Source: Chitinophagales bacterium (GTDB lineage Bacteria > Bacteroidota > Bacteroidia > Chitinophagales > LD1). From it: a stretch of 64,000 nt of DNA. Position numbers and translations under genes: made by a program. Positions 1-64,000 of the stretch are shown in pieces (position 1 is the stretch's first letter; every line of letters starts with the position of its first letter). The stretch lies in contig JAEUUZ010000023.1 of NCBI GenBank assembly GCA_016786765.1, forward strand, positions 1 to 64,000, given 5' to 3'. Below the pieces are notes generated by a model. That model saw only the letters and a program-made list of their open reading frames with translations, was not told where the DNA came from and did not search any database.

Positions 1-1
1 A

Positions 2-298
2 TACAGTAACATCGTAAGTGCAATGTTTATAAACGAAGGCAAAACGGCTGTTGGCGATTTCGTTCCAAATCCTGCAAAAGATAAAGCAAGTATCGATTTG
101 TTTATTGGAGCCGATCAAACTGTGGTTGTAGATGTGTACGAGATAACCGGAAAATACATCAAGTCGGAGAAGTTGGATATGAAGAAAGGCTTTAATACCT
201 ACTTTATTCAAACGGAGGATATGTCTGCAGCAACATATGTAGTTTCATTTAAAATGGATGATCAACGCATCAGCAAACGATTGAATGTGTTGAAATAA
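2..298 (+). CDS. C-terminal end of a T9SS cargo protein (5' truncated by window edge)
   Basis: The frame is open from base 2 and ends in TAA at 298, so this is the tail of a longer gene that starts outside the window. The last 75-80 residues read as a type A T9SS sorting domain: the FVPNPAKDKASIDL segment is the usual 'YPNPA' entry strand, followed by a short beta-sandwich ending in the typical SKRLNVLK tail. Such tails direct proteins through the type IX secretion system to the cell surface and are cleaved there. The functional part of the protein is not visible, so its activity is unknown. A strong hairpin terminator follows 24 bases after the stop. Confidence 0.85.
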   Translation, partial: YSNIVSAMFINEGKTAVGDFVPNPAKDKASIDLFIGADQTVVVDVYEITGKYIKSEKLDMKKGFNTYFIQTEDMSAATYVVSFKMDDQRISKRLNVLK

Positions 299-321
299 GC
301 ACAGTCGAATTATACGAATTT

Positions 322-353
322 AAACGCCTTCTCGGAAACGGGAAGGCGTTTTT
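322..353 (+). terminator. Rho-independent terminator after the T9SS cargo gene
   Basis: The arms AAACGCCTTC and GAAGGCGTTT pair around a short loop and are followed by a T run. It lies directly downstream of the stop codon at 298. From here to the tRNA terminator near 531 I see no gene, only a small tandem repetition of TAGTTCCCCCT at about 353-375. Confidence 0.85.
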
Positions 354-530
354 AGTTCCCCCTATAGTTCCCCCTGATAGTTAGTTTTAGTTTATGTTTA
401 AGATAACAGACAAACATCTGTTTATTGTATGATAGTGCTTTGAGGAAAATATATAGCGAGCAAGAGTATTGTTGCCACTCAACCTATTCTTATGATACAG
501 CGCTACCGATTATTTTCGTAAATTAAAATA

Positions 531-566
531 AAACAAAAAACCCTCGTGAATTTTCATTCACAAGGG
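531..566 (-). terminator. Terminator of tRNA-Phe
   Basis: Read on the minus strand, a CCCTTGTGAA arm pairs with TTCACGAGGG (one internal mismatch), and a T tract follows. It begins 16 bases after the tRNA 3' end, so it is the likely end of the tRNA transcript. Confidence 0.7.
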
Positions 567-581
567 CCTGTTTGAAAGTTG

Positions 582-654
582 TGGTGTGGGAGGGAATCGA
601 ACCCCCGACACATAGATTTTCAGTCTATTGCTCTACCGACTGAGCTACCGCACC
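582..654 (-). tRNA. tRNA-Phe (anticodon GAA)
   Basis: The minus strand folds into a 73-nt cloverleaf. The acceptor is GGTGCGG with CCACACC, the D arm is GCTC/GAGC, and the anticodon stem ATAGA/TCTAT holds loop CTGAAAA (anticodon GAA, phenylalanine). The variable loop is GTGTC and the T arm GGGGG/CCCTC has loop TTCGATT. The discriminator is A. CCA is not encoded. The fifth acceptor pair is C-A instead of the expected C-G, a single-base weakness in an otherwise normal tRNA. A terminator follows at once, so it appears to be a single-gene transcript. Confidence 0.95.
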
Positions 655-699
655 AACTTTGGGACTGCAAATATATGTTTTCCTTTTATTTCTCAAAAT

Positions 700-1650
700 C
701 TATTGCAAAATCTTAATTTCATAAGGCTTTTTATCCTTATTGGGAACCGAGGTAGAACGCATCCAAGTATTCAACAACTTGATGTGTTTATACAAGACTC
801 CGTTCGCTTCTGCAAAGCTTGCTATATCTGTAATGGAAGAATCTACGGTAATCGTTTTAAAAGTATACGGCTGGTATAAATCATTATCTTCTAGCATATA
901 ACCTGCTTTCCGTGGATTCGCAAAAATTGCCTTCATGGCGAGCATACGAAAAACATAACGGGAGGTCTCTTGTGTCAAAAACAAGTCGTAGTAGTTCTTA
1001 ACGTGTTGTTTCTGCAGTCTGGAATTAATCCCTTCAATGCCCATATTGTAGCTGGCTGCAGCCAATGTCCAACTGCCCAGCTTTTCCTTTGCCTCTTTTA
1101 AATAGGCGCAAGCAGCTCGCGTTGATTTCTCTACATGATACCGTTCATCTATATCTTCATTGATTTCTAAACCATATCTTTTCCCTGTTCCGCTCAGAAA
1201 TTGCCAAAAACCGGATGCACCTGCAGGAGAAGATACATCTCTAAATCCACTTTCAATGAGCGGTAAGTACTTAAAGTCAGAAGGTACGCCTTCTTCCAAA
1301 AGTATCTTCTCGATTTGATCAAAATATCGATTCGCTAGTTTCATCGATAAAAGGGTGTTGCTTTGCCAATAGGTGTTGATTTGCAATTCCCGGTCTAATC
1401 GTTCCCGAACTTCAGGATCGCTCAGCGGAACCGCTTCTCCAGCGAAACTCATCTCGCCTTCAATGGTGAGTGGGAATACAGCCGTAATACTATCGGCCGT
1501 TTTTACAAAACGAATAGTCTTATTTTCTTCTGCAATTTTCGGAAAAACGTTAATGGGCTTAGGCTTTAGGTTTTCAATCAGCTTCGCTGATGCAAATCCA
1601 AGTCCTAAGCAGGAAACAACGATTACCGGTATAACAATGCTCTTATTCAT
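700..1650 (-). CDS. Membrane-anchored lytic transglycosylase (SLT family, MltD-like, no LysM)
   Basis: This 316-residue protein has an N-terminal hydrophobic segment (about residues 3-25) that would anchor it facing the periplasm. A goose-lysozyme-like SLT domain covers about 105-265. The family signature is visible: catalytic Glu near 133 in PLIESGF, then the SPAGASGFWQF segment, and AAASYNMG further on. These enzymes cleave the MurNAc-GlcNAc bond of peptidoglycan with formation of 1,6-anhydro-MurNAc. MltD of Escherichia coli carries LysM repeats; none are seen here. The gene stands alone between the tRNA and the divergent YebC-family gene. Family assignment is firm; the exact physiological role is not. 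Confidence 0.9.
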   Translation of the reverse strand: MNKSIVIPVIVVSCLGLGFASAKLIENLKPKPINVFPKIAEENKTIRFVKTADSITAVFPLTIEGEMSFAGEAVPLSDPEVRERLDRELQINTYWQSNTLLSMKLANRYFDQIEKILLEEGVPSDFKYLPLIESGFRDVSSPAGASGFWQFLSGTGKRYGLEINEDIDERYHVEKSTRAACAYLKEAKEKLGSWTLAAASYNMGIEGINSRLQKQHVKNYYDLFLTQETSRYVFRMLAMKAIFANPRKAGYMLEDNDLYQPYTFKTITVDSSITDIASFAEANGVLYKHIKLLNTWMRSTSVPNKDKKPYEIKILQ

Positions 1651-1788
1651 TATAGCTAAACATAAACAATTTTCCGGCCAAAAAGAGGTCCAATGCCATT
1701 TTATGGGCTATAAACCAATAACGAAGACCAATGAGATTTATTATTTTCTAGTTTCGTCTTATATTGGCAAACAATTAAATACTGAACT

Positions 1789-2499
1789 ATGGGTCGCGCA
1801 TTTGAATATCGCAAGGAAAGAAAAATGAAACGCTGGGGTGCAATGGCAAAAGCCTTCACCCGAATTGGAAAAGATATTGCTATTGCTGTTAAAGAAGGAG
1901 GGGCGAATATTGATACTAATTTCCGTTTGCGTCAAGCGATACAGAATGCAAAGAGTGCCAATATGCCAAAAGATCGTGTAGAGAATGCGATCAAAAAAGC
2001 GTCTTCAAAAGATGCAGAAAATTTTGAAGAGGTAACCTACGAAGGGTATGCAGCACATGGTGTGGCTATTGTAGTGGATACAGCAACCAATAATCCTACT
2101 CGAACAGTAGCAAACGTACGTTCTTATTTCAATAAATTAGGCGGTGCAATGGGTACGAGTGGTTCTGTGGAATATGCCTTTCAGAAAAAAGCGCTTTTCA
2201 AATTCAACAAAGCTGCGCATAATATTGAAGAGCTGGAGTTTGAATTGATTGATGCCGGCTTGAGCGAATTGCAAGTAGAAGAAGATTTGATTTTGGCCTA
2301 TGCCGATTTCGTGAATTACGGAAATTTGGCTAAAGCCCTTGAGCAGAAAGGAATTGAAATCGTTGAATCGACTTACGAAAAAATTCCTGACTTCTTCAAA
2401 GAAGGACTAACCGATGAACAAGCTGAAGAAGTTATTAAACTGATTGATAAATTGGAGGAAGACGATGATGTAACGTTCGTGTTCCACAACATGAAATAA
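1789..2499 (+). CDS. yebC: YebC/PmpR/TACO1 family protein
   Basis: The 236-residue product starts MGRAFEYRKERKMKRWGAMAK and continues with ARTIGKDI-type and NPTRTVANVRSYF segments typical of this three-domain family, at the usual length. Members were first described as DNA-binding regulators; later work on bacterial YebC and mitochondrial TACO1 points to a role in translation of difficult, for example proline-rich, stretches. The sequence alone does not decide between these. It is transcribed away from the transglycosylase and converges on proC, with only two bases between the stop codons. Confidence 0.93.
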   Translation: MGRAFEYRKERKMKRWGAMAKAFTRIGKDIAIAVKEGGANIDTNFRLRQAIQNAKSANMPKDRVENAIKKASSKDAENFEEVTYEGYAAHGVAIVVDTATNNPTRTVANVRSYFNKLGGAMGTSGSVEYAFQKKALFKFNKAAHNIEELEFELIDAGLSELQVEEDLILAYADFVNYGNLAKALEQKGIEIVESTYEKIPDFFKEGLTDEQAEEVIKLIDKLEEDDDVTFVFHNMK

Positions 2500-2501
2500 G
2501 C

Positions 2502-3290
2502 TTATTTTTTTATTCCGTCAATCGCCTGAAACGATGTGTTGATGCCTTTAATCAACGCAGAACTAAAGCCTTGATGCTCCATTTCGTTTAATCCGGCAAT
2601 GGTACAGCCTTGAGGGGTTGTTACTTTATCAATTTCACTTTCCGGATGGGTATGTTCATTTTGCAGCATTACTGCAGCGCCTTTTAATACTTGTGTAACA
2701 ATGTGTAACGATGTTTTCGAATCAAATCCGATTTGAATTCCCCCTTGCATCATGGCTCGCATAAAGCGCATTACGTATGCAATTCCGCAGGCGCCAAGCA
2801 CTGTAGCTGCATCCATTAATTTTTCTTCGATAAACACTAATTCGCCTAACGAGGAAAAAATAGTATTGGTCAATTGCTTATCCTCAGCAGTTACGTTTTC
2901 ATTAACGGCTATACATGTCAGTGATTCTGATTGCGCAATGGCGGTGTTAGGCATAGCGCGAATAATGCGTTTTGCAGAGCCGAAGTAACTGTTGAGTTCG
3001 GATAGGCTTACGCCTGTAATGACTGAGATAATTAAGGCATTGCCCACTTCATTTGCAATTTCTTCAGCAATGGCCTTTACCTGATGCGGCTTCACCGCTA
3101 AAAGAATAACATCGCTATTGCGGACAGCTTCTTTATTGTCGGATAACACTTTGATGCCCTTGTCTTTCAGATATGTCACCGATTCAATATTTCTTCGGGT
3201 AACACAAATTTCAGCAAATATGGATTTTGATACTATTCCTTTGGCAATTGCTGAACCTAAGTTTCCGGCTCCAATAATGGTTAATCGCAT
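2502..3290 (-). CDS. proC: Pyrroline-5-carboxylate reductase
   Basis: ProC reduces 1-pyrroline-5-carboxylate to L-proline with NAD(P)H in the cytoplasm. The N terminus has the Rossmann dinucleotide loop GAGNLGSAIAKG (residues 7-18), the middle has VKPHQV and RAMPNTA, and the C terminus has the dimerisation signature TTPQGCTIAGLNEME. Length (262 residues) is normal. It is the last gene of the thrA-thrB-thrC-proC run, one base after thrC, so proline synthesis is probably co-transcribed with threonine synthesis here. Confidence 0.95.
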   Translation of the reverse strand: MRLTIIGAGNLGSAIAKGIVSKSIFAEICVTRRNIESVTYLKDKGIKVLSDNKEAVRNSDVILLAVKPHQVKAIAEEIANEVGNALIISVITGVSLSELNSYFGSAKRIIRAMPNTAIAQSESLTCIAVNENVTAEDKQLTNTIFSSLGELVFIEEKLMDAATVLGACGIAYVMRFMRAMMQGGIQIGFDSKTSLHIVTQVLKGAAVMLQNEHTHPESEIDKVTTPQGCTIAGLNEMEHQGFSSALIKGINTSFQAIDGIKK

Positions 3291-3291
3291 G

Positions 3292-4581
3292 TTATTTTTT
3301 TTGTGCTGTGAGTAAAAAATCTTTTAATACCGAAAATGAATTCGGGATATTCAATTTTTGTTGCGGCTTGTTCAATAAGTCGCTGAGTTGTTTCGGCAGT
3401 GGTATATTGACACCTAAAATCAGCTCAACATCAGCTTTGAATTTTGCAGGGTGTGCGGTAGCCATTACAACACAGGTTTCATTGTTTGCTTTTTCTTCAG
3501 CTACGCGAATGCCTACAGCAGTGTGCGGATCAGCAATGTAATTGTACTTTTCGTAGATTGATTGCATTGTGGCTTTGGTCTGTTCATCAGAAACAGTATA
3601 GGCTGAAATTTCGTCTTTTATTTTCGAAACATCGTTTCCGAACAAGTTGTTGATGCGTTCCATATTACTTGGTGCGCCTACATCCATTGCATTGGAAAGG
3701 GTTTGAACAGAGGGGCGAGGCGTATACGTTCCGGTATTGAAATATTCCGGTACTACATCGTTGGCGTTTGTTGCTGCGATGAAACGTGTAATCGGGTAAC
3801 CAATTTGTTTGGCAAATAAACCTGCCGAAATATTGCCGAAGTTTCCGCTCGGTACAACGATTGTAGGACGAATAGTTTTTTCTTTAAATAGTTTATTCGC
3901 CACATAACCGTAATAAATCATTTGCGGAATTAATCGGCCTATATTGATGGAATTTGCAGAAGATAAATTAGCAGATGCTTTCAATTCCTGATCGGCAAAT
4001 GCTGTTTTTACCAAATGCTGACAATCATCGAATGTGCCATCAACGGCAATAGCTGTAATGTTTTTGCCGAAGGTAGTGAGTTGTAATTCTTGTAAATCGC
4101 TCACTTTCCCCTTTGGGTAGAGAATAACTACATCAATATTTTCTTTATCGAAAAATCCGTTCGCTACAGCACCACCGGTATCGCCCGAAGTTGCCACAAG
4201 AATAGTGAGTTTTCGGCCTTGCTTTTGCAAGATTTTACTCATGACATTAGCCATAAACATGCCGCCAAAATCTTTGAACGCCAATGTTGGTCCATGAAAT
4301 AGTTCAGCTACATATAGTTGTTCGTTCAGTTGTACTAAGGGCACATCAAAGCAAAACGATTCACGGACAATGGCTTTAATTTCATCGGTACTGAAATAGC
4401 CGCCAATAAATGGAGTCAGCATGTTTTCGGCTACACTGTGTAAATCGTTACCTGCTAATTGCTCATATACATTCGTAAAAGCAGAAGGCATATATAGTCC
4501 GCCATCACTAGCGATGCCATTTAGAATTGCCTCGTCAATGTTGACAATATGGTTTGAATTTCGGGTAGAATAGAATTGCAT
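3292..4581 (-). CDS. thrC: Threonine synthase
   Basis: ThrC converts O-phosphohomoserine to L-threonine using PLP. The 429-residue protein begins MQFYSTRN, has the PLP-lysine region GPTLAFKDFGG near residue 107, the phosphate-binding ATSGDTGGAV loop, and VVPSGNFGN. This is the long-chain type found in Gram-negative bacteria. It lies 13 bases after thrB and 1 base before proC, consistent with one transcript. Confidence 0.96.
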   Translation of the reverse strand: MQFYSTRNSNHIVNIDEAILNGIASDGGLYMPSAFTNVYEQLAGNDLHSVAENMLTPFIGGYFSTDEIKAIVRESFCFDVPLVQLNEQLYVAELFHGPTLAFKDFGGMFMANVMSKILQKQGRKLTILVATSGDTGGAVANGFFDKENIDVVILYPKGKVSDLQELQLTTFGKNITAIAVDGTFDDCQHLVKTAFADQELKASANLSSANSINIGRLIPQMIYYGYVANKLFKEKTIRPTIVVPSGNFGNISAGLFAKQIGYPITRFIAATNANDVVPEYFNTGTYTPRPSVQTLSNAMDVGAPSNMERINNLFGNDVSKIKDEISAYTVSDEQTKATMQSIYEKYNYIADPHTAVGIRVAEEKANNETCVVMATAHPAKFKADVELILGVNIPLPKQLSDLLNKPQQKLNIPNSFSVLKDFLLTAQKK

Positions 4582-4594
4582 GAAATTAGTTTAA

Positions 4595-5521
4595 TCAACA
4601 AATGAAAACGCCTTCATAATTAATAGGCGAACAATAAATTTCAAACGGTTGTCCTTCAGCTTGCATGAATGTTTGCCAAGCTTGTTTCACTTGGTTGGCA
4701 TTTTCTTCACCGTTGCACCAGGCGAAAACAGAGGGTCCTGAGCCCGAAATATTAAATCCAACGGCTCCGTTTTTCATGGCTTCTGTTTCTAATGTATCGA
4801 AGTGTGGAATCAATTGCTTTCGGTATGGTGTGGCAATTTCATCACCCAAACCAAATTGAATGAGCTTGTCGTTGCTTGTGTTTAAGCCGGTGAGCAAGGC
4901 TGCCGTTCTTGCAGTTTGTTGTATCACAACGGCTTTATCGTATTGTTTGGGTAAAATAGCCCTCGCTTCAGCTGTAGATACTTTTACATACTGATATAGC
5001 ACAACAATAAACGTGTTTTCTGGATAGGCCAATTGTTCAATACAAAGCGGATTCAAGCTTTGAATATACGTGATGCCGCCCAACATACACGGAGCTACAT
5101 TGTCGCCATGAAAGCCTTTGCTGGCCACATATTCGCCATCTACCGCAAACGGAATAAGTTCTTTTTTCGATAGTGGGTTTCCGAGTAATGCATTCACAGC
5201 AAACACACCGGCAACGGCACTTGAGGCGCTAGAGCCTAAGCCACTATTGAAAGCGATATGTTTTTTCAATATTACATCAAACCCTTTGTTACTGTCTAAA
5301 TGTTTGAGTAACGAAACTATAGCTACAGTACAAGTGTTTTCTGCTGTTTCTCTTGGAAGTAAACCACCATCGCCAATAATTTCTTGCAAAATCACCAGAT
5401 TGTCGGAGCGCTCTTTAACCGTTACCACATCAGCAGTTTGATGAATCGCTAAGCCCATCAGGTCGAATCCGCTACCTAAATTAGCTACCGTAGCAGGCGC
5501 TTTTACAGTAATTGATCGCAT
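4595..5521 (-). CDS. thrB: Homoserine kinase
   Basis: ThrB phosphorylates L-homoserine with ATP. It is a GHMP-family kinase: the phosphate loop FNSGLGSSASSAVAG is near residues 91-105, the N terminus has ATVANLGSGFD, and a GFNISGSGPSVFA segment lies near the C terminus. Length (308 residues) is standard. Its ATG shares one base with the thrA stop codon (TAATG arrangement), which implies translational coupling to thrA. Confidence 0.96.
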   Translation of the reverse strand: MRSITVKAPATVANLGSGFDLMGLAIHQTADVVTVKERSDNLVILQEIIGDGGLLPRETAENTCTVAIVSLLKHLDSNKGFDVILKKHIAFNSGLGSSASSAVAGVFAVNALLGNPLSKKELIPFAVDGEYVASKGFHGDNVAPCMLGGITYIQSLNPLCIEQLAYPENTFIVVLYQYVKVSTAEARAILPKQYDKAVVIQQTARTAALLTGLNTSNDKLIQFGLGDEIATPYRKQLIPHFDTLETEAMKNGAVGFNISGSGPSVFAWCNGEENANQVKQAWQTFMQAEGQPFEIYCSPINYEGVFIC

Positions 5522-7980
5522 TATACTAAGTAGTTTGATACTGTAATAATATCGGCTAAAACACCTGCGGCTGTTACTTCTGCTCCAGCTCCCGGACCTT
5601 TGATTACAAGCGGTCTTTCTTTATAACGCTCAGTGGTAAACGAAACAATATTATCGCTACCCGATAAATTATAGAACGGATGAGAAGCATCAACGGCTAA
5701 TAACTTAATAGCGCCTTTCCCGTTTTCATATACCCCTACCATTCGTAAAACTTTGCCTGCTTTTTCAGCTTTACAAACCATGTCGGAAAAATGGGTATCA
5801 AAGGTTTTTAAAACTTTGAAAAAATCGTCTACCGATTTTGCTTTTACACAAGGTGCCGGTAAAATAGATTCGATGTTGATGTTCTTTAATTCTGTATTAG
5901 CGCCACATTCCCGAGCAAGTATCAATAGTTTTCTCGCAAAATCTTTGCCACTTAGATCGTCACGCGGATCAGGTTCAGTGTACCCTTTTTCTTTTGCCAT
6001 TTTCACGATATCACTGAATGGTGTTTTCGAATTAAACGAGTTGAAAATAAAGGATAATGTTCCCGAAAGAATGGCTTCTATTTTGATGATTTTATCGCCA
6101 CTCACTAACAAATTGTTGAGTGTGTTAATCACCGGCAAACCTGCACCCACATTCGTTTCGTACAAAAACTTCACATTGTGTTTCGTGGCCGTTTGTTTCA
6201 ATAAGTTATAATAAGCTTGAGTGGATGAATTGGCGGTTTTGTTGGGCGTTACAATACTGATACTGTTCGCTAAAATGGTAGCGTAATGTTTCGACCAAGT
6301 GTCGTTACCGGTACAGTCCACAAACACGCTGTTAGAGAGCGACATGGCAAACATTTTTTCTGCAAACTTTTGCTCATTTAGCTTTTCACCTTGCTCGCTC
6401 AAAATCTTCTTAGCGTTTTGAACGCTTATTTTTTTGTCGGAGACCAACATGCTCTTACTGTCTGCAAAACCCGCAATGTTCAATGCAATGCCGTGTTGTT
6501 TTTTCAAGAAATCATTACTGGCGTTCATTTGCTCAATCAGTTTTGAACCAATGAGACCAACACCGGCAACAAACACGTTCACTGTTTTGTATTGCGATAA
6601 GAAAAATGCATCGTGCACAGAATTCAATGCCTTAGCTAATTGTGGTTGTTTTACCACTACTGAAATATTCAACTCCGATGAGCCTTGTGCTGCAGCAATT
6701 ACGCTCACACCATTCTTGCCAAGCGTTTGGAATAATCTTCCGGATACCCCTGCCGTATTTTTCATGTTCTCACCAATCACCGCCAGAATCGATAAATCGG
6801 TTTGAATAGCCACCGGCTCGATAAGTTTCGTTTTAATCTCCAAAGCAAAAGCGTTCTCTATAGCTTGTTTGGAACGAAGCGAATCGTTTGGTTTCACAGC
6901 AAACGAAATATTGTGCTCCGATGAAGCTTGTGTGATGAGAATGACATTCACTTTCTCAATCGCTAAAGCCGAAAATAAGCGTGCTGAAATACCTGCAACA
7001 CCTACCATTCCGGAGCCTTGGAGGGTCAATAAATGCACTTGCTCAATGGATGTAATCCCTTTTACAGTATGGTCGCTTTTTGCCGCTTTCTTCGAAATAA
7101 AGGTGCCGGCTTGTTCGGGATGAAACGAGTTTTTAATACGTAATGGAATATTCTTCTCTAGTGCAGGAACTATTGTTGGCGGGTGAATCACCTTGGCCCC
7201 AAAGTAGCACATTTCCATGGCCTCGTTGTAGGTCATGCTATCGAGGGTGATGGCGTTTTTCACTTTGTTTGGATCGGCACTCATTACGCCATTTACATCC
7301 GTCCAAATTTGAATTTCATCAGCTCCAATAGCCGCTCCCACAATAGCTGCGGTATAATCGCTTCCACCGCGACCTAGTGTAGTGGTAATGCCTTGCTTAT
7401 CCGATGCAATGAAGCCGGTAGTCACTACAACAGCACCTTGTTTGCTGAAATACTCGCGAATGGCCTTGTTTGTAGCCGGGAAATCAACCTTCGCTTCACT
7501 GAAAAATGAGTCTGTCTTGATGATTTGACGGGCATCACAGAATGAAGAGCTGATTTTACTTGTGTTGAAATATTCGTTGACAATAGTGCAGGAAAGTCGC
7601 TCGCCAAAGCTGGTGACTAAATCGCGGGAACGTAACGAAAATTCATTGATGAGGAAAATACCTTCATAGATTTTTTCTAATTCAGAAAGCATGTCATCCA
7701 CTTTTTTTGAGATGGCTTTGTTCTGCTTAAAAAGTTCGCGGATAGCCTCGTTGTGCTTGGCTTTAATATCCGATACTGTTTTTTTGTATGATGGATTGTG
7801 TACAGAGGCCTCTTCTCCGGCCTTAATCAACAAATCGGTTACTTTCGACATGGCTGAACATACTACTATTACTTGCTTGTAGCTTTTTGTATAAGGTTTG
7901 ATTATCTCCGGTAATGCCTTGATACGCGCTGCGGAACCCACAGAAGTACCGCCAAATTTTAAAACGATTGTGCTATTCAT
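5521..7980 (-). CDS. thrA: Bifunctional aspartokinase / homoserine dehydrogenase
   Basis: The 819-residue fusion catalyses the first and third steps of threonine synthesis. Residues 1-290 are the aspartokinase domain (KFGGTSVGSA at the start, GRGGSDYTA around 204-212). Residues 300-460 hold two ACT-type regulatory repeats (GSGMVGVAGISARLF and GENMKNTAGVSGRLF). Residues 470-819 are the NAD(P)-dependent homoserine dehydrogenase, with VFVAGVGLIGSKL and GYTEPDPRDDLSGKD. Feedback control by threonine is expected from the family. Only 59 bases separate its start from the divergent lipoprotein gene, which leaves little room for a leader-peptide attenuator. Confidence 0.96.
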   Translation of the reverse strand: MNSTIVLKFGGTSVGSAARIKALPEIIKPYTKSYKQVIVVCSAMSKVTDLLIKAGEEASVHNPSYKKTVSDIKAKHNEAIRELFKQNKAISKKVDDMLSELEKIYEGIFLINEFSLRSRDLVTSFGERLSCTIVNEYFNTSKISSSFCDARQIIKTDSFFSEAKVDFPATNKAIREYFSKQGAVVVTTGFIASDKQGITTTLGRGGSDYTAAIVGAAIGADEIQIWTDVNGVMSADPNKVKNAITLDSMTYNEAMEMCYFGAKVIHPPTIVPALEKNIPLRIKNSFHPEQAGTFISKKAAKSDHTVKGITSIEQVHLLTLQGSGMVGVAGISARLFSALAIEKVNVILITQASSEHNISFAVKPNDSLRSKQAIENAFALEIKTKLIEPVAIQTDLSILAVIGENMKNTAGVSGRLFQTLGKNGVSVIAAAQGSSELNISVVVKQPQLAKALNSVHDAFFLSQYKTVNVFVAGVGLIGSKLIEQMNASNDFLKKQHGIALNIAGFADSKSMLVSDKKISVQNAKKILSEQGEKLNEQKFAEKMFAMSLSNSVFVDCTGNDTWSKHYATILANSISIVTPNKTANSSTQAYYNLLKQTATKHNVKFLYETNVGAGLPVINTLNNLLVSGDKIIKIEAILSGTLSFIFNSFNSKTPFSDIVKMAKEKGYTEPDPRDDLSGKDFARKLLILARECGANTELKNINIESILPAPCVKAKSVDDFFKVLKTFDTHFSDMVCKAEKAGKVLRMVGVYENGKGAIKLLAVDASHPFYNLSGSDNIVSFTTERYKERPLVIKGPGAGAEVTAAGVLADIITVSNYLV

Positions 7981-8039
7981 GTCCGAAAAATAAATAATTT
8001 ACAAAGAGTATTTACAGTGAATCACTATTTTAAATAAAA

Positions 8040-9689
8040 ATGACAAAGTATTCTTTTCAGTTTTTAATTGTACTTATAGCGGCACTAACGCTACAATCAT
8101 GCGGATATTATTTTAGCAACACTTGGAAAGTTAAGCCAGATAAGCATTATAGCGCGGATGGAGTTGCCAGTAAAGAGCGGCAAATGCCTAATTATGCTAA
8201 TCATTTTATCATTAATCATTGGGCGAATCAACCCATTCCTGATTGGCATTCCGAAGGGAAAGTTTCTGCTCCTCGTGTGATGATTGCTAAATTGATGAAG
8301 GGGAATGCGAATAATGAAGTGAATGAATATTTATTGGGTAAAACACCATGGGGCAAAAATGGAACGGATTGGGCGTTGAATAAGCATGGTGATTACGATT
8401 TTTCGGAAGTTCCTTTGCAATGGATCCTGCAGCTGTATGGCAACGACAGAGACAAGTTAACTGCTCCGGCTTACGACAATTTATTAAATCATTTATTGAC
8501 CCATTCCGGAAATAAGCCTCATCAAGTAACCCCAGGCAGTTTAGGCATGATGCGCGAAACGGAAAATCATATTTTGATGGGTGAAACCTCGCGTTACCTG
8601 AAAAATCAATGGTTACACGAACATGGCGACACTTCTTGGCTATACGACAACGAGCGAAACGGTCTGAATGCTTGGTGGATGGCTTTGTTGAATCAGAAAT
8701 TAGAAAAAGGTTTCTTTGAGTTTAATGCCGATCCATATTCAGGTTATTCTATAACGGCTTTACTTACGTTTCATACTTTTTGTCATTCGGCTCAAGTAAA
8801 AGCCAAATGTACTGCTGTGTTGGATGAAGTGATGTTGAAATATGCTTACGGAAGCTTAGAACTCAAACGTTATCCGCCATTTAGAAGACGTTATGAGCGT
8901 GTTAAGAGAAGAACATTCACATCAGATCCTATTTCTGATATTGTAAAAATGTTGTTGTCGAAGGAAATGCAAGTGGATGCATCGGTTCAGCCAACACGAC
9001 ATCATTATCACCATTGTTTAATTGCATTGTTGAGTGATTATCGCATACCGGAGGCAACAGCACATTTGATGTTGCATAAAAAAGAAAATTATTTAGTGCA
9101 GTACGGACATGGGAAACGTGCACCTGGGGAGATTTATAGTGGTGGCGAAAAGTTTTTAATTGGAGCAGGGGGATCAATGTTTACAATGCTTTCGCAACAA
9201 GCGCCACGACCTATTACTTTGTTTTTGAATGATGGTGTGCAAAATATCGACAGTTGTTTTCATATCGATGGAAAGGGAAAACGACCGAATTGGAAGATGA
9301 CCGGGGTGTTTCGTAATTTTGGTGTTGCAGCTCATCCAGTATCCATTCCGGAACAGTATGCAGCAAAAGATAGTAGCGGGTATTGGAAAATTTTCGAGCC
9401 GTATACAAACGATCAAACATTTCATGTGCTGACCTACTCCACTAAAAAAACCGGTTTAATTTATGTTGTAGATAACGACAATCTATCTGCACAAATGCGC
9501 TTACAGCAAACCATTGAGCAAAACAAAAAGCAAAAGCAAAAGCAAAACAAAACGTTTGTTTATACTAACGGAGACGTTCTGGATTATAATTTGTGTGCTC
9601 CCAAAACCAAGTGGATTATACAATCGGTGAATGGTAAAAAAATGGATAGACGTTTTGTGAAATGGTCGGCTAGAGTGAAACAAATGTAA
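8040..9689 (+). CDS. Lipoprotein of unknown function, toroid-like family
   Basis: The N terminus is a lipoprotein signal with lipobox LQSC and Cys21, so the 549-residue protein is probably lipid-anchored in the envelope. I do not recognise a named family. The central part has a TENHILMG motif near residue 174 and a GFFEFNADPYSGYS motif near 224. The protein at 16953-18965 carries the same two motifs in the same order (SENHMIQW, GFYEFFSSVYSPY), so the two are distant relatives. The helical pattern resembles alpha/alpha-toroid polysaccharide-lyase-like proteins, but that is inference and no catalytic set is evident. A Lys/Gln-rich run (KKQKQKQNK) lies near the C terminus. Confidence 0.8.
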   Translation: MTKYSFQFLIVLIAALTLQSCGYYFSNTWKVKPDKHYSADGVASKERQMPNYANHFIINHWANQPIPDWHSEGKVSAPRVMIAKLMKGNANNEVNEYLLGKTPWGKNGTDWALNKHGDYDFSEVPLQWILQLYGNDRDKLTAPAYDNLLNHLLTHSGNKPHQVTPGSLGMMRETENHILMGETSRYLKNQWLHEHGDTSWLYDNERNGLNAWWMALLNQKLEKGFFEFNADPYSGYSITALLTFHTFCHSAQVKAKCTAVLDEVMLKYAYGSLELKRYPPFRRRYERVKRRTFTSDPISDIVKMLLSKEMQVDASVQPTRHHYHHCLIALLSDYRIPEATAHLMLHKKENYLVQYGHGKRAPGEIYSGGEKFLIGAGGSMFTMLSQQAPRPITLFLNDGVQNIDSCFHIDGKGKRPNWKMTGVFRNFGVAAHPVSIPEQYAAKDSSGYWKIFEPYTNDQTFHVLTYSTKKTGLIYVVDNDNLSAQMRLQQTIEQNKKQKQKQNKTFVYTNGDVLDYNLCAPKTKWIIQSVNGKKMDRRFVKWSARVKQM

Positions 9690-9708
9690 ATATACAACTT
9701 TGAACTGA

Positions 9709-9921
9709 ATCGAATTTTGGAAAGAAGTCTGTAAGTTTTTATCCGGTGCATTTTTTGTAACAGCCGGTGCTAGTTGGTATTTCGCTTGGTATAATGTAAC
9801 GGTTCCATTTCTGAATGCAACCATGTCGCCAAGCTTTTTATACATCAGAGGCGGTATGCATTTTGTTTTCTTTTTGGTGTCGTTTTACATTGGTTTTTTG
9901 TGGAAAAAGAAAAAGGGTTAA
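9709..9921 (+). pseudogene. Small two-helix membrane protein gene lacking a normal start (frameshift or decayed)
   Basis: Between the lipoprotein and the acyltransferase, one frame is open from just after a TGA at 9706-9708 to TAA at 9919-9921. It gives about 70 residues with two clear hydrophobic segments (around GAFFVTAGASWYFAWY and HFVFFLVSFYIGFLW) and a KKKKG tail, a convincing membrane-protein pattern. No ATG, GTG or TTG lies before the first helix. In the neighbouring frame, CTG-AAT-CGA-ATT-TTG-GAA at 9705-9722 reads LNRILE and would join this frame if one A of the AAA at 9721-9723 were removed. A one-base frameshift, with a damaged start codon, is the simplest explanation. A sequencing or assembly error or a non-standard start is also possible. 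Confidence 0.55.
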
Positions 9922-9998
9922 TGTGATTTTTAGTTCAACGATAAATTATTTGGATTTTCTCCGAATAAATCGTTTTCTTTCCTCTCCAAACCAAAACC

Positions 9999-10694
9999 GT
10001 GGATACCTTTAGAAGCTACATCAGTTTTTTAGCACTCCTTTTAATCAAAGGGGTTTCGCGCCTATTGTTTCGATTTGAAATTGGTTGGCCAAACGGGGAT
10101 AAAAATGTGAATTGGAAAGAAATTCGTTTGATTGTTTTGCTGAACCACACCTCCTTGCTTGAACCTTTATACTTAGGTTTTTTACCGATAAAGTTCTTGA
10201 GAAGATTATCGCGAAGGATGGTGGCTCCGGGTGCCGATAAAACACTCGATCGTCCGTTTGTAGGGGCTTTGTATAAGTTGTTTAGTCCGGGTATGGTGGC
10301 TATAACCCGTAAGCGGGACGACAGTTGGCAACAATTTATGGATTCGATTTATGAAGATTCGGTAATTGCCATAATTCCGGAGGGCCGAATGAAACGTGCG
10401 AATGGCTTAGATGTGAACGGACAAAAGATGACCGTTCGTGGCGGTATTGCTGATGTGTTGCAAGGCTTGCACCATGGACAAATGGTGCTGGCATACAGTG
10501 GTGGATTGCATCATATTCATGTTCCCGGAGAAAAGGCGTATCACATTTTCAAAACAGTGAAAATGAATATAGAGACCTTTGATATTGAAGCCTACAAAGC
10601 TTCTTTCAACGAAACCGTTGGCAGCGAAGCTTGGCGTAAAATCGTAATTGATGATTTGCAATTACGATTGGAAACGAAGATTCCGGAGCTATGA
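9999..10694 (+). CDS. PlsC-like lysophospholipid acyltransferase
   Basis: The 231-residue protein (GTG start) has the acyltransferase motif I as LNHTSLLEP (residues 46-54) and motif III as IIPEGRMKRANG. In this family the His and the acidic residue of H-X4-D form the catalytic pair and EGTR binds the glycerol phosphate. Here the acidic residue is Glu and the second motif is EGRMK, so both are variants. An N-terminal hydrophobic segment suggests membrane association. The likely role is transfer of a fatty acyl group to a lysophospholipid or another membrane acceptor; the substrate cannot be read from sequence. Confidence 0.82.
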   Translation: MDTFRSYISFLALLLIKGVSRLLFRFEIGWPNGDKNVNWKEIRLIVLLNHTSLLEPLYLGFLPIKFLRRLSRRMVAPGADKTLDRPFVGALYKLFSPGMVAITRKRDDSWQQFMDSIYEDSVIAIIPEGRMKRANGLDVNGQKMTVRGGIADVLQGLHHGQMVLAYSGGLHHIHVPGEKAYHIFKTVKMNIETFDIEAYKASFNETVGSEAWRKIVIDDLQLRLETKIPEL

Positions 10695-10767
10695 TATTCA
10701 TAAAGTTTCTTCTTCTATTTGATTTATAGAATTTAGTACTTTTAGTGAAACTACCCATATTACAACT

Positions 10768-11793
10768 ATGCACCAAATCCCAAATCAAAAAATCAAACAA
10801 GCCTATTTTTTGTTTTTCCTTACCCTTATGGGTGCATTGCTGTTTTATTGGATGAAGGATTTTATCAGTTCGTTCTTAGGGGCCCTAACCATGTACATTT
10901 TACTGCGTAAGCCAATGCTGTTTCTACAAGAGCAAAAGCGCTGGAACAAAACATTGGTGGTTGTTCTGTTGATGTTGGCATCTATACTTTTGTTAATCTT
11001 GCCTGTTGGACTTACCACAATGATGCTGTCTTCCAAAGTGGGTTATTTGGTAGAACACTATAAAGAATTTCTAACCATTCTCCAGCAATATAGTGCTGAG
11101 ATAAGTCAACGTTTTGGAATAGATATATTGTCGAACGATACCATTCAAAAACTTACAGAAACCGGTGCACGAATTATTCCTACCATTTTATCAGGCGCAT
11201 TGAATTCGGTAACACAAGTGGCGGTACTTTATTTTGTGTTGTATTTTATGTTGATGGAAGGGAGTGTGATGGAGAAAATAGTGTTGGAGAATTCCCCATT
11301 TCATAACGACAATACGCTTCTTCTTGCCAAAGAGCTAAATACACAAACAGTTTCAAATGCCGTTGGTATTCCGGTGCTAGCTACACTACAAGCTATTTTC
11401 GCATGTGTCGGCTATTTGATTTTTGGGATGGATCAAGTTTTGTTTTGGGCGGTGATCACCGGGTTGTTTTCGATTTTGCCATTGGTAGGAACACTTATTA
11501 TATGGGTGCCGTTGAGTGTATATTTATATTTCAATGGTTTGCATTGGCAGGGTATTGGTCTTTTTCTGTATGGGGCATTTGTAATCACGAATGTCGATAA
11601 TGTATTTCGTTTTATGGTACAGAAAAAATTGGGAGATACCCATCCGCTCATCACTTTTTTCGGTGTTATAGTGGGTTTAGATTTGTTCGGCTTTATCGGA
11701 ATTATTTTCGGTCCGCTTTTAATTTCATACTTTTTGATTCTATTGGAGATTTATAAAAAAGAGTATGCCGGTAAAGAAAATTGGGTAAAATAG
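10768..11793 (+). CDS. AI-2E family transporter (PerM/YdiK type)
   Basis: The 341-residue integral membrane protein has about eight hydrophobic segments in the family pattern: two at the N terminus, a soluble amphipathic stretch around residues 90-140 (SSKVGYLVEHYKEF and onwards), then a C-terminal bundle with FGMDQVLFWAVITGLFSILPLVG and the closing FGPLLISYFLILLEIYK. The family is named for an autoinducer-2 exporter, but members include Na+/H+ antiporters and many of unknown substrate. No quorum-sensing gene is nearby, so no substrate is assigned. Confidence 0.88.
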   Translation: MHQIPNQKIKQAYFLFFLTLMGALLFYWMKDFISSFLGALTMYILLRKPMLFLQEQKRWNKTLVVVLLMLASILLLILPVGLTTMMLSSKVGYLVEHYKEFLTILQQYSAEISQRFGIDILSNDTIQKLTETGARIIPTILSGALNSVTQVAVLYFVLYFMLMEGSVMEKIVLENSPFHNDNTLLLAKELNTQTVSNAVGIPVLATLQAIFACVGYLIFGMDQVLFWAVITGLFSILPLVGTLIIWVPLSVYLYFNGLHWQGIGLFLYGAFVITNVDNVFRFMVQKKLGDTHPLITFFGVIVGLDLFGFIGIIFGPLLISYFLILLEIYKKEYAGKENWVK

Positions 11794-11880
11794 ATTCAAG
11801 AAAGTTGGCGACTTGTGTATCACAAAAAGCCCAATTGCTTTGCCTAAATTTTCCTACTATTACGTACCAACGCTAACAAT

Positions 11881-13698
11881 ATGAATTTTTTACGCTTTAT
11901 AATATCTGTTTACTTGTTAGCGTTTTTGTTTATTCTTTATTACAAATTCAGATACTGGTTTTACTATAAAATTATCATCTATCATTTGATGGTAATCTCA
12001 TCGGGGATGTTTGTTTTATTGGTGCTCGGTTTGGCAACTACTTATCTTTCTTCCAACAAACTTAAAGCTGTTTTAAATACACTCTATGCTTTGCTTTGGT
12101 CGTTTTTCGTTTTCTTCTTGAGTATCTTTTATTGCATAGTGCTAATGGGAAAGAAACAAGGTGTGGGAGTCTTGCCTTTTAAAGTATTGTATAGCCATTT
12201 AAAAAGCTTTAATGCTGTTTTAGCACTCGCAGGCATTCATCAAAATGTTGCTTGGGTTGTAGGTATTTGCTTATTAATACTTATGCTGGTATTGGCCCGC
12301 TTTATCTATACCCTATTGCCACACAGCAATGCTGCACTGAAAGAATATATACGAAAATCAGTAAGTATATATACTGAAACCAATAACGAGAGCAAAAGAA
12401 CAGACCTCTTATTGTTTGCTGTCTTTTTAGTAGCGCTCGTTGTGATGTATATCCGGGCAACACCATTACAGCGCTTGCAAGGGGCGCACGAACCTATTGC
12501 CACCATGATATTTGGTGAGACACAATACATGGGCATGTTTCATTTTGCCAATTATAAAGAACCTGCTTCTGTTAGAGCGAATTATCCAAAATCATTAGTG
12601 TTTAATAAGAAAAATGTGATTTTGATAATTGTGGATGCCTTGCGGGCAGACGAGTTGAGCCTTTACGGTTATTCCCGTAAAACTTCACCATTCTTACAAC
12701 AACTCTACGATGAAAAGAAATTACAAAAGATAGATTATGCCTTTTCTACCTCTTCTGCTTCGTTTCCAGGTATATTGAGTATTCTGCGTGGAAAGCCTGC
12801 TTACAATTTAGCCTATCACAATTATTCGCTTTCCGAAGTGCTCAAAGATCAGGGCTATCAAGTCAACTACATTCTTTCTGGCGATCATGCCAATTGGTAC
12901 GACATGCAGTATTTTTATGGAAAGGATATCGATTTGTATTTCGATGGAAGATATTCTGATCGCTATGTGTGCGATGATAACTTGTTATTCGAAGGATTGA
13001 GTAAGGTTGAACCATTTAAAGACAAACCTGCATTTTTCTATTTGCATTTAATGTCGGTGCATTATGCCGGAACAAAGCATCCTGAATTTGTTCGGTGGAC
13101 GCCAGCCTCTGTTGAATGGGAGCCTGTCCCATATCGCAACAACTACGATAATGGTGTTCTTGCAGCTGATCATACATTAGAAAAGGTGTTTAAGGAGTTG
13201 AAGGCAAAAGGATATTTAAATAATAGTATTGTTGTGATAACGGCCGATCATGGAGAATCTCTTGGGGAGCGGGGTGTTTATGGGCATATACAAAATGTAT
13301 ATAATGAGGAAATTCATATTCCGATTTTAATTTACGACATCGATACTTCTGTGCATTATGACAAGCGCGACTACGCAGAACAGCCTGACATTGCGCCCAC
13401 AATTGTTGATCGCTTAGGGTTGCCGATACCAAGTACCTGGGAGGGAACATCATTGCTACGTGATTCGTTTCCGGAATTTACGTTTCATTCAGTAAGTAAT
13501 GATTATGCAATGATACACCGTAATGGCAATAAGCTTTTTACCTATTACTTTAATGCGGTGAGTAGAAAAGAAGAGTTGTTTGACATACGGAAAGATGTAC
13601 AAGAACAACACAATTTATTTGCGGAAACAGATGCGGATTATGTAGCGTTATTACGAAAGGAAATGAAGGAATATTTAGCCTTGCATCGAAACTATTGA
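11881..13698 (+). CDS. Membrane-anchored sulfatase-superfamily enzyme (phosphoethanolamine/phosphoglycerol transferase-like)
   Basis: The first 190 or so residues hold about five transmembrane helices, and the remainder is a periplasmic alkaline-phosphatase-superfamily domain. Metal and catalytic signatures are visible: VILIIVDALRADELSLYGY (first metal ligand), a Ser/Thr-rich nucleophile region STSSASFPGILS near residue 288, and VVITADHGESLGE with a following GHI. Classical sulfatases use Cys or Ser within C/S-x-P-x-R; here the context is closer to EptA/LtaS-type transferases, where Thr is the nucleophile. I infer modification of an envelope glycan or lipid. Its last 7 bases overlap the convergent exosortase gene. 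Confidence 0.82.
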   Translation: MNFLRFIISVYLLAFLFILYYKFRYWFYYKIIIYHLMVISSGMFVLLVLGLATTYLSSNKLKAVLNTLYALLWSFFVFFLSIFYCIVLMGKKQGVGVLPFKVLYSHLKSFNAVLALAGIHQNVAWVVGICLLILMLVLARFIYTLLPHSNAALKEYIRKSVSIYTETNNESKRTDLLLFAVFLVALVVMYIRATPLQRLQGAHEPIATMIFGETQYMGMFHFANYKEPASVRANYPKSLVFNKKNVILIIVDALRADELSLYGYSRKTSPFLQQLYDEKKLQKIDYAFSTSSASFPGILSILRGKPAYNLAYHNYSLSEVLKDQGYQVNYILSGDHANWYDMQYFYGKDIDLYFDGRYSDRYVCDDNLLFEGLSKVEPFKDKPAFFYLHLMSVHYAGTKHPEFVRWTPASVEWEPVPYRNNYDNGVLAADHTLEKVFKELKAKGYLNNSIVVITADHGESLGERGVYGHIQNVYNEEIHIPILIYDIDTSVHYDKRDYAEQPDIAPTIVDRLGLPIPSTWEGTSLLRDSFPEFTFHSVSNDYAMIHRNGNKLFTYYFNAVSRKEELFDIRKDVQEQHNLFAETDADYVALLRKEMKEYLALHRNY

Positions 13699-14252
13699 GT
13701 GGCGTAATGGCCTACCTCGGGCTCTTTCATTACTCTATCCATCCACCAGAAAACCATCCATAAAATAGCACCATAAGTTAGGACTAAGAATACGTACCGA
13801 TGATAAACTTGATATGTGGTTTCTGATAATTGAGTCATCAATATGGAGAGGGAAACCAACCGAAAAAGATTAAGTAGAAAAATAACGAAAATGCCTAAGG
13901 GAATAAACCAAGCCTTATCTTTTGCTTTGCCCTTAAACAACAACATCGAAAATCCGAAAACAAACATTGCCGGTATCGCTAAACAATGTTCTGCAACCCA
14001 AGTATAATGTTGTGGAGTAATGTTTATAGTAGTTCCATCGGCATAGGAGGGGAACCCTAACAGCCGAAGTATGTGGCAAGTGAGGTTGGCATAAAGTCCG
14101 CCATAGTCTTCCAGTTTAGCTTGCCAAGCATACATACTTTCAGTAGTTCTCCATAGGTAAGCGTGTAGCGCCTTCCAACAGCCATATACGAAAATCACCT
14201 TTAAAAAAAAAGACACTTCCTCAAAGGAAAACAGATGTTTTCTTGCAGTCAT
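13692..14252 (-). CDS. Small exosortase family protein
   Basis: This 186-residue polytopic protein carries the three exosortase/archaeosortase catalytic residues in order: Cys90 in VAEHCLAIPAM, Arg131 in NLFRLVSL, and His151 in VYHRYVFLVLTY, each at the start of a membrane helix. Exosortases are membrane Cys proteases/transpeptidases that cut C-terminal sorting tails of exported proteins. The Cys motif is EHCLAIP rather than the common CSG form. The gene lies 31 bases downstream of a candidate substrate in the same orientation, so the two are probably one transcript. Family membership is well supported; I cannot name the numbered subclass with certainty. Confidence 0.85.
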   Translation of the reverse strand: MTARKHLFSFEEVSFFLKVIFVYGCWKALHAYLWRTTESMYAWQAKLEDYGGLYANLTCHILRLLGFPSYADGTTINITPQHYTWVAEHCLAIPAMFVFGFSMLLFKGKAKDKAWFIPLGIFVIFLLNLFRLVSLSILMTQLSETTYQVYHRYVFLVLTYGAILWMVFWWMDRVMKEPEVGHYATQ

Positions 14253-14283
14253 AAAACGGGAAAAATAAGAGGACGAGTAAGTG

Positions 14284-14505
14284 TTAAACTTCTTTTTGCG
14301 CAGTCACTTTTTTGTGATTATCTCTTAGTTTCTTCACACCATAACCTGCAATACCACCAACTAAAAGGGTAATGCCTCCATCGATAGGAGCTCCACCACC
14401 GCCACTAGTTGAAGAACCACCGCCAGATAAAGAAGATTGAGCAATTGCTAAAGCCGAAAGGCCAAACGATAAAAGTACCGATAGGGTGTATTTTAAGTTT
14501 TTCAT
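14284..14505 (-). CDS. Mini exosortase substrate with PID-CTERM-like tail
   Basis: Starting at the ATG at 14505, the product has 73 residues. A signal peptide (residues 1-22, ending SALAIAQ) is followed by a Gly/Ser linker, the tripeptide-centred motif APIDGG, a hydrophobic segment ITLLVGGIAGYGV and a basic tail KKLRDNHKK. This motif, helix and basic cluster architecture is that of exosortase sorting tails; the PID form resembles the tail called PID-CTERM in Bacteroidota annotation. The remarkable point is that almost nothing lies between the signal peptide and the tail. If both are removed, only about 18 Gly/Ser-rich residues remain. An ATG 27 bases upstream is less likely because it precedes the signal peptide. 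Confidence 0.8.
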   Translation of the reverse strand: MKNLKYTLSVLLSFGLSALAIAQSSLSGGGSSTSGGGGAPIDGGITLLVGGIAGYGVKKLRDNHKKVTAQKEV

Positions 14506-14610
14506 ATTATTTAAACTGTTGAATGTATACAATAAATTAAATATATCTTTTTTATCTAAAAAACTAAAAGACAGGAATATGTTTCAGAATGTAAGCAAAG
14601 GCTCGGATAA

Positions 14611-16806
14611 TTATTCCCCAATTTTTGTTACCGGAACTTCCGAAACACCGCTTCCCCAGTTTCTATTAGGTTCGTTTCCCATCTTAAATTCAATTACTCC
14701 TCCATTATTGATATCGCTATATTCTAGGTAACTTTTATTATAGGGCTTCCCATTCAATTGGGCTGCTTGGATATAAGCTCCGCTACCATTGGTTTTCACA
14801 GTGAACTGCTTCTGGTTTTCCAATCGAATGGTTGCAGTCGGAAAAATAGGAGAACCAATAGCATATTGGCTACCACCAGGGCATACAGCATAAAAGCCCA
14901 AAGCGCTCATCACATACCATGCACTCATTTGTCCGCAATCTTCGTTGCCCGCTAAACCATCCGGTGCGGCATGATACATTTCATTCATAATTCTACGCGT
15001 CATGGCTTGTGTTTTCCACGGCTGCCCTGCATAGTTGTATTCATAGGCAATTTGATGACTAGGTTCGTTACCATGCACATATTGTCCAATCATGCCGGTG
15101 ATATCGGGAGGTGAATGTCCGGTAAGTTTCGATGATGTAGTAAATAGGGAATCTAAAAATGCTGCCAGTTTTTCTTTACCTCCTAACAAGTTCATTTGGC
15201 CGCTCAAATCGTGCGGCACATAAAATGAATATTGCCAAGCATTGCCTTCAGTGTAATTGTGATCTACGCGGTAGGGGTCGAAAGGCGACATAAATGCATC
15301 TTGCTTCGGGCGCATAAACCCTGTGGAAGGGTCGAACAGGTTTTTATAATTCAAGGCTCGTTTAGTGAAGTAGAGATAGTCATCTGTTTTGCCCAATTTT
15401 TTTGCCACCATGGCTATACACCAATCGTCATAAGCATATTCTAAAGTGCGCGAAACGTTCTGTCCTTCACCCATAAACTTGATATACCCGTTTTCTTTAT
15501 AACTACGCAAACCGTTTCGATCTTCCATAGCGCTATTTTTCATGGCCGCGTATGCCTTTTCCTGATTGAAGTTTTTTACATCTTTCATGAACGCCTCTGC
15601 AATTACAGGAATGGCATGGTAGCCTATCATACAGTCGGTTTCACAACTTGAAAGCTCCCAAACCGGTAATCTTCCGCCTTGTTCAAATTGCGCAATAAAA
15701 GTATTCACGAAATCGGAAGTGCGATCCTTATCTATCAGGGTCAGCAGCGGATGTAAAGCTCTATACGTATCCCACAACGAAAACACGGTATAGTAATTAA
15801 AAGAAGGAGTTTGATGTATTTGAAAATCACGTCCACGGTAACTTCCATCTACATCCATATACATATTGGGAGAAATCATACAGTGGTATAATGCTGTATA
15901 GAATTTCTGTTTCGACTCTTCGTCAGTAGATTCAACATTAATTTTATTGAGTTCATTATTCCAAAGAAAAGCAGCATTGTTTTTTACTTTTTCAAAATCG
16001 AATTCAGGTTGTTCTTCTGCCAGGTTTTTTCTTGCATTTTCAATACTCACTGCCGATATACCAACCCGCGTATAAATCACTTCTCCTTCTTCGGTATTGA
16101 AACTTACAAAGGCTTTGAGTAAACTGCCTGTATCGTGTTTCAAACTTTCATTCACCACATTCGCTTTTACAATCCCTGATTTTGTAAAAGGTTTCGAAAA
16201 CTGAATTACATAAAAGAGCATTTGATTATTTGCCCATGCTGCACTAATTCGTTTACCGGTAATTTCAGTATTGCCCACAAAATTGATTTCACCTTGTTTA
16301 ACTCTATCGCGATGAGTAAGATCAAGAATAATGTTGGCAGATGTTGATTTTGGAAAGGTGTACTTATGCAATCCAGAGCGGGAAGTAGCAGTAAGTTCTA
16401 CTTTAACTTTTGACTTTTCCAACAAAACACTGTAATAGCCTGCACTTGCCTTTTCGTTTTCTTTTTTGAAGGGAGAGGCGTATTGCTTGTTTCCGAATTT
16501 GGGCTTACCCACCGTTGGCATTAACAAAATATCGCCATAGTCGCTACAACCTGTTCCGCTTAAATGGGTATGAGAGAAACCGTAAATCACATTGTCCGAA
16601 TAATGATATCCCGAACAGCCATCCCAGCCTTTTAATCGTGTATCCGGACTCAACTGTACCATGCCAAAAGGAACCGTTGGGCCGGGAAAAGTATGCCCAT
16701 GTCCGCCTGTTCCAATGAATGGATTGACATACTTTGCATAATCATTTTGCCCGAAGCACAACACCGTAAAAAATAAACAAATACCGAAAAGGAAATGATG
16801 TTTCAT
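14611..16806 (-). CDS. GH92 family alpha-mannosidase, exported
   Basis: The ATG at 16806 gives a clean signal peptide (MKHHFLFGICLFFTVLCFGQ), so the longer upstream start is not used. The mature protein shows glycoside hydrolase family 92 hallmarks: YVNPFIGTGGHGHTFPG near the N terminus, a DGCSGYHYSD stretch, EYNYAGQPWKTQ around the general acid, and GNEDCGQMSAWYV, which carries the base. GH92 enzymes are calcium-dependent exo-alpha-mannosidases acting on N-glycans and mannans in the periplasm or at the surface. No SusC/SusD pair or other glycan gene is adjacent, so this is not a full polysaccharide utilisation locus. A TTG-N20-CATATTTG promoter-like pair, one mismatch from consensus, lies about 20-50 bases upstream. 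Confidence 0.93.
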   Translation of the reverse strand: MKHHFLFGICLFFTVLCFGQNDYAKYVNPFIGTGGHGHTFPGPTVPFGMVQLSPDTRLKGWDGCSGYHYSDNVIYGFSHTHLSGTGCSDYGDILLMPTVGKPKFGNKQYASPFKKENEKASAGYYSVLLEKSKVKVELTATSRSGLHKYTFPKSTSANIILDLTHRDRVKQGEINFVGNTEITGKRISAAWANNQMLFYVIQFSKPFTKSGIVKANVVNESLKHDTGSLLKAFVSFNTEEGEVIYTRVGISAVSIENARKNLAEEQPEFDFEKVKNNAAFLWNNELNKINVESTDEESKQKFYTALYHCMISPNMYMDVDGSYRGRDFQIHQTPSFNYYTVFSLWDTYRALHPLLTLIDKDRTSDFVNTFIAQFEQGGRLPVWELSSCETDCMIGYHAIPVIAEAFMKDVKNFNQEKAYAAMKNSAMEDRNGLRSYKENGYIKFMGEGQNVSRTLEYAYDDWCIAMVAKKLGKTDDYLYFTKRALNYKNLFDPSTGFMRPKQDAFMSPFDPYRVDHNYTEGNAWQYSFYVPHDLSGQMNLLGGKEKLAAFLDSLFTTSSKLTGHSPPDITGMIGQYVHGNEPSHQIAYEYNYAGQPWKTQAMTRRIMNEMYHAAPDGLAGNEDCGQMSAWYVMSALGFYAVCPGGSQYAIGSPIFPTATIRLENQKQFTVKTNGSGAYIQAAQLNGKPYNKSYLEYSDINNGGVIEFKMGNEPNRNWGSGVSEVPVTKIGE

Positions 16807-16952
16807 AATAATGATTGTGTTTGCAAATATGGGAGCGTTCAACCGAACTTACAATTTTTATTGAAAACAAATGGACGTTAACCATTTTGTCGTCTAACAA
16901 TCGATTCCAGTAGGTATTATTATTTATATTGAAGTCAAAACCAACTATTACC

Positions 16953-18965
16953 ATGCGTAAGTCAACAAAGCAATATTCTCTGTTTATGTTTTTGCTCCTC
17001 TCTATGTTTGCAAATTCTTCTTTTGCAAACGATCCGGTATATGAACAGCGCAGAACAGATTACATCAATCATTCGCTAGCCAATTTTTCACGCCATACTA
17101 TTACTATTCAAGCCTATATGGGCGTTCCAGTCGATTCGGCAACCTTATATAAAATGGTTGGAAACATTACCAAAACCGGAACGGTTGACTTCGACATCGT
17201 GCAGCTTGTCCGTATCTTGTGTTTAAGCACAGGGCAATATGATAGCATCATTTTACCGGCAATGGACTCAGTACCTTTTTGGTTAACAAAGGGCGATACT
17301 TTGCATGGGTATTGGTCAGAAAATCATATGATACAATGGATGTCATCCGATTGGTTGTTGCACGAGCGCTACGGAAAGCCAGTCGATGCGAATCTCGATA
17401 ACCGCTTGCGACATTATTTACGACTCAAAGTAAACTATGGGTTTTATGAGTTTTTTAGCTCTGTCTATTCACCCTATTGTTTAAGTGGGTTGTTGAATTT
17501 GGCCGATTTTGCTCAGGATGCAGAAATCAAAACGCTGGCAACATTGGCCTCTCAGCGTTTGTTAAAGGAGCTTTTAATGATTACTAACGATCAAGGTGTT
17601 TTCTTTCCAACAGCCGGCCGAAACTATTTCGGGAAATATGAAAGCGCTTACGATCAAAATCATAACAATCTTATTTATTTATTAACCGGTTTTGGTGATG
17701 CACCAACGTCTGCTTCTCACGCTGGAGGCTTTTTAGCATCATCTTCATTACCCGTTGATTCTATTACTGCTTCTTGGACTTCATCGTTAGATATTACTTA
17801 TCCCATCGGCCACACTTTAGATACTAGTTTTATTTTGAATAGCGGGCAGTCTCAACTCGATCGAACTATGTTCCAATGGAGCTTTGGCGGTTATTTTGAT
17901 CCACGACTTGCAGGAACCACCGGTCAGCTACTCATTGATTCTAACCTGTGGAAGCATGTCGATTTTGAACCCTTTGTTTCTTTTTCGTTATTCGACTCCT
18001 CAACAATTGTTGCTTTAGCACAACAACTTACGGTGGCATCAAAAAGTACAGTAATTTGCAATCAGGATGCCGTAATTTTTAAACATAAATCGATTACACT
18101 CTCCTCGGTTAAAGATTTCTGGAAAGGGAAGTTAGGTTATCAGCAATTCCCTTGCGTTGCTAACATCGGAACTACGGCTGTATTCACAGCTAGCGGCCAG
18201 GTGAAGCAAAATTGGGATGCGCGTTCAGCTTCAAACTTAAACGACAATCTCCCTTATGTTGGACAAGAACACAATGTAGCTTTACTCATGTATCGTCCTG
18301 AATTTAAATCGCCTATTCTTCCATCCAAAAATCCAGAGGTAGCATTACATTTCAATGCTGCTGATTTTGATGAAGTGCTGCAAGACAGTTTGTGGTTATT
18401 AGGCCGCCAAGCAAATCAATACGTTGCGGTGCGTAGACATTGTTTAGACAGTATCAATAATGTTGCCGCATGTTATATGGATAGAGGTCAAGCTTGGGTA
18501 ATTATTGTTGGAGATTCGGCTATGTATGGCACATTTAATCAATTTAAGACTAAAGTAGATCAAGCCACTTTTCAAGAGCGTTGGTATATGGACACGTTGG
18601 CTCAACCGAATCAATATGTGTATTATGCGAAAATCAATTTTGATACCACAACAGTAGAATACGCATGGGGAGTTGATAGTGTAACAACAACCGGCATCAA
18701 AGAAACGGCTTCGAATGATGCGCTTAAAATTTATCCGAATCCTTCATCCGATAAATTGAATATTGATCTTTCTGCTATCCAAAATAAACAAGCAAGTATC
18801 CAAGTCACCAATATGTTTGGTCAAGTTATCTATTCAGAAAAAGGGAGGTCGAATTCGTCCAATAACAAAACAATATACGTTTCTGATTGGCCAAGTGGCA
18901 CTTACACCATTGCTGTAGAAACGGCTGAAAACAAATATGTTAAACAGTTTTTGAAAAATGAATAA
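16953..18965 (+). CDS. T9SS-exported relative of the 8-kb lipoprotein, function unknown
   Basis: The ATG at 16953 gives a signal peptide of about 26 residues. The 670-residue product shares a SENHMIQW motif (near residue 123) and GFYEFFSSVYSPY (near 163) with the lipoprotein at 8040-9689, followed in both by a helix rich in Leu and Ala. The C-terminal 80 residues are a type A T9SS sorting domain (IYPNPSSDKLNI and a KQFLKNE end). This copy is therefore secreted to the surface whereas its relative is lipid-anchored. The fold looks like an all-alpha toroid followed by beta-sheet, as in some polysaccharide lyases; this is inference and no activity is assigned. Confidence 0.85.
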   Translation: MRKSTKQYSLFMFLLLSMFANSSFANDPVYEQRRTDYINHSLANFSRHTITIQAYMGVPVDSATLYKMVGNITKTGTVDFDIVQLVRILCLSTGQYDSIILPAMDSVPFWLTKGDTLHGYWSENHMIQWMSSDWLLHERYGKPVDANLDNRLRHYLRLKVNYGFYEFFSSVYSPYCLSGLLNLADFAQDAEIKTLATLASQRLLKELLMITNDQGVFFPTAGRNYFGKYESAYDQNHNNLIYLLTGFGDAPTSASHAGGFLASSSLPVDSITASWTSSLDITYPIGHTLDTSFILNSGQSQLDRTMFQWSFGGYFDPRLAGTTGQLLIDSNLWKHVDFEPFVSFSLFDSSTIVALAQQLTVASKSTVICNQDAVIFKHKSITLSSVKDFWKGKLGYQQFPCVANIGTTAVFTASGQVKQNWDARSASNLNDNLPYVGQEHNVALLMYRPEFKSPILPSKNPEVALHFNAADFDEVLQDSLWLLGRQANQYVAVRRHCLDSINNVAACYMDRGQAWVIIVGDSAMYGTFNQFKTKVDQATFQERWYMDTLAQPNQYVYYAKINFDTTTVEYAWGVDSVTTTGIKETASNDALKIYPNPSSDKLNIDLSAIQNKQASIQVTNMFGQVIYSEKGRSNSSNNKTIYVSDWPSGTYTIAVETAENKYVKQFLKNE

Positions 18966-19007
18966 TGCATTTTATTGCTTATATTCAATAAACCAAAACA
19001 TAAAACT

Positions 19008-19262
19008 ATGCATTACTTGTGGACAGCTATCGTAGGCCTAATTGCTGGTGGATTAGGAAAGTTATTATTACCGGGTAAAGATCCGGGTGGAATTATTGTA
19101 ACCATGCTTATCGGAATAGGCGGATCGTTTTTAGGCGATTACGTTTCCGGTTTGTTGGGCATTACACTTTTCGATGGTCTAATTGGAGCCGTTTTAGGTG
19201 CAATTGTAATACTACTGGGATGGCGTTTTGTGAGCACAAAAATGTTGAATAAAACATCCTAG
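19008..19262 (+). CDS. GlsB/YeaQ/YmgE family stress-response membrane protein
   Basis: The 84-residue protein (ATG at 19008) is almost wholly hydrophobic, with Gly-rich helices: LIAGGLGKLLLPGKDPGG, then IGIGGSFLGDYVSG and a final IGAVLGAIVILLGW. This is the pattern of transglycosylase-associated/GlsB inner membrane proteins, which are induced by general stress and have no established biochemical activity. A terminator follows 23 bases after the stop. Confidence 0.88.
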   Translation: MHYLWTAIVGLIAGGLGKLLLPGKDPGGIIVTMLIGIGGSFLGDYVSGLLGITLFDGLIGAVLGAIVILLGWRFVSTKMLNKTS

Positions 19263-19285
19263 TATTTTTGAAAAAAATCAAATTA

Positions 19286-19313
19286 GCCACTTCAAAAGGA
19301 GTGGCTTTTTTTT
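19286..19313 (+). terminator. Terminator between GlsB-like and SMR-like genes
   Basis: The arms GCCACT and AGTGGC enclose a TCAAAAGG loop and are followed by eight T on the plus strand. It lies between two convergent genes and may serve both, since the minus strand also has a T-rich stretch after the hairpin. Confidence 0.8.
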
Positions 19314-19317
19314 GCGT

Positions 19318-19650
19318 CTATATTCTTTCCAACGAAACCATAATAACGCCCAATGTAATGACAAACACACCTGCAATACGCATGGGCGTTACATGTTCGT
19401 TGAAGTAGAAATAGGAAACCAAAAATAAACCTACAATGGTTACCGAGAAAAAGATGGCACTGGCTACTTGAAGAGGGATACTCTTTAAACTTTCGGTGAA
19501 TAATACAGAGTTGATTAAACCAAACACTAAGCCAATAGCAAGGAACCCCCATTTTTTAAGTGGCTCTTTATCGTGAATGGCAGAGAAGTTGAATCCTACA
19601 TTGGTTAATATATTGGCAATAATGGCCGCATAAAGCAATACGTATTTCAT
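19318..19650 (-). CDS. SMR/EmrE-like four-helix membrane protein lacking the conserved Glu
   Basis: The 110-residue, four-helix protein has the size and layout of small multidrug resistance/DMT half-transporters, including a third helix rich in Gly and Phe and the closing IAGVFVITLGVIMVSLE. In EmrE the essential proton- and substrate-binding Glu14 lies in helix 1; the corresponding stretch here reads AIIANILTN with Asn and no acidic residue. It is therefore unlikely to work as a classical proton-coupled drug exporter alone, and could be a lipid or polyol carrier or a partner subunit. No second SMR gene is adjacent. Confidence 0.75.
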   Translation of the reverse strand: MKYVLLYAAIIANILTNVGFNFSAIHDKEPLKKWGFLAIGLVFGLINSVLFTESLKSIPLQVASAIFFSVTIVGLFLVSYFYFNEHVTPMRIAGVFVITLGVIMVSLERI

Positions 19651-19736
19651 GTTCCGAAATTTTTGGTTACACTAAGGTTAACCAATAATATTCAGAAAAA
19701 TAAATGAACACAAGTAAATCAACGCAATAGGCCGTT

Positions 19737-21563
19737 CTATTGCTCCGATTCCTGGCTTAATGTGCGTTGGATAAAATTGTCGATAATCTCGGAAGTGCGT
19801 TCCGGATTTACCATGTGGTATAAATGTTCTCTAAACAAGTCGTGTTCTTGTTCGTTCGTCACATCAACAATCTCGATGTTCTTCCCTTGATACATGCGCG
19901 GAACAAAACGAGCTACACCATCGCGTTCGCTTTTCAAGATTAACACCGGAATGTTGCGTTTCGGAATGTTCAATAATCCAATTTGTTTATCGAAAACAAT
20001 ACTTTGCTCTAATGCCGAATGTGTTTGAATAGCAAACACCTTAGCCGGTAGTCGATTCAGAGCACGCTCTATGGGAATACGATTCAAGTGTGGCAAAGAA
20101 TCCATGTTGGTCATCAAATATAAAATACGTTCTTTCGCTGCTCCCCAAATTCTATCCCGCATTGAACTTTCCTTGCTGATAAGCCAATCAGAAAGATTAA
20201 TTCCTCTTCTTCTAACACCCGATTTAGTATCGAGTGGAATCATTCTACGCAGTGTAACAATAAGCGTTTTTGCAGCTATGCCTTTAGCGAAAGATAGTGC
20301 AGGCAAAATTACATTATCCAAAAAGCCTAATATAGCGTGCTTAGATTCTTCTCCGAAAAATGGATTTGCGCCAATTCTACCTTTCAAATATTTTTTAACG
20401 GCCGGGTATTTATCCAATTCGCGGTCAATCATCATAAAATATATGTTGCCCATCGAATGGTCGAAGATATATACAGGATGGCCATTCGAGCCGAAATAAT
20501 CTACCACAGCATTAATGTTTCGAGCGATATGGTGCGAATATTCTGATGGTGGTAAATCGTTCGGAATAGAGCCATAATGCATAGCCGCAGCAATATATTG
20601 GTGCGATGGTATAGTAGCCAATAGGCCGTCAAACGAATTCAACCCCAAAAAGCCATGAATCAGAATAATTACCGGCAATTTTTCTTTTGCATTCTCATTA
20701 TACGGATTAGCAGTGTCTATACGAATTATAGAGTTTCCATAACGTGTTTCGCGTATAACTTCTATTTGAGGCCAAGTTAACGCAGTGTCGTCAATAAAAA
20801 CGGTCATCCGTTTTTGAATGTTTGGTATGTAACGCAAAAAACCCGGACTTTCGTTGCGCTTTGCATCCGCTGCATAAAGCCAAGCAAGCGGTCGTCTTTT
20901 ATCGGCTTTAGTTGCTAAAAAGGCAATGCGTTTTGATAACTTAAGAAAATAAGGTGTTCCTGTTAGTTCTTTTTCACGTCTATCATTCACAATTACTGCA
21001 ATATCAGTCGAATCAAAGGCCCTAGAGTTTCTGTCAATGGCAGCCACGCGCCCACTTGGGTTACTGGCTAGAAAAACATAGTCAAATCCTTCTTTATCGT
21101 GTTCTTTTAAAAAACTAGACACCGATTGATTGAAGTCTGCCGCGTAGGCTTCTAAACTCTCTCGATTAAAGTTGTAGCCAATAATCTGTTGTCGCGTTAC
21201 CAATCCTGTACGAAATAGTTTCTTCACAAATTCGCGGGCATCCATTACGCCATCTGTGTTTCTTTGGCGTAGCGTGGGCGAATTCACAAATGTATAGCGT
21301 ATGTTTTGCTGGTTTTTCAGTTCGCTGTAATGCTCAAAAATATAGCGGTAAGCACCCGATGGTGATTTTCCGTGCGAAAGCCCAACCATAAACATTTGCC
21401 CTTTTTCTAAGGTGCGATTTGCATGTTTAATGAAATCTTTTCCAACGGCTTTATCAAATTCTTCAGTCGTTAAAAAATACTTTGTATCGGGAACTTCCGG
21501 TCGATCTGCTTTAGTGAGCATCTCTGCACTTGGTTCGGTTTTCATAATTACTCCTGTTTTCAA
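19737..21563 (-). CDS. Fusion of a NagB-like sugar-phosphate isomerase-fold domain with an alpha/beta hydrolase
   Basis: Residues about 30-265 resemble the NagB/6-phosphogluconolactonase fold: LTTEEFDKAVGKDF, then the phosphate-loop-like GLSHGKSPSGAYRYI, and later FLASNPSGRVAAID. Residues about 295-600 form an alpha/beta hydrolase: oxyanion HGFLG, nucleophile elbow FDHSMGN with Ser370, a late KSERDGVA acidic site and His in EQEHDLF. There is no signal peptide, so it is probably cytoplasmic. The pairing of these two domains is unusual, and I know of no characterised enzyme with it. The elbow has Asp where Gly is usual (D-H-S-M-G). It follows the DUF3857 gene on the same strand after 258 bases and a terminator. 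Confidence 0.75.
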   Translation of the reverse strand: MKTGVIMKTEPSAEMLTKADRPEVPDTKYFLTTEEFDKAVGKDFIKHANRTLEKGQMFMVGLSHGKSPSGAYRYIFEHYSELKNQQNIRYTFVNSPTLRQRNTDGVMDAREFVKKLFRTGLVTRQQIIGYNFNRESLEAYAADFNQSVSSFLKEHDKEGFDYVFLASNPSGRVAAIDRNSRAFDSTDIAVIVNDRREKELTGTPYFLKLSKRIAFLATKADKRRPLAWLYAADAKRNESPGFLRYIPNIQKRMTVFIDDTALTWPQIEVIRETRYGNSIIRIDTANPYNENAKEKLPVIILIHGFLGLNSFDGLLATIPSHQYIAAAMHYGSIPNDLPPSEYSHHIARNINAVVDYFGSNGHPVYIFDHSMGNIYFMMIDRELDKYPAVKKYLKGRIGANPFFGEESKHAILGFLDNVILPALSFAKGIAAKTLIVTLRRMIPLDTKSGVRRRGINLSDWLISKESSMRDRIWGAAKERILYLMTNMDSLPHLNRIPIERALNRLPAKVFAIQTHSALEQSIVFDKQIGLLNIPKRNIPVLILKSERDGVARFVPRMYQGKNIEIVDVTNEQEHDLFREHLYHMVNPERTSEIIDNFIQRTLSQESEQ

Positions 21564-21756
21564 TGTTTGCCTTATTTTAAAACGCTATGCGATATTGCAT
21601 ATTTTTTTCGCATTTCAAAGGAGTTTCTTGTCATAATCATATCGCATCTTAATAAATCAAATATGAAAAATGCATAATTCGTTTGTGTTTTCTCTCTTTT
21701 CCAACATGGTGTTGTAAGCACATCTTGTTCTCTTTTCCAAGTCAAATGATAGTGCG

Positions 21757-21805
21757 AAAAAACGTGTTGCCAATTGGCCTTAAAGGCAATTAACAACACG
21801 TTTTA
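21757..21805 (-). terminator. Long hairpin terminator of the DUF3857 gene
   Basis: The arms AAAACGTGTTGCCAATTG and CAATTAACAACACGTTTT pair over 16 of 18 positions with an inner GGCCTT/AAAGGC extension, directly beyond the stop at 21822 on the minus strand. The rest of the 258-base gap to 21563 holds no gene that I can see, only two copies of TCTCTTTTCC in the middle. Confidence 0.7.
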
Positions 21806-21821
21806 TATGCTAATGCAATGT

Positions 21822-24800
21822 TTACTTAATAGCTATTTTCAGCACATCTGATTCGGCTAACTCTGAAAAGAATTGTTTGAATTTTTGATAATCACTGGCA
21901 TCCAATACATCTTTTGTTCGTTTAAATGTTCGCGTAGCAACAAATTCATTCGGCAATTTTCCCTTTTCGTATTTTATGCTGTATTCACCAACAGGGCAGC
22001 TGAGTTGAACATCTTTAGGCATTTCCACCAAAACACTACCGGTAGGCAATGTAACCGCAATTTGCTCATATTCTACCTCTGTGCGTTGCAGTTCCCAAAA
22101 GCTAAATGGATACTCTCTTGTTTCTAATGTAGTAAAATTCACGTTGTCAAACTTATCGCCCCACGGCATCGAAAATATTTTTAATCCTGCTATATCAGTA
22201 AGTGCTTTCTTAACATTGTAAGTGTATGAAGTTACTACAGTATCGGTAAGTTTGGTCAAGTCGCCAAAGTTACTTGCCGTTATCTTTACAGGTGTTGTGA
22301 AGTCAGAAGAAATAGACTCGGAAAGTGATTTTTCTTGATCTTCTTTGCTCAAATCAATATTGGCTGCTCGCGTAATAGAAGCTTCGCTGCCAAAACGAAT
22401 ATTCGTTCGATTCACATTCATGTCTTTATTATCGAATGCTATTGCCGTTATTCGTTTAACGCCCGGACGAATAGTTTGAGGATTGATTAGCGGAGTAAGT
22501 CCTTCAATTTTTACGTTTTCTTCTTTGCCGGGGATGAGCAAGCAATTGGCATTAATGTTCGAGGCAGGTAGCGCATTGAAACTTAAATAGGGATCTGTAA
22601 GTTCCACAAAGTAGCTTTTGTTACCATCATTGAATTTCGCAATACAATGGTCAAAATTGGTGGAAGGTAAATTGAGGTTTTTCTTTCCATTCGATTTAGA
22701 GTCAACCAAAACAAGAGAAGCATCGAGTTTTGCTTCCTTACACATGGCTACAAATAACGTAGATACATCTTTACAATCACCTTGTTTAGTGGCAAGTGTT
22801 CTTGATGCCGTTTGGGGAACAAGCGGACCGTGTAAGAACGGAACATTGCTGTACGATATGGTAGAAACTATAAAATCGTGAATTTTTTGTGCTTTCTCTA
22901 AAGGTGTTTTTGCAGTGCTGCCTTTAAACAAATTTTCTACCGCCTCTTTTAATTCAAAGTCTTGTTTGGCTTTGTTTGAAGATAAATCACTATACCAAGT
23001 CGACACATAGTTCCAGTCAGGAATACTAGAGAAATCAAGTGTTGGAGCAATGTCGCACAAGTTTAGATTGAACGGCTCGTTTTTAATTGCTTTTTGATCT
23101 AAGGCTTCCCACGAGTACAATTTGTAATTTTCGAATGTTTCTTGTTTGAACGTTACATTGCCGTTCATTACTTCGTATTTGAATTTTTTCTCTTCCGGAA
23201 CCAACAATCGATAGCGATTAATTAAACTTGGAACTGAATACTGAAAGTTAAATTGCCCCCAAAAATGTTGTGCTAATCGGCCAGCTGTGTAATTTTGAAT
23301 TTTATAGGAAATATAAATGGCGTCTCCGGGTTCAAGATTGGTAAACACGAAAGTATTATCATCATTTTCAGCTTGTAATTTACTACCGTCTTTTTTAAGC
23401 ACTTCGGCTTTGTCGAGTATGATTCGTTGTGTGTAGGAATTGTAATAAACTTGATATTGTTTCCAGTTATCAACTCCGCTTTGGTTAAACACTTTTACGG
23501 CTAATCGCACTTTTTTCTCTGAAGCCCCTTCAGGATAAATGACTTCTTGTTCATCGTTTAGCAACACCACACAGTTATCGTTAGGATATGTTGATGCTTC
23601 AGGAGCTTTTTTAAACAACTCATAGATATCTTCTTGTGAAAAGTTCTCGAACAGTTCTTTCTTGCCATTGAGTTTGCGCAACAATTTTCTTGATTCATAG
23701 TCTGTTGGAGAATATTTGATGGCATTGGTATAGCAAGTAGCTGCTTCCTCTTTCTTGTTCATCGCCTCTAAAATTTTCGCCTTATCGTTGTGGTATTTTC
23801 CGATATAAGGCGCGAATTTCAATGTTGTTTCTACATAATCCAAGGCGTTCTTGTATTGTTGTAAGCTGAAGTAAATATCGGAGAGTTGAGAGAAATACCC
23901 TACGGCATACGGAAAGTTTTCTAACCGTTTGTTGTAAAGTGAAATTGCTTTTGAACTTTCTCCAAGTTTGAATAGGTTAGATATGAGTTTTAGTTCAGCT
24001 TCTGCATTATAATGTTTCTTCAAGAAAGACTCTAACAATTGATTTCCCTTGCCAAGATTCTTCGTTTTTTCCATTACAATGGCATATTGTAAGTTCATGT
24101 AGACATAGCTCTCAGGATATTTTTCGTACAGTTCTTCCGCCATTTTGTATAAACCGGTGATGTCTTTACGATAGGCTAATAACGAGAGTTTTAAAGGTTC
24201 TGTGTAACTGCTTGTGCCATATCGCTCCGTAAATTTGTTCAATTCTCTTTCGTAGCCATCATAGTCTTCTTTTTGAATAAAACTGTTGATGTTTAATTGA
24301 TGCGACAATATAGATGTAGGGTCGTTCTTTTTTACAAACTCTTGCTCCTTTGTTAGGTCTGTTTGGTTATTGTCTCTTGAATACGCTTCAATCATCCTAT
24401 GCGATATCATTGTGCTTTTCGGCTCTTGATCTTTCAAGAGTTTGAAGCTTTTGCGCGCTTCATAAGTTTTATCGTTGCGCATCAATGTTTCTGCATAAAG
24501 CAGGCGAGTAAAGAAATCGTTCGGTTGTTTTGCAATTTCGTTTTCGAAATAGGTTTCCGCAAAGAGTTTAAGCGGTTGACTGGTATAGGCTGCCGCCTTA
24601 TTGTAAGCTTGTAGTTGATCTGTTGCAGTGATCCCGTTTACAGGATTTCCTTCTTCATCTGTTAGTCGGATAAGAAAATTAGCTCTACCCACTTCACTTT
24701 CTCCAATTTGAACCAATATTCTGTTATATCCTTTATTGAGTTTGATTTTTTGATTGTAAATGTCCATGTCGCAATTACGTTCCTTAGACTCGTTCACAAT

Positions 24801-25577
24801 CAAAGCATCATTCACCCATATTTTTAGTGAACCGCTACAACCCGAACGCAAAACTACTTCTTGATCGGTTTCGCTTTGCACAAAAGACTGAGCATACATA
24901 ATTGCATTATCAGCTATAAAGTAGTAATCAAAGTAGTACCATTTATCCGATTTTGAAGCAGGTGGTGTGAACCATTTAACATCGGCATTTGCTTTGTTTT
25001 TAAACACGTGGTCGGCCTCAGGATGTGCAAGTGCTCCGAAATCCTTGTCGAATCCGCTTCCTACAATATTGTCAAACTCGCCAAGTAATTGCCAATTGTC
25101 TATCGATCCAATCTGATTGAATTCTTTGTTGGCATCTTTAAATTTCTGAATGCTCTGATCGTTTAGCCCTAAAGTATGATGTGCCATGGCTTTCAATGTG
25201 CCTGGTGTTTTGGGATCGGCAATTAATTTTTCAAGGAAATCAACTTTAATATCTGCCATGTTCGATGAACTAGCAAAACCAAACGGCATCGACCAAAGCG
25301 CATAAATGGTTGGGTATGGATTTGGATCCACCTTTTCGGTATAAAATTCCGAAAACGACTTAAATGCCTCACCATCTCTACCAAGGCACCATAGCGTAAA
25401 CATTTCACCTAGCTTTGCATTCTTTACGTTTTCTTTACTGGAAAGCGATTGCCTAAATAAGCGCAATGCATCTTCAGTTTTATTCGTATTTAAAGCTGTG
25501 AGCGCATCTTGGTAAGTGTTTGCAACAAGCGCTTGTGATAGTGCAAAAAGCACTATAAATAATAACGGTCTTCTCAT
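21822..25577 (-). CDS. Large exported TPR / DUF3857 / transglutaminase-like protein
   Basis: The 1251-residue product has a signal peptide (MRRPLLFIVLFALSQALVA). Residues about 25-600 are mostly TPR-like helices with an embedded beta domain around 190-310. Residues about 640-830 match the DUF3857 pattern that precedes transglutaminase domains in Bacteroidota. Residues about 880-1010 form a transglutaminase-like core with Cys935 in ATKQGDCKDVSTLF and His in NFDHCIAKF. The C-terminal part (DUF3858-like) is beta-rich. Such proteins are envelope-located and common in this phylum, but substrates are unknown; the core may act as a peptidase or only as a binding module. The gene is monocistronic with its own terminator. 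Confidence 0.85.
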   Translation of the reverse strand: MRRPLLFIVLFALSQALVANTYQDALTALNTNKTEDALRLFRQSLSSKENVKNAKLGEMFTLWCLGRDGEAFKSFSEFYTEKVDPNPYPTIYALWSMPFGFASSSNMADIKVDFLEKLIADPKTPGTLKAMAHHTLGLNDQSIQKFKDANKEFNQIGSIDNWQLLGEFDNIVGSGFDKDFGALAHPEADHVFKNKANADVKWFTPPASKSDKWYYFDYYFIADNAIMYAQSFVQSETDQEVVLRSGCSGSLKIWVNDALIVNESKERNCDMDIYNQKIKLNKGYNRILVQIGESEVGRANFLIRLTDEEGNPVNGITATDQLQAYNKAAAYTSQPLKLFAETYFENEIAKQPNDFFTRLLYAETLMRNDKTYEARKSFKLLKDQEPKSTMISHRMIEAYSRDNNQTDLTKEQEFVKKNDPTSILSHQLNINSFIQKEDYDGYERELNKFTERYGTSSYTEPLKLSLLAYRKDITGLYKMAEELYEKYPESYVYMNLQYAIVMEKTKNLGKGNQLLESFLKKHYNAEAELKLISNLFKLGESSKAISLYNKRLENFPYAVGYFSQLSDIYFSLQQYKNALDYVETTLKFAPYIGKYHNDKAKILEAMNKKEEAATCYTNAIKYSPTDYESRKLLRKLNGKKELFENFSQEDIYELFKKAPEASTYPNDNCVVLLNDEQEVIYPEGASEKKVRLAVKVFNQSGVDNWKQYQVYYNSYTQRIILDKAEVLKKDGSKLQAENDDNTFVFTNLEPGDAIYISYKIQNYTAGRLAQHFWGQFNFQYSVPSLINRYRLLVPEEKKFKYEVMNGNVTFKQETFENYKLYSWEALDQKAIKNEPFNLNLCDIAPTLDFSSIPDWNYVSTWYSDLSSNKAKQDFELKEAVENLFKGSTAKTPLEKAQKIHDFIVSTISYSNVPFLHGPLVPQTASRTLATKQGDCKDVSTLFVAMCKEAKLDASLVLVDSKSNGKKNLNLPSTNFDHCIAKFNDGNKSYFVELTDPYLSFNALPASNINANCLLIPGKEENVKIEGLTPLINPQTIRPGVKRITAIAFDNKDMNVNRTNIRFGSEASITRAANIDLSKEDQEKSLSESISSDFTTPVKITASNFGDLTKLTDTVVTSYTYNVKKALTDIAGLKIFSMPWGDKFDNVNFTTLETREYPFSFWELQRTEVEYEQIAVTLPTGSVLVEMPKDVQLSCPVGEYSIKYEKGKLPNEFVATRTFKRTKDVLDASDYQKFKQFFSELAESDVLKIAIK

Positions 25578-25687
25578 GTTTTTGGGTTTTTAAAAGCTTA
25601 TTATAGTTTTAGCTAGTTTAGGGAAAAACAAGCAAACACAAAAGGTTTTTGTGAAAAATGCAGTAAAAAAGCTAACCCATTACGTTT

Positions 25688-27265
<1,578 letters not shown>

Positions 27266-27395
27266 TTACTTTTACTAAAGATAATGAAACAACGACTTCG
27301 GTTATCCACAGATTTTTCGCTCCACTCTATTTAGAGCGTTTAGTTTTATTTAAAAATTTGTGAATCAAACTGTTGCAGTTTAAAAATAAGAATTT

Positions 27396-28358
27396 ATGGC
27401 GGTTAAAAAGTCTAAATCAGTGAAACTGATTGAGGTTAAATCGGAGGTGGGCGCTGGTACACGTGGCGCAAGTTTAGGGGTAGATGCGATTAAGATTGCG
27501 GCTTTGGATTTTCGCTCGCAGTTTTTCAAAAACAATCGCGCCATGGTGGTGCCCGATGATAATGCTGCGCTCTATGGCGAAGTGGGAAACCGTTACGCAA
27601 AGCGTATCAAAAGTGTGCTGAAAATGTACGAGCGCATTGGTGCAGGTGTTAAAGAGGTGCTTAAAGACGGTAAATTTCCTATTGTACTTTCCGGAGATCA
27701 CTCCAACGCGGCCGGAACTATTGCCGGTATCCGCATGGCTTACCCCGATTCAACCGTGGGCGTAATTTGGATTGACGCACATGCCGATTTGCATACCCCT
27801 TTCACAACGCCATCGGGGAACATGCATGGTATGCCTTTGGCGGTCTCGTTGGCGGAAGATAATATCGAGAATAAAGTAAACGATCTCGATTACGAAACCA
27901 TCGACTTGTGGGAAATGCTGAAAAATGTGGGTGGTATTGCTCCTAAAGTGGAATACCGCGATTTGTTGTTCATGACGTTGCGCGACTTTGAAGAACAAGA
28001 AGCCTATTTGATTAAGAAGCATAAAGTAAAGGTGCTTTCAACGACCGAAATTCGAAAAACGGGTATTACGAAAATATGCCGCGAGGCGATGAAATACTTG
28101 TCGCATTGCGATAAGATTTACATCTCTTTTGATGTAGATTGCTTAGACCCAACAGTTTCAAGAGGCACCGGAACTCCTGTAAAAGGGGGTTTGAACGAAA
28201 GGGAAGCAGCCGATATTATTCTCGATTTTGTGCAGAACGAACGTGTTTGCTGTCTAGAATTTACAGAAGTAAATCCAACGCTCGACTCTGAAAATGTAAT
28301 GGCAGAGACCGTGTTTGAAATTTTACAGAAAGTGGTTCGCCAAATTGAAATCAGTTAA
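27396..28358 (+). CDS. Arginase family ureohydrolase (probable arginase)
   Basis: The 320-residue enzyme carries all Mn-binding motifs of the ureohydrolase family: LSGDHSNAAG, WIDAHADLHTP and SFDVDCLDPTVS, plus GNMHGMPLA and a late FTEVNP. The GNMHGMPLA segment after the DAHAD motif is the arrangement of arginases, which hydrolyse L-arginine to ornithine and urea. Agmatinase or formimidoylglutamase activity is less likely but not excluded. No urease or ornithine gene is adjacent. Confidence 0.88.
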   Translation: MAVKKSKSVKLIEVKSEVGAGTRGASLGVDAIKIAALDFRSQFFKNNRAMVVPDDNAALYGEVGNRYAKRIKSVLKMYERIGAGVKEVLKDGKFPIVLSGDHSNAAGTIAGIRMAYPDSTVGVIWIDAHADLHTPFTTPSGNMHGMPLAVSLAEDNIENKVNDLDYETIDLWEMLKNVGGIAPKVEYRDLLFMTLRDFEEQEAYLIKKHKVKVLSTTEIRKTGITKICREAMKYLSHCDKIYISFDVDCLDPTVSRGTGTPVKGGLNEREAADIILDFVQNERVCCLEFTEVNPTLDSENVMAETVFEILQKVVRQIEIS

Positions 28359-28378
28359 TCTAAATGCATTGCAATAAA

Positions 28379-28408
28379 AAAGGCTGCTCGAAAGAGCAGC
28401 CTTTTTTG
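28379..28408 (+). terminator. Bidirectional terminator between arginase and Cys-rich gene
   Basis: A perfect GGCTGCTC/GAGCAGCC hairpin with a GAAA loop has T runs on both strands. It sits between the convergent stop codons and probably ends both transcripts. Confidence 0.9.
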
Positions 28409-28422
28409 TGGATATAGATGAA

Positions 28423-28806
28423 TTATTTCTTCGGTTCTTCTTTGTGTTCGCCCGCTTTGCAACAAGGTTTGCCATCTGCAGATTTAGCGCAAGCTTTTCC
28501 TTCGCTGTGTTTGCATTCCGAAGCAGGTTTTCCTTGGCAACAAGCCGGTTTTGCATCAGCACTTGTTTGTGCTTTTTGTCCTTCTTTACAGCAAGCTTTT
28601 CCATCGGCAGATTTAGCACAAGCTTTACCATCTGAATGTTTACATTCAGCAGCCGGTTTGCCTTTACAGCAATCTTTTCCGTGCTCTTTCTGGCATTGAG
28701 CCGTTGTTTTGTCTTTGCAACAAGCCGGTTTAGCTGTTTCTTGCTTGGCAAATGCAATAGTTAAAATTAATAATGATGCAACAATAGCGCTGATTCCTTT
28801 TTTCAT
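28423..28806 (-). CDS. Exported Cys/Lys-rich repeat protein, possible metal binder
   Basis: The 127-residue product has a signal peptide (MKKGISAIVASLLILTIAFA). The mature part is a low-complexity chain with 15 Cys, arranged as paired and single Cys in a repeated unit: CCKGKPAAECKHSDGKACAK and then, about 42 residues later, CCQGKPASECKHSEGKACAK, each followed by SADGK and another CC pair. Lys, Asp and Glu fill the gaps. The periodic CC, EC, AC, CC layout with His suggests metal binding in the periplasm or at the surface, like a metallothionein, but no named family is recognised and the Cys could instead form disulfides. A -7 promoter element TAACTTTG lies 41-48 bases upstream of the start (28847-28854). 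Confidence 0.8.
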   Translation of the reverse strand: MKKGISAIVASLLILTIAFAKQETAKPACCKDKTTAQCQKEHGKDCCKGKPAAECKHSDGKACAKSADGKACCKEGQKAQTSADAKPACCQGKPASECKHSEGKACAKSADGKPCCKAGEHKEEPKK

Positions 28807-28897
28807 TGTGTTTTTGTTTTTTATTTAGATGTATCAAATCCAAAGCCAAAGTTATAGAATAACTTGGGGCGAATATAGCATTTCACAAATTTAAGCA

Positions 28898-29572
28898 TTA
28901 TGATTTTGGTAAGGTGCCGATTACTGTGATGCCACCTTTTACTTTCTGTTTCAAATCCACGTTGATTTCAGTGCCAATAGGCAAAAATAAATCTACGCGC
29001 GAACCGAATTTAATAAATCCAAATTCATTGGCTTGTAATAACTGATCGCCTTCTTCTACGTAGTAGCGAATCTTGCGCGCCAATTTTCCGGCAATCTGAC
29101 GTACCAAAATTTCCACGTTATCATTTTCAATAACCACGGTGTTGCGTTCGTTCTTCTCCGAAGATTTCGGATGCCAAGCCACTAAGTATTGCCCCGGGTG
29201 ATATTTTTGGTATTTCACCACTCCGGCAATCGGGCTTCGATTCACATGCACATTGGTGGGCGACATGAAAATAGATACTTGAATTCGGTTGTCTTTGAAA
29301 TACTCGTTCTCATGTACTTGTTCAATCACCACTACTTTACCATCGGCCGGAGCAATAATTTTTCCGTCATGGATATACATTTCTCGCTCCGGAATTCGGA
29401 AGAAGTAAACAACGATAAACAAAAGGAAAGACGACACTAATGCTAAAATCACCGAGAAGAATGCACTTTGTGCAATCAATGCAATGGGAATGTTAATCAG
29501 TAGCAACAGGAACCCCACGGCAAGAATAAACGTATGCCCTTCTTTGTGGATATATACCTTTTTTACATTCAT
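28898..29572 (-). CDS. psd: Phosphatidylserine decarboxylase (short, archaeal/Bacteroidota type)
   Basis: This 224-residue enzyme converts phosphatidylserine to phosphatidylethanolamine at the inner membrane. Two N-terminal hydrophobic helices precede the catalytic domain with IIAPADGKVVVIE, SIFMSPTNVHVNRSPI and the C-terminal KFGSRVDLF, where the Ser of the GS pair is expected to be the self-cleavage site that creates the pyruvoyl group. It lies downstream of cdsA on the same strand, both genes serving phospholipid synthesis, and has its own promoter-like element. Confidence 0.93.
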   Translation of the reverse strand: MNVKKVYIHKEGHTFILAVGFLLLLINIPIALIAQSAFFSVILALVSSFLLFIVVYFFRIPEREMYIHDGKIIAPADGKVVVIEQVHENEYFKDNRIQVSIFMSPTNVHVNRSPIAGVVKYQKYHPGQYLVAWHPKSSEKNERNTVVIENDNVEILVRQIAGKLARKIRYYVEEGDQLLQANEFGFIKFGSRVDLFLPIGTEINVDLKQKVKGGITVIGTLPKS

Positions 29573-29590
29573 ATATTATAAGTCAGCTTG

Positions 29591-29621
29591 CAAAGATATA
29601 CTTTATTCCTAAAGCAATCAA
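29591..29621 (-). promoter_or_regulatory. Bacteroidota-type promoter for psd
   Basis: On the minus strand, TTG (29621-29619) is followed after 20 bases by a perfect -7 element TATCTTTG (29598-29591). The start codon of psd lies 18 bases further on. The element overlaps the last codons of cdsA, so psd can be transcribed independently of the upstream genes. Confidence 0.55.
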
Positions 29622-30520
29622 CTTTGAAGGAAATCGAGCAAAAGCTTGATTTGTTGGAACTGATCGGCTAACCATGCCGCAAGGGCAATAAAAGGCACAC
29701 TTAGAATGATAGCGTCCAAACGATCGAGGAAGCCGCCATGCCCCGGCATTACGTTACCCGAGTCTTTTACGTTTACGCTTCTTTTCAAAAGCGATTCAGC
29801 TAAATCGCCATAGGTGCAGGCTATTGTAGCCACCAAGGCAATAAATACCCATTGCCAACTGGTATAGGTAGGCGCATAAATGATGAACGATGGTAGTTCT
29901 TTTGCTACCCATGAAAGAATAACAGGGTAAAAATAAGCAAGGGTTAGGGTTACCAATAACCCACCGGCTAATCCTTCAATGGTTTTTTTAGGCGAAACGC
30001 GTTCAAACAATTTTGTTCTACCTATTAATGATCCAAAAATATAACACCACGAATCGTAGAACCAAGAAATGAATAAAATAGCGAGAACAAATAACTTCCC
30101 TTTGTCGAAGTACAATTTGTTCAAAATCAATACCGGTAAGAGGATGTACACGAGGCCAACAACATTCCATGCAATGTTCTCAAACGGATTCTCGGATTTT
30201 GCATACAATTCGATAATGAAAAACGTAAACAAAAACACCGGGAACACATAGGATATATCAATAAAACTATAGCGGTGGTTCATCAAAAACGAAAGCAATT
30301 GAATAACAACAGCAAAACTAATGGCTAAGTATTTATAGCGTTTGGCGTATTTTCCATCGTCTTTGTGCGCAATAGAAGAAAGCGTGTAAAATTCCCACAA
30401 TCCTCCAACTGTGATAATTAGAATTAAAGGCAAATAAAACCACTTACTCCAAAGGATTCCGAAAATAATAAGGATGCCTAACGATAATCCTGAAGCGGCT
30501 CTTACAGCAAAAGTTTTCAT
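29618..30520 (-). CDS. cdsA: Phosphatidate cytidylyltransferase (CDP-diglyceride synthase)
   Basis: CdsA makes CDP-diacylglycerol from phosphatidic acid and CTP. The 300-residue protein has about eight transmembrane helices and the family signature SLLKRSVNVKDSGNVMPGHG followed by GFLDRLDAI near the C terminus, as well as SPKKTIEGLAGG. It sits between the CPBP protease gene (25 bases upstream) and psd (45 bases downstream), forming a probable operon. Confidence 0.95.
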   Translation of the reverse strand: MKTFAVRAASGLSLGILIIFGILWSKWFYLPLILIITVGGLWEFYTLSSIAHKDDGKYAKRYKYLAISFAVVIQLLSFLMNHRYSFIDISYVFPVFLFTFFIIELYAKSENPFENIAWNVVGLVYILLPVLILNKLYFDKGKLFVLAILFISWFYDSWCYIFGSLIGRTKLFERVSPKKTIEGLAGGLLVTLTLAYFYPVILSWVAKELPSFIIYAPTYTSWQWVFIALVATIACTYGDLAESLLKRSVNVKDSGNVMPGHGGFLDRLDAIILSVPFIALAAWLADQFQQIKLLLDFLQS

Positions 30521-30545
30521 AGTATGTTGTTAATCGAACAATAGG

Positions 30546-31472
30546 TTATGAATCAATAGCATCGGAAACCAAAAGGGCGCTTTGATTACGTTTGCGAAAC
30601 CAAAGTAATAAAAGCACCATGATAATTCCACATACTAAAGATAAAAGTATAGGAGGACTTGTTGTTTCGCTCATATCGGTTGGTGTTACCCCATTGAAAA
30701 AGGCAAATTTCAATGCAATCATGCTGAAATTGTTCAGAAAATGTGCAATGATACTCACCCATAAATTTTGTGAATAGTAATACAGCCAGCCCAGCACAAT
30801 ACCCATCATCCAAATGGCCACAAAATTATCGAATTCCAAGTGCATAACACTAAACGAAAACCCGGTAACCACAATCGCTGCCATGCCCGTCATACCCGAT
30901 TTTTGTAACATGTTTTGAATTACTCCTCTAAAAAATAATTCTTCTGCAATGGCAGGAAGTATGGCTAAGGCCAACACCAAAACAAAAAAATGCGTGTTCG
31001 AATTTTCGGAAAAGAAGGAAACAATCAAAGCATCGGCATTGCCTTGTGTGTCTCGTAAATAGGCTAACTGGTTAGGTAAAGGGATTTGCTTGTTGAGTTC
31101 TACAATAAAGTTAACGAAAACAATACCGCAGGCAATAATTACAGCAGCTAAAAGGATGTTGACTAGGGAAGGCAAACGATTTACTTTGAAGAAATCACCC
31201 AAATCGTAGCGCATGACCTGTGTGAAGATGATGGCCGGCAACAAAAACATCCCCCAAGTGGATGCCAACGACTGCATAAAGAGCGCAGCATACGTATGTT
31301 GCTTTTGAAGGGTGAGCGAAGTAATAAAACCATCGGGATCGGCAATACCAAAAAGGGGCGGCAAAGAAAATTTAACGATATAAAGACAAAGGAAGAGGCA
31401 CATGGTGACCAAACCAAACAGTATGGCCAACTGCAAAAATGGATGTGGTCTGTTATGGCCGGTTGAATTCAT
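30546..31472 (-). CDS. CPBP family intramembrane metalloprotease (Abi/CAAX type)
   Basis: The 308-residue, eight-helix protein carries the CPBP motifs: AEELFFRGVIQN (two Glu and Arg), FSVMHLEFDNF (His and Asn) and AHFLNNFS. In this family they form a metal-dependent membrane protease related to Rce1. Bacterial members have diverse or unknown substrates. It is the first gene of a probable operon with cdsA and psd, and starts just 6 bases after a promoter element. Confidence 0.88.
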   Translation of the reverse strand: MNSTGHNRPHPFLQLAILFGLVTMCLFLCLYIVKFSLPPLFGIADPDGFITSLTLQKQHTYAALFMQSLASTWGMFLLPAIIFTQVMRYDLGDFFKVNRLPSLVNILLAAVIIACGIVFVNFIVELNKQIPLPNQLAYLRDTQGNADALIVSFFSENSNTHFFVLVLALAILPAIAEELFFRGVIQNMLQKSGMTGMAAIVVTGFSFSVMHLEFDNFVAIWMMGIVLGWLYYYSQNLWVSIIAHFLNNFSMIALKFAFFNGVTPTDMSETTSPPILLSLVCGIIMVLLLLWFRKRNQSALLVSDAIDS

Positions 31473-31478
31473 GCCTCA

Positions 31479-31507
31479 CAAACCTACGAAATTATTCGAA
31501 ACACCAA
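31479..31507 (-). promoter_or_regulatory. Bacteroidota-type promoter for the CPBP-cdsA-psd operon
   Basis: TTG (31507-31505) and TAGGTTTG (31486-31479) are separated by 18 bases on the minus strand. The ATG follows only 6 bases after the element, so the transcript would have almost no leader. Confidence 0.55.
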
Positions 31508-31549
31508 TTTAGTGACTTGATTTTCCGAAAAATATATCAACAGATGGAT

Positions 31550-31557
31550 TACTTTTG
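31550..31557 (+). promoter_or_regulatory. -7 promoter element TACTTTTG for dusB
   Basis: A perfect TAnnTTTG element ends 5 bases before the dusB ATG. No TTG is found 18-20 bases upstream, so the assignment rests on the -7 element alone. If used, the mRNA would be leaderless or nearly so. Confidence 0.45.
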
Positions 31558-31562
31558 CGCCA

Positions 31563-32600
31563 ATGGCTAAAATAGCACATATCGATTTGGGGGAGAACCC
31601 TTTATTGCTCGCACCCATGGAGGATGTGAGCGATCCGCCTTTCCGTCATTTATGCAAAAAGAACGGGGCCGATATGCTGTATACCGAGTTTATATCCTCG
31701 GACGGGTTGATTCGCGATGCAGATAAAAGCTTGAAAAAGCTCGATATTTTTGAGGATGAACGCCCCGTGGGTATCCAAATTTTTGGCGGTGAAATAGATG
31801 CCATGACCCGCTCGGCCGAAATAGTGGAAGCCGCAAAACCCGAATTGTTGGATATCAATTATGGTTGTCCGGTCAAAAATGTAGTGTGTAAAAATGCAGG
31901 TTCCGGAGTATTACGCGATATCGATAAAATGGTGAAACTCACTGAAGCTATCGTAAAATCCACCAAGTTACCGGTTACGGTAAAAACACGTATTGGCTGG
32001 GATGCGAATTCCATCAAAATTGTGGAAGTGGCGGAGCGTTTGCAGGATGTGGGCATACATGCCATTTCTATTCACTGCCGAACCAAGCACCAAATGTACA
32101 CCGGCAAAGCCGATTGGACATGGATTGCCAAAGTGAAAGAAAATCCGCGTTTGCGCATTCCTGTTTTTGGCAATGGCGATGTAATGAATGGGGAAGATGC
32201 GAAAACCATGCTCGAGCAATACGGTGCCGATGGAGTAATGATTGGCCGCGCGGCTATTGGCTATCCTTGGATTTTCCGCGAGGTGAAACACTATTTGAAA
32301 ACCGGACAAAAATTAGCGCCACCCACTTTGGAGGAACGTGTTGCTGTGGCCAAAGAGCATTTGCAGCGCTCTATTCAATGGAAAAATCAAACCTTGGGTA
32401 TATTGGAAATGCGTAGACATTACGGTCCGTATTTTAAAGGCTTGGAAAACATCAAAGCCTACCGTATGCGCTTGGTGGAAAGCATGGACCCGAAAGAGAT
32501 TGAATCGATTTTGGATGAAATCTATTTCCATTACAAAGACAAAGAAAATATCTACGCTAAATCGAATACACCTACCGAATATCATGGTGTGGATGGGTGA
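31563..32600 (+). CDS. dusB: tRNA-dihydrouridine synthase
   Basis: Dus enzymes reduce specific uridines in the tRNA D-loop using FMN and NADPH. The 345-residue TIM-barrel protein has LLAPMEDVSDPPFR, YGCPVKNVVCKNAGSGVL with the catalytic Cys, VTVKTRIGWD, HCRTKHQMYTG and GADGVMIGRAAIGYPWIF, all at the expected positions. DusB is the best fit; the exact uridine target cannot be read from sequence. It is divergent from the CPBP operon and lies just before the accessory islet. Confidence 0.93.
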   Translation: MAKIAHIDLGENPLLLAPMEDVSDPPFRHLCKKNGADMLYTEFISSDGLIRDADKSLKKLDIFEDERPVGIQIFGGEIDAMTRSAEIVEAAKPELLDINYGCPVKNVVCKNAGSGVLRDIDKMVKLTEAIVKSTKLPVTVKTRIGWDANSIKIVEVAERLQDVGIHAISIHCRTKHQMYTGKADWTWIAKVKENPRLRIPVFGNGDVMNGEDAKTMLEQYGADGVMIGRAAIGYPWIFREVKHYLKTGQKLAPPTLEERVAVAKEHLQRSIQWKNQTLGILEMRRHYGPYFKGLENIKAYRMRLVESMDPKEIESILDEIYFHYKDKENIYAKSNTPTEYHGVDG

Positions 32601-32603
32601 TGA

Positions 32604-32632
32604 AGCTTTTAGCTACTAGCCTTTAGAAGGAA
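32604..32632. repeat. Left copy of a short imperfect inverted repeat flanking the PIN/zinc-ribbon islet
   Basis: The sequence AGCTTTTAGCTACTAGCCTTT lies just after the dusB stop codon. Its reverse complement matches 16 of 22 positions of the sequence at 34901-34922 on the other side of the islet. Both are GCTAG-rich low-complexity motifs. They could be remnants of the insertion boundary or members of a genome-wide short repeat. Confidence 0.4.
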
Positions 32633-32716
32633 AGAAACTGCCATTCTTTTGTGGGGCAGTCAGGTGTTCTTAACCAACTGGTTGTAATATGTGAAGGAGA
32701 CAAAAAATGATAGGTA

Positions 32717-33853
32717 ATGAAAAATTATGTACTTGATACAAACGTTATTCGCTATATCGTAGGTGAAAAGCAGCTCCTAATGCCGATTGATGCTTATAAT
32801 TTATCAAATAGCTTTAAGGCAATAGAACAAAAAAATAACTGTAAATTTTATGTGACTTTAGATGTTTTTTTTGAGTTGATTAAACATTTTAATGATGATA
32901 GTGATAAGCCAATTATATCAGCTAAAAGGGAGACTAGGTTAGGCTTTGTTTTTGCGGTTTTTCTTTGTTCTGAAGAAAAAAAAGGAAGATTTAAAATTGA
33001 TATGAATCGTATCATTAGTTCCTTTTTTGGAACTGTTGAAAATGAAATTTTAGAAGAAGAGCAACAAGAAAGTAGGTTTGACTCTTTTTTAGTAGCTTAT
33101 ATTCAAAGCTTTGCTAATAAAATAAGTACAGACCTTTGTACATCTCTAGATTTAGAGATCGAAGAGATATTAGAACATGGTAAAGCAAGAATTGAAATTG
33201 CAAAAGATTTTATATCGCAATATTACTGGACAATTAATGACCTTAATAATGTTCAGCAGAGAACTAAAAGTAGTCCTTTTTATCTAGGAGATATTTTTTT
33301 CAATAAATTACGAGAGCAATTTGATAGGAAAAAATTTGCGACTTTTAAAGAGGAAGAGATACAATTATTGTTGTTGATGATTAATGCAAATATAGTTAGT
33401 GTTATTTATTTTCACTTTCGAGGAAGTAGTATAGAACAAATGGTCGATCCTGCAGAATCATTGAGAATTTTAGAAACGCTCAAGTCAACTTTTGCTTTGA
33501 ATCATATATATTTTATAGAAGTAGTAAGCACACCAATAAAGAATGTAAAAAACACAACTTTTGCGAATAAGATTAATCCTTCAAAAGGTAATAGCCATTA
33601 TGGAAGGGGCTTATACAATGAAGAAAGAATCAACCGGTATAATGATTTTTATATTCTTGCGTCCTGCGATATCCATTTTCGAAAGCACAATAAAAGTGAA
33701 TGGCAAATAATTAGCAATGATTATGAGCTTCTTATGAAGGAAAGAGAACAAGGAGGTAAGTTTAAGCATATCCCTATTAATATTAAAAAGGAGCGCGCAG
33801 AAAGAATACTAGATTATCAAATATTTTCTCAAACAATTTTGAAGCTATCCTAA
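32717..33853 (+). CDS. PIN-domain-like protein (putative nuclease)
   Basis: The 378-residue protein begins KNYVLDTNVIRYI, the classical PIN-domain first strand with Asp7, followed by VTLDVFFELIKHF with a Glu. Near the C terminus it has NRYNDFYILASCD and then QIISNDYELL, which supply the later acidic residues. PIN domains are metal-dependent RNases (VapC toxins, tRNA or mRNA processing) but VapC is only about 130 residues; here about 250 helical residues are inserted between the early and late parts. Local base composition is clearly AT-richer than in dusB or murF-alr, which suggests transfer. No antitoxin gene precedes it. Confidence 0.7.
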   Translation: MKNYVLDTNVIRYIVGEKQLLMPIDAYNLSNSFKAIEQKNNCKFYVTLDVFFELIKHFNDDSDKPIISAKRETRLGFVFAVFLCSEEKKGRFKIDMNRIISSFFGTVENEILEEEQQESRFDSFLVAYIQSFANKISTDLCTSLDLEIEEILEHGKARIEIAKDFISQYYWTINDLNNVQQRTKSSPFYLGDIFFNKLREQFDRKKFATFKEEEIQLLLLMINANIVSVIYFHFRGSSIEQMVDPAESLRILETLKSTFALNHIYFIEVVSTPIKNVKNTTFANKINPSKGNSHYGRGLYNEERINRYNDFYILASCDIHFRKHNKSEWQIISNDYELLMKEREQGGKFKHIPINIKKERAERILDYQIFSQTILKLS

Positions 33854-33887
33854 ATGAAGTGTTAGATAAAATTGAAATAGGTACTTT

Positions 33888-34745
33888 TCAAAATAACGAA
33901 CCTTTTGTAATAATATTCTTTAACACTAAATCATTAATGTCTTTATTTGCTAATGTTTGAATTTCAATTTTAGTGTTTAAATCGATTTCAAAGATTTTAA
34001 AAATCGGTTTATGGCTTTTGTAAATAATGAGTGTATAGGGATCACGCGAGGACGATTTAAGACCCTCCCAACTTTCACCGTATTCCACTAGATTATTCTT
34101 ACAGGCTTCGACAATATTTGCATGAACACCATCTTCTAAAATTAAATCCCCATTAGATCTCAACCCAAATCCACCAATAATATATTGTCCTGTTGTCTCA
34201 GCCTCTTTTTTAAAGCGTTCATACCGAGAGATAAAAGACTTTTTTCGCATAAATTCAACCATGAATTTTATTTGCTCTGTCTTCTTGTCTCCTAAGATTG
34301 GTAATAGAGGCTTGTAATTCATAGAAATGGGGATATCTTCTTCTTCCGATAGTCTATCTTTGTATTTAGGAATGATTACCCAAGAAAAGATGGATTCCCT
34401 AGTTTTGAAACCATTTACTCTTTCAATCGAATTTTTATAAAAAATAACACCGATATCTTCATAGGTATATTTTTTTGAACACCAGATAAAATAAGAATCA
34501 TACAGTTCTAGTTCATTTAGTATCAAAGGCTGTTCGTCTGTAGGAGTCGCTAAATGAGAATTTCTGAATTCATTTATTGAGTCAACTTTCTCTTTAGCAA
34601 AATTAACGCTACTATGTATAAATTCGCCAATTTTACTTTCCTTACTATTATCTGTAAACCATTCATTACAATACCTGCATTTTGTTGCTTCTAATTGTAT
34701 TAACTCTGCGCAAAAGGGGCATTTTTTTAAATTTTCAGACGACAT
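33888..34745 (-). CDS. Zinc-ribbon protein of unknown function
   Basis: From the ATG at 34745 the product has 285 residues. The first 30 contain a double-Cys zinc ribbon, KKCPFCAEL and then TKCRYCNEWF, that is CPxC and CxxC pairs separated by 13 residues. After a short charged linker, the remaining 200 residues form an alpha/beta region with no motif I recognise (YDSYFIWCSKKYTYEDIG, IIGGFGLRSNGDLILEDG). The upstream in-frame extension (MWTPDC and onwards) runs into a GC-rich palindrome and is probably not coding. It converges with the PIN-domain gene, 34 bases apart, and shares its AT-rich composition. Confidence 0.7.
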   Translation of the reverse strand: MSSENLKKCPFCAELIQLEATKCRYCNEWFTDNSKESKIGEFIHSSVNFAKEKVDSINEFRNSHLATPTDEQPLILNELELYDSYFIWCSKKYTYEDIGVIFYKNSIERVNGFKTRESIFSWVIIPKYKDRLSEEEDIPISMNYKPLLPILGDKKTEQIKFMVEFMRKKSFISRYERFKKEAETTGQYIIGGFGLRSNGDLILEDGVHANIVEACKNNLVEYGESWEGLKSSSRDPYTLIIYKSHKPIFKIFEIDLNTKIEIQTLANKDINDLVLKNIITKGSLF

Positions 34746-34824
34746 TGTAGGGTATTTAGAACAAAGAAAACATTTTTTATTTACTCCCCCTTTTACAGTA
34801 GAAAATAATTTCAGAATTAGAGTG

Positions 34825-34848
34825 CAGTCGGGTGTCCACACCCGACTG
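34825..34848. repeat. Perfect GC-rich palindrome
   Basis: Arms CAGTCGGGTGT and ACACCCGACTG surround a two-base centre, giving a perfect 24-bp palindrome in otherwise AT-rich DNA upstream of the zinc-ribbon gene. It has no adjoining T run typical of a terminator. It looks like a dispersed palindromic repeat unit. Confidence 0.65.
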
Positions 34849-34900
34849 ATAGTATGTTTTCATAGCACGATAATTTTGTTTGCTTTAGCCTCTAACACCT

Positions 34901-34922
34901 AAAAGCTAGTGGCTAGCGGCTC
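34901..34922. repeat. Right copy of the short imperfect repeat flanking the islet
   Basis: AAAAGCTAGTGGCTAGCGGCT at this position is similar, in inverted orientation, to the sequence after dusB at 32604-32632. The pair brackets exactly the two AT-rich genes. Confidence 0.4.
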
Positions 34923-34990
34923 AACAATCATCTTAGTAGAAGTTTTTCAAAAGCAAACGGTATGCGTTTAGGATGCACTACTTCCCGTGA

Positions 34991-35073
34991 GGGGGTGAAG
35001 TGGAAATCCTCTGCCGTTTCCTAGCGGCAGAGATTGCAACGCAACACCCGGTGCGGCTTCTTAGCGGCACACG
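34991..35073. repeat. REP-like compound palindrome before murF-alr
   Basis: An inner hairpin CTCTGCCG/CGGCAGAG (35010-35033) is enclosed by imperfect outer arms, GGGTGAAGTGGAAATC on the left and GATTGCAACGCAACACCC on the right. A second hairpin, GTGCGGC...AGCGGCAC (35051-35070), follows and shares the TTAGCGGCA loop side with the first. This layout resembles short non-coding palindromic repeats dispersed in Bacteroidota genomes. It shows that the long in-frame extension of murF-alr back to 35000 is not coding. Confidence 0.5.
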
Positions 35074-35125
35074 GCCGGCAAGTGTTAATGTTATGCTTTT
35101 TTGTTTTTTTTGCTTACTTTGTAGC

Positions 35126-37639
35126 GTGCATACGCAATACCCTATTTCGAAGTTGGCGCAGATGTGTGGAGGAGAATTTTACCCCCGCTTTGATGCTGAT
35201 GCCATTGTCTCATACCTGCTTACTGATAGCCGTAAACTTCGGCATGCCAACGAGGCGTTGTTCTTTGCTATAAAAAGCAAGCGACAAGACGGACATACAT
35301 TTATTCCGTATTTGATTGAGCAAGGCGTTCGCAATTTTGTAGTGACTGATGAAACCGTTGTGGCGAAATACGCACAGGCCAATTTTATTGTGGTGAAGGA
35401 TACCATTTTGGCCCTACAAAAAATGGCTACATTGCACCGTAAGCAATTCACTTATCCGGTAGTGGGCATTACAGGTAGCAATGGCAAAACCATTTGTAAG
35501 GAATGGTTGTATCAGTTGCTGAACGAGGATTTCAATATAGTTCGCAATCCGAAAAGTTTCAATTCGCAAATTGGAGTGCCGATTTCGGTGTGGAATATGA
35601 CAGCCGATAATACACTCGGTTTGTTTGAAGCCGGGATTTCCGAGCCCGATGAAATGTTGCGTTTACAAAAAGTAATTCAGCCAACAATTGGGTTGATTAC
35701 AAATATTGGTGAGGCGCATTCGGAAGGATTTTTGAATGCCAAACACAAAACGAAAGAAAAGCTGAAACTCTTTGCGGACGCGGAAATTATAGTGTATTGC
35801 AAAGATCATGGCGATATTAATAATGCAATTGGCGAAATCAATTCGTTCAACAAAGCCATTGACGATTCGCAGAAACTAAAAACCTTTTCGTGGTCGAGCC
35901 ATGCCGATTCCGATTTTCGGGTGGTGTCGATTTTGCAAAAGAATAACAAGTCGTTTATATCGGCCTTGTATCATGAAAAAGAGTTCGATTTTGAGATTCC
36001 GTTTTCCGACAAAGCTTCTGTAGAAAATGCCATTCATTGCGTGTGTGTAATGGTGGTGTTGGGAGTGGACATGGATGTGATTCGAGCGCGTATGGATCGC
36101 TTGGTAGGCGTGGCTATGCGCTTGGAAATGAAGGAGGCCGTGAATAATTGCACGGTGATTAACGATGCGTATAATTCCGATTTAGAATCGATACGCATTG
36201 CACTGGATTTTTTAAGTCAGCAGCATCAACACACAAAACGCACCATCATTCTTTCGGATGTTCACCAAAGCGGCAGGAACGATCCGGATTTATATCAATT
36301 GGTGGCCACCATGCTGAAAGAGCAGCATGTAGATCGTTTGATTGGCGTTGGGAAAAACATCATTCGCCAAAAAAAATATTTCGAAGAAGCGGGCGTAAAA
36401 GAACTTTTCTTTTTCGAAACCACCGATGAATTATTGCGTACGATTTCGGGCGATTGGTTTAGAAATGAAACCATTTTGCTGAAAGGCGCAAGAATATTCG
36501 AGTTTGAACGAATCTTGAAAATTTTGGAGCGTAAGTCGCATCGCACGGTAATGGAAATAAATTTGAATGCTTTGATACAAAACCTAAAAGTGTATCAAAG
36601 TTTTCTAAAACCGCAAACGCGTGTGATGGCCATGGTGAAAGCTTTTTCGTATGGCAGTGGCAGTTTTGAAATCGCCAATATTTTGCAATTCAACAATGTA
36701 GATTATTTGGCGGTGGCCTATGCCGATGAGGGCGTTGAACTTAGGAAAAACGGTATTGTGTTGCCCATTATGGTAATGAATCCGGAAGAAGCGGCATTCG
36801 ATCAGATTTTCAGTTTTAAATTAGAGCCCGATATTTATTCGTTGCGGTTATTGGATGAGTTTATTTTGGCCGTGAAAGAGAATGGGGTGGAAGATGTTCG
36901 CATTCACTTGGAGATTGAAACCGGGATGAACCGACTCGGTTTTACCGAATCTGAATTGGCAATAGCGTTAGAAAAAATCGCACACTATCCGGCCATCAAA
37001 ATCGCCTCCGTATTTACGCATTTAGCCGCTAGCGAAGATCAATTGTTGGATGCATTTACCGATCAACAAGTGGCCATTTTCGAACGTGCTTCCAGTAAAG
37101 TAATTCGCCAGTTTGATTATAAAATTATCCGCCATTGTTTGAACTCAACCGGAATAACGCGCCATGCAAAATATCAGTACGATATGGTGCGGTTAGGGGT
37201 TGGTTTGTATGGGGTAGATTCATCGCTTGTTATTCAAAATAAATTGTTGCCTGTAAGTACGCTCAAAACAACGATTTCACAAATCAAAAAAGTGGAAGCT
37301 GGAGAAAGTGTGGGTTACGGCAGAATAGGCGTAGTGAATCAGCCTAAAACGATTGCTACCATTGGCATTGGTTATGCCGATGGGTTGAGCAGAAGATTGA
37401 GTAATGGAGCTGGTTTTATGCGCATTAACGGCAAATTAGCGCCCGTAATTGGCAATATTTGTATGGACATGACTATGTTAGATGTAACAGACATAAGTGG
37501 TGTCGAAGAAGGTGACGAGGTAATTGTTTTTGGTGCTGATCCAACGGTGCAGCGTTTAGCTAAAGCAATAGGTACCATACCATACGAAATACTTACAGGA
37601 GTTGGAGGCAGAGTAAAGCGGGTTTATCTGCAAGAATAA
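35126..37639 (+). CDS. murF-alr: Bifunctional UDP-MurNAc-tripeptide:D-Ala-D-Ala ligase / alanine racemase
   Basis: The N-terminal half is MurF: YPISKLAQMCGGEF, then LLTDSRKL, the ATP loop VVGITGSNGKTICKEW, NPKSFNSQIGVP and INDAYNSD. MurF adds D-Ala-D-Ala to the UDP-MurNAc tripeptide. The C-terminal half (from about residue 475) is a PLP alanine racemase: VMEINLNALIQNL, MAMVKAFSYGSG with the PLP lysine, MVRLGVGLYGVD, GYADGLSRR and GNICMDMTMLDV with the catalytic-side Asp. The fusion is usual in Bacteroidota. I prefer the GTG at 35126: it gives the family N terminus and lies 4 bases after a TTACTTTG element. The ATG at 35093 would add a hydrophobic leader improper for a cytoplasmic enzyme. Confidence 0.92.
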   Translation: MHTQYPISKLAQMCGGEFYPRFDADAIVSYLLTDSRKLRHANEALFFAIKSKRQDGHTFIPYLIEQGVRNFVVTDETVVAKYAQANFIVVKDTILALQKMATLHRKQFTYPVVGITGSNGKTICKEWLYQLLNEDFNIVRNPKSFNSQIGVPISVWNMTADNTLGLFEAGISEPDEMLRLQKVIQPTIGLITNIGEAHSEGFLNAKHKTKEKLKLFADAEIIVYCKDHGDINNAIGEINSFNKAIDDSQKLKTFSWSSHADSDFRVVSILQKNNKSFISALYHEKEFDFEIPFSDKASVENAIHCVCVMVVLGVDMDVIRARMDRLVGVAMRLEMKEAVNNCTVINDAYNSDLESIRIALDFLSQQHQHTKRTIILSDVHQSGRNDPDLYQLVATMLKEQHVDRLIGVGKNIIRQKKYFEEAGVKELFFFETTDELLRTISGDWFRNETILLKGARIFEFERILKILERKSHRTVMEINLNALIQNLKVYQSFLKPQTRVMAMVKAFSYGSGSFEIANILQFNNVDYLAVAYADEGVELRKNGIVLPIMVMNPEEAAFDQIFSFKLEPDIYSLRLLDEFILAVKENGVEDVRIHLEIETGMNRLGFTESELAIALEKIAHYPAIKIASVFTHLAASEDQLLDAFTDQQVAIFERASSKVIRQFDYKIIRHCLNSTGITRHAKYQYDMVRLGVGLYGVDSSLVIQNKLLPVSTLKTTISQIKKVEAGESVGYGRIGVVNQPKTIATIGIGYADGLSRRLSNGAGFMRINGKLAPVIGNICMDMTMLDVTDISGVEEGDEVIVFGADPTVQRLAKAIGTIPYEILTGVGGRVKRVYLQE

Positions 37640-37755
37640 GCTCGATAAGGGGTTTAAAATTCACTGTTTTAATAATGTATATCTGCCAAATTTGACATTT
37701 TGCAAAAAACTATTAAATTTACTAAATACGTTACCCTGAAAAAAAAGTTTCATTT

Positions 37756-40700
37756 ATGACAAAAAAAATACTCTTTTCGTTTTTTGCAGCATTAGCTTCA
37801 TGCTTCTCCTATGCGCAAACTATTAGTTACCAAGTAGAGATTTATCAACTCGGATGGGAGGGTCGAGGCGACCAAAGCGGTGACCCTGAATACACTTATC
37901 ATGTGTGGGCTACAGACAATCAAGTGGGTGCCACGGAAACAGGAGGACAGTGTATTTACACAGGAGATGATTATGGTCCTGCAACGAGCAATGGGTTTGT
38001 GTCTTGTGCCCCGGGCGGTACATTGTTTGGTTCTGGCGTAAACATCAGAAATGAGATCAACGTTCCTAACTCTACAACAACGGCCTTGATTCGTTTTGAG
38101 GCATTTGAAAAGGATTGCAGCAATAATTGTTTTTTCGTTTCTTCATGTGGTTTCTTAGGTTCATTGGAAGATGATGATCGTGCCCAATGTAACAATTACA
38201 GTATAAACTTTAGGAGTTCAGCACCTTGTGTTTGGACTGATTATCCTGTTCAGAGTTGTGGAACTTTTTCTTACGGGGTAAGAATTAGATGGTGGTATGA
38301 GGGGATTTTAGGCGGAAATATTGGATCTAACCAGAGTTTCTGCGGATCCGGAGACCCGTCAACCTTAAATAGTACATCTTTAGCAACAGGAGATCCTTAT
38401 ACCATTTATCAGTGGCAATCATCACCTGATGGAGTAACATTTGCAAATATTCCAGGTGCAAACAGCAAAGACTACGATCCTCCTGCAGTTACTACTACAA
38501 CATTTTTCCGAAGAAGAGCTACTGCTTGTACGAGTGGCGCAATAGCATACTCTAATAATGTTGTTGTAACTATCAGCTCTCCACTTGCTACACCTCCGGT
38601 TGCAGCAGATCAGTCGTTTTGTGGAACATTTGATCCAGTGTTGATTGGTGGTCCGGCTTCAACAGGAACGGCTTGTATCGTTTATACTTGGGAAGAAAGT
38701 GCTGATGGTATTATTTGGGGAACAGCAGTGGCGAACTCTGCAGCTTTAACTTATGACCCACCGGTAATTTCCGGTGCTACGCGATACTACAGAAGACGTG
38801 CTGACATTAGTTGCGGTTCGGGCAATCCGGCTGGATGTGCTAGTTATAGTAATATTGTTACAGTTAGATCAGTTACTCCAATAACGAATAATGTGATTTC
38901 CGGAGATCAAAACCTTTGCGATTATGGGGACCCTACATTGCTTTCGGGAACAGTTCCAACAGGTGGTGCTTTAAATTTTTATCAGTGGCAAAGCAGTCCG
39001 GATGGATTAGGTTCATGGACAGATATTTTTGGTGCGAACAGTCAGAATTTTGATCCACCACCAACGGGTACATCAGTCTATTATAGACGTATTATTACTT
39101 CACCTCCATGCTCAAGTACCAGTAATGTGGTTGCTGTATTGGTTACACCTGCAATTACCAATAACGTCATAGCTACGAATATCTATCAGCGTTTTTGTCA
39201 ATCCGGTGACCCGGCAGTGATAACAGCCAGTACACCTGCAGGTGGAACGGGAACTTACACCTATGCTTGGGAAATCAGCACCAATAATGGAGCTACATGG
39301 ACTCCGGCTCCTGGGGTGAACAACGGTATAGATTATGATCCGGGTGTTACTTCTGTTACAACGGAATACAGAAGAAGAGTAACATCAGGTGTTTGTGCTT
39401 TGGAGATGACAACCTATGCCAGAGTATTAATACTTTCCCTTCCAACCATATCATCAGTATCATCATCCAATGTTTCTTGTTTTGGTGGCAACGATGGTTC
39501 TATCAATGTGTCGGCCAGTAGCACCAATGGGAATGTTTCTTTCTCTAATAATAATGGGGGCACCTATCAAATAAGCGGAACATTTTCCGGTTTAACAGCA
39601 GGCAACTATAATGTTGTTGTTCAAGACGATAGTTTATGTTCCAGACCATACGTAGGTAATCCTGTTGTAATTTCAGAGCCACCTTTATTAACTTTGGCAA
39701 CTGTTAAGCAAGATGCGAGTTGTGCAAGTGTTTTTGATGGTAGCATTACAGCTACGCCAACAGGTGGAACCGCAAACTATACTTATACTTTAAATAACGG
39801 ACCTTCACAGCCTAACAATGTTTTCTCGGGGCTTTCTGCAGGAACTTATACAGTTGAAGTAACTGATAGTAAAGGCTGTAAGGCAACATCTACAATTACT
39901 ATTGGCAACTCCTATATTGTTTCTGCTAATCTCGATTCATCAAGAAACGTAAGTTGCTTTGGAGGAAACGATGGTGCTATTTATGTAAGTCTTACAGGAG
40001 GAATCGCTCCATACTCATATTCTATTGATGGGTTTATTTTCCAACCTTTATCTTCTTTCACCGGATTAACATCTGGAAATTACACAATTACGCTTCGTGA
40101 TTCTAAAGGTTGTACAGAGTATTTACCGGTTTCAATTACACAACCGGCTCAGGTTTCGGTAATATTAGATTCTATAACTAATGTTTCTTGTGCAGGTACT
40201 GGTACTGGAGGAATTTATATTACCACCACTGGCGGTACAGCTCCTTACACTTATGTTTGGACTAATGGTTCAACCAATGAAGATTTAACCAATGTAAATG
40301 CAGGTACATATAATGTAGCGATTACTGATAGTAAAGGTTGTACAGGTAATGCCGGTGCAACAATCACTCAGCCACTTCCTTTATTTGTTACTTTAGCTCA
40401 ATCGAGCAATGTATTATGTAAAGGGGACTCTTCCGGAAATATTGATATTACAGTAAGTGGAGGTGTACCTCGTTATACTTTTGTTTGGAATACTACAGAT
40501 ACTTCGGAAGATTTGTCTAATCTAGTTGGGGGTAATTATGCGGTTACTGTTACTGATGCAAATGGCTGTCAGAAGTTCTTAACACATACCATTACAGAAC
40601 CGGCACAGGCACTAGCAGTGGTGTTAACGAAAACTGATGCAACTTGTAATGGTGCTGCCGATGGAACTGCGACAGCAACAGTGAGCGGAGGAACATCTCC

Positions 40701-43494
40701 TTATACTTATTTGTGGAGCAACAATGCCACGACTAACAGTATTTCCGGCTTGGTTGCGGGTGCTTATTTTGTGACAGTACAAGATGCGAATGGATGCAGT
40801 ATAGTTCAAAGTATTAGCTTAACTCAGCCAAGTCCATTTGTTATTTCCGGAACCGTTACTGACGTGGACTGTAAAGGACAATCAACCGGTGCCATCAATG
40901 TTACTGTTGCACCTGCTGGAGTGTATACCTACGCTTGGTCTTCTCCAAGTGCAATTGGGCAAAATCCTGCTGGTCTAGCTGCCGGAACTTATACTGTAAC
41001 TGTTAATCTAACTTCAAATCCGGGATGTACTGTATCGAAAACGTTTACAATAGCCGAACCGGTTGCAGCGCTTACTTTAAATATAGCCGGGTTTGATTCT
41101 GTAAAATGTGCAGGAAGTAATACCGGATTTATAGACATTACAGCTAATGGTGGTACTCCATCTTATTCATATGCATGGAATAAGAACGGTTCAGCATTTG
41201 CTACCACAGAGGACATATCCAATCTTTCGACTGGTAACTATGCAGTTACAGTGACTGACAGTAAGGGTTGTACCGCACAGTTAACCCAAAACATAAGTAA
41301 TCCAATTCCAATTACATCGTCAATTGTGAAAACAGATTTGAGTTGTTTTGGCGATCAAAGTGGAACAGCAACATTAACAGTTTCTGGAGGCAAAGCCCCT
41401 TACACTTATTTGTGGTCTAATTTCCAAGGCTCTCAGAATATCGGTCAGCTAAGTGGTGGTTTGTATTTTGTTGTGATTACAGATGCGAATGGTTGCGAAA
41501 AACGTGATAGCGTTACGATTAACGAGCCAACACAAGTTAAATTATCCCTAGTGTCAACGAATATTTCTTGTTTTAATGCAAACGATGGTACGATTGATTT
41601 AACGGTAACCGGAGGAACTCCATTACCTGGAAGTCCAAGTTATACTTACGCTTGGTCACATGGGCCAACTACAGAGGATGTAACTGGTTTGGCGCAAGCT
41701 ACTTATGCTGTTACCGTTCGTGATGCGAACTTATGTTCAGCTACTGCAAGTGCACTGATTGTGAATCCTCCGGCTATTAACTCATTTGTTGTTATCACAA
41801 ATCCATTATGTAATGTAGCAAACGGTAATAATAATGGCGGAGGAGTAAGCGTTGGTGTTTCGGGAGGTACACCAGGGTTCACCTATCAATGGTCGAATGG
41901 AGCATCTACTTCATCGATATCAAATTTGATCGGTGGCGTTTATGTTGTTACCATTTCTGATTCAAGATTGTGTACAAAAATAGATTCCGCAGTTGTTGTT
42001 GAGCCGGACCCAATTGTGTACAATGTATTTACTAAGAATGTAAGCTGTAAAGATAACAAAGACGGATTCTTAGATATTACTGCTTATGGCGGAACACAGC
42101 CGTACTCTTTTGTTTGGTCAAACGGTAATTTAACCGAGGATGTTGGTGGTTTACCGGGAGGAAATTACACTGTCGATATTACTGATAAGAATGGATGTAC
42201 TGCACAAGGTTTCTTCAATGTTAAAGAGCCTGATTCATTACGAGTATCCATTACTAAAACGGATGCAACCTGTCAAGGTGCCAATACGGGTTCTGTTTAT
42301 GCAATTGCTACAGGAGGAACACTGCAATACAATTATTTGTGGAGTAATTTCTCTTTCGATTCTATTCAGAATAATATTCCTGGTGGAACTTACAGCGTAG
42401 TTGTTACAGACTCAAATCAATGTAAAGCAAGTGCAACGGCTACCGTTAATGGTCAACCTACTATTATGTCGGTTACTAAGTCGGTAAGTAATCCGAAATG
42501 CTTTGGCGCAGATAATGGATTTGTTTCTTTGGCTGTAACCGGTGGTGCACAGCCTTATGTTTATAATTGGAATACTACACCTGCACAAAGTGGAAATGTA
42601 GCAACATCGTTAGCTTCAGGAACATATATTGTTGCTATTACCGACAAGTCGGGCTGTTCAATTAACGATACTACAACATTAACAGATCCTGCGGCATTAG
42701 TGGTTACAGCAAATGGATTGAATCAAGCGAGTTGTGCCAATACAAGTGATGGTGTTGTTGTAGTTAATGTTGTTGGAGGAAAGGCTCCATTCATTTATCA
42801 ATATAACGGCTTTGTTCAGTCTTCTGATACCTTCCGAGGCATTGGCCCGGGTGTTTATTCTGTTCTAGCCCGCGATGCGAATGGCTGCGAAGCCACTGCA
42901 GTATCTACTATCGCTGCTCTTGGTCAGGTTACAGTTGATCTTACTTCTGATAAAGAAGTGATTTTAGCAACACAACCCGTTCAACTTTTGGCTACTGCCG
43001 TATCGGATACTTTTATTAAGCAATATATTTGGACACCTCTAAGTGGTAATTTTGATTTCAGTGGATGTGCAGATTCAACAAACTGTAATAATCCAACAGC
43101 TAGACCACGACAAACAACGACTTTTGTTGTAACAGCAATAGACGAGAGAGGTTGTTCAGCAACAGATACGCTTCAAATTGAAGTAAGTAATGATAAATCG
43201 TATTTCATGCCAACAGCATTTACACCGAACGCAGATGGGTTGAACGACTTTTTCGAATTTGATGTATTAGGCGCTGTTACTTTTGATGTAAACATCTGGA
43301 ACAGATGGGGTGAGAAAGTATTCAGTAATCCAAATCAGAAAAACGGAATTACACAGTCTGCAGCAAATGGGGCATGGGATGGAACTTTCAGAGGAAAGAA
43401 AGTTCAATTTGATACCTATACTTATCAAATTGTTGTAACCTATTTTGATGGAACAACAGAAAATAAAGCAGGAACAATTACTGTTATGCAGTAA
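37756..43494 (+). CDS. Giant surface adhesin with SprB repeats and T9SS type B sorting domain
   Basis: The 1912-residue protein has a signal peptide (residues 1-21, ending CFSYAQ). An N-terminal beta domain is followed at about 190-560 by four Ig-like units that each begin QSFCG/QNLCD/QRFCQ...DP and contain YxWQ/YxWE. Residues about 565-1680 hold 15 SprB-type repeats, each starting with a VSCFGGNDGS-like entry, a GGTxPYTYxWSNG core and a YxVTVTDxNGC end. Residues 1815-1912 are the CHU_C/gliding-associated type B sorting domain (FTPNADGLNDFFEF, NRWGEKVF, GTFRGKK, YTYQIVVTY). SprB in Flavobacterium johnsoniae is the gliding adhesin; this protein is shorter and could mediate adhesion or gliding. 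A terminator follows the stop. Confidence 0.92.
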   Translation: MTKKILFSFFAALASCFSYAQTISYQVEIYQLGWEGRGDQSGDPEYTYHVWATDNQVGATETGGQCIYTGDDYGPATSNGFVSCAPGGTLFGSGVNIRNEINVPNSTTTALIRFEAFEKDCSNNCFFVSSCGFLGSLEDDDRAQCNNYSINFRSSAPCVWTDYPVQSCGTFSYGVRIRWWYEGILGGNIGSNQSFCGSGDPSTLNSTSLATGDPYTIYQWQSSPDGVTFANIPGANSKDYDPPAVTTTTFFRRRATACTSGAIAYSNNVVVTISSPLATPPVAADQSFCGTFDPVLIGGPASTGTACIVYTWEESADGIIWGTAVANSAALTYDPPVISGATRYYRRRADISCGSGNPAGCASYSNIVTVRSVTPITNNVISGDQNLCDYGDPTLLSGTVPTGGALNFYQWQSSPDGLGSWTDIFGANSQNFDPPPTGTSVYYRRIITSPPCSSTSNVVAVLVTPAITNNVIATNIYQRFCQSGDPAVITASTPAGGTGTYTYAWEISTNNGATWTPAPGVNNGIDYDPGVTSVTTEYRRRVTSGVCALEMTTYARVLILSLPTISSVSSSNVSCFGGNDGSINVSASSTNGNVSFSNNNGGTYQISGTFSGLTAGNYNVVVQDDSLCSRPYVGNPVVISEPPLLTLATVKQDASCASVFDGSITATPTGGTANYTYTLNNGPSQPNNVFSGLSAGTYTVEVTDSKGCKATSTITIGNSYIVSANLDSSRNVSCFGGNDGAIYVSLTGGIAPYSYSIDGFIFQPLSSFTGLTSGNYTITLRDSKGCTEYLPVSITQPAQVSVILDSITNVSCAGTGTGGIYITTTGGTAPYTYVWTNGSTNEDLTNVNAGTYNVAITDSKGCTGNAGATITQPLPLFVTLAQSSNVLCKGDSSGNIDITVSGGVPRYTFVWNTTDTSEDLSNLVGGNYAVTVTDANGCQKFLTHTITEPAQALAVVLTKTDATCNGAADGTATATVSGGTSPYTYLWSNNATTNSISGLVAGAYFVTVQDANGCSIVQSISLTQPSPFVISGTVTDVDCKGQSTGAINVTVAPAGVYTYAWSSPSAIGQNPAGLAAGTYTVTVNLTSNPGCTVSKTFTIAEPVAALTLNIAGFDSVKCAGSNTGFIDITANGGTPSYSYAWNKNGSAFATTEDISNLSTGNYAVTVTDSKGCTAQLTQNISNPIPITSSIVKTDLSCFGDQSGTATLTVSGGKAPYTYLWSNFQGSQNIGQLSGGLYFVVITDANGCEKRDSVTINEPTQVKLSLVSTNISCFNANDGTIDLTVTGGTPLPGSPSYTYAWSHGPTTEDVTGLAQATYAVTVRDANLCSATASALIVNPPAINSFVVITNPLCNVANGNNNGGGVSVGVSGGTPGFTYQWSNGASTSSISNLIGGVYVVTISDSRLCTKIDSAVVVEPDPIVYNVFTKNVSCKDNKDGFLDITAYGGTQPYSFVWSNGNLTEDVGGLPGGNYTVDITDKNGCTAQGFFNVKEPDSLRVSITKTDATCQGANTGSVYAIATGGTLQYNYLWSNFSFDSIQNNIPGGTYSVVVTDSNQCKASATATVNGQPTIMSVTKSVSNPKCFGADNGFVSLAVTGGAQPYVYNWNTTPAQSGNVATSLASGTYIVAITDKSGCSINDTTTLTDPAALVVTANGLNQASCANTSDGVVVVNVVGGKAPFIYQYNGFVQSSDTFRGIGPGVYSVLARDANGCEATAVSTIAALGQVTVDLTSDKEVILATQPVQLLATAVSDTFIKQYIWTPLSGNFDFSGCADSTNCNNPTARPRQTTTFVVTAIDERGCSATDTLQIEVSNDKSYFMPTAFTPNADGLNDFFEFDVLGAVTFDVNIWNRWGEKVFSNPNQKNGITQSAANGAWDGTFRGKKVQFDTYTYQIVVTYFDGTTENKAGTITVMQ

Positions 43495-43515
43495 AAACGA
43501 ATAACCAAAACTGAG

Positions 43516-43548
43516 GGCATCGCAATATACTTGCGGTGCCTTTTTTTT
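43516..43548 (+). terminator. Terminator of the SprB-repeat adhesin gene
   Basis: GGCATCGCAA pairs with TTGCGGTGCC (one G-T pair) around a TATAC loop, followed by eight T. Confidence 0.85.
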
Positions 43549-43579
43549 ATCCTTAACATTTAATGTGTTGGAAATAGCT

Positions 43580-43587
43580 TAGTTTTG
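43580..43587 (+). promoter_or_regulatory. -7 promoter element TAGTTTTG for the L,D-transpeptidase pair
   Basis: A perfect TAnnTTTG lies 4 bases before the ATG at 43592 and downstream of the adhesin terminator. The matching TTG is not present at 18-20 bases. The spacing suggests a leaderless mRNA. Confidence 0.45.
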
Positions 43588-43591
43588 TAAA

Positions 43592-44230
43592 ATGGTAAGA
43601 ATACTTTTCTTGTTATCTCTTCTTGGCATCTTTATGAGTGCTGGTTCAAGCGATGCAACACATGTATTGCCAACAAAGCTCTCCGTTTCTCCCATTCAAG
43701 AGTTATATGACGCGTGTGGATTGAATGGTCGATTAAGTTTTGATGCATTTCAAAAATGCGTAGAAGGCTTTAATAAGTATAAACCGGCCAAACCAATTAT
43801 TGCAATTTGCGACTTTTCAAAACCTTCTGATCAGAAACGCTTTTTTGTTATTGATCTAGTACAAAAGAAAATCTTAGCCTATACCTATGTAGCACATGGC
43901 AAAAATTCGGGTGAAAAAATGGCTACCAGTTTTTCCAATCAACCGGAATCACTAAAAAGTAGTTTAGGTTTTTTTAAAGTCGGACAACCTATCGCGACAC
44001 TGAAACATGGAATGTCGTTGGTTCTTGATGGTTTGGAAAAGGGGAAAAATGATAATGCTCGGGCAAGAGAGATTATTATGCATGGAGCCACGTATGTGTC
44101 TGAGAAATTTGTGCAACAATATGGTTACACGGGCAAAAGTTTTGGTTGTCCAGCTCTTCCACAAGATGTGATGAAAGATATGTTACCCCTGTTGGCTAAC
44201 GGAAGTCTTCTCTATATTTATACTCGTTAA
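43592..44230 (+). CDS. Murein L,D-transpeptidase catalytic domain family protein (YkuD_2 type)
   Basis: The 212-residue product begins with a signal peptide (about residues 1-18). Its domain shows the L,D-transpeptidase-related signature: IIMHGATYVS with His and, near the end, SFGCPALPQDV with Cys186, which should be the nucleophile. This is the YkuD_2 (DUF4105/catalytic-domain-family) variant with SFGCPAL instead of SHGCIRL. Family members are assumed to act on peptidoglycan stem peptides. It is followed after 3 bases by a second, larger L,D-transpeptidase, so the two are co-transcribed. Confidence 0.88.
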   Translation: MVRILFLLSLLGIFMSAGSSDATHVLPTKLSVSPIQELYDACGLNGRLSFDAFQKCVEGFNKYKPAKPIIAICDFSKPSDQKRFFVIDLVQKKILAYTYVAHGKNSGEKMATSFSNQPESLKSSLGFFKVGQPIATLKHGMSLVLDGLEKGKNDNARAREIIMHGATYVSEKFVQQYGYTGKSFGCPALPQDVMKDMLPLLANGSLLYIYTR

Positions 44231-44233
44231 GCT

Positions 44234-45916
44234 GTGGTGAAATTTCGTTTTGCATTCCTTTTTTCATTTTGCGGCATCTTTCTCCTTTTTCTATTTTCCG
44301 GTTGTGGTAAAATGTACAAGCGCATCTTTGCACGTGAAAGCATTGTACAAGACTCTTCTATTTATTCAAATTTAGACTACAGCGATTTAATTCTAGATAG
44401 TGCGTCTATAGTCCATTATATCGCTAAGGACACTGCTTTAGAGGTGTTTTCAGAAGACATTCTAGCCTTTTACAGCAGAAGAAACTTTCAATCGGCTTGG
44501 TTTACGAACAACAGTATGTCGAACAGTACAGATGCGTTCTTCAGTACACTCAATGACTATCAGATTAATTTTGAAGACCCATCGTTGGCTCGCCCTGCAT
44601 TAATTAGTTTATGGAATCAAGCTAAAGCAGACTCTAATTTTTTTGCAAAAAATTCAGAGGAGCGTTTGAGGTTTGAACTTGGTCTCACCTCTACATTTTT
44701 TCAATATGCACAAAAGGCCTACTTCGGTACCAATAAAAATCCAAAGGATTTAGAATGGTTTATTCCACGAAAGAAAAAAGATTACCAGCACCTGTTGGAT
44801 ACTTTAGTGCAATCGCCAACATCTTATCAAATCAACGAACCTGTAAACGATTATTATCGACACCTAAAGTCTGCATTAATAACCTATAGGGCAATAGAAA
44901 AGCAAGGAGGTTTTCCTGTTGTGCAATACGTAAAAGGCCTTCGGAAAGGGGACTCGAGCGAACATATCCCTCTCCTTAAACTGTATTTAGCAAACACTAA
45001 AGATATTCTCGAAAACGATTCATCAATGCTGTTTACCGACTCGTTATATAGCGCGCTAAAATCTTTTCAATCGCGCATGGGTCTTCGTGCTACAGGCATT
45101 CCGGACAGTTTAACTATTCGTGAGATGAATGTACCTGTTCGCCAGCGGATTCGACAGATTATGTTGAATATGGAGCGATTGCGATGGATTCCGGAACAAG
45201 CGCCCGACAATTATTTTTTGGTGAACATTCCGGAATACAGACTCCATGTTTTTGAAAATAAGCAATATCAATGGAGTATGAATGTGGTAGTAGGTAAGAC
45301 AGCAACGGCTACAAGTATTTTCTCCGGTAATTTATCGGTTGTAGGGTTCTGTCCGTATTGGAATGTACCTCAGAGTATTATCAAGAATGAAATGTTGCCT
45401 AAGTTGAAAGCAAATCCGGGTTATATCTACAAAAATAATTTAGAGGTGCTGAAAAACGGTAAGCTGATTAATCCGTATTCAGTAAGCTGGGGCAAATACA
45501 AAACCGGAGTGCCCTTTGTCATTCGACAGAAGCCCGGACCGTCAAATGCGTTGGGTCTTGTTGCTTTTTATTTTCCGAATTCTTACGATATCTATTTGCA
45601 CGATACACCGGCTAAAAGTTTTTTTGGAGAAACAAACAGAGCCTTCAGCCATGGCTGTATTCGATTGTCGGAGCCCGAGAAGTTGGCCCAATATGTATTT
45701 AGAAACGACTCGACACTTTCAGCAGATAGTATACACGTGTTGATGAATCAGCACAAAGAGAAGAAGGTGCGTGTAAAGCCATCTATTCCTGTATTTATAG
45801 GGTATTTTACGGCTTGGGTAGATCATACCGGAAAACTAAATTTCCGTCATGATATTTATGGTTTGGATACTAAACTCGAAAGAGAAGTTTTTGGTACTGA
45901 AAAGCTAATGCAATAG
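44234..45916 (+). CDS. Lipoprotein L,D-transpeptidase (YcbB/LdtD-like)
   Basis: From a GTG start, a lipoprotein signal ends with LFSGCGK, so this 560-residue enzyme is membrane-anchored in the periplasm. Residues about 60-230 resemble the scaffold domain of YcbB, a peptidoglycan-binding-1 unit (LKSFQSRMGLRATGIPD) lies near 275-300, and the YkuD catalytic domain follows with YLHDTPAKSFF and NRAFSHGCIRLSEP, Cys474 being the nucleophile. YcbB-like enzymes form 3-3 cross-links between peptidoglycan stems. It ends before a bidirectional terminator shared with atpH. Confidence 0.92.
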   Translation: MVKFRFAFLFSFCGIFLLFLFSGCGKMYKRIFARESIVQDSSIYSNLDYSDLILDSASIVHYIAKDTALEVFSEDILAFYSRRNFQSAWFTNNSMSNSTDAFFSTLNDYQINFEDPSLARPALISLWNQAKADSNFFAKNSEERLRFELGLTSTFFQYAQKAYFGTNKNPKDLEWFIPRKKKDYQHLLDTLVQSPTSYQINEPVNDYYRHLKSALITYRAIEKQGGFPVVQYVKGLRKGDSSEHIPLLKLYLANTKDILENDSSMLFTDSLYSALKSFQSRMGLRATGIPDSLTIREMNVPVRQRIRQIMLNMERLRWIPEQAPDNYFLVNIPEYRLHVFENKQYQWSMNVVVGKTATATSIFSGNLSVVGFCPYWNVPQSIIKNEMLPKLKANPGYIYKNNLEVLKNGKLINPYSVSWGKYKTGVPFVIRQKPGPSNALGLVAFYFPNSYDIYLHDTPAKSFFGETNRAFSHGCIRLSEPEKLAQYVFRNDSTLSADSIHVLMNQHKEKKVRVKPSIPVFIGYFTAWVDHTGKLNFRHDIYGLDTKLEREVFGTEKLMQ

Positions 45917-45927
45917 CAAACAAAAAA

Positions 45928-45956
45928 GGCTGCTTCAACATAGAAGCAGCCTTTTT
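45928..45956 (+). terminator. Bidirectional terminator between L,D-transpeptidase and atp genes
   Basis: GGCTGCTTC and GAAGCAGCC pair around an AACATA loop, with A run before and T run after, so it works in either direction. It closes the atp transcript 18 bases after the atpH stop. Confidence 0.9.
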
Positions 45957-45973
45957 AAAAAGTACAATAGTAT

Positions 45974-46537
45974 TTAGAAATAGGCCTTTACATACGAATC
46001 GTCATCTACCAATGTTTTCAATCGGTTTAAAGATTTACGAGCAGAAGTATCAATTTGCTTATCGCCATAGGTTAAAACGAAGCCTCCAATTAATGAAGCA
46101 TCTACTTCGTGTACCAACTTGATTTCTTTAATATTTTCTTTTGCTTTTAATTTATTGATAATGGTATCAACCGTGGCTTTGTCCACAGCAGTAGCTGTTG
46201 TTAACTTCACATTGGTGATATTGTTCAGCAAATCATATTGGCTGATAAATGCACCAGCTACCTCGCCTAGGAAGCTTTCGCGCCCTTTCTTAGTTAAAAG
46301 CACAATAAATTTATTAGTAAGCTCATGTACATTTGACCCAAAAACTTTGGTCAAAATGGCCTCTTTTTTATCGGATGGAATAATCGGGCTTTGCAACATG
46401 ATATGTAAATCGCGACTAGTTTTTAGCGTATTTGAAATAAGCGCCATGTCTGCTTTCACTGCTTCTAATTGGCCTTTTTCTTGTGCTAATTGAAGTAATG
46501 ATTTTGAGTATCGTGAAGCCAATCGGAATGATGACAT
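45974..46537 (-). CDS. atpH: ATP synthase F1 subunit delta
   Basis: The delta subunit links F1 alpha to the peripheral b stalk. The 187-residue protein shows the family layout: an N-terminal helical bundle starting ASRYSKSLLQLAQEKG, a central FIVLLTKKGRESFLGEV segment, and the C-terminal DASLIGGFVLTYGDKQIDTS signature. It is 28 bases after atpF. Unusually, it is the last gene of the run: the terminator follows, and no atpA or atpG is present. Confidence 0.95.
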   Translation of the reverse strand: MSSFRLASRYSKSLLQLAQEKGQLEAVKADMALISNTLKTSRDLHIMLQSPIIPSDKKEAILTKVFGSNVHELTNKFIVLLTKKGRESFLGEVAGAFISQYDLLNNITNVKLTTATAVDKATVDTIINKLKAKENIKEIKLVHEVDASLIGGFVLTYGDKQIDTSARKSLNRLKTLVDDDSYVKAYF

Positions 46538-46565
46538 AAATTCAGTTTTAAACTATAACGGAAAA

Positions 46566-47105
46566 TTAGTTGAGGTTGCTTTCTTTTACTAACGCATCAA
46601 CAAATGCTTTGTGATCGGTATCGTTTTTTAATTCTTTGCGAACAATTTTTTCAGCGATTTCAATAGCTAAAGCGCCCACCGAGTTTTTTACCTCAACAAT
46701 AGCTGCTTTTTTCTGGATTTCGATTTCACGGATAGCGTCACCTACCTTTTTATCCGCTTCAGATTTTGCTTTTTCGATGATATCGTTTTTCATTTTTTCG
46801 GCAACGATACGGGCATCATGCAAAATTTGATTTCTTTCCTCTTTGGCTTGGTTTAATAACTCTTCGTTTTTCGATACCAATGCCGCCATTTCCGCTCTTG
46901 CTTTTTCCGCTTGTGTTAACGACTCCTCGATGTGCATTTCGCGCTCTTTCAACGCACTTGCAATGGGCTTGAACGCAAATTTACCTAAGATAAAAATCAA
47001 GGCAACGAAAATAATAAGCGCCCAAATAGCTAATCCCGGATTTGGAGTAATTAAGCTGAACGGATTCGCTTCTTCTGATAATAAAACAACTAATAACGTG
47101 TTCAT
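46566..47105 (-). CDS. atpF: ATP synthase Fo subunit b
   Basis: The b subunit forms the peripheral stalk. The 179-residue protein has one N-terminal transmembrane helix (LAIWALIIFVALIFILGKFAF) followed by a long, highly charged coiled coil (EREMHIEESLTQAEKARAEM and onwards). It lies 87 bases after atpE and before atpH. Confidence 0.95.
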   Translation of the reverse strand: MNTLLVVLLSEEANPFSLITPNPGLAIWALIIFVALIFILGKFAFKPIASALKEREMHIEESLTQAEKARAEMAALVSKNEELLNQAKEERNQILHDARIVAEKMKNDIIEKAKSEADKKVGDAIREIEIQKKAAIVEVKNSVGALAIEIAEKIVRKELKNDTDHKAFVDALVKESNLN

Positions 47106-47192
47106 ATTTATATAGATTTTTCTTTGAAATTCATTTGTTTAAAAACCAGTACTCCGTTGGCAATCCCATTGGAGTACTGATTTTAGGTTGAA

Positions 47193-47447
<255 letters not shown>

Positions 47448-48518
47448 TTAATGATGCGCTTCTTCTCCGTGACCGTGTTCTTCAACAGCCATGCCGATAA
47501 ATACGCTTGTCAACATAGAAAAGATAAAGGCTTGAATGAATGCCACTAAAACTTCAATGCAACTGATAAACAATGTAAATGGAATGGCAATGGCTGAACC
47601 CGCAATTGATCCTCCCACACTCTTCCCTGCATTGCCAAATACGAATATCAAACAAATCAAACTTAATACAATGATGTGGCCTGCTACCATATTGGCGAAA
47701 AGACGTATCATCAATGCAATAGGTTTAGTGAAGATACCTAAAAGCTCCACCGGGAACATGATTGGCCACAAGAAATAAGGTTGAGGTAAAAGAATGTGCT
47801 TCCAATAGCCTTTGTTTCCGCTAAAATTGATCACAAGCATGGCCACAAAAGCCATTACTAAAGTAAATGCGATGTTTCCTGTAACGTTTGCACCTCCTGG
47901 GAATACTGGGATAAGGCCTAATAAGTTTAATACAAGAATGAAGAAGAAGATGGTCATGATATAAGGCAAATACTTTTCGTATTTAGGTCCAATTCCAGGT
48001 TTAGCAACATCGTCTCTTATGAAAACTACCATTGGTTCGATAAGTGATTGCAATCCTTTAGGTGCTTTTCCTTTGTTGGTGGTGTAGGCTTTAGTTACTG
48101 AAGTGAAAACAACAATCAAAATAAATGCAGCTAACAACATGGTTGCCACATTTTTAGTTATTGAAAAATCGATAAATCCTGCGTGATCTTCGCGTACAAT
48201 ACCCCCGTGCTCACATGTGTAGCCATTTACTTCTTTGCCGTCTTCATATTGAAAAGTGGTTATTCCACTTTCAGCTGAATAAAGAATACAAGGTAAACCG
48301 ATATGCGCCATTTCTAAGATATCCCACTCATGTGAATCGGCTATGTGGTGCAGAATCATTGGCGTTGGGTTGAATTTTTCATCTGCTTTTGGTGCTTCTG
48401 TATGCGCTTCTTCCGTTGTTGTTGCAACTGCAGTCTCTGTTTCTTCAGCAGAAACGGCTAGACTACTCAATACAATTCCTGAGAAAAGGATTATTCGTTT
48501 TATATAGGCTGTAAACAC
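47448..48518 (-). CDS. atpB: ATP synthase Fo subunit a, with N-terminal signal peptide
   Basis: The a subunit provides the proton channel. The C-terminal 230 residues have the family helices, including MIRLFANMVAGHIIVLSLI with the essential Arg, and a final EVLVAFIQAFIFSMLTSVFIG. As in other Bacteroidota, an N-terminal signal-like segment and an extra acidic periplasmic region precede them. I place the start at GTG 48518, giving VFTAYIKRIILFSGIVLSSL as signal. The ATG at 48602 is upstream of a consensus promoter at 48543-48572 and would not be on the mRNA. First gene of atpB-E-F-H. Confidence 0.92.
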   Translation of the reverse strand: MFTAYIKRIILFSGIVLSSLAVSAEETETAVATTTEEAHTEAPKADEKFNPTPMILHHIADSHEWDILEMAHIGLPCILYSAESGITTFQYEDGKEVNGYTCEHGGIVREDHAGFIDFSITKNVATMLLAAFILIVVFTSVTKAYTTNKGKAPKGLQSLIEPMVVFIRDDVAKPGIGPKYEKYLPYIMTIFFFILVLNLLGLIPVFPGGANVTGNIAFTLVMAFVAMLVINFSGNKGYWKHILLPQPYFLWPIMFPVELLGIFTKPIALMIRLFANMVAGHIIVLSLICLIFVFGNAGKSVGGSIAGSAIAIPFTLFISCIEVLVAFIQAFIFSMLTSVFIGMAVEEHGHGEEAHH

Positions 48519-48542
48519 GTGATTGATTTTTAAAATGCGGTG

Positions 48543-48572
48543 CAAATGTAAGCCTTTTGCAAAATATTCCAA
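48543..48572 (-). promoter_or_regulatory. Consensus promoter of the atpBEFH operon
   Basis: On the minus strand TTG (48572-48570), exactly 19 bases, then TACATTTG (48550-48543): a perfect match to the Bacteroidota consensus TTG-N19-TAnnTTTG. Transcription should begin a few bases after 48543, about 20 bases before the GTG at 48518. Confidence 0.75.
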
Positions 48573-48628
48573 ATGCTTGTGCCACAAGAAAAATGCAATC
48601 AAAAGTTCTCATTTGCAATTTTTGGCAT

Positions 48629-48636
48629 TAAGTTTG
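48629..48636 (+). promoter_or_regulatory. -7 promoter element TAAGTTTG for the OmpA/TSP3 gene
   Basis: A perfect TAnnTTTG element lies 27 bases before the ATG at 48664. A good TTG at 19 bases is not present (the nearest is TTC), so confidence is moderate. Confidence 0.5.
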
Positions 48637-48663
48637 CAAATCGCAAATCAAAATTTATAATTT

Positions 48664-51060
48664 ATGAAACAACTTAAACCCATTTTACTAGGGATTCTAG
48701 CCGTTTGTTTCTTTTCCAATGCACAAGCACAATACAATAAAGTATTAGCTGCAAGTAATTTCGGAGGGGTATCTACTGTTAGTTACAATCCCGCTATTGC
48801 CGATAACCGTATGAAGTTCGACTTGAACTTAATTTCAGTTGGTTTGGAGGTAAACAACAATTACCTTGGAATAAGCAATAAGCCGCTTTTAAACAGAGAT
48901 CTTTTCAATGACGATAAGTTTGCCGACAAATATTTGATTGAGCGAGTAAACGGTAAAAACAAAAAGGCTTTTGTAGGTATGGACGCCCAAATTCCTTTAT
49001 CCTTTATGTTTGCATGGGGAAAAAACCGTTCTAACAAAAATGCAATTGCATTAACCGCGAACATGCACAGTATTACAAATGTTGATAATATCAGCGAAAC
49101 ATTGGCTCGTTCAAGTTATTTCGGATTAGGCAATAAGGCGGATTCAATTACAGGATTCAACTTCAAAAACCTTTCAGAGAAAAATGTGGCTCTCCGTAAC
49201 TTAGAGTGGATGGATGTTGGCGCTACATATTCTAGAGTAGTTTACGATAAAGGGCGGCACTTTGTTAAAGTAGGAGGTACTATTAAAGTGCTTTTGGGTG
49301 TTGCATCAGCATATTTGTATTCCAATAAAGCCGATTATCAGTTTAACAATTATGATAGTTTGAATATCTACAACAGTGATGTAAGATATGGACACAACAA
49401 GGGCTTGGAAGAATTTGGCGATAGAACGTTTAAATATGACGGTTTAGGTTCACTTAAAAAATACATCACTCCGGGTGCAGCAGCAGATTTAGGTGTTGTT
49501 TACGAATGGAGACCTGATCAAGATAAGTACAAGTACACCATGGATTGCAAAGAGTGGTATCAAAGAGAGCGCGATAAATATAAATTGGCTGTTGGGTTCT
49601 CTGTAATTGATTTGGGGGCAATTTCGTTCAGCAAATCAGTAAATGATCGTGACTTTAATGCCGATATTCGCAATTGGGAAGTAAAGAAAGAGCCTATCAA
49701 TGGTGTTCAATCTTTCGACTCAGTGCTTAACTCTAAATTCGGAAGCACGTATACCGGATCTGATAAATTTACGGTTTGGTTGCCGACACGTTTCAACCTA
49801 TACATTGACTATCATATTTGGAAAGGCTTTGGTTTGAACTTGGGAACTACTATTTCTCCGGTTATGGCGAAAAACAAAAACCAAATTCATTACCCTACTT
49901 CGGTAACATTAACGCCTAAATACGATCACAAATGGGTGGGTGTTTATGTTCCACTTTCTTATGATGAATATGGTAACTTTAGTGCGGGTGCAGGTTTGCG
50001 TGCCGGACCACTTTTTGTTACATCATCGAACGTGATTACATTGTTTGGTAAGAAAACAAGTTTCAACGCCAACGTTCAAGTGGGATTGAAAGTTACAATT
50101 CCGAACAGCTTGCACCGCGATCGCGATAAAGATGGTGTATCGAACAAGAAAGATAAGTGTAAAAAAGAGAAAGGAACTTGTGCTACCGGAGGTTGTTCTG
50201 ATAAAGACAATGATGGAGTTACAGATAAGTTAGATCTTTGTCCGGATGTTGCAGGACCATTATTCTTAGCAGGTTGCCCTGATAGAGATGGGGATAGCAT
50301 TCCAGACATGCGAGATTCTTGTCCGGATGTAAAAGGACCGAAAGAATCTTTGGGTTGTCCTGATACAGATGGAGATGGAATCTGGGATAAATATGACGAA
50401 TGTCCTACTGAAAAAGGAACAAAAGAAATGAATGGCTGTCCTGATCGCGACAACGATGGTGTTGCCGATAAAGATGATGCTTGTCCTGATGTTCCTGGAG
50501 AAAAGGCGCACAAAGGTTGCCCAGATTCAGATAAAGACGGATTGTACGATAACGAAGATAAATGTCCTCGTGAAGCCGGTCCTGCTGAAAATCAAGGTTG
50601 CCCTTGGCCTGATACTGATGGAGACGGAGTATTAGACAAAGATGATGCTTGTCCGAAAGTATTTGGAGTAGCTGAAAACAAAGGCTGTCCTAAGTTGGAT
50701 AAAAAAGAAGTAGAAACTGTGAAGTTCGCTTTCCAAAACTTAGAGTTCGAAACAGGTAAAGACGTGATTAGAACGAAGTCTTACGTTTCCTTGAATGGTT
50801 TAGCGAAGTTGTTGGTTGACAAACCTAGTTATGGTTTGAAAATCGAAGGCCATACCGATAACGTGGGTGACGATGCTAAAAACTTAGACTTGTCGAACAG
50901 AAGAGCAGCAGCCGTTAAAGCATATCTTGTTAAGCGAGGTGTTGATGGCAATAAGTTAGAAACTGCCGGTTTTGGCGAAACTCAGCCAATTGCAGATAAC
51001 AATACAGTTGCTGGTCGTCAGAAAAACAGACGAGTTGTGATGAATATTATTTTCAAGTAA
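48664..51060 (+). CDS. Outer membrane protein: beta-barrel, TSP3 calcium repeats and OmpA domain
   Basis: The 798-residue protein has a signal peptide (ending SNAQA). Residues about 25-480 look like a beta-barrel of the DUF5723 kind found in Bacteroidota (ASNFGGVSTVSYNPAIAD at its start). Residues about 484-675 carry seven thrombospondin type 3 repeats, each DxDxDGxxDxxDxC with Cys in the same place, expected to bind calcium. Residues about 690-798 are an OmpA-like peptidoglycan-binding domain (IEGHTDNVGDDAKNLDLSNR, GFGETQPIADN). It probably ties the outer membrane to the peptidoglycan. Terminator follows directly. Confidence 0.9.
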   Translation: MKQLKPILLGILAVCFFSNAQAQYNKVLAASNFGGVSTVSYNPAIADNRMKFDLNLISVGLEVNNNYLGISNKPLLNRDLFNDDKFADKYLIERVNGKNKKAFVGMDAQIPLSFMFAWGKNRSNKNAIALTANMHSITNVDNISETLARSSYFGLGNKADSITGFNFKNLSEKNVALRNLEWMDVGATYSRVVYDKGRHFVKVGGTIKVLLGVASAYLYSNKADYQFNNYDSLNIYNSDVRYGHNKGLEEFGDRTFKYDGLGSLKKYITPGAAADLGVVYEWRPDQDKYKYTMDCKEWYQRERDKYKLAVGFSVIDLGAISFSKSVNDRDFNADIRNWEVKKEPINGVQSFDSVLNSKFGSTYTGSDKFTVWLPTRFNLYIDYHIWKGFGLNLGTTISPVMAKNKNQIHYPTSVTLTPKYDHKWVGVYVPLSYDEYGNFSAGAGLRAGPLFVTSSNVITLFGKKTSFNANVQVGLKVTIPNSLHRDRDKDGVSNKKDKCKKEKGTCATGGCSDKDNDGVTDKLDLCPDVAGPLFLAGCPDRDGDSIPDMRDSCPDVKGPKESLGCPDTDGDGIWDKYDECPTEKGTKEMNGCPDRDNDGVADKDDACPDVPGEKAHKGCPDSDKDGLYDNEDKCPREAGPAENQGCPWPDTDGDGVLDKDDACPKVFGVAENKGCPKLDKKEVETVKFAFQNLEFETGKDVIRTKSYVSLNGLAKLLVDKPSYGLKIEGHTDNVGDDAKNLDLSNRRAAAVKAYLVKRGVDGNKLETAGFGETQPIADNNTVAGRQKNRRVVMNIIFK

Positions 51061-51080
51061 TCAATTGCACCCAAGTGTTA

Positions 51081-51115
51081 AAAAGCGTCTCGGAATTTCC
51101 GAGACGCTTTTTTTT
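51081..51115 (+). terminator. Terminator of the OmpA/TSP3 gene
   Basis: GCGTCTCGGA and TCCGAGACGC form a 10-bp perfect stem with a three-base loop, followed by eight T. Confidence 0.92.
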
Positions 51116-51189
51116 ATGCTGAAATTTTAAATGCTTCCCTTAGTTTCTTCTTATTCTTTTTGTATCATTGGATATAAAACCAAACTAAT

Positions 51190-52833
51190 ATGACAAGAAA
51201 AATTCTACTGTTTACAATTGTATTTCAGTTCTTGGCTACAAAGATATTTGCTCAGTGCGCAGAAGTTAATCAACCTAAAGTTTTATTGGTGGGCGACAGT
51301 TGGGCGTTTTTTATGGATGTAGACAAAACCTTCAATAACTCTTTGAAAAAATACGGACATTCTAACTACAAGTATTTGACAAATACAGTAATTGCTGAAA
51401 ATGGAGCAGAAACAAATGATTTTTTACTAGCCAATAAACAACAGATGATTGATTCACTCATTAAGGCGAATCCTTCTATATCGGTAGTGCATTTAAGTAT
51501 TGGCGGTAACGATGTTTTGGGCGATTGGAAAGTAAGTTCTTCTTCCGGATTTGTTGATACTCTTTTTCATGGTATTTCAACGCGAATGAATGCTATAGTA
51601 AACTTTATTAAGTCAACTAAACCCGGAATAAAAGTAGTTTGGAGCGGATATGTATATCCAAATTTTGGAGAAGTGATTCAAACCTCTGGATGGGGTTCAG
51701 GTCATCCATTCTATAGTAATTGGCAGAAAATGGAATTTCCTACATTCATTCAATTGAATACCATGTTGAACCGATTTTCGGATTCAATGGAAGTGTATTC
51801 AGCCGGTGACCCCCAAGTGGAATTCTACAAGTGCACAGGTTTGTTACAGAATACGTTTGGACAAACTACCCCACTAGGTATTGCGCCAAGTGGAACCTAC
51901 GCCCCTTATAGTTTGCCTATGCCTGAAGGTGACCCTAATTATCCTTCACCGAAAACATCGATGCGCGATTATGGTATTACACGCGATTGTTTTCACCTTT
52001 CTCCACAAGGCTACAGCGATTTCATCGACTATCAAATGCAGAAGTTTTATCAGAAATATTTAATGGATGATTTGTATTTGCTTTCAGAAAACAATACGCA
52101 AACCGGTACTGTTTCTTCAACCGGTGCTGTGGCTGACACTTTGCTGTTAGGCGAAAGCGGAGGAAATTCTTTTGCGACTGTTCTATCGTTTAATACATCA
52201 AGTATGGCTGATACTGTTCTTAAAAAGGCAAGTATATTCTTAAGAAGAAATCGACTTACAGGTGCTAATCCAATCAGTAATACCTTATCCATTAAGGTAA
52301 AAAGCGGAAATTTTGGAACAACCGTAAATGTAGAAGCTGCTGATTATGCTGCAACTGGCGATGCTTCCGGAACGCCTTGCTTGTTTGGCTCGAATGCAGG
52401 AAATGCTAATTGGATTCGTTTGGATTTGCCTGCTGCTGTTTTGCCTTTTATTACTAAAAACGCTACAACACAGTTTATTATTTCTGCTCCAAGCTTCACA
52501 GGAGGTGTAGTTAATTTCAACAACTCAAGCAACCCTGAATATGCACCTATATTGAATCTAGATTATGGCGGAACACCTACAACAGGTATTCTTGAAAATG
52601 AATCTAGTGTTACTTTGCATGTCTATCCTAATCCCGCAAACAATTTGCTGAACATTGAAACGAATGGAGCAATCATTCAACACATTGATGTGGTGGATGT
52701 TTTGGGTAATATTACACTTAGTCGCGCTACCGATAAAAATACCATCGATATTGCATCGTTGCCTACAGGCATCTATACGATTCATGTGAGTACGAATGAA
52801 GGAATGGCAAGACAACAATTTGTAAAACAATAA
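51190..52833 (+). CDS. SGNH/GDSL hydrolase exported by T9SS
   Basis: A signal peptide (residues 1-20) is followed by an SGNH hydrolase domain with block I VGDSWAF (Ser near 37), block III LSIGGNDVLG near 103-110 and the catalytic Asp-His block RDCFHLSPQGY near 265. These are esterases or lipases, often carbohydrate O-acetyl esterases. A beta domain (about 300-460) with PSFTGGVVNFNNSSNPEYAP resembles a DNRLRE/DUF-type module, and residues about 470-547 are a type A T9SS sorting domain (LHVYPNPANNLL, ARQQFVKQ end). The substrate is unknown. Confidence 0.88.
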   Translation: MTRKILLFTIVFQFLATKIFAQCAEVNQPKVLLVGDSWAFFMDVDKTFNNSLKKYGHSNYKYLTNTVIAENGAETNDFLLANKQQMIDSLIKANPSISVVHLSIGGNDVLGDWKVSSSSGFVDTLFHGISTRMNAIVNFIKSTKPGIKVVWSGYVYPNFGEVIQTSGWGSGHPFYSNWQKMEFPTFIQLNTMLNRFSDSMEVYSAGDPQVEFYKCTGLLQNTFGQTTPLGIAPSGTYAPYSLPMPEGDPNYPSPKTSMRDYGITRDCFHLSPQGYSDFIDYQMQKFYQKYLMDDLYLLSENNTQTGTVSSTGAVADTLLLGESGGNSFATVLSFNTSSMADTVLKKASIFLRRNRLTGANPISNTLSIKVKSGNFGTTVNVEAADYAATGDASGTPCLFGSNAGNANWIRLDLPAAVLPFITKNATTQFIISAPSFTGGVVNFNNSSNPEYAPILNLDYGGTPTTGILENESSVTLHVYPNPANNLLNIETNGAIIQHIDVVDVLGNITLSRATDKNTIDIASLPTGIYTIHVSTNEGMARQQFVKQ

Positions 52834-52889
52834 AAATCAATACAACTCACAGCCATTGGAAATTAAAAGCACTGCTGGTATTACCTGTA

Positions 52890-53567
52890 GTGCTTTTAAT
52901 TTTTTATGTATTTCCATTTCTTGTTTTTCTTACTTCACGGCAAACTCCCCAATCGCTATATCATTTCATCCGGTTCACAGAGATAATTGATGATTTACAT
53001 TTTAGGAATATGTCTGAAACCGAGAAAGCAGTTATACTTTGTAGGTACGTGGGTAAGAATGTCCGAAATCATAAAGATGGCGATAAGATTGACGATGTAT
53101 CAGCCTTTGAAATCCTTGAAAAGGGATATGGTGCATGCGATCAAAAAGCGCTTGTTTTATTGGCTCTGGCTGAACAGGCAGGTATTGAAGGGCATCTGGT
53201 ATACTTATACGGTTACGATTCCGTATCTCATCACACAGTAGCGGAACTCAAGATTAACGACTCTTGGGCAATGTTAGACCCTTATTTTCAAAATCAATAT
53301 TGGGTTTCAGCGAAAACTTTAGCAAGTGTACATGATGTTGTAGCGCATAAAGTTCAAGTAGTTGATTTACCTTTAATCGATTCAGCCAAATACGCCCGTT
53401 TATTTGATACCCTTTATCCCTATAAAATTTGGCCTCGAGAAAAACCAAGCAGAATGAATCGCATCACTGTGTTCATTATGACGTTAAGCTTCCGTATTTA
53501 CGGGCGTTACATGACAACACCATGGAAAAGTATTTATCTCAGGAAAGCGGAAGGTAGAATGCCTTAA
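52890..53567 (+). CDS. Membrane-anchored transglutaminase-like protein
   Basis: The 225-residue product (GTG start) opens with a hydrophobic anchor and contains a transglutaminase-like core: GYGACDQKALVLLALAEQAG with the Cys, SHHTVAELKINDSW with the His, and AMLDPYF with the Asp. Family members act as peptidases or cross-linkers, or in sugar and peptide processing. The reading frame stays open upstream to about 52830 and codes a Lys-containing stretch that would make a better signal anchor (KALLVLPVVLLIFY), but no ATG, GTG or TTG starts it, so the N terminus is uncertain. It follows the SGNH gene by 56 bases and may be co-transcribed. Confidence 0.75.
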   Translation: MLLIFYVFPFLVFLTSRQTPQSLYHFIRFTEIIDDLHFRNMSETEKAVILCRYVGKNVRNHKDGDKIDDVSAFEILEKGYGACDQKALVLLALAEQAGIEGHLVYLYGYDSVSHHTVAELKINDSWAMLDPYFQNQYWVSAKTLASVHDVVAHKVQVVDLPLIDSAKYARLFDTLYPYKIWPREKPSRMNRITVFIMTLSFRIYGRYMTTPWKSIYLRKAEGRMP

Positions 53568-53574
53568 ACTTGTA

Positions 53575-55092
53575 TTATTCTCCTTCTGTTTCCGGTCGCA
53601 TTTGCGGGAAGAATAACACCTCTTGTATACTTGCTTGATTGGTCATTAACATGACCAATCGGTCGATGCCAATACCAATACCTGAAGTAGGCGGCATGCC
53701 ATATTCTAAAGCGCGTAAGAAGTCGTGATCAATAAACATCGCCTCGTCATCGCCTCGCTCCATCAACTTTGCTTGTTCTTCAAAACGTGCACGTTGATCG
53801 ATAGGGTCGTTCAACTCGGTATAAGCGTTCGCGATTTCTTTTCCGTTGACCATTAATTCAAAACGCTCTACAAGTCCGGCTTTGCTGCGATGTTTTTTAG
53901 TTAACGGACTTAATTCAACCGGGTAATCAATAATGAATGTTGGTTGCGTGAAGTTGCCTTCGCATTTTGCGCCAAAAATTTCGTCAATCAATTTTCCTTT
54001 ACCCATAGACGCATCGGTTTCGATGTGCAATTTTTTACATACATCTACTAAGCCGGCTTCATCCATTTCGCTCACATCAAAGCCTGTGAATTCTTTGATG
54101 GCATCGTAAATGGGAACACGTTTGAAAGGAGCTTTAAAGTTCAACACTTTATCGCCCATGGTTACCTCTGTTGTTCCATGCAACTCGATGGCAATTTTTT
54201 CTAATAGATTTTCGGTGAAATCCATCATCCAGAAATAATCTTTGTAGGCCACGTAAAACTCTAATACGGTGAATTCAGGGTTGTGCGTTCGGTCCATTCC
54301 TTCGTTACGGAAATTACGACTGAATTCATACACAAAGTCGAAGCCGCCTACAATTAAACGTTTCAAGTATAATTCGTTAGCAATTCGAAGATAAAACGGA
54401 ACATCTAAAGCATTGTGGTGTGTAGCAAACGGACGAGCGGCAGCACCTCCGGGAATGTTTTGCAACACAGGTGTATCTACTTCCATTGCTCCGTGTGCAT
54501 CCAAAAAGTCGCGAATGGTTTTTACCAATTTAGTGCGTTTAATGAAAGTGTTGCGTACATGCGGATTTACCACTAAGTCCACATAACGTTGACGATAGCG
54601 CTGTTCCGGATCGGTGAAGGCATCGTAAATTTCGCCATCTTTTTCTTTTACAATTGGCAGTGGTTTCAACGATTTTGCCAATAATTGCAATGATGAAACG
54701 TGAATCGAAGTTTCTCCGGTCTTTGTTTTAAACACATAGCCTTTCACTCCTACAAAATCGCCAATATCTACAAGGCGTTTGAATACTTCATCGTAAAGTG
54801 TTTTGTCTTCACCCGGGCAAATCGCATCACGGCCAATATATAGTTGGATTCTTCCTCCTGCATCTTGTAATACAGCAAAGGCGGCTTTTCCCATCAAGCG
54901 TACCGACATAATTCTACCTGCTAAGCTTACATCCGGTAAGTTATTTTGCTCAGCATCAAAAGTGTCTAATATGGCTTGCGAATAGTGTGAAACGTGGAAT
55001 AACTCCGGTGGATAGGGGTTCACGCCCAAGGCTTCCAGTTCGGTTAATTTATCTCTTCTAACAATTTCTTGTTCGCTTAAATGCTGACTCAT
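53575..55092 (-). CDS. lysS: Lysyl-tRNA synthetase, class II
   Basis: LysS charges tRNA-Lys. From the ATG at 55092 it has 505 residues, starting [28 protein letters not shown]. The OB-fold anticodon-binding domain ([19 protein letters not shown], about 60-150) precedes the class II core with [40 protein letters not shown]-type motif 2 and [15 protein letters not shown] motif 3. The start 72 bases upstream adds non-conserved residues. It is divergent from the mutase gene and converges on the transglutaminase-like gene. Confidence 0.96.
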
Positions 55093-55227
55093 AATTCTTT
55101 TTTTGGAGCGGTGAATATAAGAAGAACTCGCAGAGAAAACAGCCTCTTTTCGTCTAGAATTCAATTCTTGGAAAATTGTTGCTGCAACAGACCTTGCTTT
55201 TCTTTATTTTGCGCAAAATATGTTGGC

Positions 55228-56787
55228 ATGGCAGGCGAAGAAAAAAAGTTCATCTCTGATTCCGGAATAGAAATAGAAAGGGTATATGTTCCGAAAGATC
55301 GATTAGTAGAAGAGCCCGGTGTTTTTCCTTTTACACGTGGAGTGCATTCCGAAATGTATCGTTCGAAGTTGTGGACGATGCGCCAATATGCAGGTTTCAG
55401 TACTGCAGAAGAAAGTAATAAACGGTATCATTATTTGTTATCGCAAGGGGTGAGTGGTTTAAGTGTTGCTTTCGACTTGCCTACACAAATCGGGTACGAT
55501 TCCGATCATCCGTTAGCTGATGGCGAAGTAGGGAAAGTGGGTGTAGCTATTGATTCGTTGGTAGACATGCAAACACTGTTCAATGGGATTAAGTTGGAAG
55601 AGGTCTCTACGTCAATGACTATTAACTCTACAGGCTATATTTTACTAGCATTCTACATTGCTTTGGCGAAACAACAAGGTGCTGATTTAAAGAAAATTTC
55701 GGGTACTATTCAGAACGATATTTTGAAAGAATATGCAGCTCGCGGAACTTATATTTATCCGCCTCGTCCTTCTATGAAAATCATCACCGATATTTTTGAA
55801 TACTGTAATACTGAAGTGCCGAAATGGAATACGATATCCATTTCCGGGTATCACATTCGTGAGGCGGGATCAACAGCAGCCCAAGAATTGGCATTCACAT
55901 TAGCGAACGGAAAAGTCTATTGTGAAGCAGCAATAGCAAAGGGTTTAGACATTAATCAGTTCGGGCAGCGACTGTCGTTTTTCTTCAATGCACACAATAA
56001 CTTTTTCGAAGAAGTTGCGAAGTTCCGTGCGGCCCGTAGAATGTGGGCCAAAATTACAAAAGACCTCGGTGCAACTGATGCGCGTGCACAAATGTTACGC
56101 TTTCACACACAAACAGGCGGTTCAACACTTACGGCTCAACAACCGCAAAACAATATTGTACGAGTGAGTTTACAGGCAATGGCGGCTGTATTAGGCGGTA
56201 CACAATCGTTACACACCAATGGTTTCGATGAAGCCTTGTCGCTACCAACGGCCGATGCTGCGAAGTTAGCGCTCAGAACACAACAAGTCATTGGTTTTGA
56301 AAGTGGAGTAACGGAAACGGTAGATCCCTTAGCCGGCTCATATTTTGTGGAGCAGATGACAGACCAGCTAGAAGAAAAAGCATGGCAATACATCACTTAT
56401 ATTGATTCGATTGGTGGGGCAGTTTCCGCTGTGGAGAAGGGTTTCATACAAGATGAAATTGCCAAGGCGTCTTACGATTTTCAGAAGAAGATGGAATTGG
56501 GACAAAAAGTTATTGTGGGTGTAAACAAGTTTGTTGAGCCGGAACGAAACGATACTGAAATTTTGCGTATTGATGATTCGATTCGTGCATTGCAAACGGC
56601 TAAACTGGCAAAACTGCGCGCAGAGCGAAACGCAGAAGAAGTGAGCAAAACATTAAACGCATTTAAAGATGCAACTGTTGAAGGAAAGAATATAATGCCT
56701 TTTGTTGTGAATGCAGTGGAAGCCTATTGTACATTGGGCGAGGTAGCCGATGTGTTGCGTGGTATTTATGGAGAATATCAAGGATAA
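55228..56787 (+). CDS. Acyl-CoA mutase large (catalytic) subunit, methylmalonyl-CoA mutase family
   Basis: The 519-residue protein (ATG at 55228) is the TIM-barrel half of a B12-dependent acyl-CoA mutase: [67 protein letters not shown], and [19 protein letters not shown]. The C-terminal cobalamin-binding domain is absent, so it needs a separate small subunit, which is not in this window. Tyr is kept in the RQYAGF motif, as in methylmalonyl-CoA mutases, but the RPWT stretch reads KLWT, so methylmalonyl-CoA or a related acyl-CoA (for example isobutyryl-CoA) is possible. A TTATTTTG promoter-like box lies 17 bases upstream. Confidence 0.88.
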
Positions 56788-56805
56788 AAGCAGTAAATAA
56801 ATAAA

Positions 56806-58524
56806 ATGAATTGGATTACACTATTGTTGTTTACGGTTTTTGCAAATCAGCCACAACCTTTTCTTGATGAGCCTTTGCCTGTTTTTCCGAAGAACGAATT
56901 TCGTTCTCCTCTCGATATTCCTATTGCTTTATCGGGTAATTTTGGGGAGACGCGAAAGAATCATTTTCACATGGGTCTTGATATGAAAACCAATGAAAGA
57001 GAGGGTTTGAATGTGTATGCCATTGGCGATGGATACATTTCGCGCATTGGTGTTTCTCCATTTGGCTATGGAAATGCAGTGTATGTCACGCATCCCAATG
57101 GATATACTTCCGTGTATGGACACTTGCAGCAATTCAATAATCGATTAGCACAAGAGGTTCGCAAAGAACAGTATTCGAAAAAGAGTTTTGCAGTAGATAT
57201 CACTTTCCCCCAAAATAAATTGCTTGTAAAAAAGGGAGAAGTAATTGCATTCAGTGGTAATACCGGTGGGAGTGGTGGACCGCATTTGCATTTTGAAATT
57301 CGCGATGCTCAAGAACGAACGATTAATCCTTATCATTTCGGTTTTATAGTAAAAGATGATGTTGCTCCTGTGGTAAATGCCGTTGAGTTTTTTTCGCAGG
57401 ATGCAGATTTTTTGGATAGAGAAAAGAAGCGAATCGGATTGAAAAAAGTAGGCGATGCCTTTGTTTCGTCCGACAGTATTTTAAGAATCAATGCGGATGC
57501 GTTTGGTATTGCGGTTAACAGCTTCGATCGGATGACCAATTCTACGAATTCTTTTGGGGTTTATTCCATCACCCTCTCCGATAATGGAAAGGATGTCTTC
57601 ACGTTTAAAAATGATCGTCATTCTTTCGATGAAAAGCGCATGATTATTGCCCATTTAGATTACCCTGTATTTTTGAACGAAGCATTCCGTGCTTTTCATA
57701 AATGCTTTGTGGAGCCGGGTAATAAATTGAGTGCATACAGTGCAGTGCAGAATAATGGTAAAATCAATTTATTGGATGGGCAAGTTCATCAACTTACAGT
57801 TTCCATTGCCGATTTTTCGAACAATAAATCACTCATTCGTTTGAACGTTGTAAGAGATACCGCATCCGGCTTTTTCAAATCGAACAGCTCCCCCTTTACT
57901 ATTCTGCTGAAGAATAATTTTCTGAACGTTTACAATACCGATAGTCTTAAATTAAGTATTCCCGGAGATTGTATTATTAACACCACTAAATTGAAGGTGG
58001 AAAAAACGGATGCCAAAACGAGTGGGATTTTTTCAGCAGTTTTTACCATTAATCAAAGTTTGGAGCATTTATTAGGTGCATTTACAATTAAGATTAAGGC
58101 AGTACTGCCAACCTTTTTGCAAAACAAAGCGGTGCTGTTATGGCGAGATGAAAAGGGGAAAACAGTCTCCAAAAATGGAGCCTTTGAAAGTGGCTTTGTA
58201 AATGGAAATGTGCGTGAGTTTGGAATCTATTATGTAGGGATAGATACTGTGCCACCGGTGATTCGTCCGGTTTCATTCAGCACTGTTAAGCCGGTTCACA
58301 CAAGTAAAAAATGGATTTTTTCAATGTCGGATGCACTCAGTGGAATTAAAAAATACGATGTGTATATTGACGGAGAATGGACATTAGCAGCCTACGATGC
58401 AAAATATGCTTCGTTAGCTGTGATTAATGAAAATAAGTGGACATTGGGTGAACATCAGATCCGAATTGTTGTTACTGATGAGCGCGACAATGAAAAAGTG
58501 TATGCGTCAAAATTCATTTACTAA
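56806..58524 (+). CDS. M23 family peptidase (LytM-type) with long C-terminal beta region
   Basis: After a short signal-like N terminus, the LytM metallopeptidase domain covers about residues 30-180: NHFHMGLDMKT (zinc ligands His and Asp near 53-57) and GGPHLHFEIRD (HxH near 159-161), with GYGNAVYVTHPNGYTSVYGHL between. These enzymes cut peptidoglycan peptide bridges or act as regulators. Residues 185-572 are beta-rich, with several Ig-like units, and end with an Ig-type SDALSGIKKYDVYIDGEW segment. It follows the mutase gene by 18 bases and precedes bcp by 11, so the three may be one transcript. Confidence 0.9.
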   Translation: MNWITLLLFTVFANQPQPFLDEPLPVFPKNEFRSPLDIPIALSGNFGETRKNHFHMGLDMKTNEREGLNVYAIGDGYISRIGVSPFGYGNAVYVTHPNGYTSVYGHLQQFNNRLAQEVRKEQYSKKSFAVDITFPQNKLLVKKGEVIAFSGNTGGSGGPHLHFEIRDAQERTINPYHFGFIVKDDVAPVVNAVEFFSQDADFLDREKKRIGLKKVGDAFVSSDSILRINADAFGIAVNSFDRMTNSTNSFGVYSITLSDNGKDVFTFKNDRHSFDEKRMIIAHLDYPVFLNEAFRAFHKCFVEPGNKLSAYSAVQNNGKINLLDGQVHQLTVSIADFSNNKSLIRLNVVRDTASGFFKSNSSPFTILLKNNFLNVYNTDSLKLSIPGDCIINTTKLKVEKTDAKTSGIFSAVFTINQSLEHLLGAFTIKIKAVLPTFLQNKAVLLWRDEKGKTVSKNGAFESGFVNGNVREFGIYYVGIDTVPPVIRPVSFSTVKPVHTSKKWIFSMSDALSGIKKYDVYIDGEWTLAAYDAKYASLAVINENKWTLGEHQIRIVVTDERDNEKVYASKFIY

Positions 58525-58535
58525 ACAGCACAATT

Positions 58536-58985
58536 ATGAAACTTAAAGTTGGCGACAAAGCTCCGGCTATAAATGCAAAAGACCAGCATGGTAATGAAAT
58601 CACACTAACGCAATTCAAAGGGAAAAAGGTGGTGCTTTATTTTTATCCCAAAGACAGCACACCCGGTTGCACGAAGGAAGCTTGTAATTTCCGCGACAAT
58701 TATAGCGCATTGCTGAAAAAAGGATATCAGGTGATTGGTGTGAGCACCGATAGTGAAAAATCGCATTTGAAGTTCATAGAAAAATATGAGTTGCCTTTTC
58801 CGCTAATTGCAGATACAGACCAAAAGGTGGTTAATGATTATGGAGTTTGGGGGCTCAAAAAGTTTATGGGACGCGAGTATATGGGGATTAACCGAACTAC
58901 TTTTGTAATTGATGAAAAAGGTAAAATCGAGAAAGTAATCGAAAAGGTTGATACGGAAAATAGTACGCAACAACTATTCGACTAA
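58536..58985 (+). CDS. bcp: Thioredoxin-dependent peroxiredoxin, Bcp type
   Basis: This 149-residue peroxiredoxin reduces hydroperoxides with thioredoxin. The active site is YPKDSTPGCTKEACNFRDNY, with peroxidatic Cys45 and a second Cys50 five residues later, the usual atypical 2-Cys Bcp arrangement. GVSTDSEKSHLKF and the NRTTFVIDEKGKI segment are as expected. Its last 12 bases overlap the convergent membrane-protein gene. Confidence 0.95.
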   Translation: MKLKVGDKAPAINAKDQHGNEITLTQFKGKKVVLYFYPKDSTPGCTKEACNFRDNYSALLKKGYQVIGVSTDSEKSHLKFIEKYELPFPLIADTDQKVVNDYGVWGLKKFMGREYMGINRTTFVIDEKGKIEKVIEKVDTENSTQQLFD

Positions 58986-59864
58986 ATTTTCCGAATTTCC
59001 CGTCATCTGCTTTTTATTGATTAGTGTTTGCTCGTAAACATAATAGGTAATGAAGACAACTAGAATCAACACAATTATGGTGTTTTCAAACCAGTATTGA
59101 GTGGGGTGAATCCATATCTCTTCTAATAAATTCCATCTACCGATTACTTCAATAAAATTCCAAAAAATGACTACAGTTGGTATAGCATAACGAATTGCGT
59201 AATCAAATTTGCTGATTTTGATAAGTTTTAAATACAAATAAATTGACCAAAATAACGAGCCAAATGCCACTATAAATGTGGCAGGATGCTTATCTCCCGC
59301 TATTTCTTTGTCGTAAACCAAGAGGAGCACAATATAGAATGTCCACAAAACCATTATCGTTTCTACAAAAGTGACTATGGCTAGTGGACGATGGTTATGT
59401 GCAGTAGATGTGAGCAGTTTTTTAAACCCAGCAAGTTTTTGGAACCAATTGAAAAAAGAGCATTTATTTTGTGTAAATAAGAAAAGTAGCAAAAAGGCAA
59501 TCAGCAGTCCAACAGAAGATAACATTACTAAGTATTCCGGCTTTGTAGTCACTTCTCCATTTTCAATAAGCGGTGCCACATTTTGTTTTTCTGCTATCCA
59601 AACGAAAGAAAATTCTATCCAACCGGTCCAAATTAATATACCCGATAACAAGCCAAGTAGCGTGGCTGTCCCTTTTTTCTCAGTGATCTGAAATCCCCAG
59701 ATCAGCAGTATTAGTCCTAGAAAACCAATACCTGCTGCTCCTACTAGCTTATTGTGCACTAACATTTTCTCGTTAAAAACCATGAGTGCATGACCTACAG
59801 GCATCAAGAGCAATACCAGCAGAAACGAAAATGTGCCAATTAAAAAGGTTGATCTTTTTTTCAT
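58974..59864 (-). CDS. Eight-helix membrane protein of unknown function, operator-controlled
   Basis: The 296-residue product has about eight hydrophobic segments with short loops and no soluble domain. I do not recognise the family. Conserved-looking polar residues inside or near the helices are His25 (PVGHALMVF), HNHRP around residue 155 and several Glu and Trp residues (WTGWIEFSFVWIAE, WNFIEVIGRWN), a pattern seen in membrane haem or quinone proteins, but this is only suggestive. Its start lies 8 bases from one of two palindromic operators that surround a -7 promoter element. It is divergent from the cytochrome-like genes. Confidence 0.75.
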   Translation of the reverse strand: MKKRSTFLIGTFSFLLVLLLMPVGHALMVFNEKMLVHNKLVGAAGIGFLGLILLIWGFQITEKKGTATLLGLLSGILIWTGWIEFSFVWIAEKQNVAPLIENGEVTTKPEYLVMLSSVGLLIAFLLLFLFTQNKCSFFNWFQKLAGFKKLLTSTAHNHRPLAIVTFVETIMVLWTFYIVLLLVYDKEIAGDKHPATFIVAFGSLFWSIYLYLKLIKISKFDYAIRYAIPTVVIFWNFIEVIGRWNLLEEIWIHPTQYWFENTIIVLILVVFITYYVYEQTLINKKQMTGNSENLVE

Positions 59865-59872
59865 TTTTTTTA

Positions 59873-59889
59873 TTTAGAATAATTCTAAA
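59873..59889. promoter_or_regulatory. Perfect 17-bp operator palindrome (site 1)
   Basis: TTTAGAAT-A-ATTCTAAA is a perfect 8-1-8 inverted repeat. It sits between the -7 element and the start codon of the membrane protein gene, overlapping the expected transcription start. The TTTAGA/TCTAAA half sites resemble those of metal-responsive regulators (DtxR or Fur family), by inference only. Confidence 0.7.
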
Positions 59890-59897
59890 CAAAAATA
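59890..59897 (-). promoter_or_regulatory. -7 promoter element TATTTTTG between two operators
   Basis: On the minus strand this is a perfect TAnnTTTG, placed exactly in the gap between the two palindromes. A repressor bound at either would block it. No TTG is found at 19 bases upstream, where the second palindrome lies. Confidence 0.5.
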
Positions 59898-59900
59898 GTA

Positions 59901-59917
59901 TTTAGAATGAATCTAAA
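59901..59917. promoter_or_regulatory. Second operator palindrome (site 2)
   Basis: TTTAGAAT-G-AATCTAAA repeats site 1 with one changed pair; including flanks it is ATTTAGA-N5-TCTAAAT. Its centre is 28 bases from that of site 1. The pair suggests cooperative dimer binding. Confidence 0.65.
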
Positions 59918-60010
59918 TAGGCTTAGTGGAACATTTTAATGAAAAAGTCGTTTAACGCAATAAAGTGGTCTGTTTTTTATACATTCGATGAAATAAATAT
60001 TGAAAAAAAC

Positions 60011-60880
60011 ATGAAAAAAACGTTTACTCTTTTAGCCTTCTCTCTTTCCGTTGTCTCTATCGTAAAGTTTTCCAATCTAACAGCAGAACCTGCGAAAACA
60101 CCTAATGGCGGTTATTCCGGGGCACCGGCTTCCAATCGAACATGCCAAACCAGTGGTTGTCATCCAGGAACCAGCACAACAGACGATACTCAATTTATTT
60201 TGCAAATGGACACACTACAATCAGGACTTTCTAGCGGTGTAGTTACTTCTTCAACAAAATATATTCCGGGGAAAACGTATTTTATGTCTTTGCAACTCAC
60301 CGGATCAGCTAATCGATATGGGTTTTCGTTATCTTCGCTTAACGGATCCAATGCTCAATCCGGCTCATTTACTGCTACAAATGCAACTACTACAGCAATT
60401 GTAACAGGAGCATCAGGAACTACATGTATGAGTCATAAAAATGCCAATACTACAAAATCTTGGATTTGGCAGTGGACAGCTCCAACCAATGGCGAAGATG
60501 TTGCTTTCTATTATGTTGGAATGTTAGCCAATGGAAACAATAATGAATCCGGAGATGTTGTTTATAAAAGTAGTATATTCATCAATGCTGCTGTAACTCC
60601 AAATGCGATCGGAAATATTTCTTCTATTGCTAATTTAGGATTATACCCAACGCAAACGGTAGCTGAATTTGCTATGAATATCGAATTGAAAGAGGCTTTG
60701 AAAACTACAATACAAGTAATGGATATGAAAGGAAGTGTAGTTAAAACACTTTTTGAAGGAACGTTAAATGAAGGTGCCAACAATGTGCGTTATGATATTG
60801 CCGATTTACAAAAAGGCAACTATATCGTAAATGTAAACACTGAAAAAGGAGCAGTAAGCAAGCATTTAATCAAACTTTAA
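60011..60880 (+). CDS. T9SS-sorted Reeler-like protein with CX4CH haem-type motif
   Basis: The ATG at 60011 gives a signal-like N terminus; the earlier ATG at 59939 adds an implausible extension. Near residue 45 is RTCQTSGCHPG, a C-x4-C-H motif (Cys45, Cys50, His51), a known variant of the c-type haem site. The domain that follows (about 60-195: KYIPGKTYFMSLQL, TTCMSHKNANTTKSWIWQW, GDVVYKS) resembles Reeler/choice-of-anchor V domains, whose Bacteroidota members usually have CxxCH here. The last 80 residues are a type A T9SS sorting domain (LGLYPTQTVAEF, VSKHLIKL). I infer a surface cytochrome-like protein; haem attachment is not proven. Confidence 0.82.
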   Translation: MKKTFTLLAFSLSVVSIVKFSNLTAEPAKTPNGGYSGAPASNRTCQTSGCHPGTSTTDDTQFILQMDTLQSGLSSGVVTSSTKYIPGKTYFMSLQLTGSANRYGFSLSSLNGSNAQSGSFTATNATTTAIVTGASGTTCMSHKNANTTKSWIWQWTAPTNGEDVAFYYVGMLANGNNNESGDVVYKSSIFINAAVTPNAIGNISSIANLGLYPTQTVAEFAMNIELKEALKTTIQVMDMKGSVVKTLFEGTLNEGANNVRYDIADLQKGNYIVNVNTEKGAVSKHLIKL

Positions 60881-60894
60881 TTTTCTAAAACGTT

Positions 60895-60926
60895 AAAGTC
60901 CGGGCGAATTCGTCCGGACTTTTTAT
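60895..60926 (+). terminator. Terminator after the Reeler-like gene
   Basis: AAAGTCCGG pairs with CCGGACTTT around a short loop, followed by T-rich sequence. It separates this gene from the next small cytochrome-like gene. Confidence 0.8.
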
Positions 60927-60935
60927 TTTCACAAC

Positions 60936-61286
60936 ATGAGAAAAACAACACTAACACTATTAACACTTATTTCATTTGGCGTTTTATTGATAAAATGTTC
61001 GAAAGATAAAGCTCCCAATAACACTTGTACTCCATCAAGTATAACATACACCACAACGGTTAAACCTATTATGGACGATAATTGTGCAACATCAGGTTGC
61101 CACGATGCATCAACGAAGCAAAGCGGTTACGACTTCTCATCTTATGCTGCCACTAAAGCAGGAATCACCAAAGGGTTGTGTTGTATTAAGGAAGATGGTT
61201 GTGTGTTAATGCCACCTTCCGGAAAGTTGGCAGACTCTTTGATTACTGTAATTAGTGATTGGTCGGCAGGGGGCCAATGCGAATAA
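60936..61286 (+). CDS. Small cytochrome c-like lipoprotein with CX4CH motif
   Basis: The 116-residue product has a lipoprotein signal (LLIKC, Cys21). The mature domain starts ITYTTTVKPIMDDNCATSGCHDAS, with Cys50, Cys55 and His56, then VLMPPSGKL with Met92 as the probable sixth haem ligand. The pattern (entry helix, C-H motif, MPPxGKL) is that of the planctomycete/Bacteroidota cytochrome c domain, here with four residues between the Cys. Extra Cys pairs (GLCCIKEDGC) are unusual. The gene is followed after 23 bases by the YceI gene, probably in one transcript. Confidence 0.83.
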   Translation: MRKTTLTLLTLISFGVLLIKCSKDKAPNNTCTPSSITYTTTVKPIMDDNCATSGCHDASTKQSGYDFSSYAATKAGITKGLCCIKEDGCVLMPPSGKLADSLITVISDWSAGGQCE

Positions 61287-61309
61287 TTTAAAACTTAAAA
61301 TTCAAAGTT

Positions 61310-61858
61310 ATGCGAAGTCTGTTGTTCATCATCTTATCAATTGTTACTTTCCATTCACAGGCGCAACAATATGTTTGCAAAACCGGGAAAGCACACTTTT
61401 TTTCCAAAACGGCTATGGAGGATATTGAGGCTACTTCAAATCAAACGGTTTGTGCCTTAAATACCGAAAATCAAAAAGTAGTAGCAAAGCTTACCATTAC
61501 TACCTTTAAATTCCACGATAAGCTGATGGAGGAGCACTTCAACGAAAATTATATGGAGTCAGATAAAATTCCATATTCTACATTGGATGCAGTTATTAAA
61601 GAAAAAATCGACTTCACAAAAGATGGAGTTTATGATGTAACTTTAGTTGGAACATTGGATTTGCATGGTGTTAAGATGCCCCGTGAGGTAAAGGGCAAAC
61701 TTACCGTGAAAGGAGGAGCCCCGGTGTCTGCAACTGCAGATTTTATGGTAAAATTGGCTGACCACAAAATCAAAATTCCAAGTGTTGTAGGCGTAAATAT
61801 TGCCGAAGAGATCAAGGTAGATGTGGCATTTATCTTTGTGAAATACGAGAAAAAATAA
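61310..61858 (+). CDS. YceI-like exported protein
   Basis: The 182-residue protein has a signal peptide (residues 1-18) and a single YceI-type lipocalin-like beta-barrel: FFSKTAMEDIEATSNQ at the start, FKFHDKLMEEHFNENYME and YDVTLVGTLDLHGVKMPREV. Family members bind isoprenoid quinones or other amphiphiles in the periplasm. In this locus a quinone or lipid carrier beside cytochromes is consistent with electron transfer. It is followed by an 11-bp perfect terminator stem. Confidence 0.87.
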   Translation: MRSLLFIILSIVTFHSQAQQYVCKTGKAHFFSKTAMEDIEATSNQTVCALNTENQKVVAKLTITTFKFHDKLMEEHFNENYMESDKIPYSTLDAVIKEKIDFTKDGVYDVTLVGTLDLHGVKMPREVKGKLTVKGGAPVSATADFMVKLADHKIKIPSVVGVNIAEEIKVDVAFIFVKYEKK

Positions 61859-61907
61859 GTGTGAACTGTTATCGATTATGAAACATTCAATTCAACAATA
61901 ATAATGC

Positions 61908-61940
61908 AAATCCATATCCACAGATATGGATTTGTTTTTT
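61908..61940 (+). terminator. Terminator after the YceI gene
   Basis: AAATCCATATC and GATATGGATTT form a perfect 11-bp stem with a CACA loop, followed by GTTTTTT. Confidence 0.88.
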
Positions 61941-61961
61941 AAAAATTCAAAACAAAAACTG

Positions 61962-62942
61962 ATGAAAAAAAATCTACTCTTTTTAATGATGCTTTTAGGG
62001 CAATTTTCTTTTGCACAAAACGATATTGTTGATGATATTCTAAATGAACAAAAACCGAAGCGCGAATATGTAGCCTATACATTCAAGAGTACACGTATCA
62101 TTAATGGACACTCCATAGAAATGGTAAAGAAGAATGCCATTGATGTTCGTATTTCTCATCGTTTTGGGGATATTGCAGTTAAAGGAGTAAGTGGGCATAC
62201 TTTAGGTGGTATAGATAATGCATCAGATATTTTAATCTCAGTAGAGTACGGTATTTTAGACGACCTATCCATTGGCGTTGGAAGAACAAAAGGAGGGACT
62301 GCAAATGTTGGTTTAAAAGAGCTATACAATGGCTATATTAAATATCGCGCATTGAAACAAACAACCGATTTTAAATATCCAATGTCAATTACATTTATTG
62401 CAAATGCCGTGATTTCTTCTCAAAAATTCGACCCGTTTGTTGCGAATCAATTGCTAAAGAATGAACCTATTGCCCACAGGGCTTCATATATGTTACAAGG
62501 GTTATTTGCGTGTAAAGCCACACCATGGTTGTCATTACAACTTTCTCCAACATTTATATGGCGAAACTATGTGCCATATAACGATGTGAACGGGATGTTC
62601 TTTTTAGGGTTTTCGGGGCGGGCAAAAGTAGCCAAACGCACCGCCATCATTTTCGAGTATTTCACTGCATTAGGTGCTATGGGAAATCGCCAATACGGTG
62701 GTTTTGTTCGTGGGAAGAAAGGCCTAGACTATTATCCAAATCTTCATGTTGGTGTTGAGTTTGAAACTGGAGGACACGTTTTTGCCATAAACTTAACGAA
62801 CTCGGAAGGTTTGATTGAAAACGATTTTCTTCCATATAATACAAAAACATGGAGTGCAGGTCAAATTCGTTTAGGATTTACCATATCTCGTATTTTCCAA
62901 CTAGGTAAAGGAGGAACATTTAGTAAGAAGGCTAAAAAGTAA
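61962..62942 (+). CDS. DUF5777-like beta-barrel outer membrane protein
   Basis: From the ATG at 61962 a signal peptide ends GQFSFAQ. The 326-residue mature protein is a repeated beta-strand pattern, with aromatic ends, as in an outer membrane barrel: TFKSTRIINGHSIEMV, DVRISHRFGDIAVKG and an ending that includes IRLGFTISRIFQLG. The first part corresponds to what is annotated as DUF5777 in Bacteroidota, often found beside YceI and cytochrome genes. It is the last gene of this run, with a terminator behind it. Function is unknown; a substrate or electron conduit in the outer membrane is possible. Confidence 0.83.
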   Translation: MKKNLLFLMMLLGQFSFAQNDIVDDILNEQKPKREYVAYTFKSTRIINGHSIEMVKKNAIDVRISHRFGDIAVKGVSGHTLGGIDNASDILISVEYGILDDLSIGVGRTKGGTANVGLKELYNGYIKYRALKQTTDFKYPMSITFIANAVISSQKFDPFVANQLLKNEPIAHRASYMLQGLFACKATPWLSLQLSPTFIWRNYVPYNDVNGMFFLGFSGRAKVAKRTAIIFEYFTALGAMGNRQYGGFVRGKKGLDYYPNLHVGVEFETGGHVFAINLTNSEGLIENDFLPYNTKTWSAGQIRLGFTISRIFQLGKGGTFSKKAKK

Positions 62943-62963
62943 TTAGTGGTATAGCATACATAA

Positions 62964-62995
62964 AAATGCCTGTTCAAAAGAGCAGGCATTTTTGT
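62964..62995 (+). terminator. Terminator after the DUF5777-like gene (probably bidirectional)
   Basis: AAATGCCTG and CAGGCATTT pair, extended by TTC/GAG with one mismatch, around an AAAA loop. T runs are present on both sides, so it may also end the convergent MBL gene. Confidence 0.82.
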
Positions 62996-63006
62996 TTGGA
63001 TAAAGT

Positions 63007-63666
63007 TTACAATTGGAAGAAGAATGCTTTGTTCAGGAAAGGGTTAGATTTTCGTTCCTCGCCAATTGTCGTTTTTGGGCCATGGCCGCTAAAAACGATT
63101 ACATCATCGGGCAATGCCATTAAGGTTGCTGTAATCGAATGAAAAAGGTCTTCGCCATTAGAGCCGGGGAGATCATAGCGCCCTACACTACCTTTAAACA
63201 AAACATCTCCGGCAATGATGACTTTTGCTTTCGGAAAATAGAAACAAACACTGCCCGGGGAATGCCCAGGGGTATGCAAAACATGAAACTCAGTATCTCC
63301 GAATTGTTCCACATCACCATCTTTTAAAAAGCGTGAAACTGCTGGTTGTTTTGGTATTTCTATACCAAACATAGGTCCGTAATTCGGAGCTTGCGCCAAA
63401 ACATCTTCTTCAAGCGCATGAATTTCTAATCCAAGATTATATTGTTCAGCCATTATTGGGTTTCCCGGAATGTGATCTACATGACAATGGGTATTCAATA
63501 ATCGAATAGGTGTTAATCCGTTTTTTTCAATGTAATTCGTTACTTGTCCAATCTCGTAAGCGTTACTGCATCCCGGATCTATAATTAAACATGCTTTGGC
63601 ATTGTTATGCACTATGTAGGTGTTTTCGGCAAAAGGATTAAATGTAAATTGCTTTAGTGAGATCAT
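63007..63666 (-). CDS. MBL-fold metallo-hydrolase (glyoxalase II-like)
   Basis: From the ATG at 63666 the 219-residue protein starts MISLKQFTFNPFAENTYIV. It has the metallo-beta-lactamase fold ligands LNTHCHVDHIPG (His, His, Asp, His), HTPGHSPGSVCF, and IIAGDVLFKGSVGRYD with Asp, then VFSGHGPKTT near the end. The layout is that of hydroxyacylglutathione hydrolase-like or persulfide dioxygenase-like MBL enzymes; the substrate is not determined. Cytoplasmic. Confidence 0.9.
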   Translation of the reverse strand: MISLKQFTFNPFAENTYIVHNNAKACLIIDPGCSNAYEIGQVTNYIEKNGLTPIRLLNTHCHVDHIPGNPIMAEQYNLGLEIHALEEDVLAQAPNYGPMFGIEIPKQPAVSRFLKDGDVEQFGDTEFHVLHTPGHSPGSVCFYFPKAKVIIAGDVLFKGSVGRYDLPGSNGEDLFHSITATLMALPDDVIVFSGHGPKTTIGEERKSNPFLNKAFFFQL

Positions 63667-63777
63667 GTTTTTTGTTCTTGTAGGGCGAAAATTCAAAAAC
63701 TTTTCAAATTTTATAGGCTAATAGCATATATTTAACCATCTTCGTAACATTCTCCGATAGAGAAACGGCACCAAATA

Positions 63778-64000
63778 ATGAAACAACGTTTTCTTTTATA
63801 CTCCATGCTCATTTTTAGCGGCATGTTTGCGCAAACTCCGGACACAAAGTTCGGACAAAGCAGGGTGCAATACAAAGATTTTAATTTCTCTTATTATCCG
63901 TCCGATCACTTTGTTACTTATTTCTATCAAGGCGGTCAAGACATCGGAAAATATGTAGTGAATGCCGCTGAAGAATATTACGATGAGTTAGCGCAGCAAT
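63778..64000 (+). CDS. N-terminal part of a TolB-like/beta-propeller Bacteroidota protein (3' truncated by window edge)
   Basis: The ATG at 63778 gives a signal peptide ending GMFAQ, then FGQSRVQYKDFNFSYYPSD and FVTYFYQGGQDIGKYVV, a start seen in large Bacteroidota proteins annotated as TolB-like or WD40-like propeller. The frame is open to the end of the window (74 residues seen). The rest lies outside, so the call is based on the N terminus only. Confidence 0.7.
   Translation, partial: MKQRFLLYSMLIFSGMFAQTPDTKFGQSRVQYKDFNFSYYPSDHFVTYFYQGGQDIGKYVVNAAEEYYDELAQQ

Follow-up and report, generated by a model that had tools for sequence, protein, structure and literature searches.

A minimal exosortase and PID-CTERM pair in a Chitinophagales bacterium and a class of exosortase-tailed mini-proteins encoded beside T9SS cargo genes in Bacteroidota

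Tiny proteins that carry little besides an exosortase sorting tail are usually encoded directly behind T9SS cargo genes in Bacteroidota. This larger finding lies outside the coordinates of the preliminary description from which we started, which had singled out one exosortase and its candidate substrate in the 64,000-nucleotide stretch of Chitinophagales DNA analysed here (the window). For this pair we propose that the exosortase removes the tail of a passenger-less PID-CTERM substrate and leaves a short peptide tag on a membrane lipid or glycan, with the class as a whole mostly serving T9SS surface proteins. We give this reading about an even chance.

Results

The window encodes an exosortase and a substrate almost without passenger

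The minus strand of the window carries, in order, a GH92 glycosidase gene, the PID gene and the exosortase gene, separated by gaps of about 105 and 31 bp (Table 1). Open reading frames and profile matches agree with the coordinates and features first given for the exosortase and the PID protein. The latter consists of a signal peptide (residues 1-22, MKNLKYTLSVLLSFGLSALAIA), a Gly/Ser-rich middle of 17 residues that begins with Gln (residues 23-39, QSSLSGGGSSTSGGGGA) and a C-terminal part made up of PIDGG, a hydrophobic helix and a basic tail (residues 40-73, PIDGGITLLVGGIAGYGVKKLRDNHKKVTAQKEV). Residues 40-63 match the NCBIfam family PID_CTERM (NF046080) with 31.5 bits at a cut-off of 26. The preliminary description had counted about 18 residues left after removal of both ends and had taken the pair for an enzyme and a substrate with almost no passenger; the 17 residues in front of PID in a 73-aa protein bear this out.

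Table 1. Genes of the exosortase locus and its borders in the window
Feature	Position	Strand	Basis
PID-CTERM protein, 73 aa; ATG at 14505	14284..14505	(-)	ORF and NCBIfam PID_CTERM match
Exosortase, 186 aa, C90/R131/H151; XrtX-like but below the XrtX cut-off	13692..14252	(-)	Profile matches, alignments, model
GH92 glycosidase; nearest gene upstream of the PID gene, same strand, 105-bp gap	14611..16842	(-)	
Sulfatase/phosphoethanolamine-transferase-like membrane protein, convergent; downstream boundary, outside the pair	11881..13698	(+)	

The GH92 gene takes the place that at other PID loci belongs to a T9SS cargo gene. We rejected it as the cargo of the pair because a profile search of this upstream neighbour revealed no T9SS tail and because it is not found beside the related pair in another genome (G016, see below). 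Divergent from the GH92 gene, at 16929-18965(+), lies a gene whose 678-aa product ends in a T9SS-type tail. In EPS-locus exosortase systems EPS genes adjoin the exosortase. In contrast, there are no exopolysaccharide genes beside the window exosortase, whose nearest neighbours are the sulfatase-like protein and GH92, while polysaccharide-type neighbours are present at two other loci (L098 and L165).

The exosortase is an unnamed relative of XrtX with conserved catalytic residues

The window enzyme scores 51.7 bits against the exosortase/archaeosortase profile TIGR04178 (cut-off 23) and 43.6 bits against Pfam Exosortase_EpsH (PF09721; cut-off 25.7). Its best-scoring named exosortase is exosortase X (XrtX, NF046081) with 75.2 bits at a cut-off of 170, and it likewise stays below the cut-offs of exosortase Y (XrtY, NF046083; 51.9 against 160 bits) and XrtF (TIGR04128; 45.1 against 90 bits). 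Since it falls far below the XrtX cut-off, the enzyme is, judged by profile score, an unnamed relative of XrtX. A phylogenetic tree places it among the PID-linked exosortases of its family, inside their clade (support 97/97). An alignment of 21 relatives shows C90 to be invariant and R131 and H151 to be at least 90% conserved, and all three residues are invariant among nine closer relatives; the Cys/Arg/His set proposed at the outset is thus kept in homologues. A broad exosortase alignment yielded no search pattern; a narrower one did.

An AlphaFold2 model of the enzyme (pLDDT 86, pTM 0.79) contains helices at residues 10-33, 37-64, 93-105, 110-141 and 144-176 and short strands between residues 70 and 85. 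The predicted enzyme is a helical membrane protein in which a small beta element immediately precedes C90. We found no structurally solved relative: comparison of the model with the PDB by fold gave no match below E 0.001, and the sequence matched no PDB chain.

The same genome contains further exosortases and PID proteins

The source genome (3.62 Mb, 66 contigs) encodes three exosortases, on the window contig C17 and on contigs C41 and C46, and three PID proteins of 70-77 aa, on C17, C41 and C6. The window itself holds no other PID-type tail, as had been stated, and no larger protein with such a tail turned up in the genome-wide search that the preliminary description had suggested. On C41 the genes form a cassette in the order 2556-aa upstream protein, PID protein (77 aa), 285-aa membrane protein, exosortase and Crp-like regulator. 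The PID gene on C6 stands by itself, 11 bp behind the gene of a 1968-aa T9SS-tailed protein. On C46 an exosortase gene and a gene for a 285-aa membrane protein lie beside gldB, and no PID gene was found near this exosortase. The C46 locus (L069 / L005) also includes inorganic pyrophosphatase-like and thioredoxin-like genes, and genes of these two types lie beside an exosortase in L030 as well.

In many cassettes from the family of the window, the 285-aa multi-helix membrane protein (L006:381-1235(+), L005:2034-2888(-), also in L013, L015, L025 and L027) adjoins the exosortase, often lying between it and the PID gene. This membrane protein has no NCBIfam match and no Pfam match above cut-off, and it is missing from the window pair.

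PID-CTERM mini-proteins co-occur with exosortases across Bacteroidota

To place the pair in the phylum, we compared 395 Bacteroidota genomes. PID proteins are found in 62 of them and exosortases in 141. All 62 PID-positive genomes encode an exosortase (two lists compared by hand; hypergeometric probability 3.4e-33, kinship between genomes ignored). Most have a single exosortase and one to nine PID genes, making a many-to-one relation the usual one. Among the 107 PID ORFs, the median length is 68 aa. Gln is present at the predicted +1 position after the signal-peptidase site in 104 of 106 unique PID proteins, in agreement with the Q-rule of Bacteroidetes (PMC5837995). The span from this Gln to PID has a median of 12 residues (IQR 11-17) and is rich in Pro, Gly, Gln, Ala and Ser. 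By these predicted features, a substrate almost without passenger is the normal state of the PID family.

The preliminary description would have called the pair dedicated had the genome held no other PID-type tail. The minimal nature of the pair is real. With two additional tiny PID proteins and as many additional exosortases in the genome and passenger-less substrates as the rule in the phylum, it is not unusual for the PID family, and that enzyme and substrate are dedicated is unproven.

We also considered fusions of cargo to a PID tail. Only one large ORF exceeded the cut-off (G223, 965 aa, L167:5118-8012(-)). Its product begins with several helices and ends in a PIDGE tail, and we take it to be of MSEP-CTERM type and not a cargo fusion. 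It is one of few large proteins with a PID-like end. In relatives, ORFs from about 300 aa upwards gave weak partial PID matches with E above 0.01, which were taken as noise.

PID genes are preferentially located directly behind T9SS cargo genes

The nearest upstream neighbour of the PID gene carries the T9SS tail TIGR04183 in 77 of 105 cases, the nearest downstream neighbour in 11 of 99. In a second test we used an HMM built from T9SS genes that are not adjacent to a PID gene. This model recognised 80 of 105 neighbours at position -1, divided into 80 of 93 on the same strand and 0 of 12 on the opposite strand, as against 15/103 at +1, 11/88 at -2 and 3/99 at +2. The T9SS-tailed upstream partner encodes a large protein, shares the strand of the PID gene and usually lies no more than about 100 bp from it. 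The adjacency occurs in 44 of 60 genomes and is strongest in family f44 (54/57). The genomes tested contain between 18 and at least 150 T9SS genes; since these make up a few per cent of genes at most, the adjacency to PID genes is far above chance.

The linked upstream proteins examined contain fn3, Ig-like, PKD, lamin-tail, Calx-beta, LamG or Kelch domains. The PID-linked partners are thus adhesin-like, of a surface or adhesin kind and not typical enzymes. Loci of family f44 often show a further arrangement in which behind the single exosortase come a gene for a membrane protein of some 160 aa and, next, a conserved gene of about 420 aa with a terminal TGxTGxNxMDLQV motif (L188, L189, L191, L192, L205 and L206).

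The window pair recurs in a related genome without a neighbouring cargo gene

Comparison of gene pairs in related genomes, proposed in the preliminary description, showed that the pair recurs. Its nearest relative is found in G016, another genome of the same family that is assigned to a different genus. Records related to the window pair come from uncultured Bacteroidetes and Chitinophagales MAGs. The G016 exosortase, a fragment cut by a contig end, is 62-65% identical to the window enzyme. The G016 PID protein likewise has 73 aa, and its signal peptide and PID are separated by 17 residues, 7 of them common to both proteins. At equal lengths, dN between the two PID proteins is 0.10 for the PID tail, 0.59 for the middle and 0.75 for the signal peptide; synonymous sites are saturated, and selection is judged here from amino-acid change only.

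Neither the window pair nor its G016 relative has a T9SS-tailed gene directly upstream of the PID gene or a T9SS cargo gene beside it, whereas a large upstream cargo gene is present in most of their relatives within the same family. Three large upstream proteins in this family (L076, L078 and L083; 789-2402 aa) fall below the T9SS threshold, although their ends look T9SS-like by eye. Further stand-alone pairs occur in G129, G330 and G103, those of G330 and G103 beside polysaccharide-type genes.

Discussion

PID_CTERM, XrtX and XrtY are families curated by NCBI, and the pieces of the system are thus already named. The window pair resembles the PID-CTERM/exosortase X system (NF046080, NF046081) in its substrate tail and departs from it in the low XrtX score of its enzyme. 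We found no mention of PID-CTERM and nothing relevant on XrtX or XrtY in the open-access literature, and no biochemistry for any PID exosortase in the literature searched. The words exosortase and T9SS occur together in PMC7468200, PMC10936215 and PMC12645872; the pairing of T9SS cargo and PID genes is not described in the available portions of the first two.

Three characterised systems offer points of comparison. XrtF of Flavobacterium johnsoniae, also a Bacteroidota exosortase, is needed for biofilm formation and surface colonisation, and its substrates are unknown (PMC10936215); the window enzyme, which scores half the XrtF cut-off, has a likely substrate next to it. Archaeosortase A of Haloferax and its PGF-CTERM substrates share the three-part tail and the active-site Cys, which is modelled to form an acyl-enzyme thought to be resolved by a lipid amine, with transfer to lipid (PMC7157517). 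Its substrates, however, are real proteins such as the S-layer glycoprotein, while the window substrate leaves almost nothing to anchor. The T9SS sortase PorU, also of Bacteroidota, joins the processed C-terminus to an amine-bearing envelope molecule, the linking sugar (PMC7468200). PorU acts on the cargo itself; in the PID class, by contrast, a separate mini-protein, usually encoded as a neighbour of the cargo gene, carries the exosortase tail.

In the mechanism that we propose, the small PID protein would be exported by Sec and held in the inner membrane by its PID helix. The later steps, comprising cleavage, transfer, acceptor and role, we infer as follows. Signal peptidase would expose the Gln, which is probably cyclised to pyroglutamate. 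By analogy to archaeosortase A, Cys90, together with Arg131 and His151, should cut at or near PID, probably through an acyl-enzyme, and a lipid or glycan bearing an amine would probably receive the new C-terminus of the peptide of about 17 residues. What remains would be a flexible Gly/Ser peptide, short and blocked at its N-terminus, that serves as a membrane or surface tag. In the class at large, one exosortase would serve one to several mini-proteins, and since each is usually encoded right after the gene of a T9SS-exported surface protein, the most likely role of the class is in retaining or assembling T9SS cargo at the surface. This link is one of gene adjacency alone, and as the window pair is flanked neither by a cargo gene nor by exopolysaccharide genes, the class-level role may not apply to it. 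The window and G016 pairs, standing without a neighbouring cargo gene, would have to work on cargo whose genes lie elsewhere or on the envelope.

The small size of the remaining peptide and the adjacency of enzyme and substrate genes would also suit a secreted signalling or bacteriocin-like peptide that the exosortase frees from the membrane. However, the segment that would be secreted is of low complexity and drifts between the two relatives, with the sorting tail being the part that is kept, and no receptor, transporter or immunity gene adjoins the window pair. In other families near-identical middles sit behind different cargo genes, which fits a generic tag. We therefore consider a secreted peptide very unlikely. 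A drifting middle of kept length combined with a well-kept tail favours a membrane tag over a secreted peptide, a choice that sequence by itself cannot decide. The near absence of a passenger, together with the 285-aa membrane protein that separates both genes in some cassettes, could instead point to a partner with a single helix that is never cut: it would be no substrate but would stabilise or regulate either the exosortase or the T9SS cargo. Against this stand the full three-part CTERM design of motif, helix and basic end, scoring above the curated PID_CTERM cut-off, and the ratio of one enzyme to as many as nine PID genes in a genome, which resembles an enzyme with its substrates and not a set of subunits, leaving such a partner an unlikely reading.

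Since the large upstream cargo gene that the window and G016 lack is present in most relatives of that family, the pair might be a decaying leftover of a T9SS-cargo cassette after loss of the cargo gene. Yet genomes placed in two genera carry intact copies of the two genes, apart from the contig end in the G016 exosortase. The PID tail has undergone little amino-acid change, the catalytic Cys is in place, and stand-alone pairs occur in three further genomes. Decay thus seems quite unlikely to us.

The usual view of an exosortase tail is that it anchors the protein preceding it. Here a whole PID class has nothing worth anchoring before the tail, and its genes lie directly behind T9SS cargo genes, suggesting an anchor or assembly factor that is supplied in trans. 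It is possible, and we put it forward tentatively, that peptide tags made by the exosortase constitute a separate, cargo-linked component of the T9SS, in which each large surface protein would have its own tiny anchoring or assembling tag and two sorting systems so far regarded as separate would cooperate. If this is true, the window pair would represent a version of the system without a neighbouring cargo gene.
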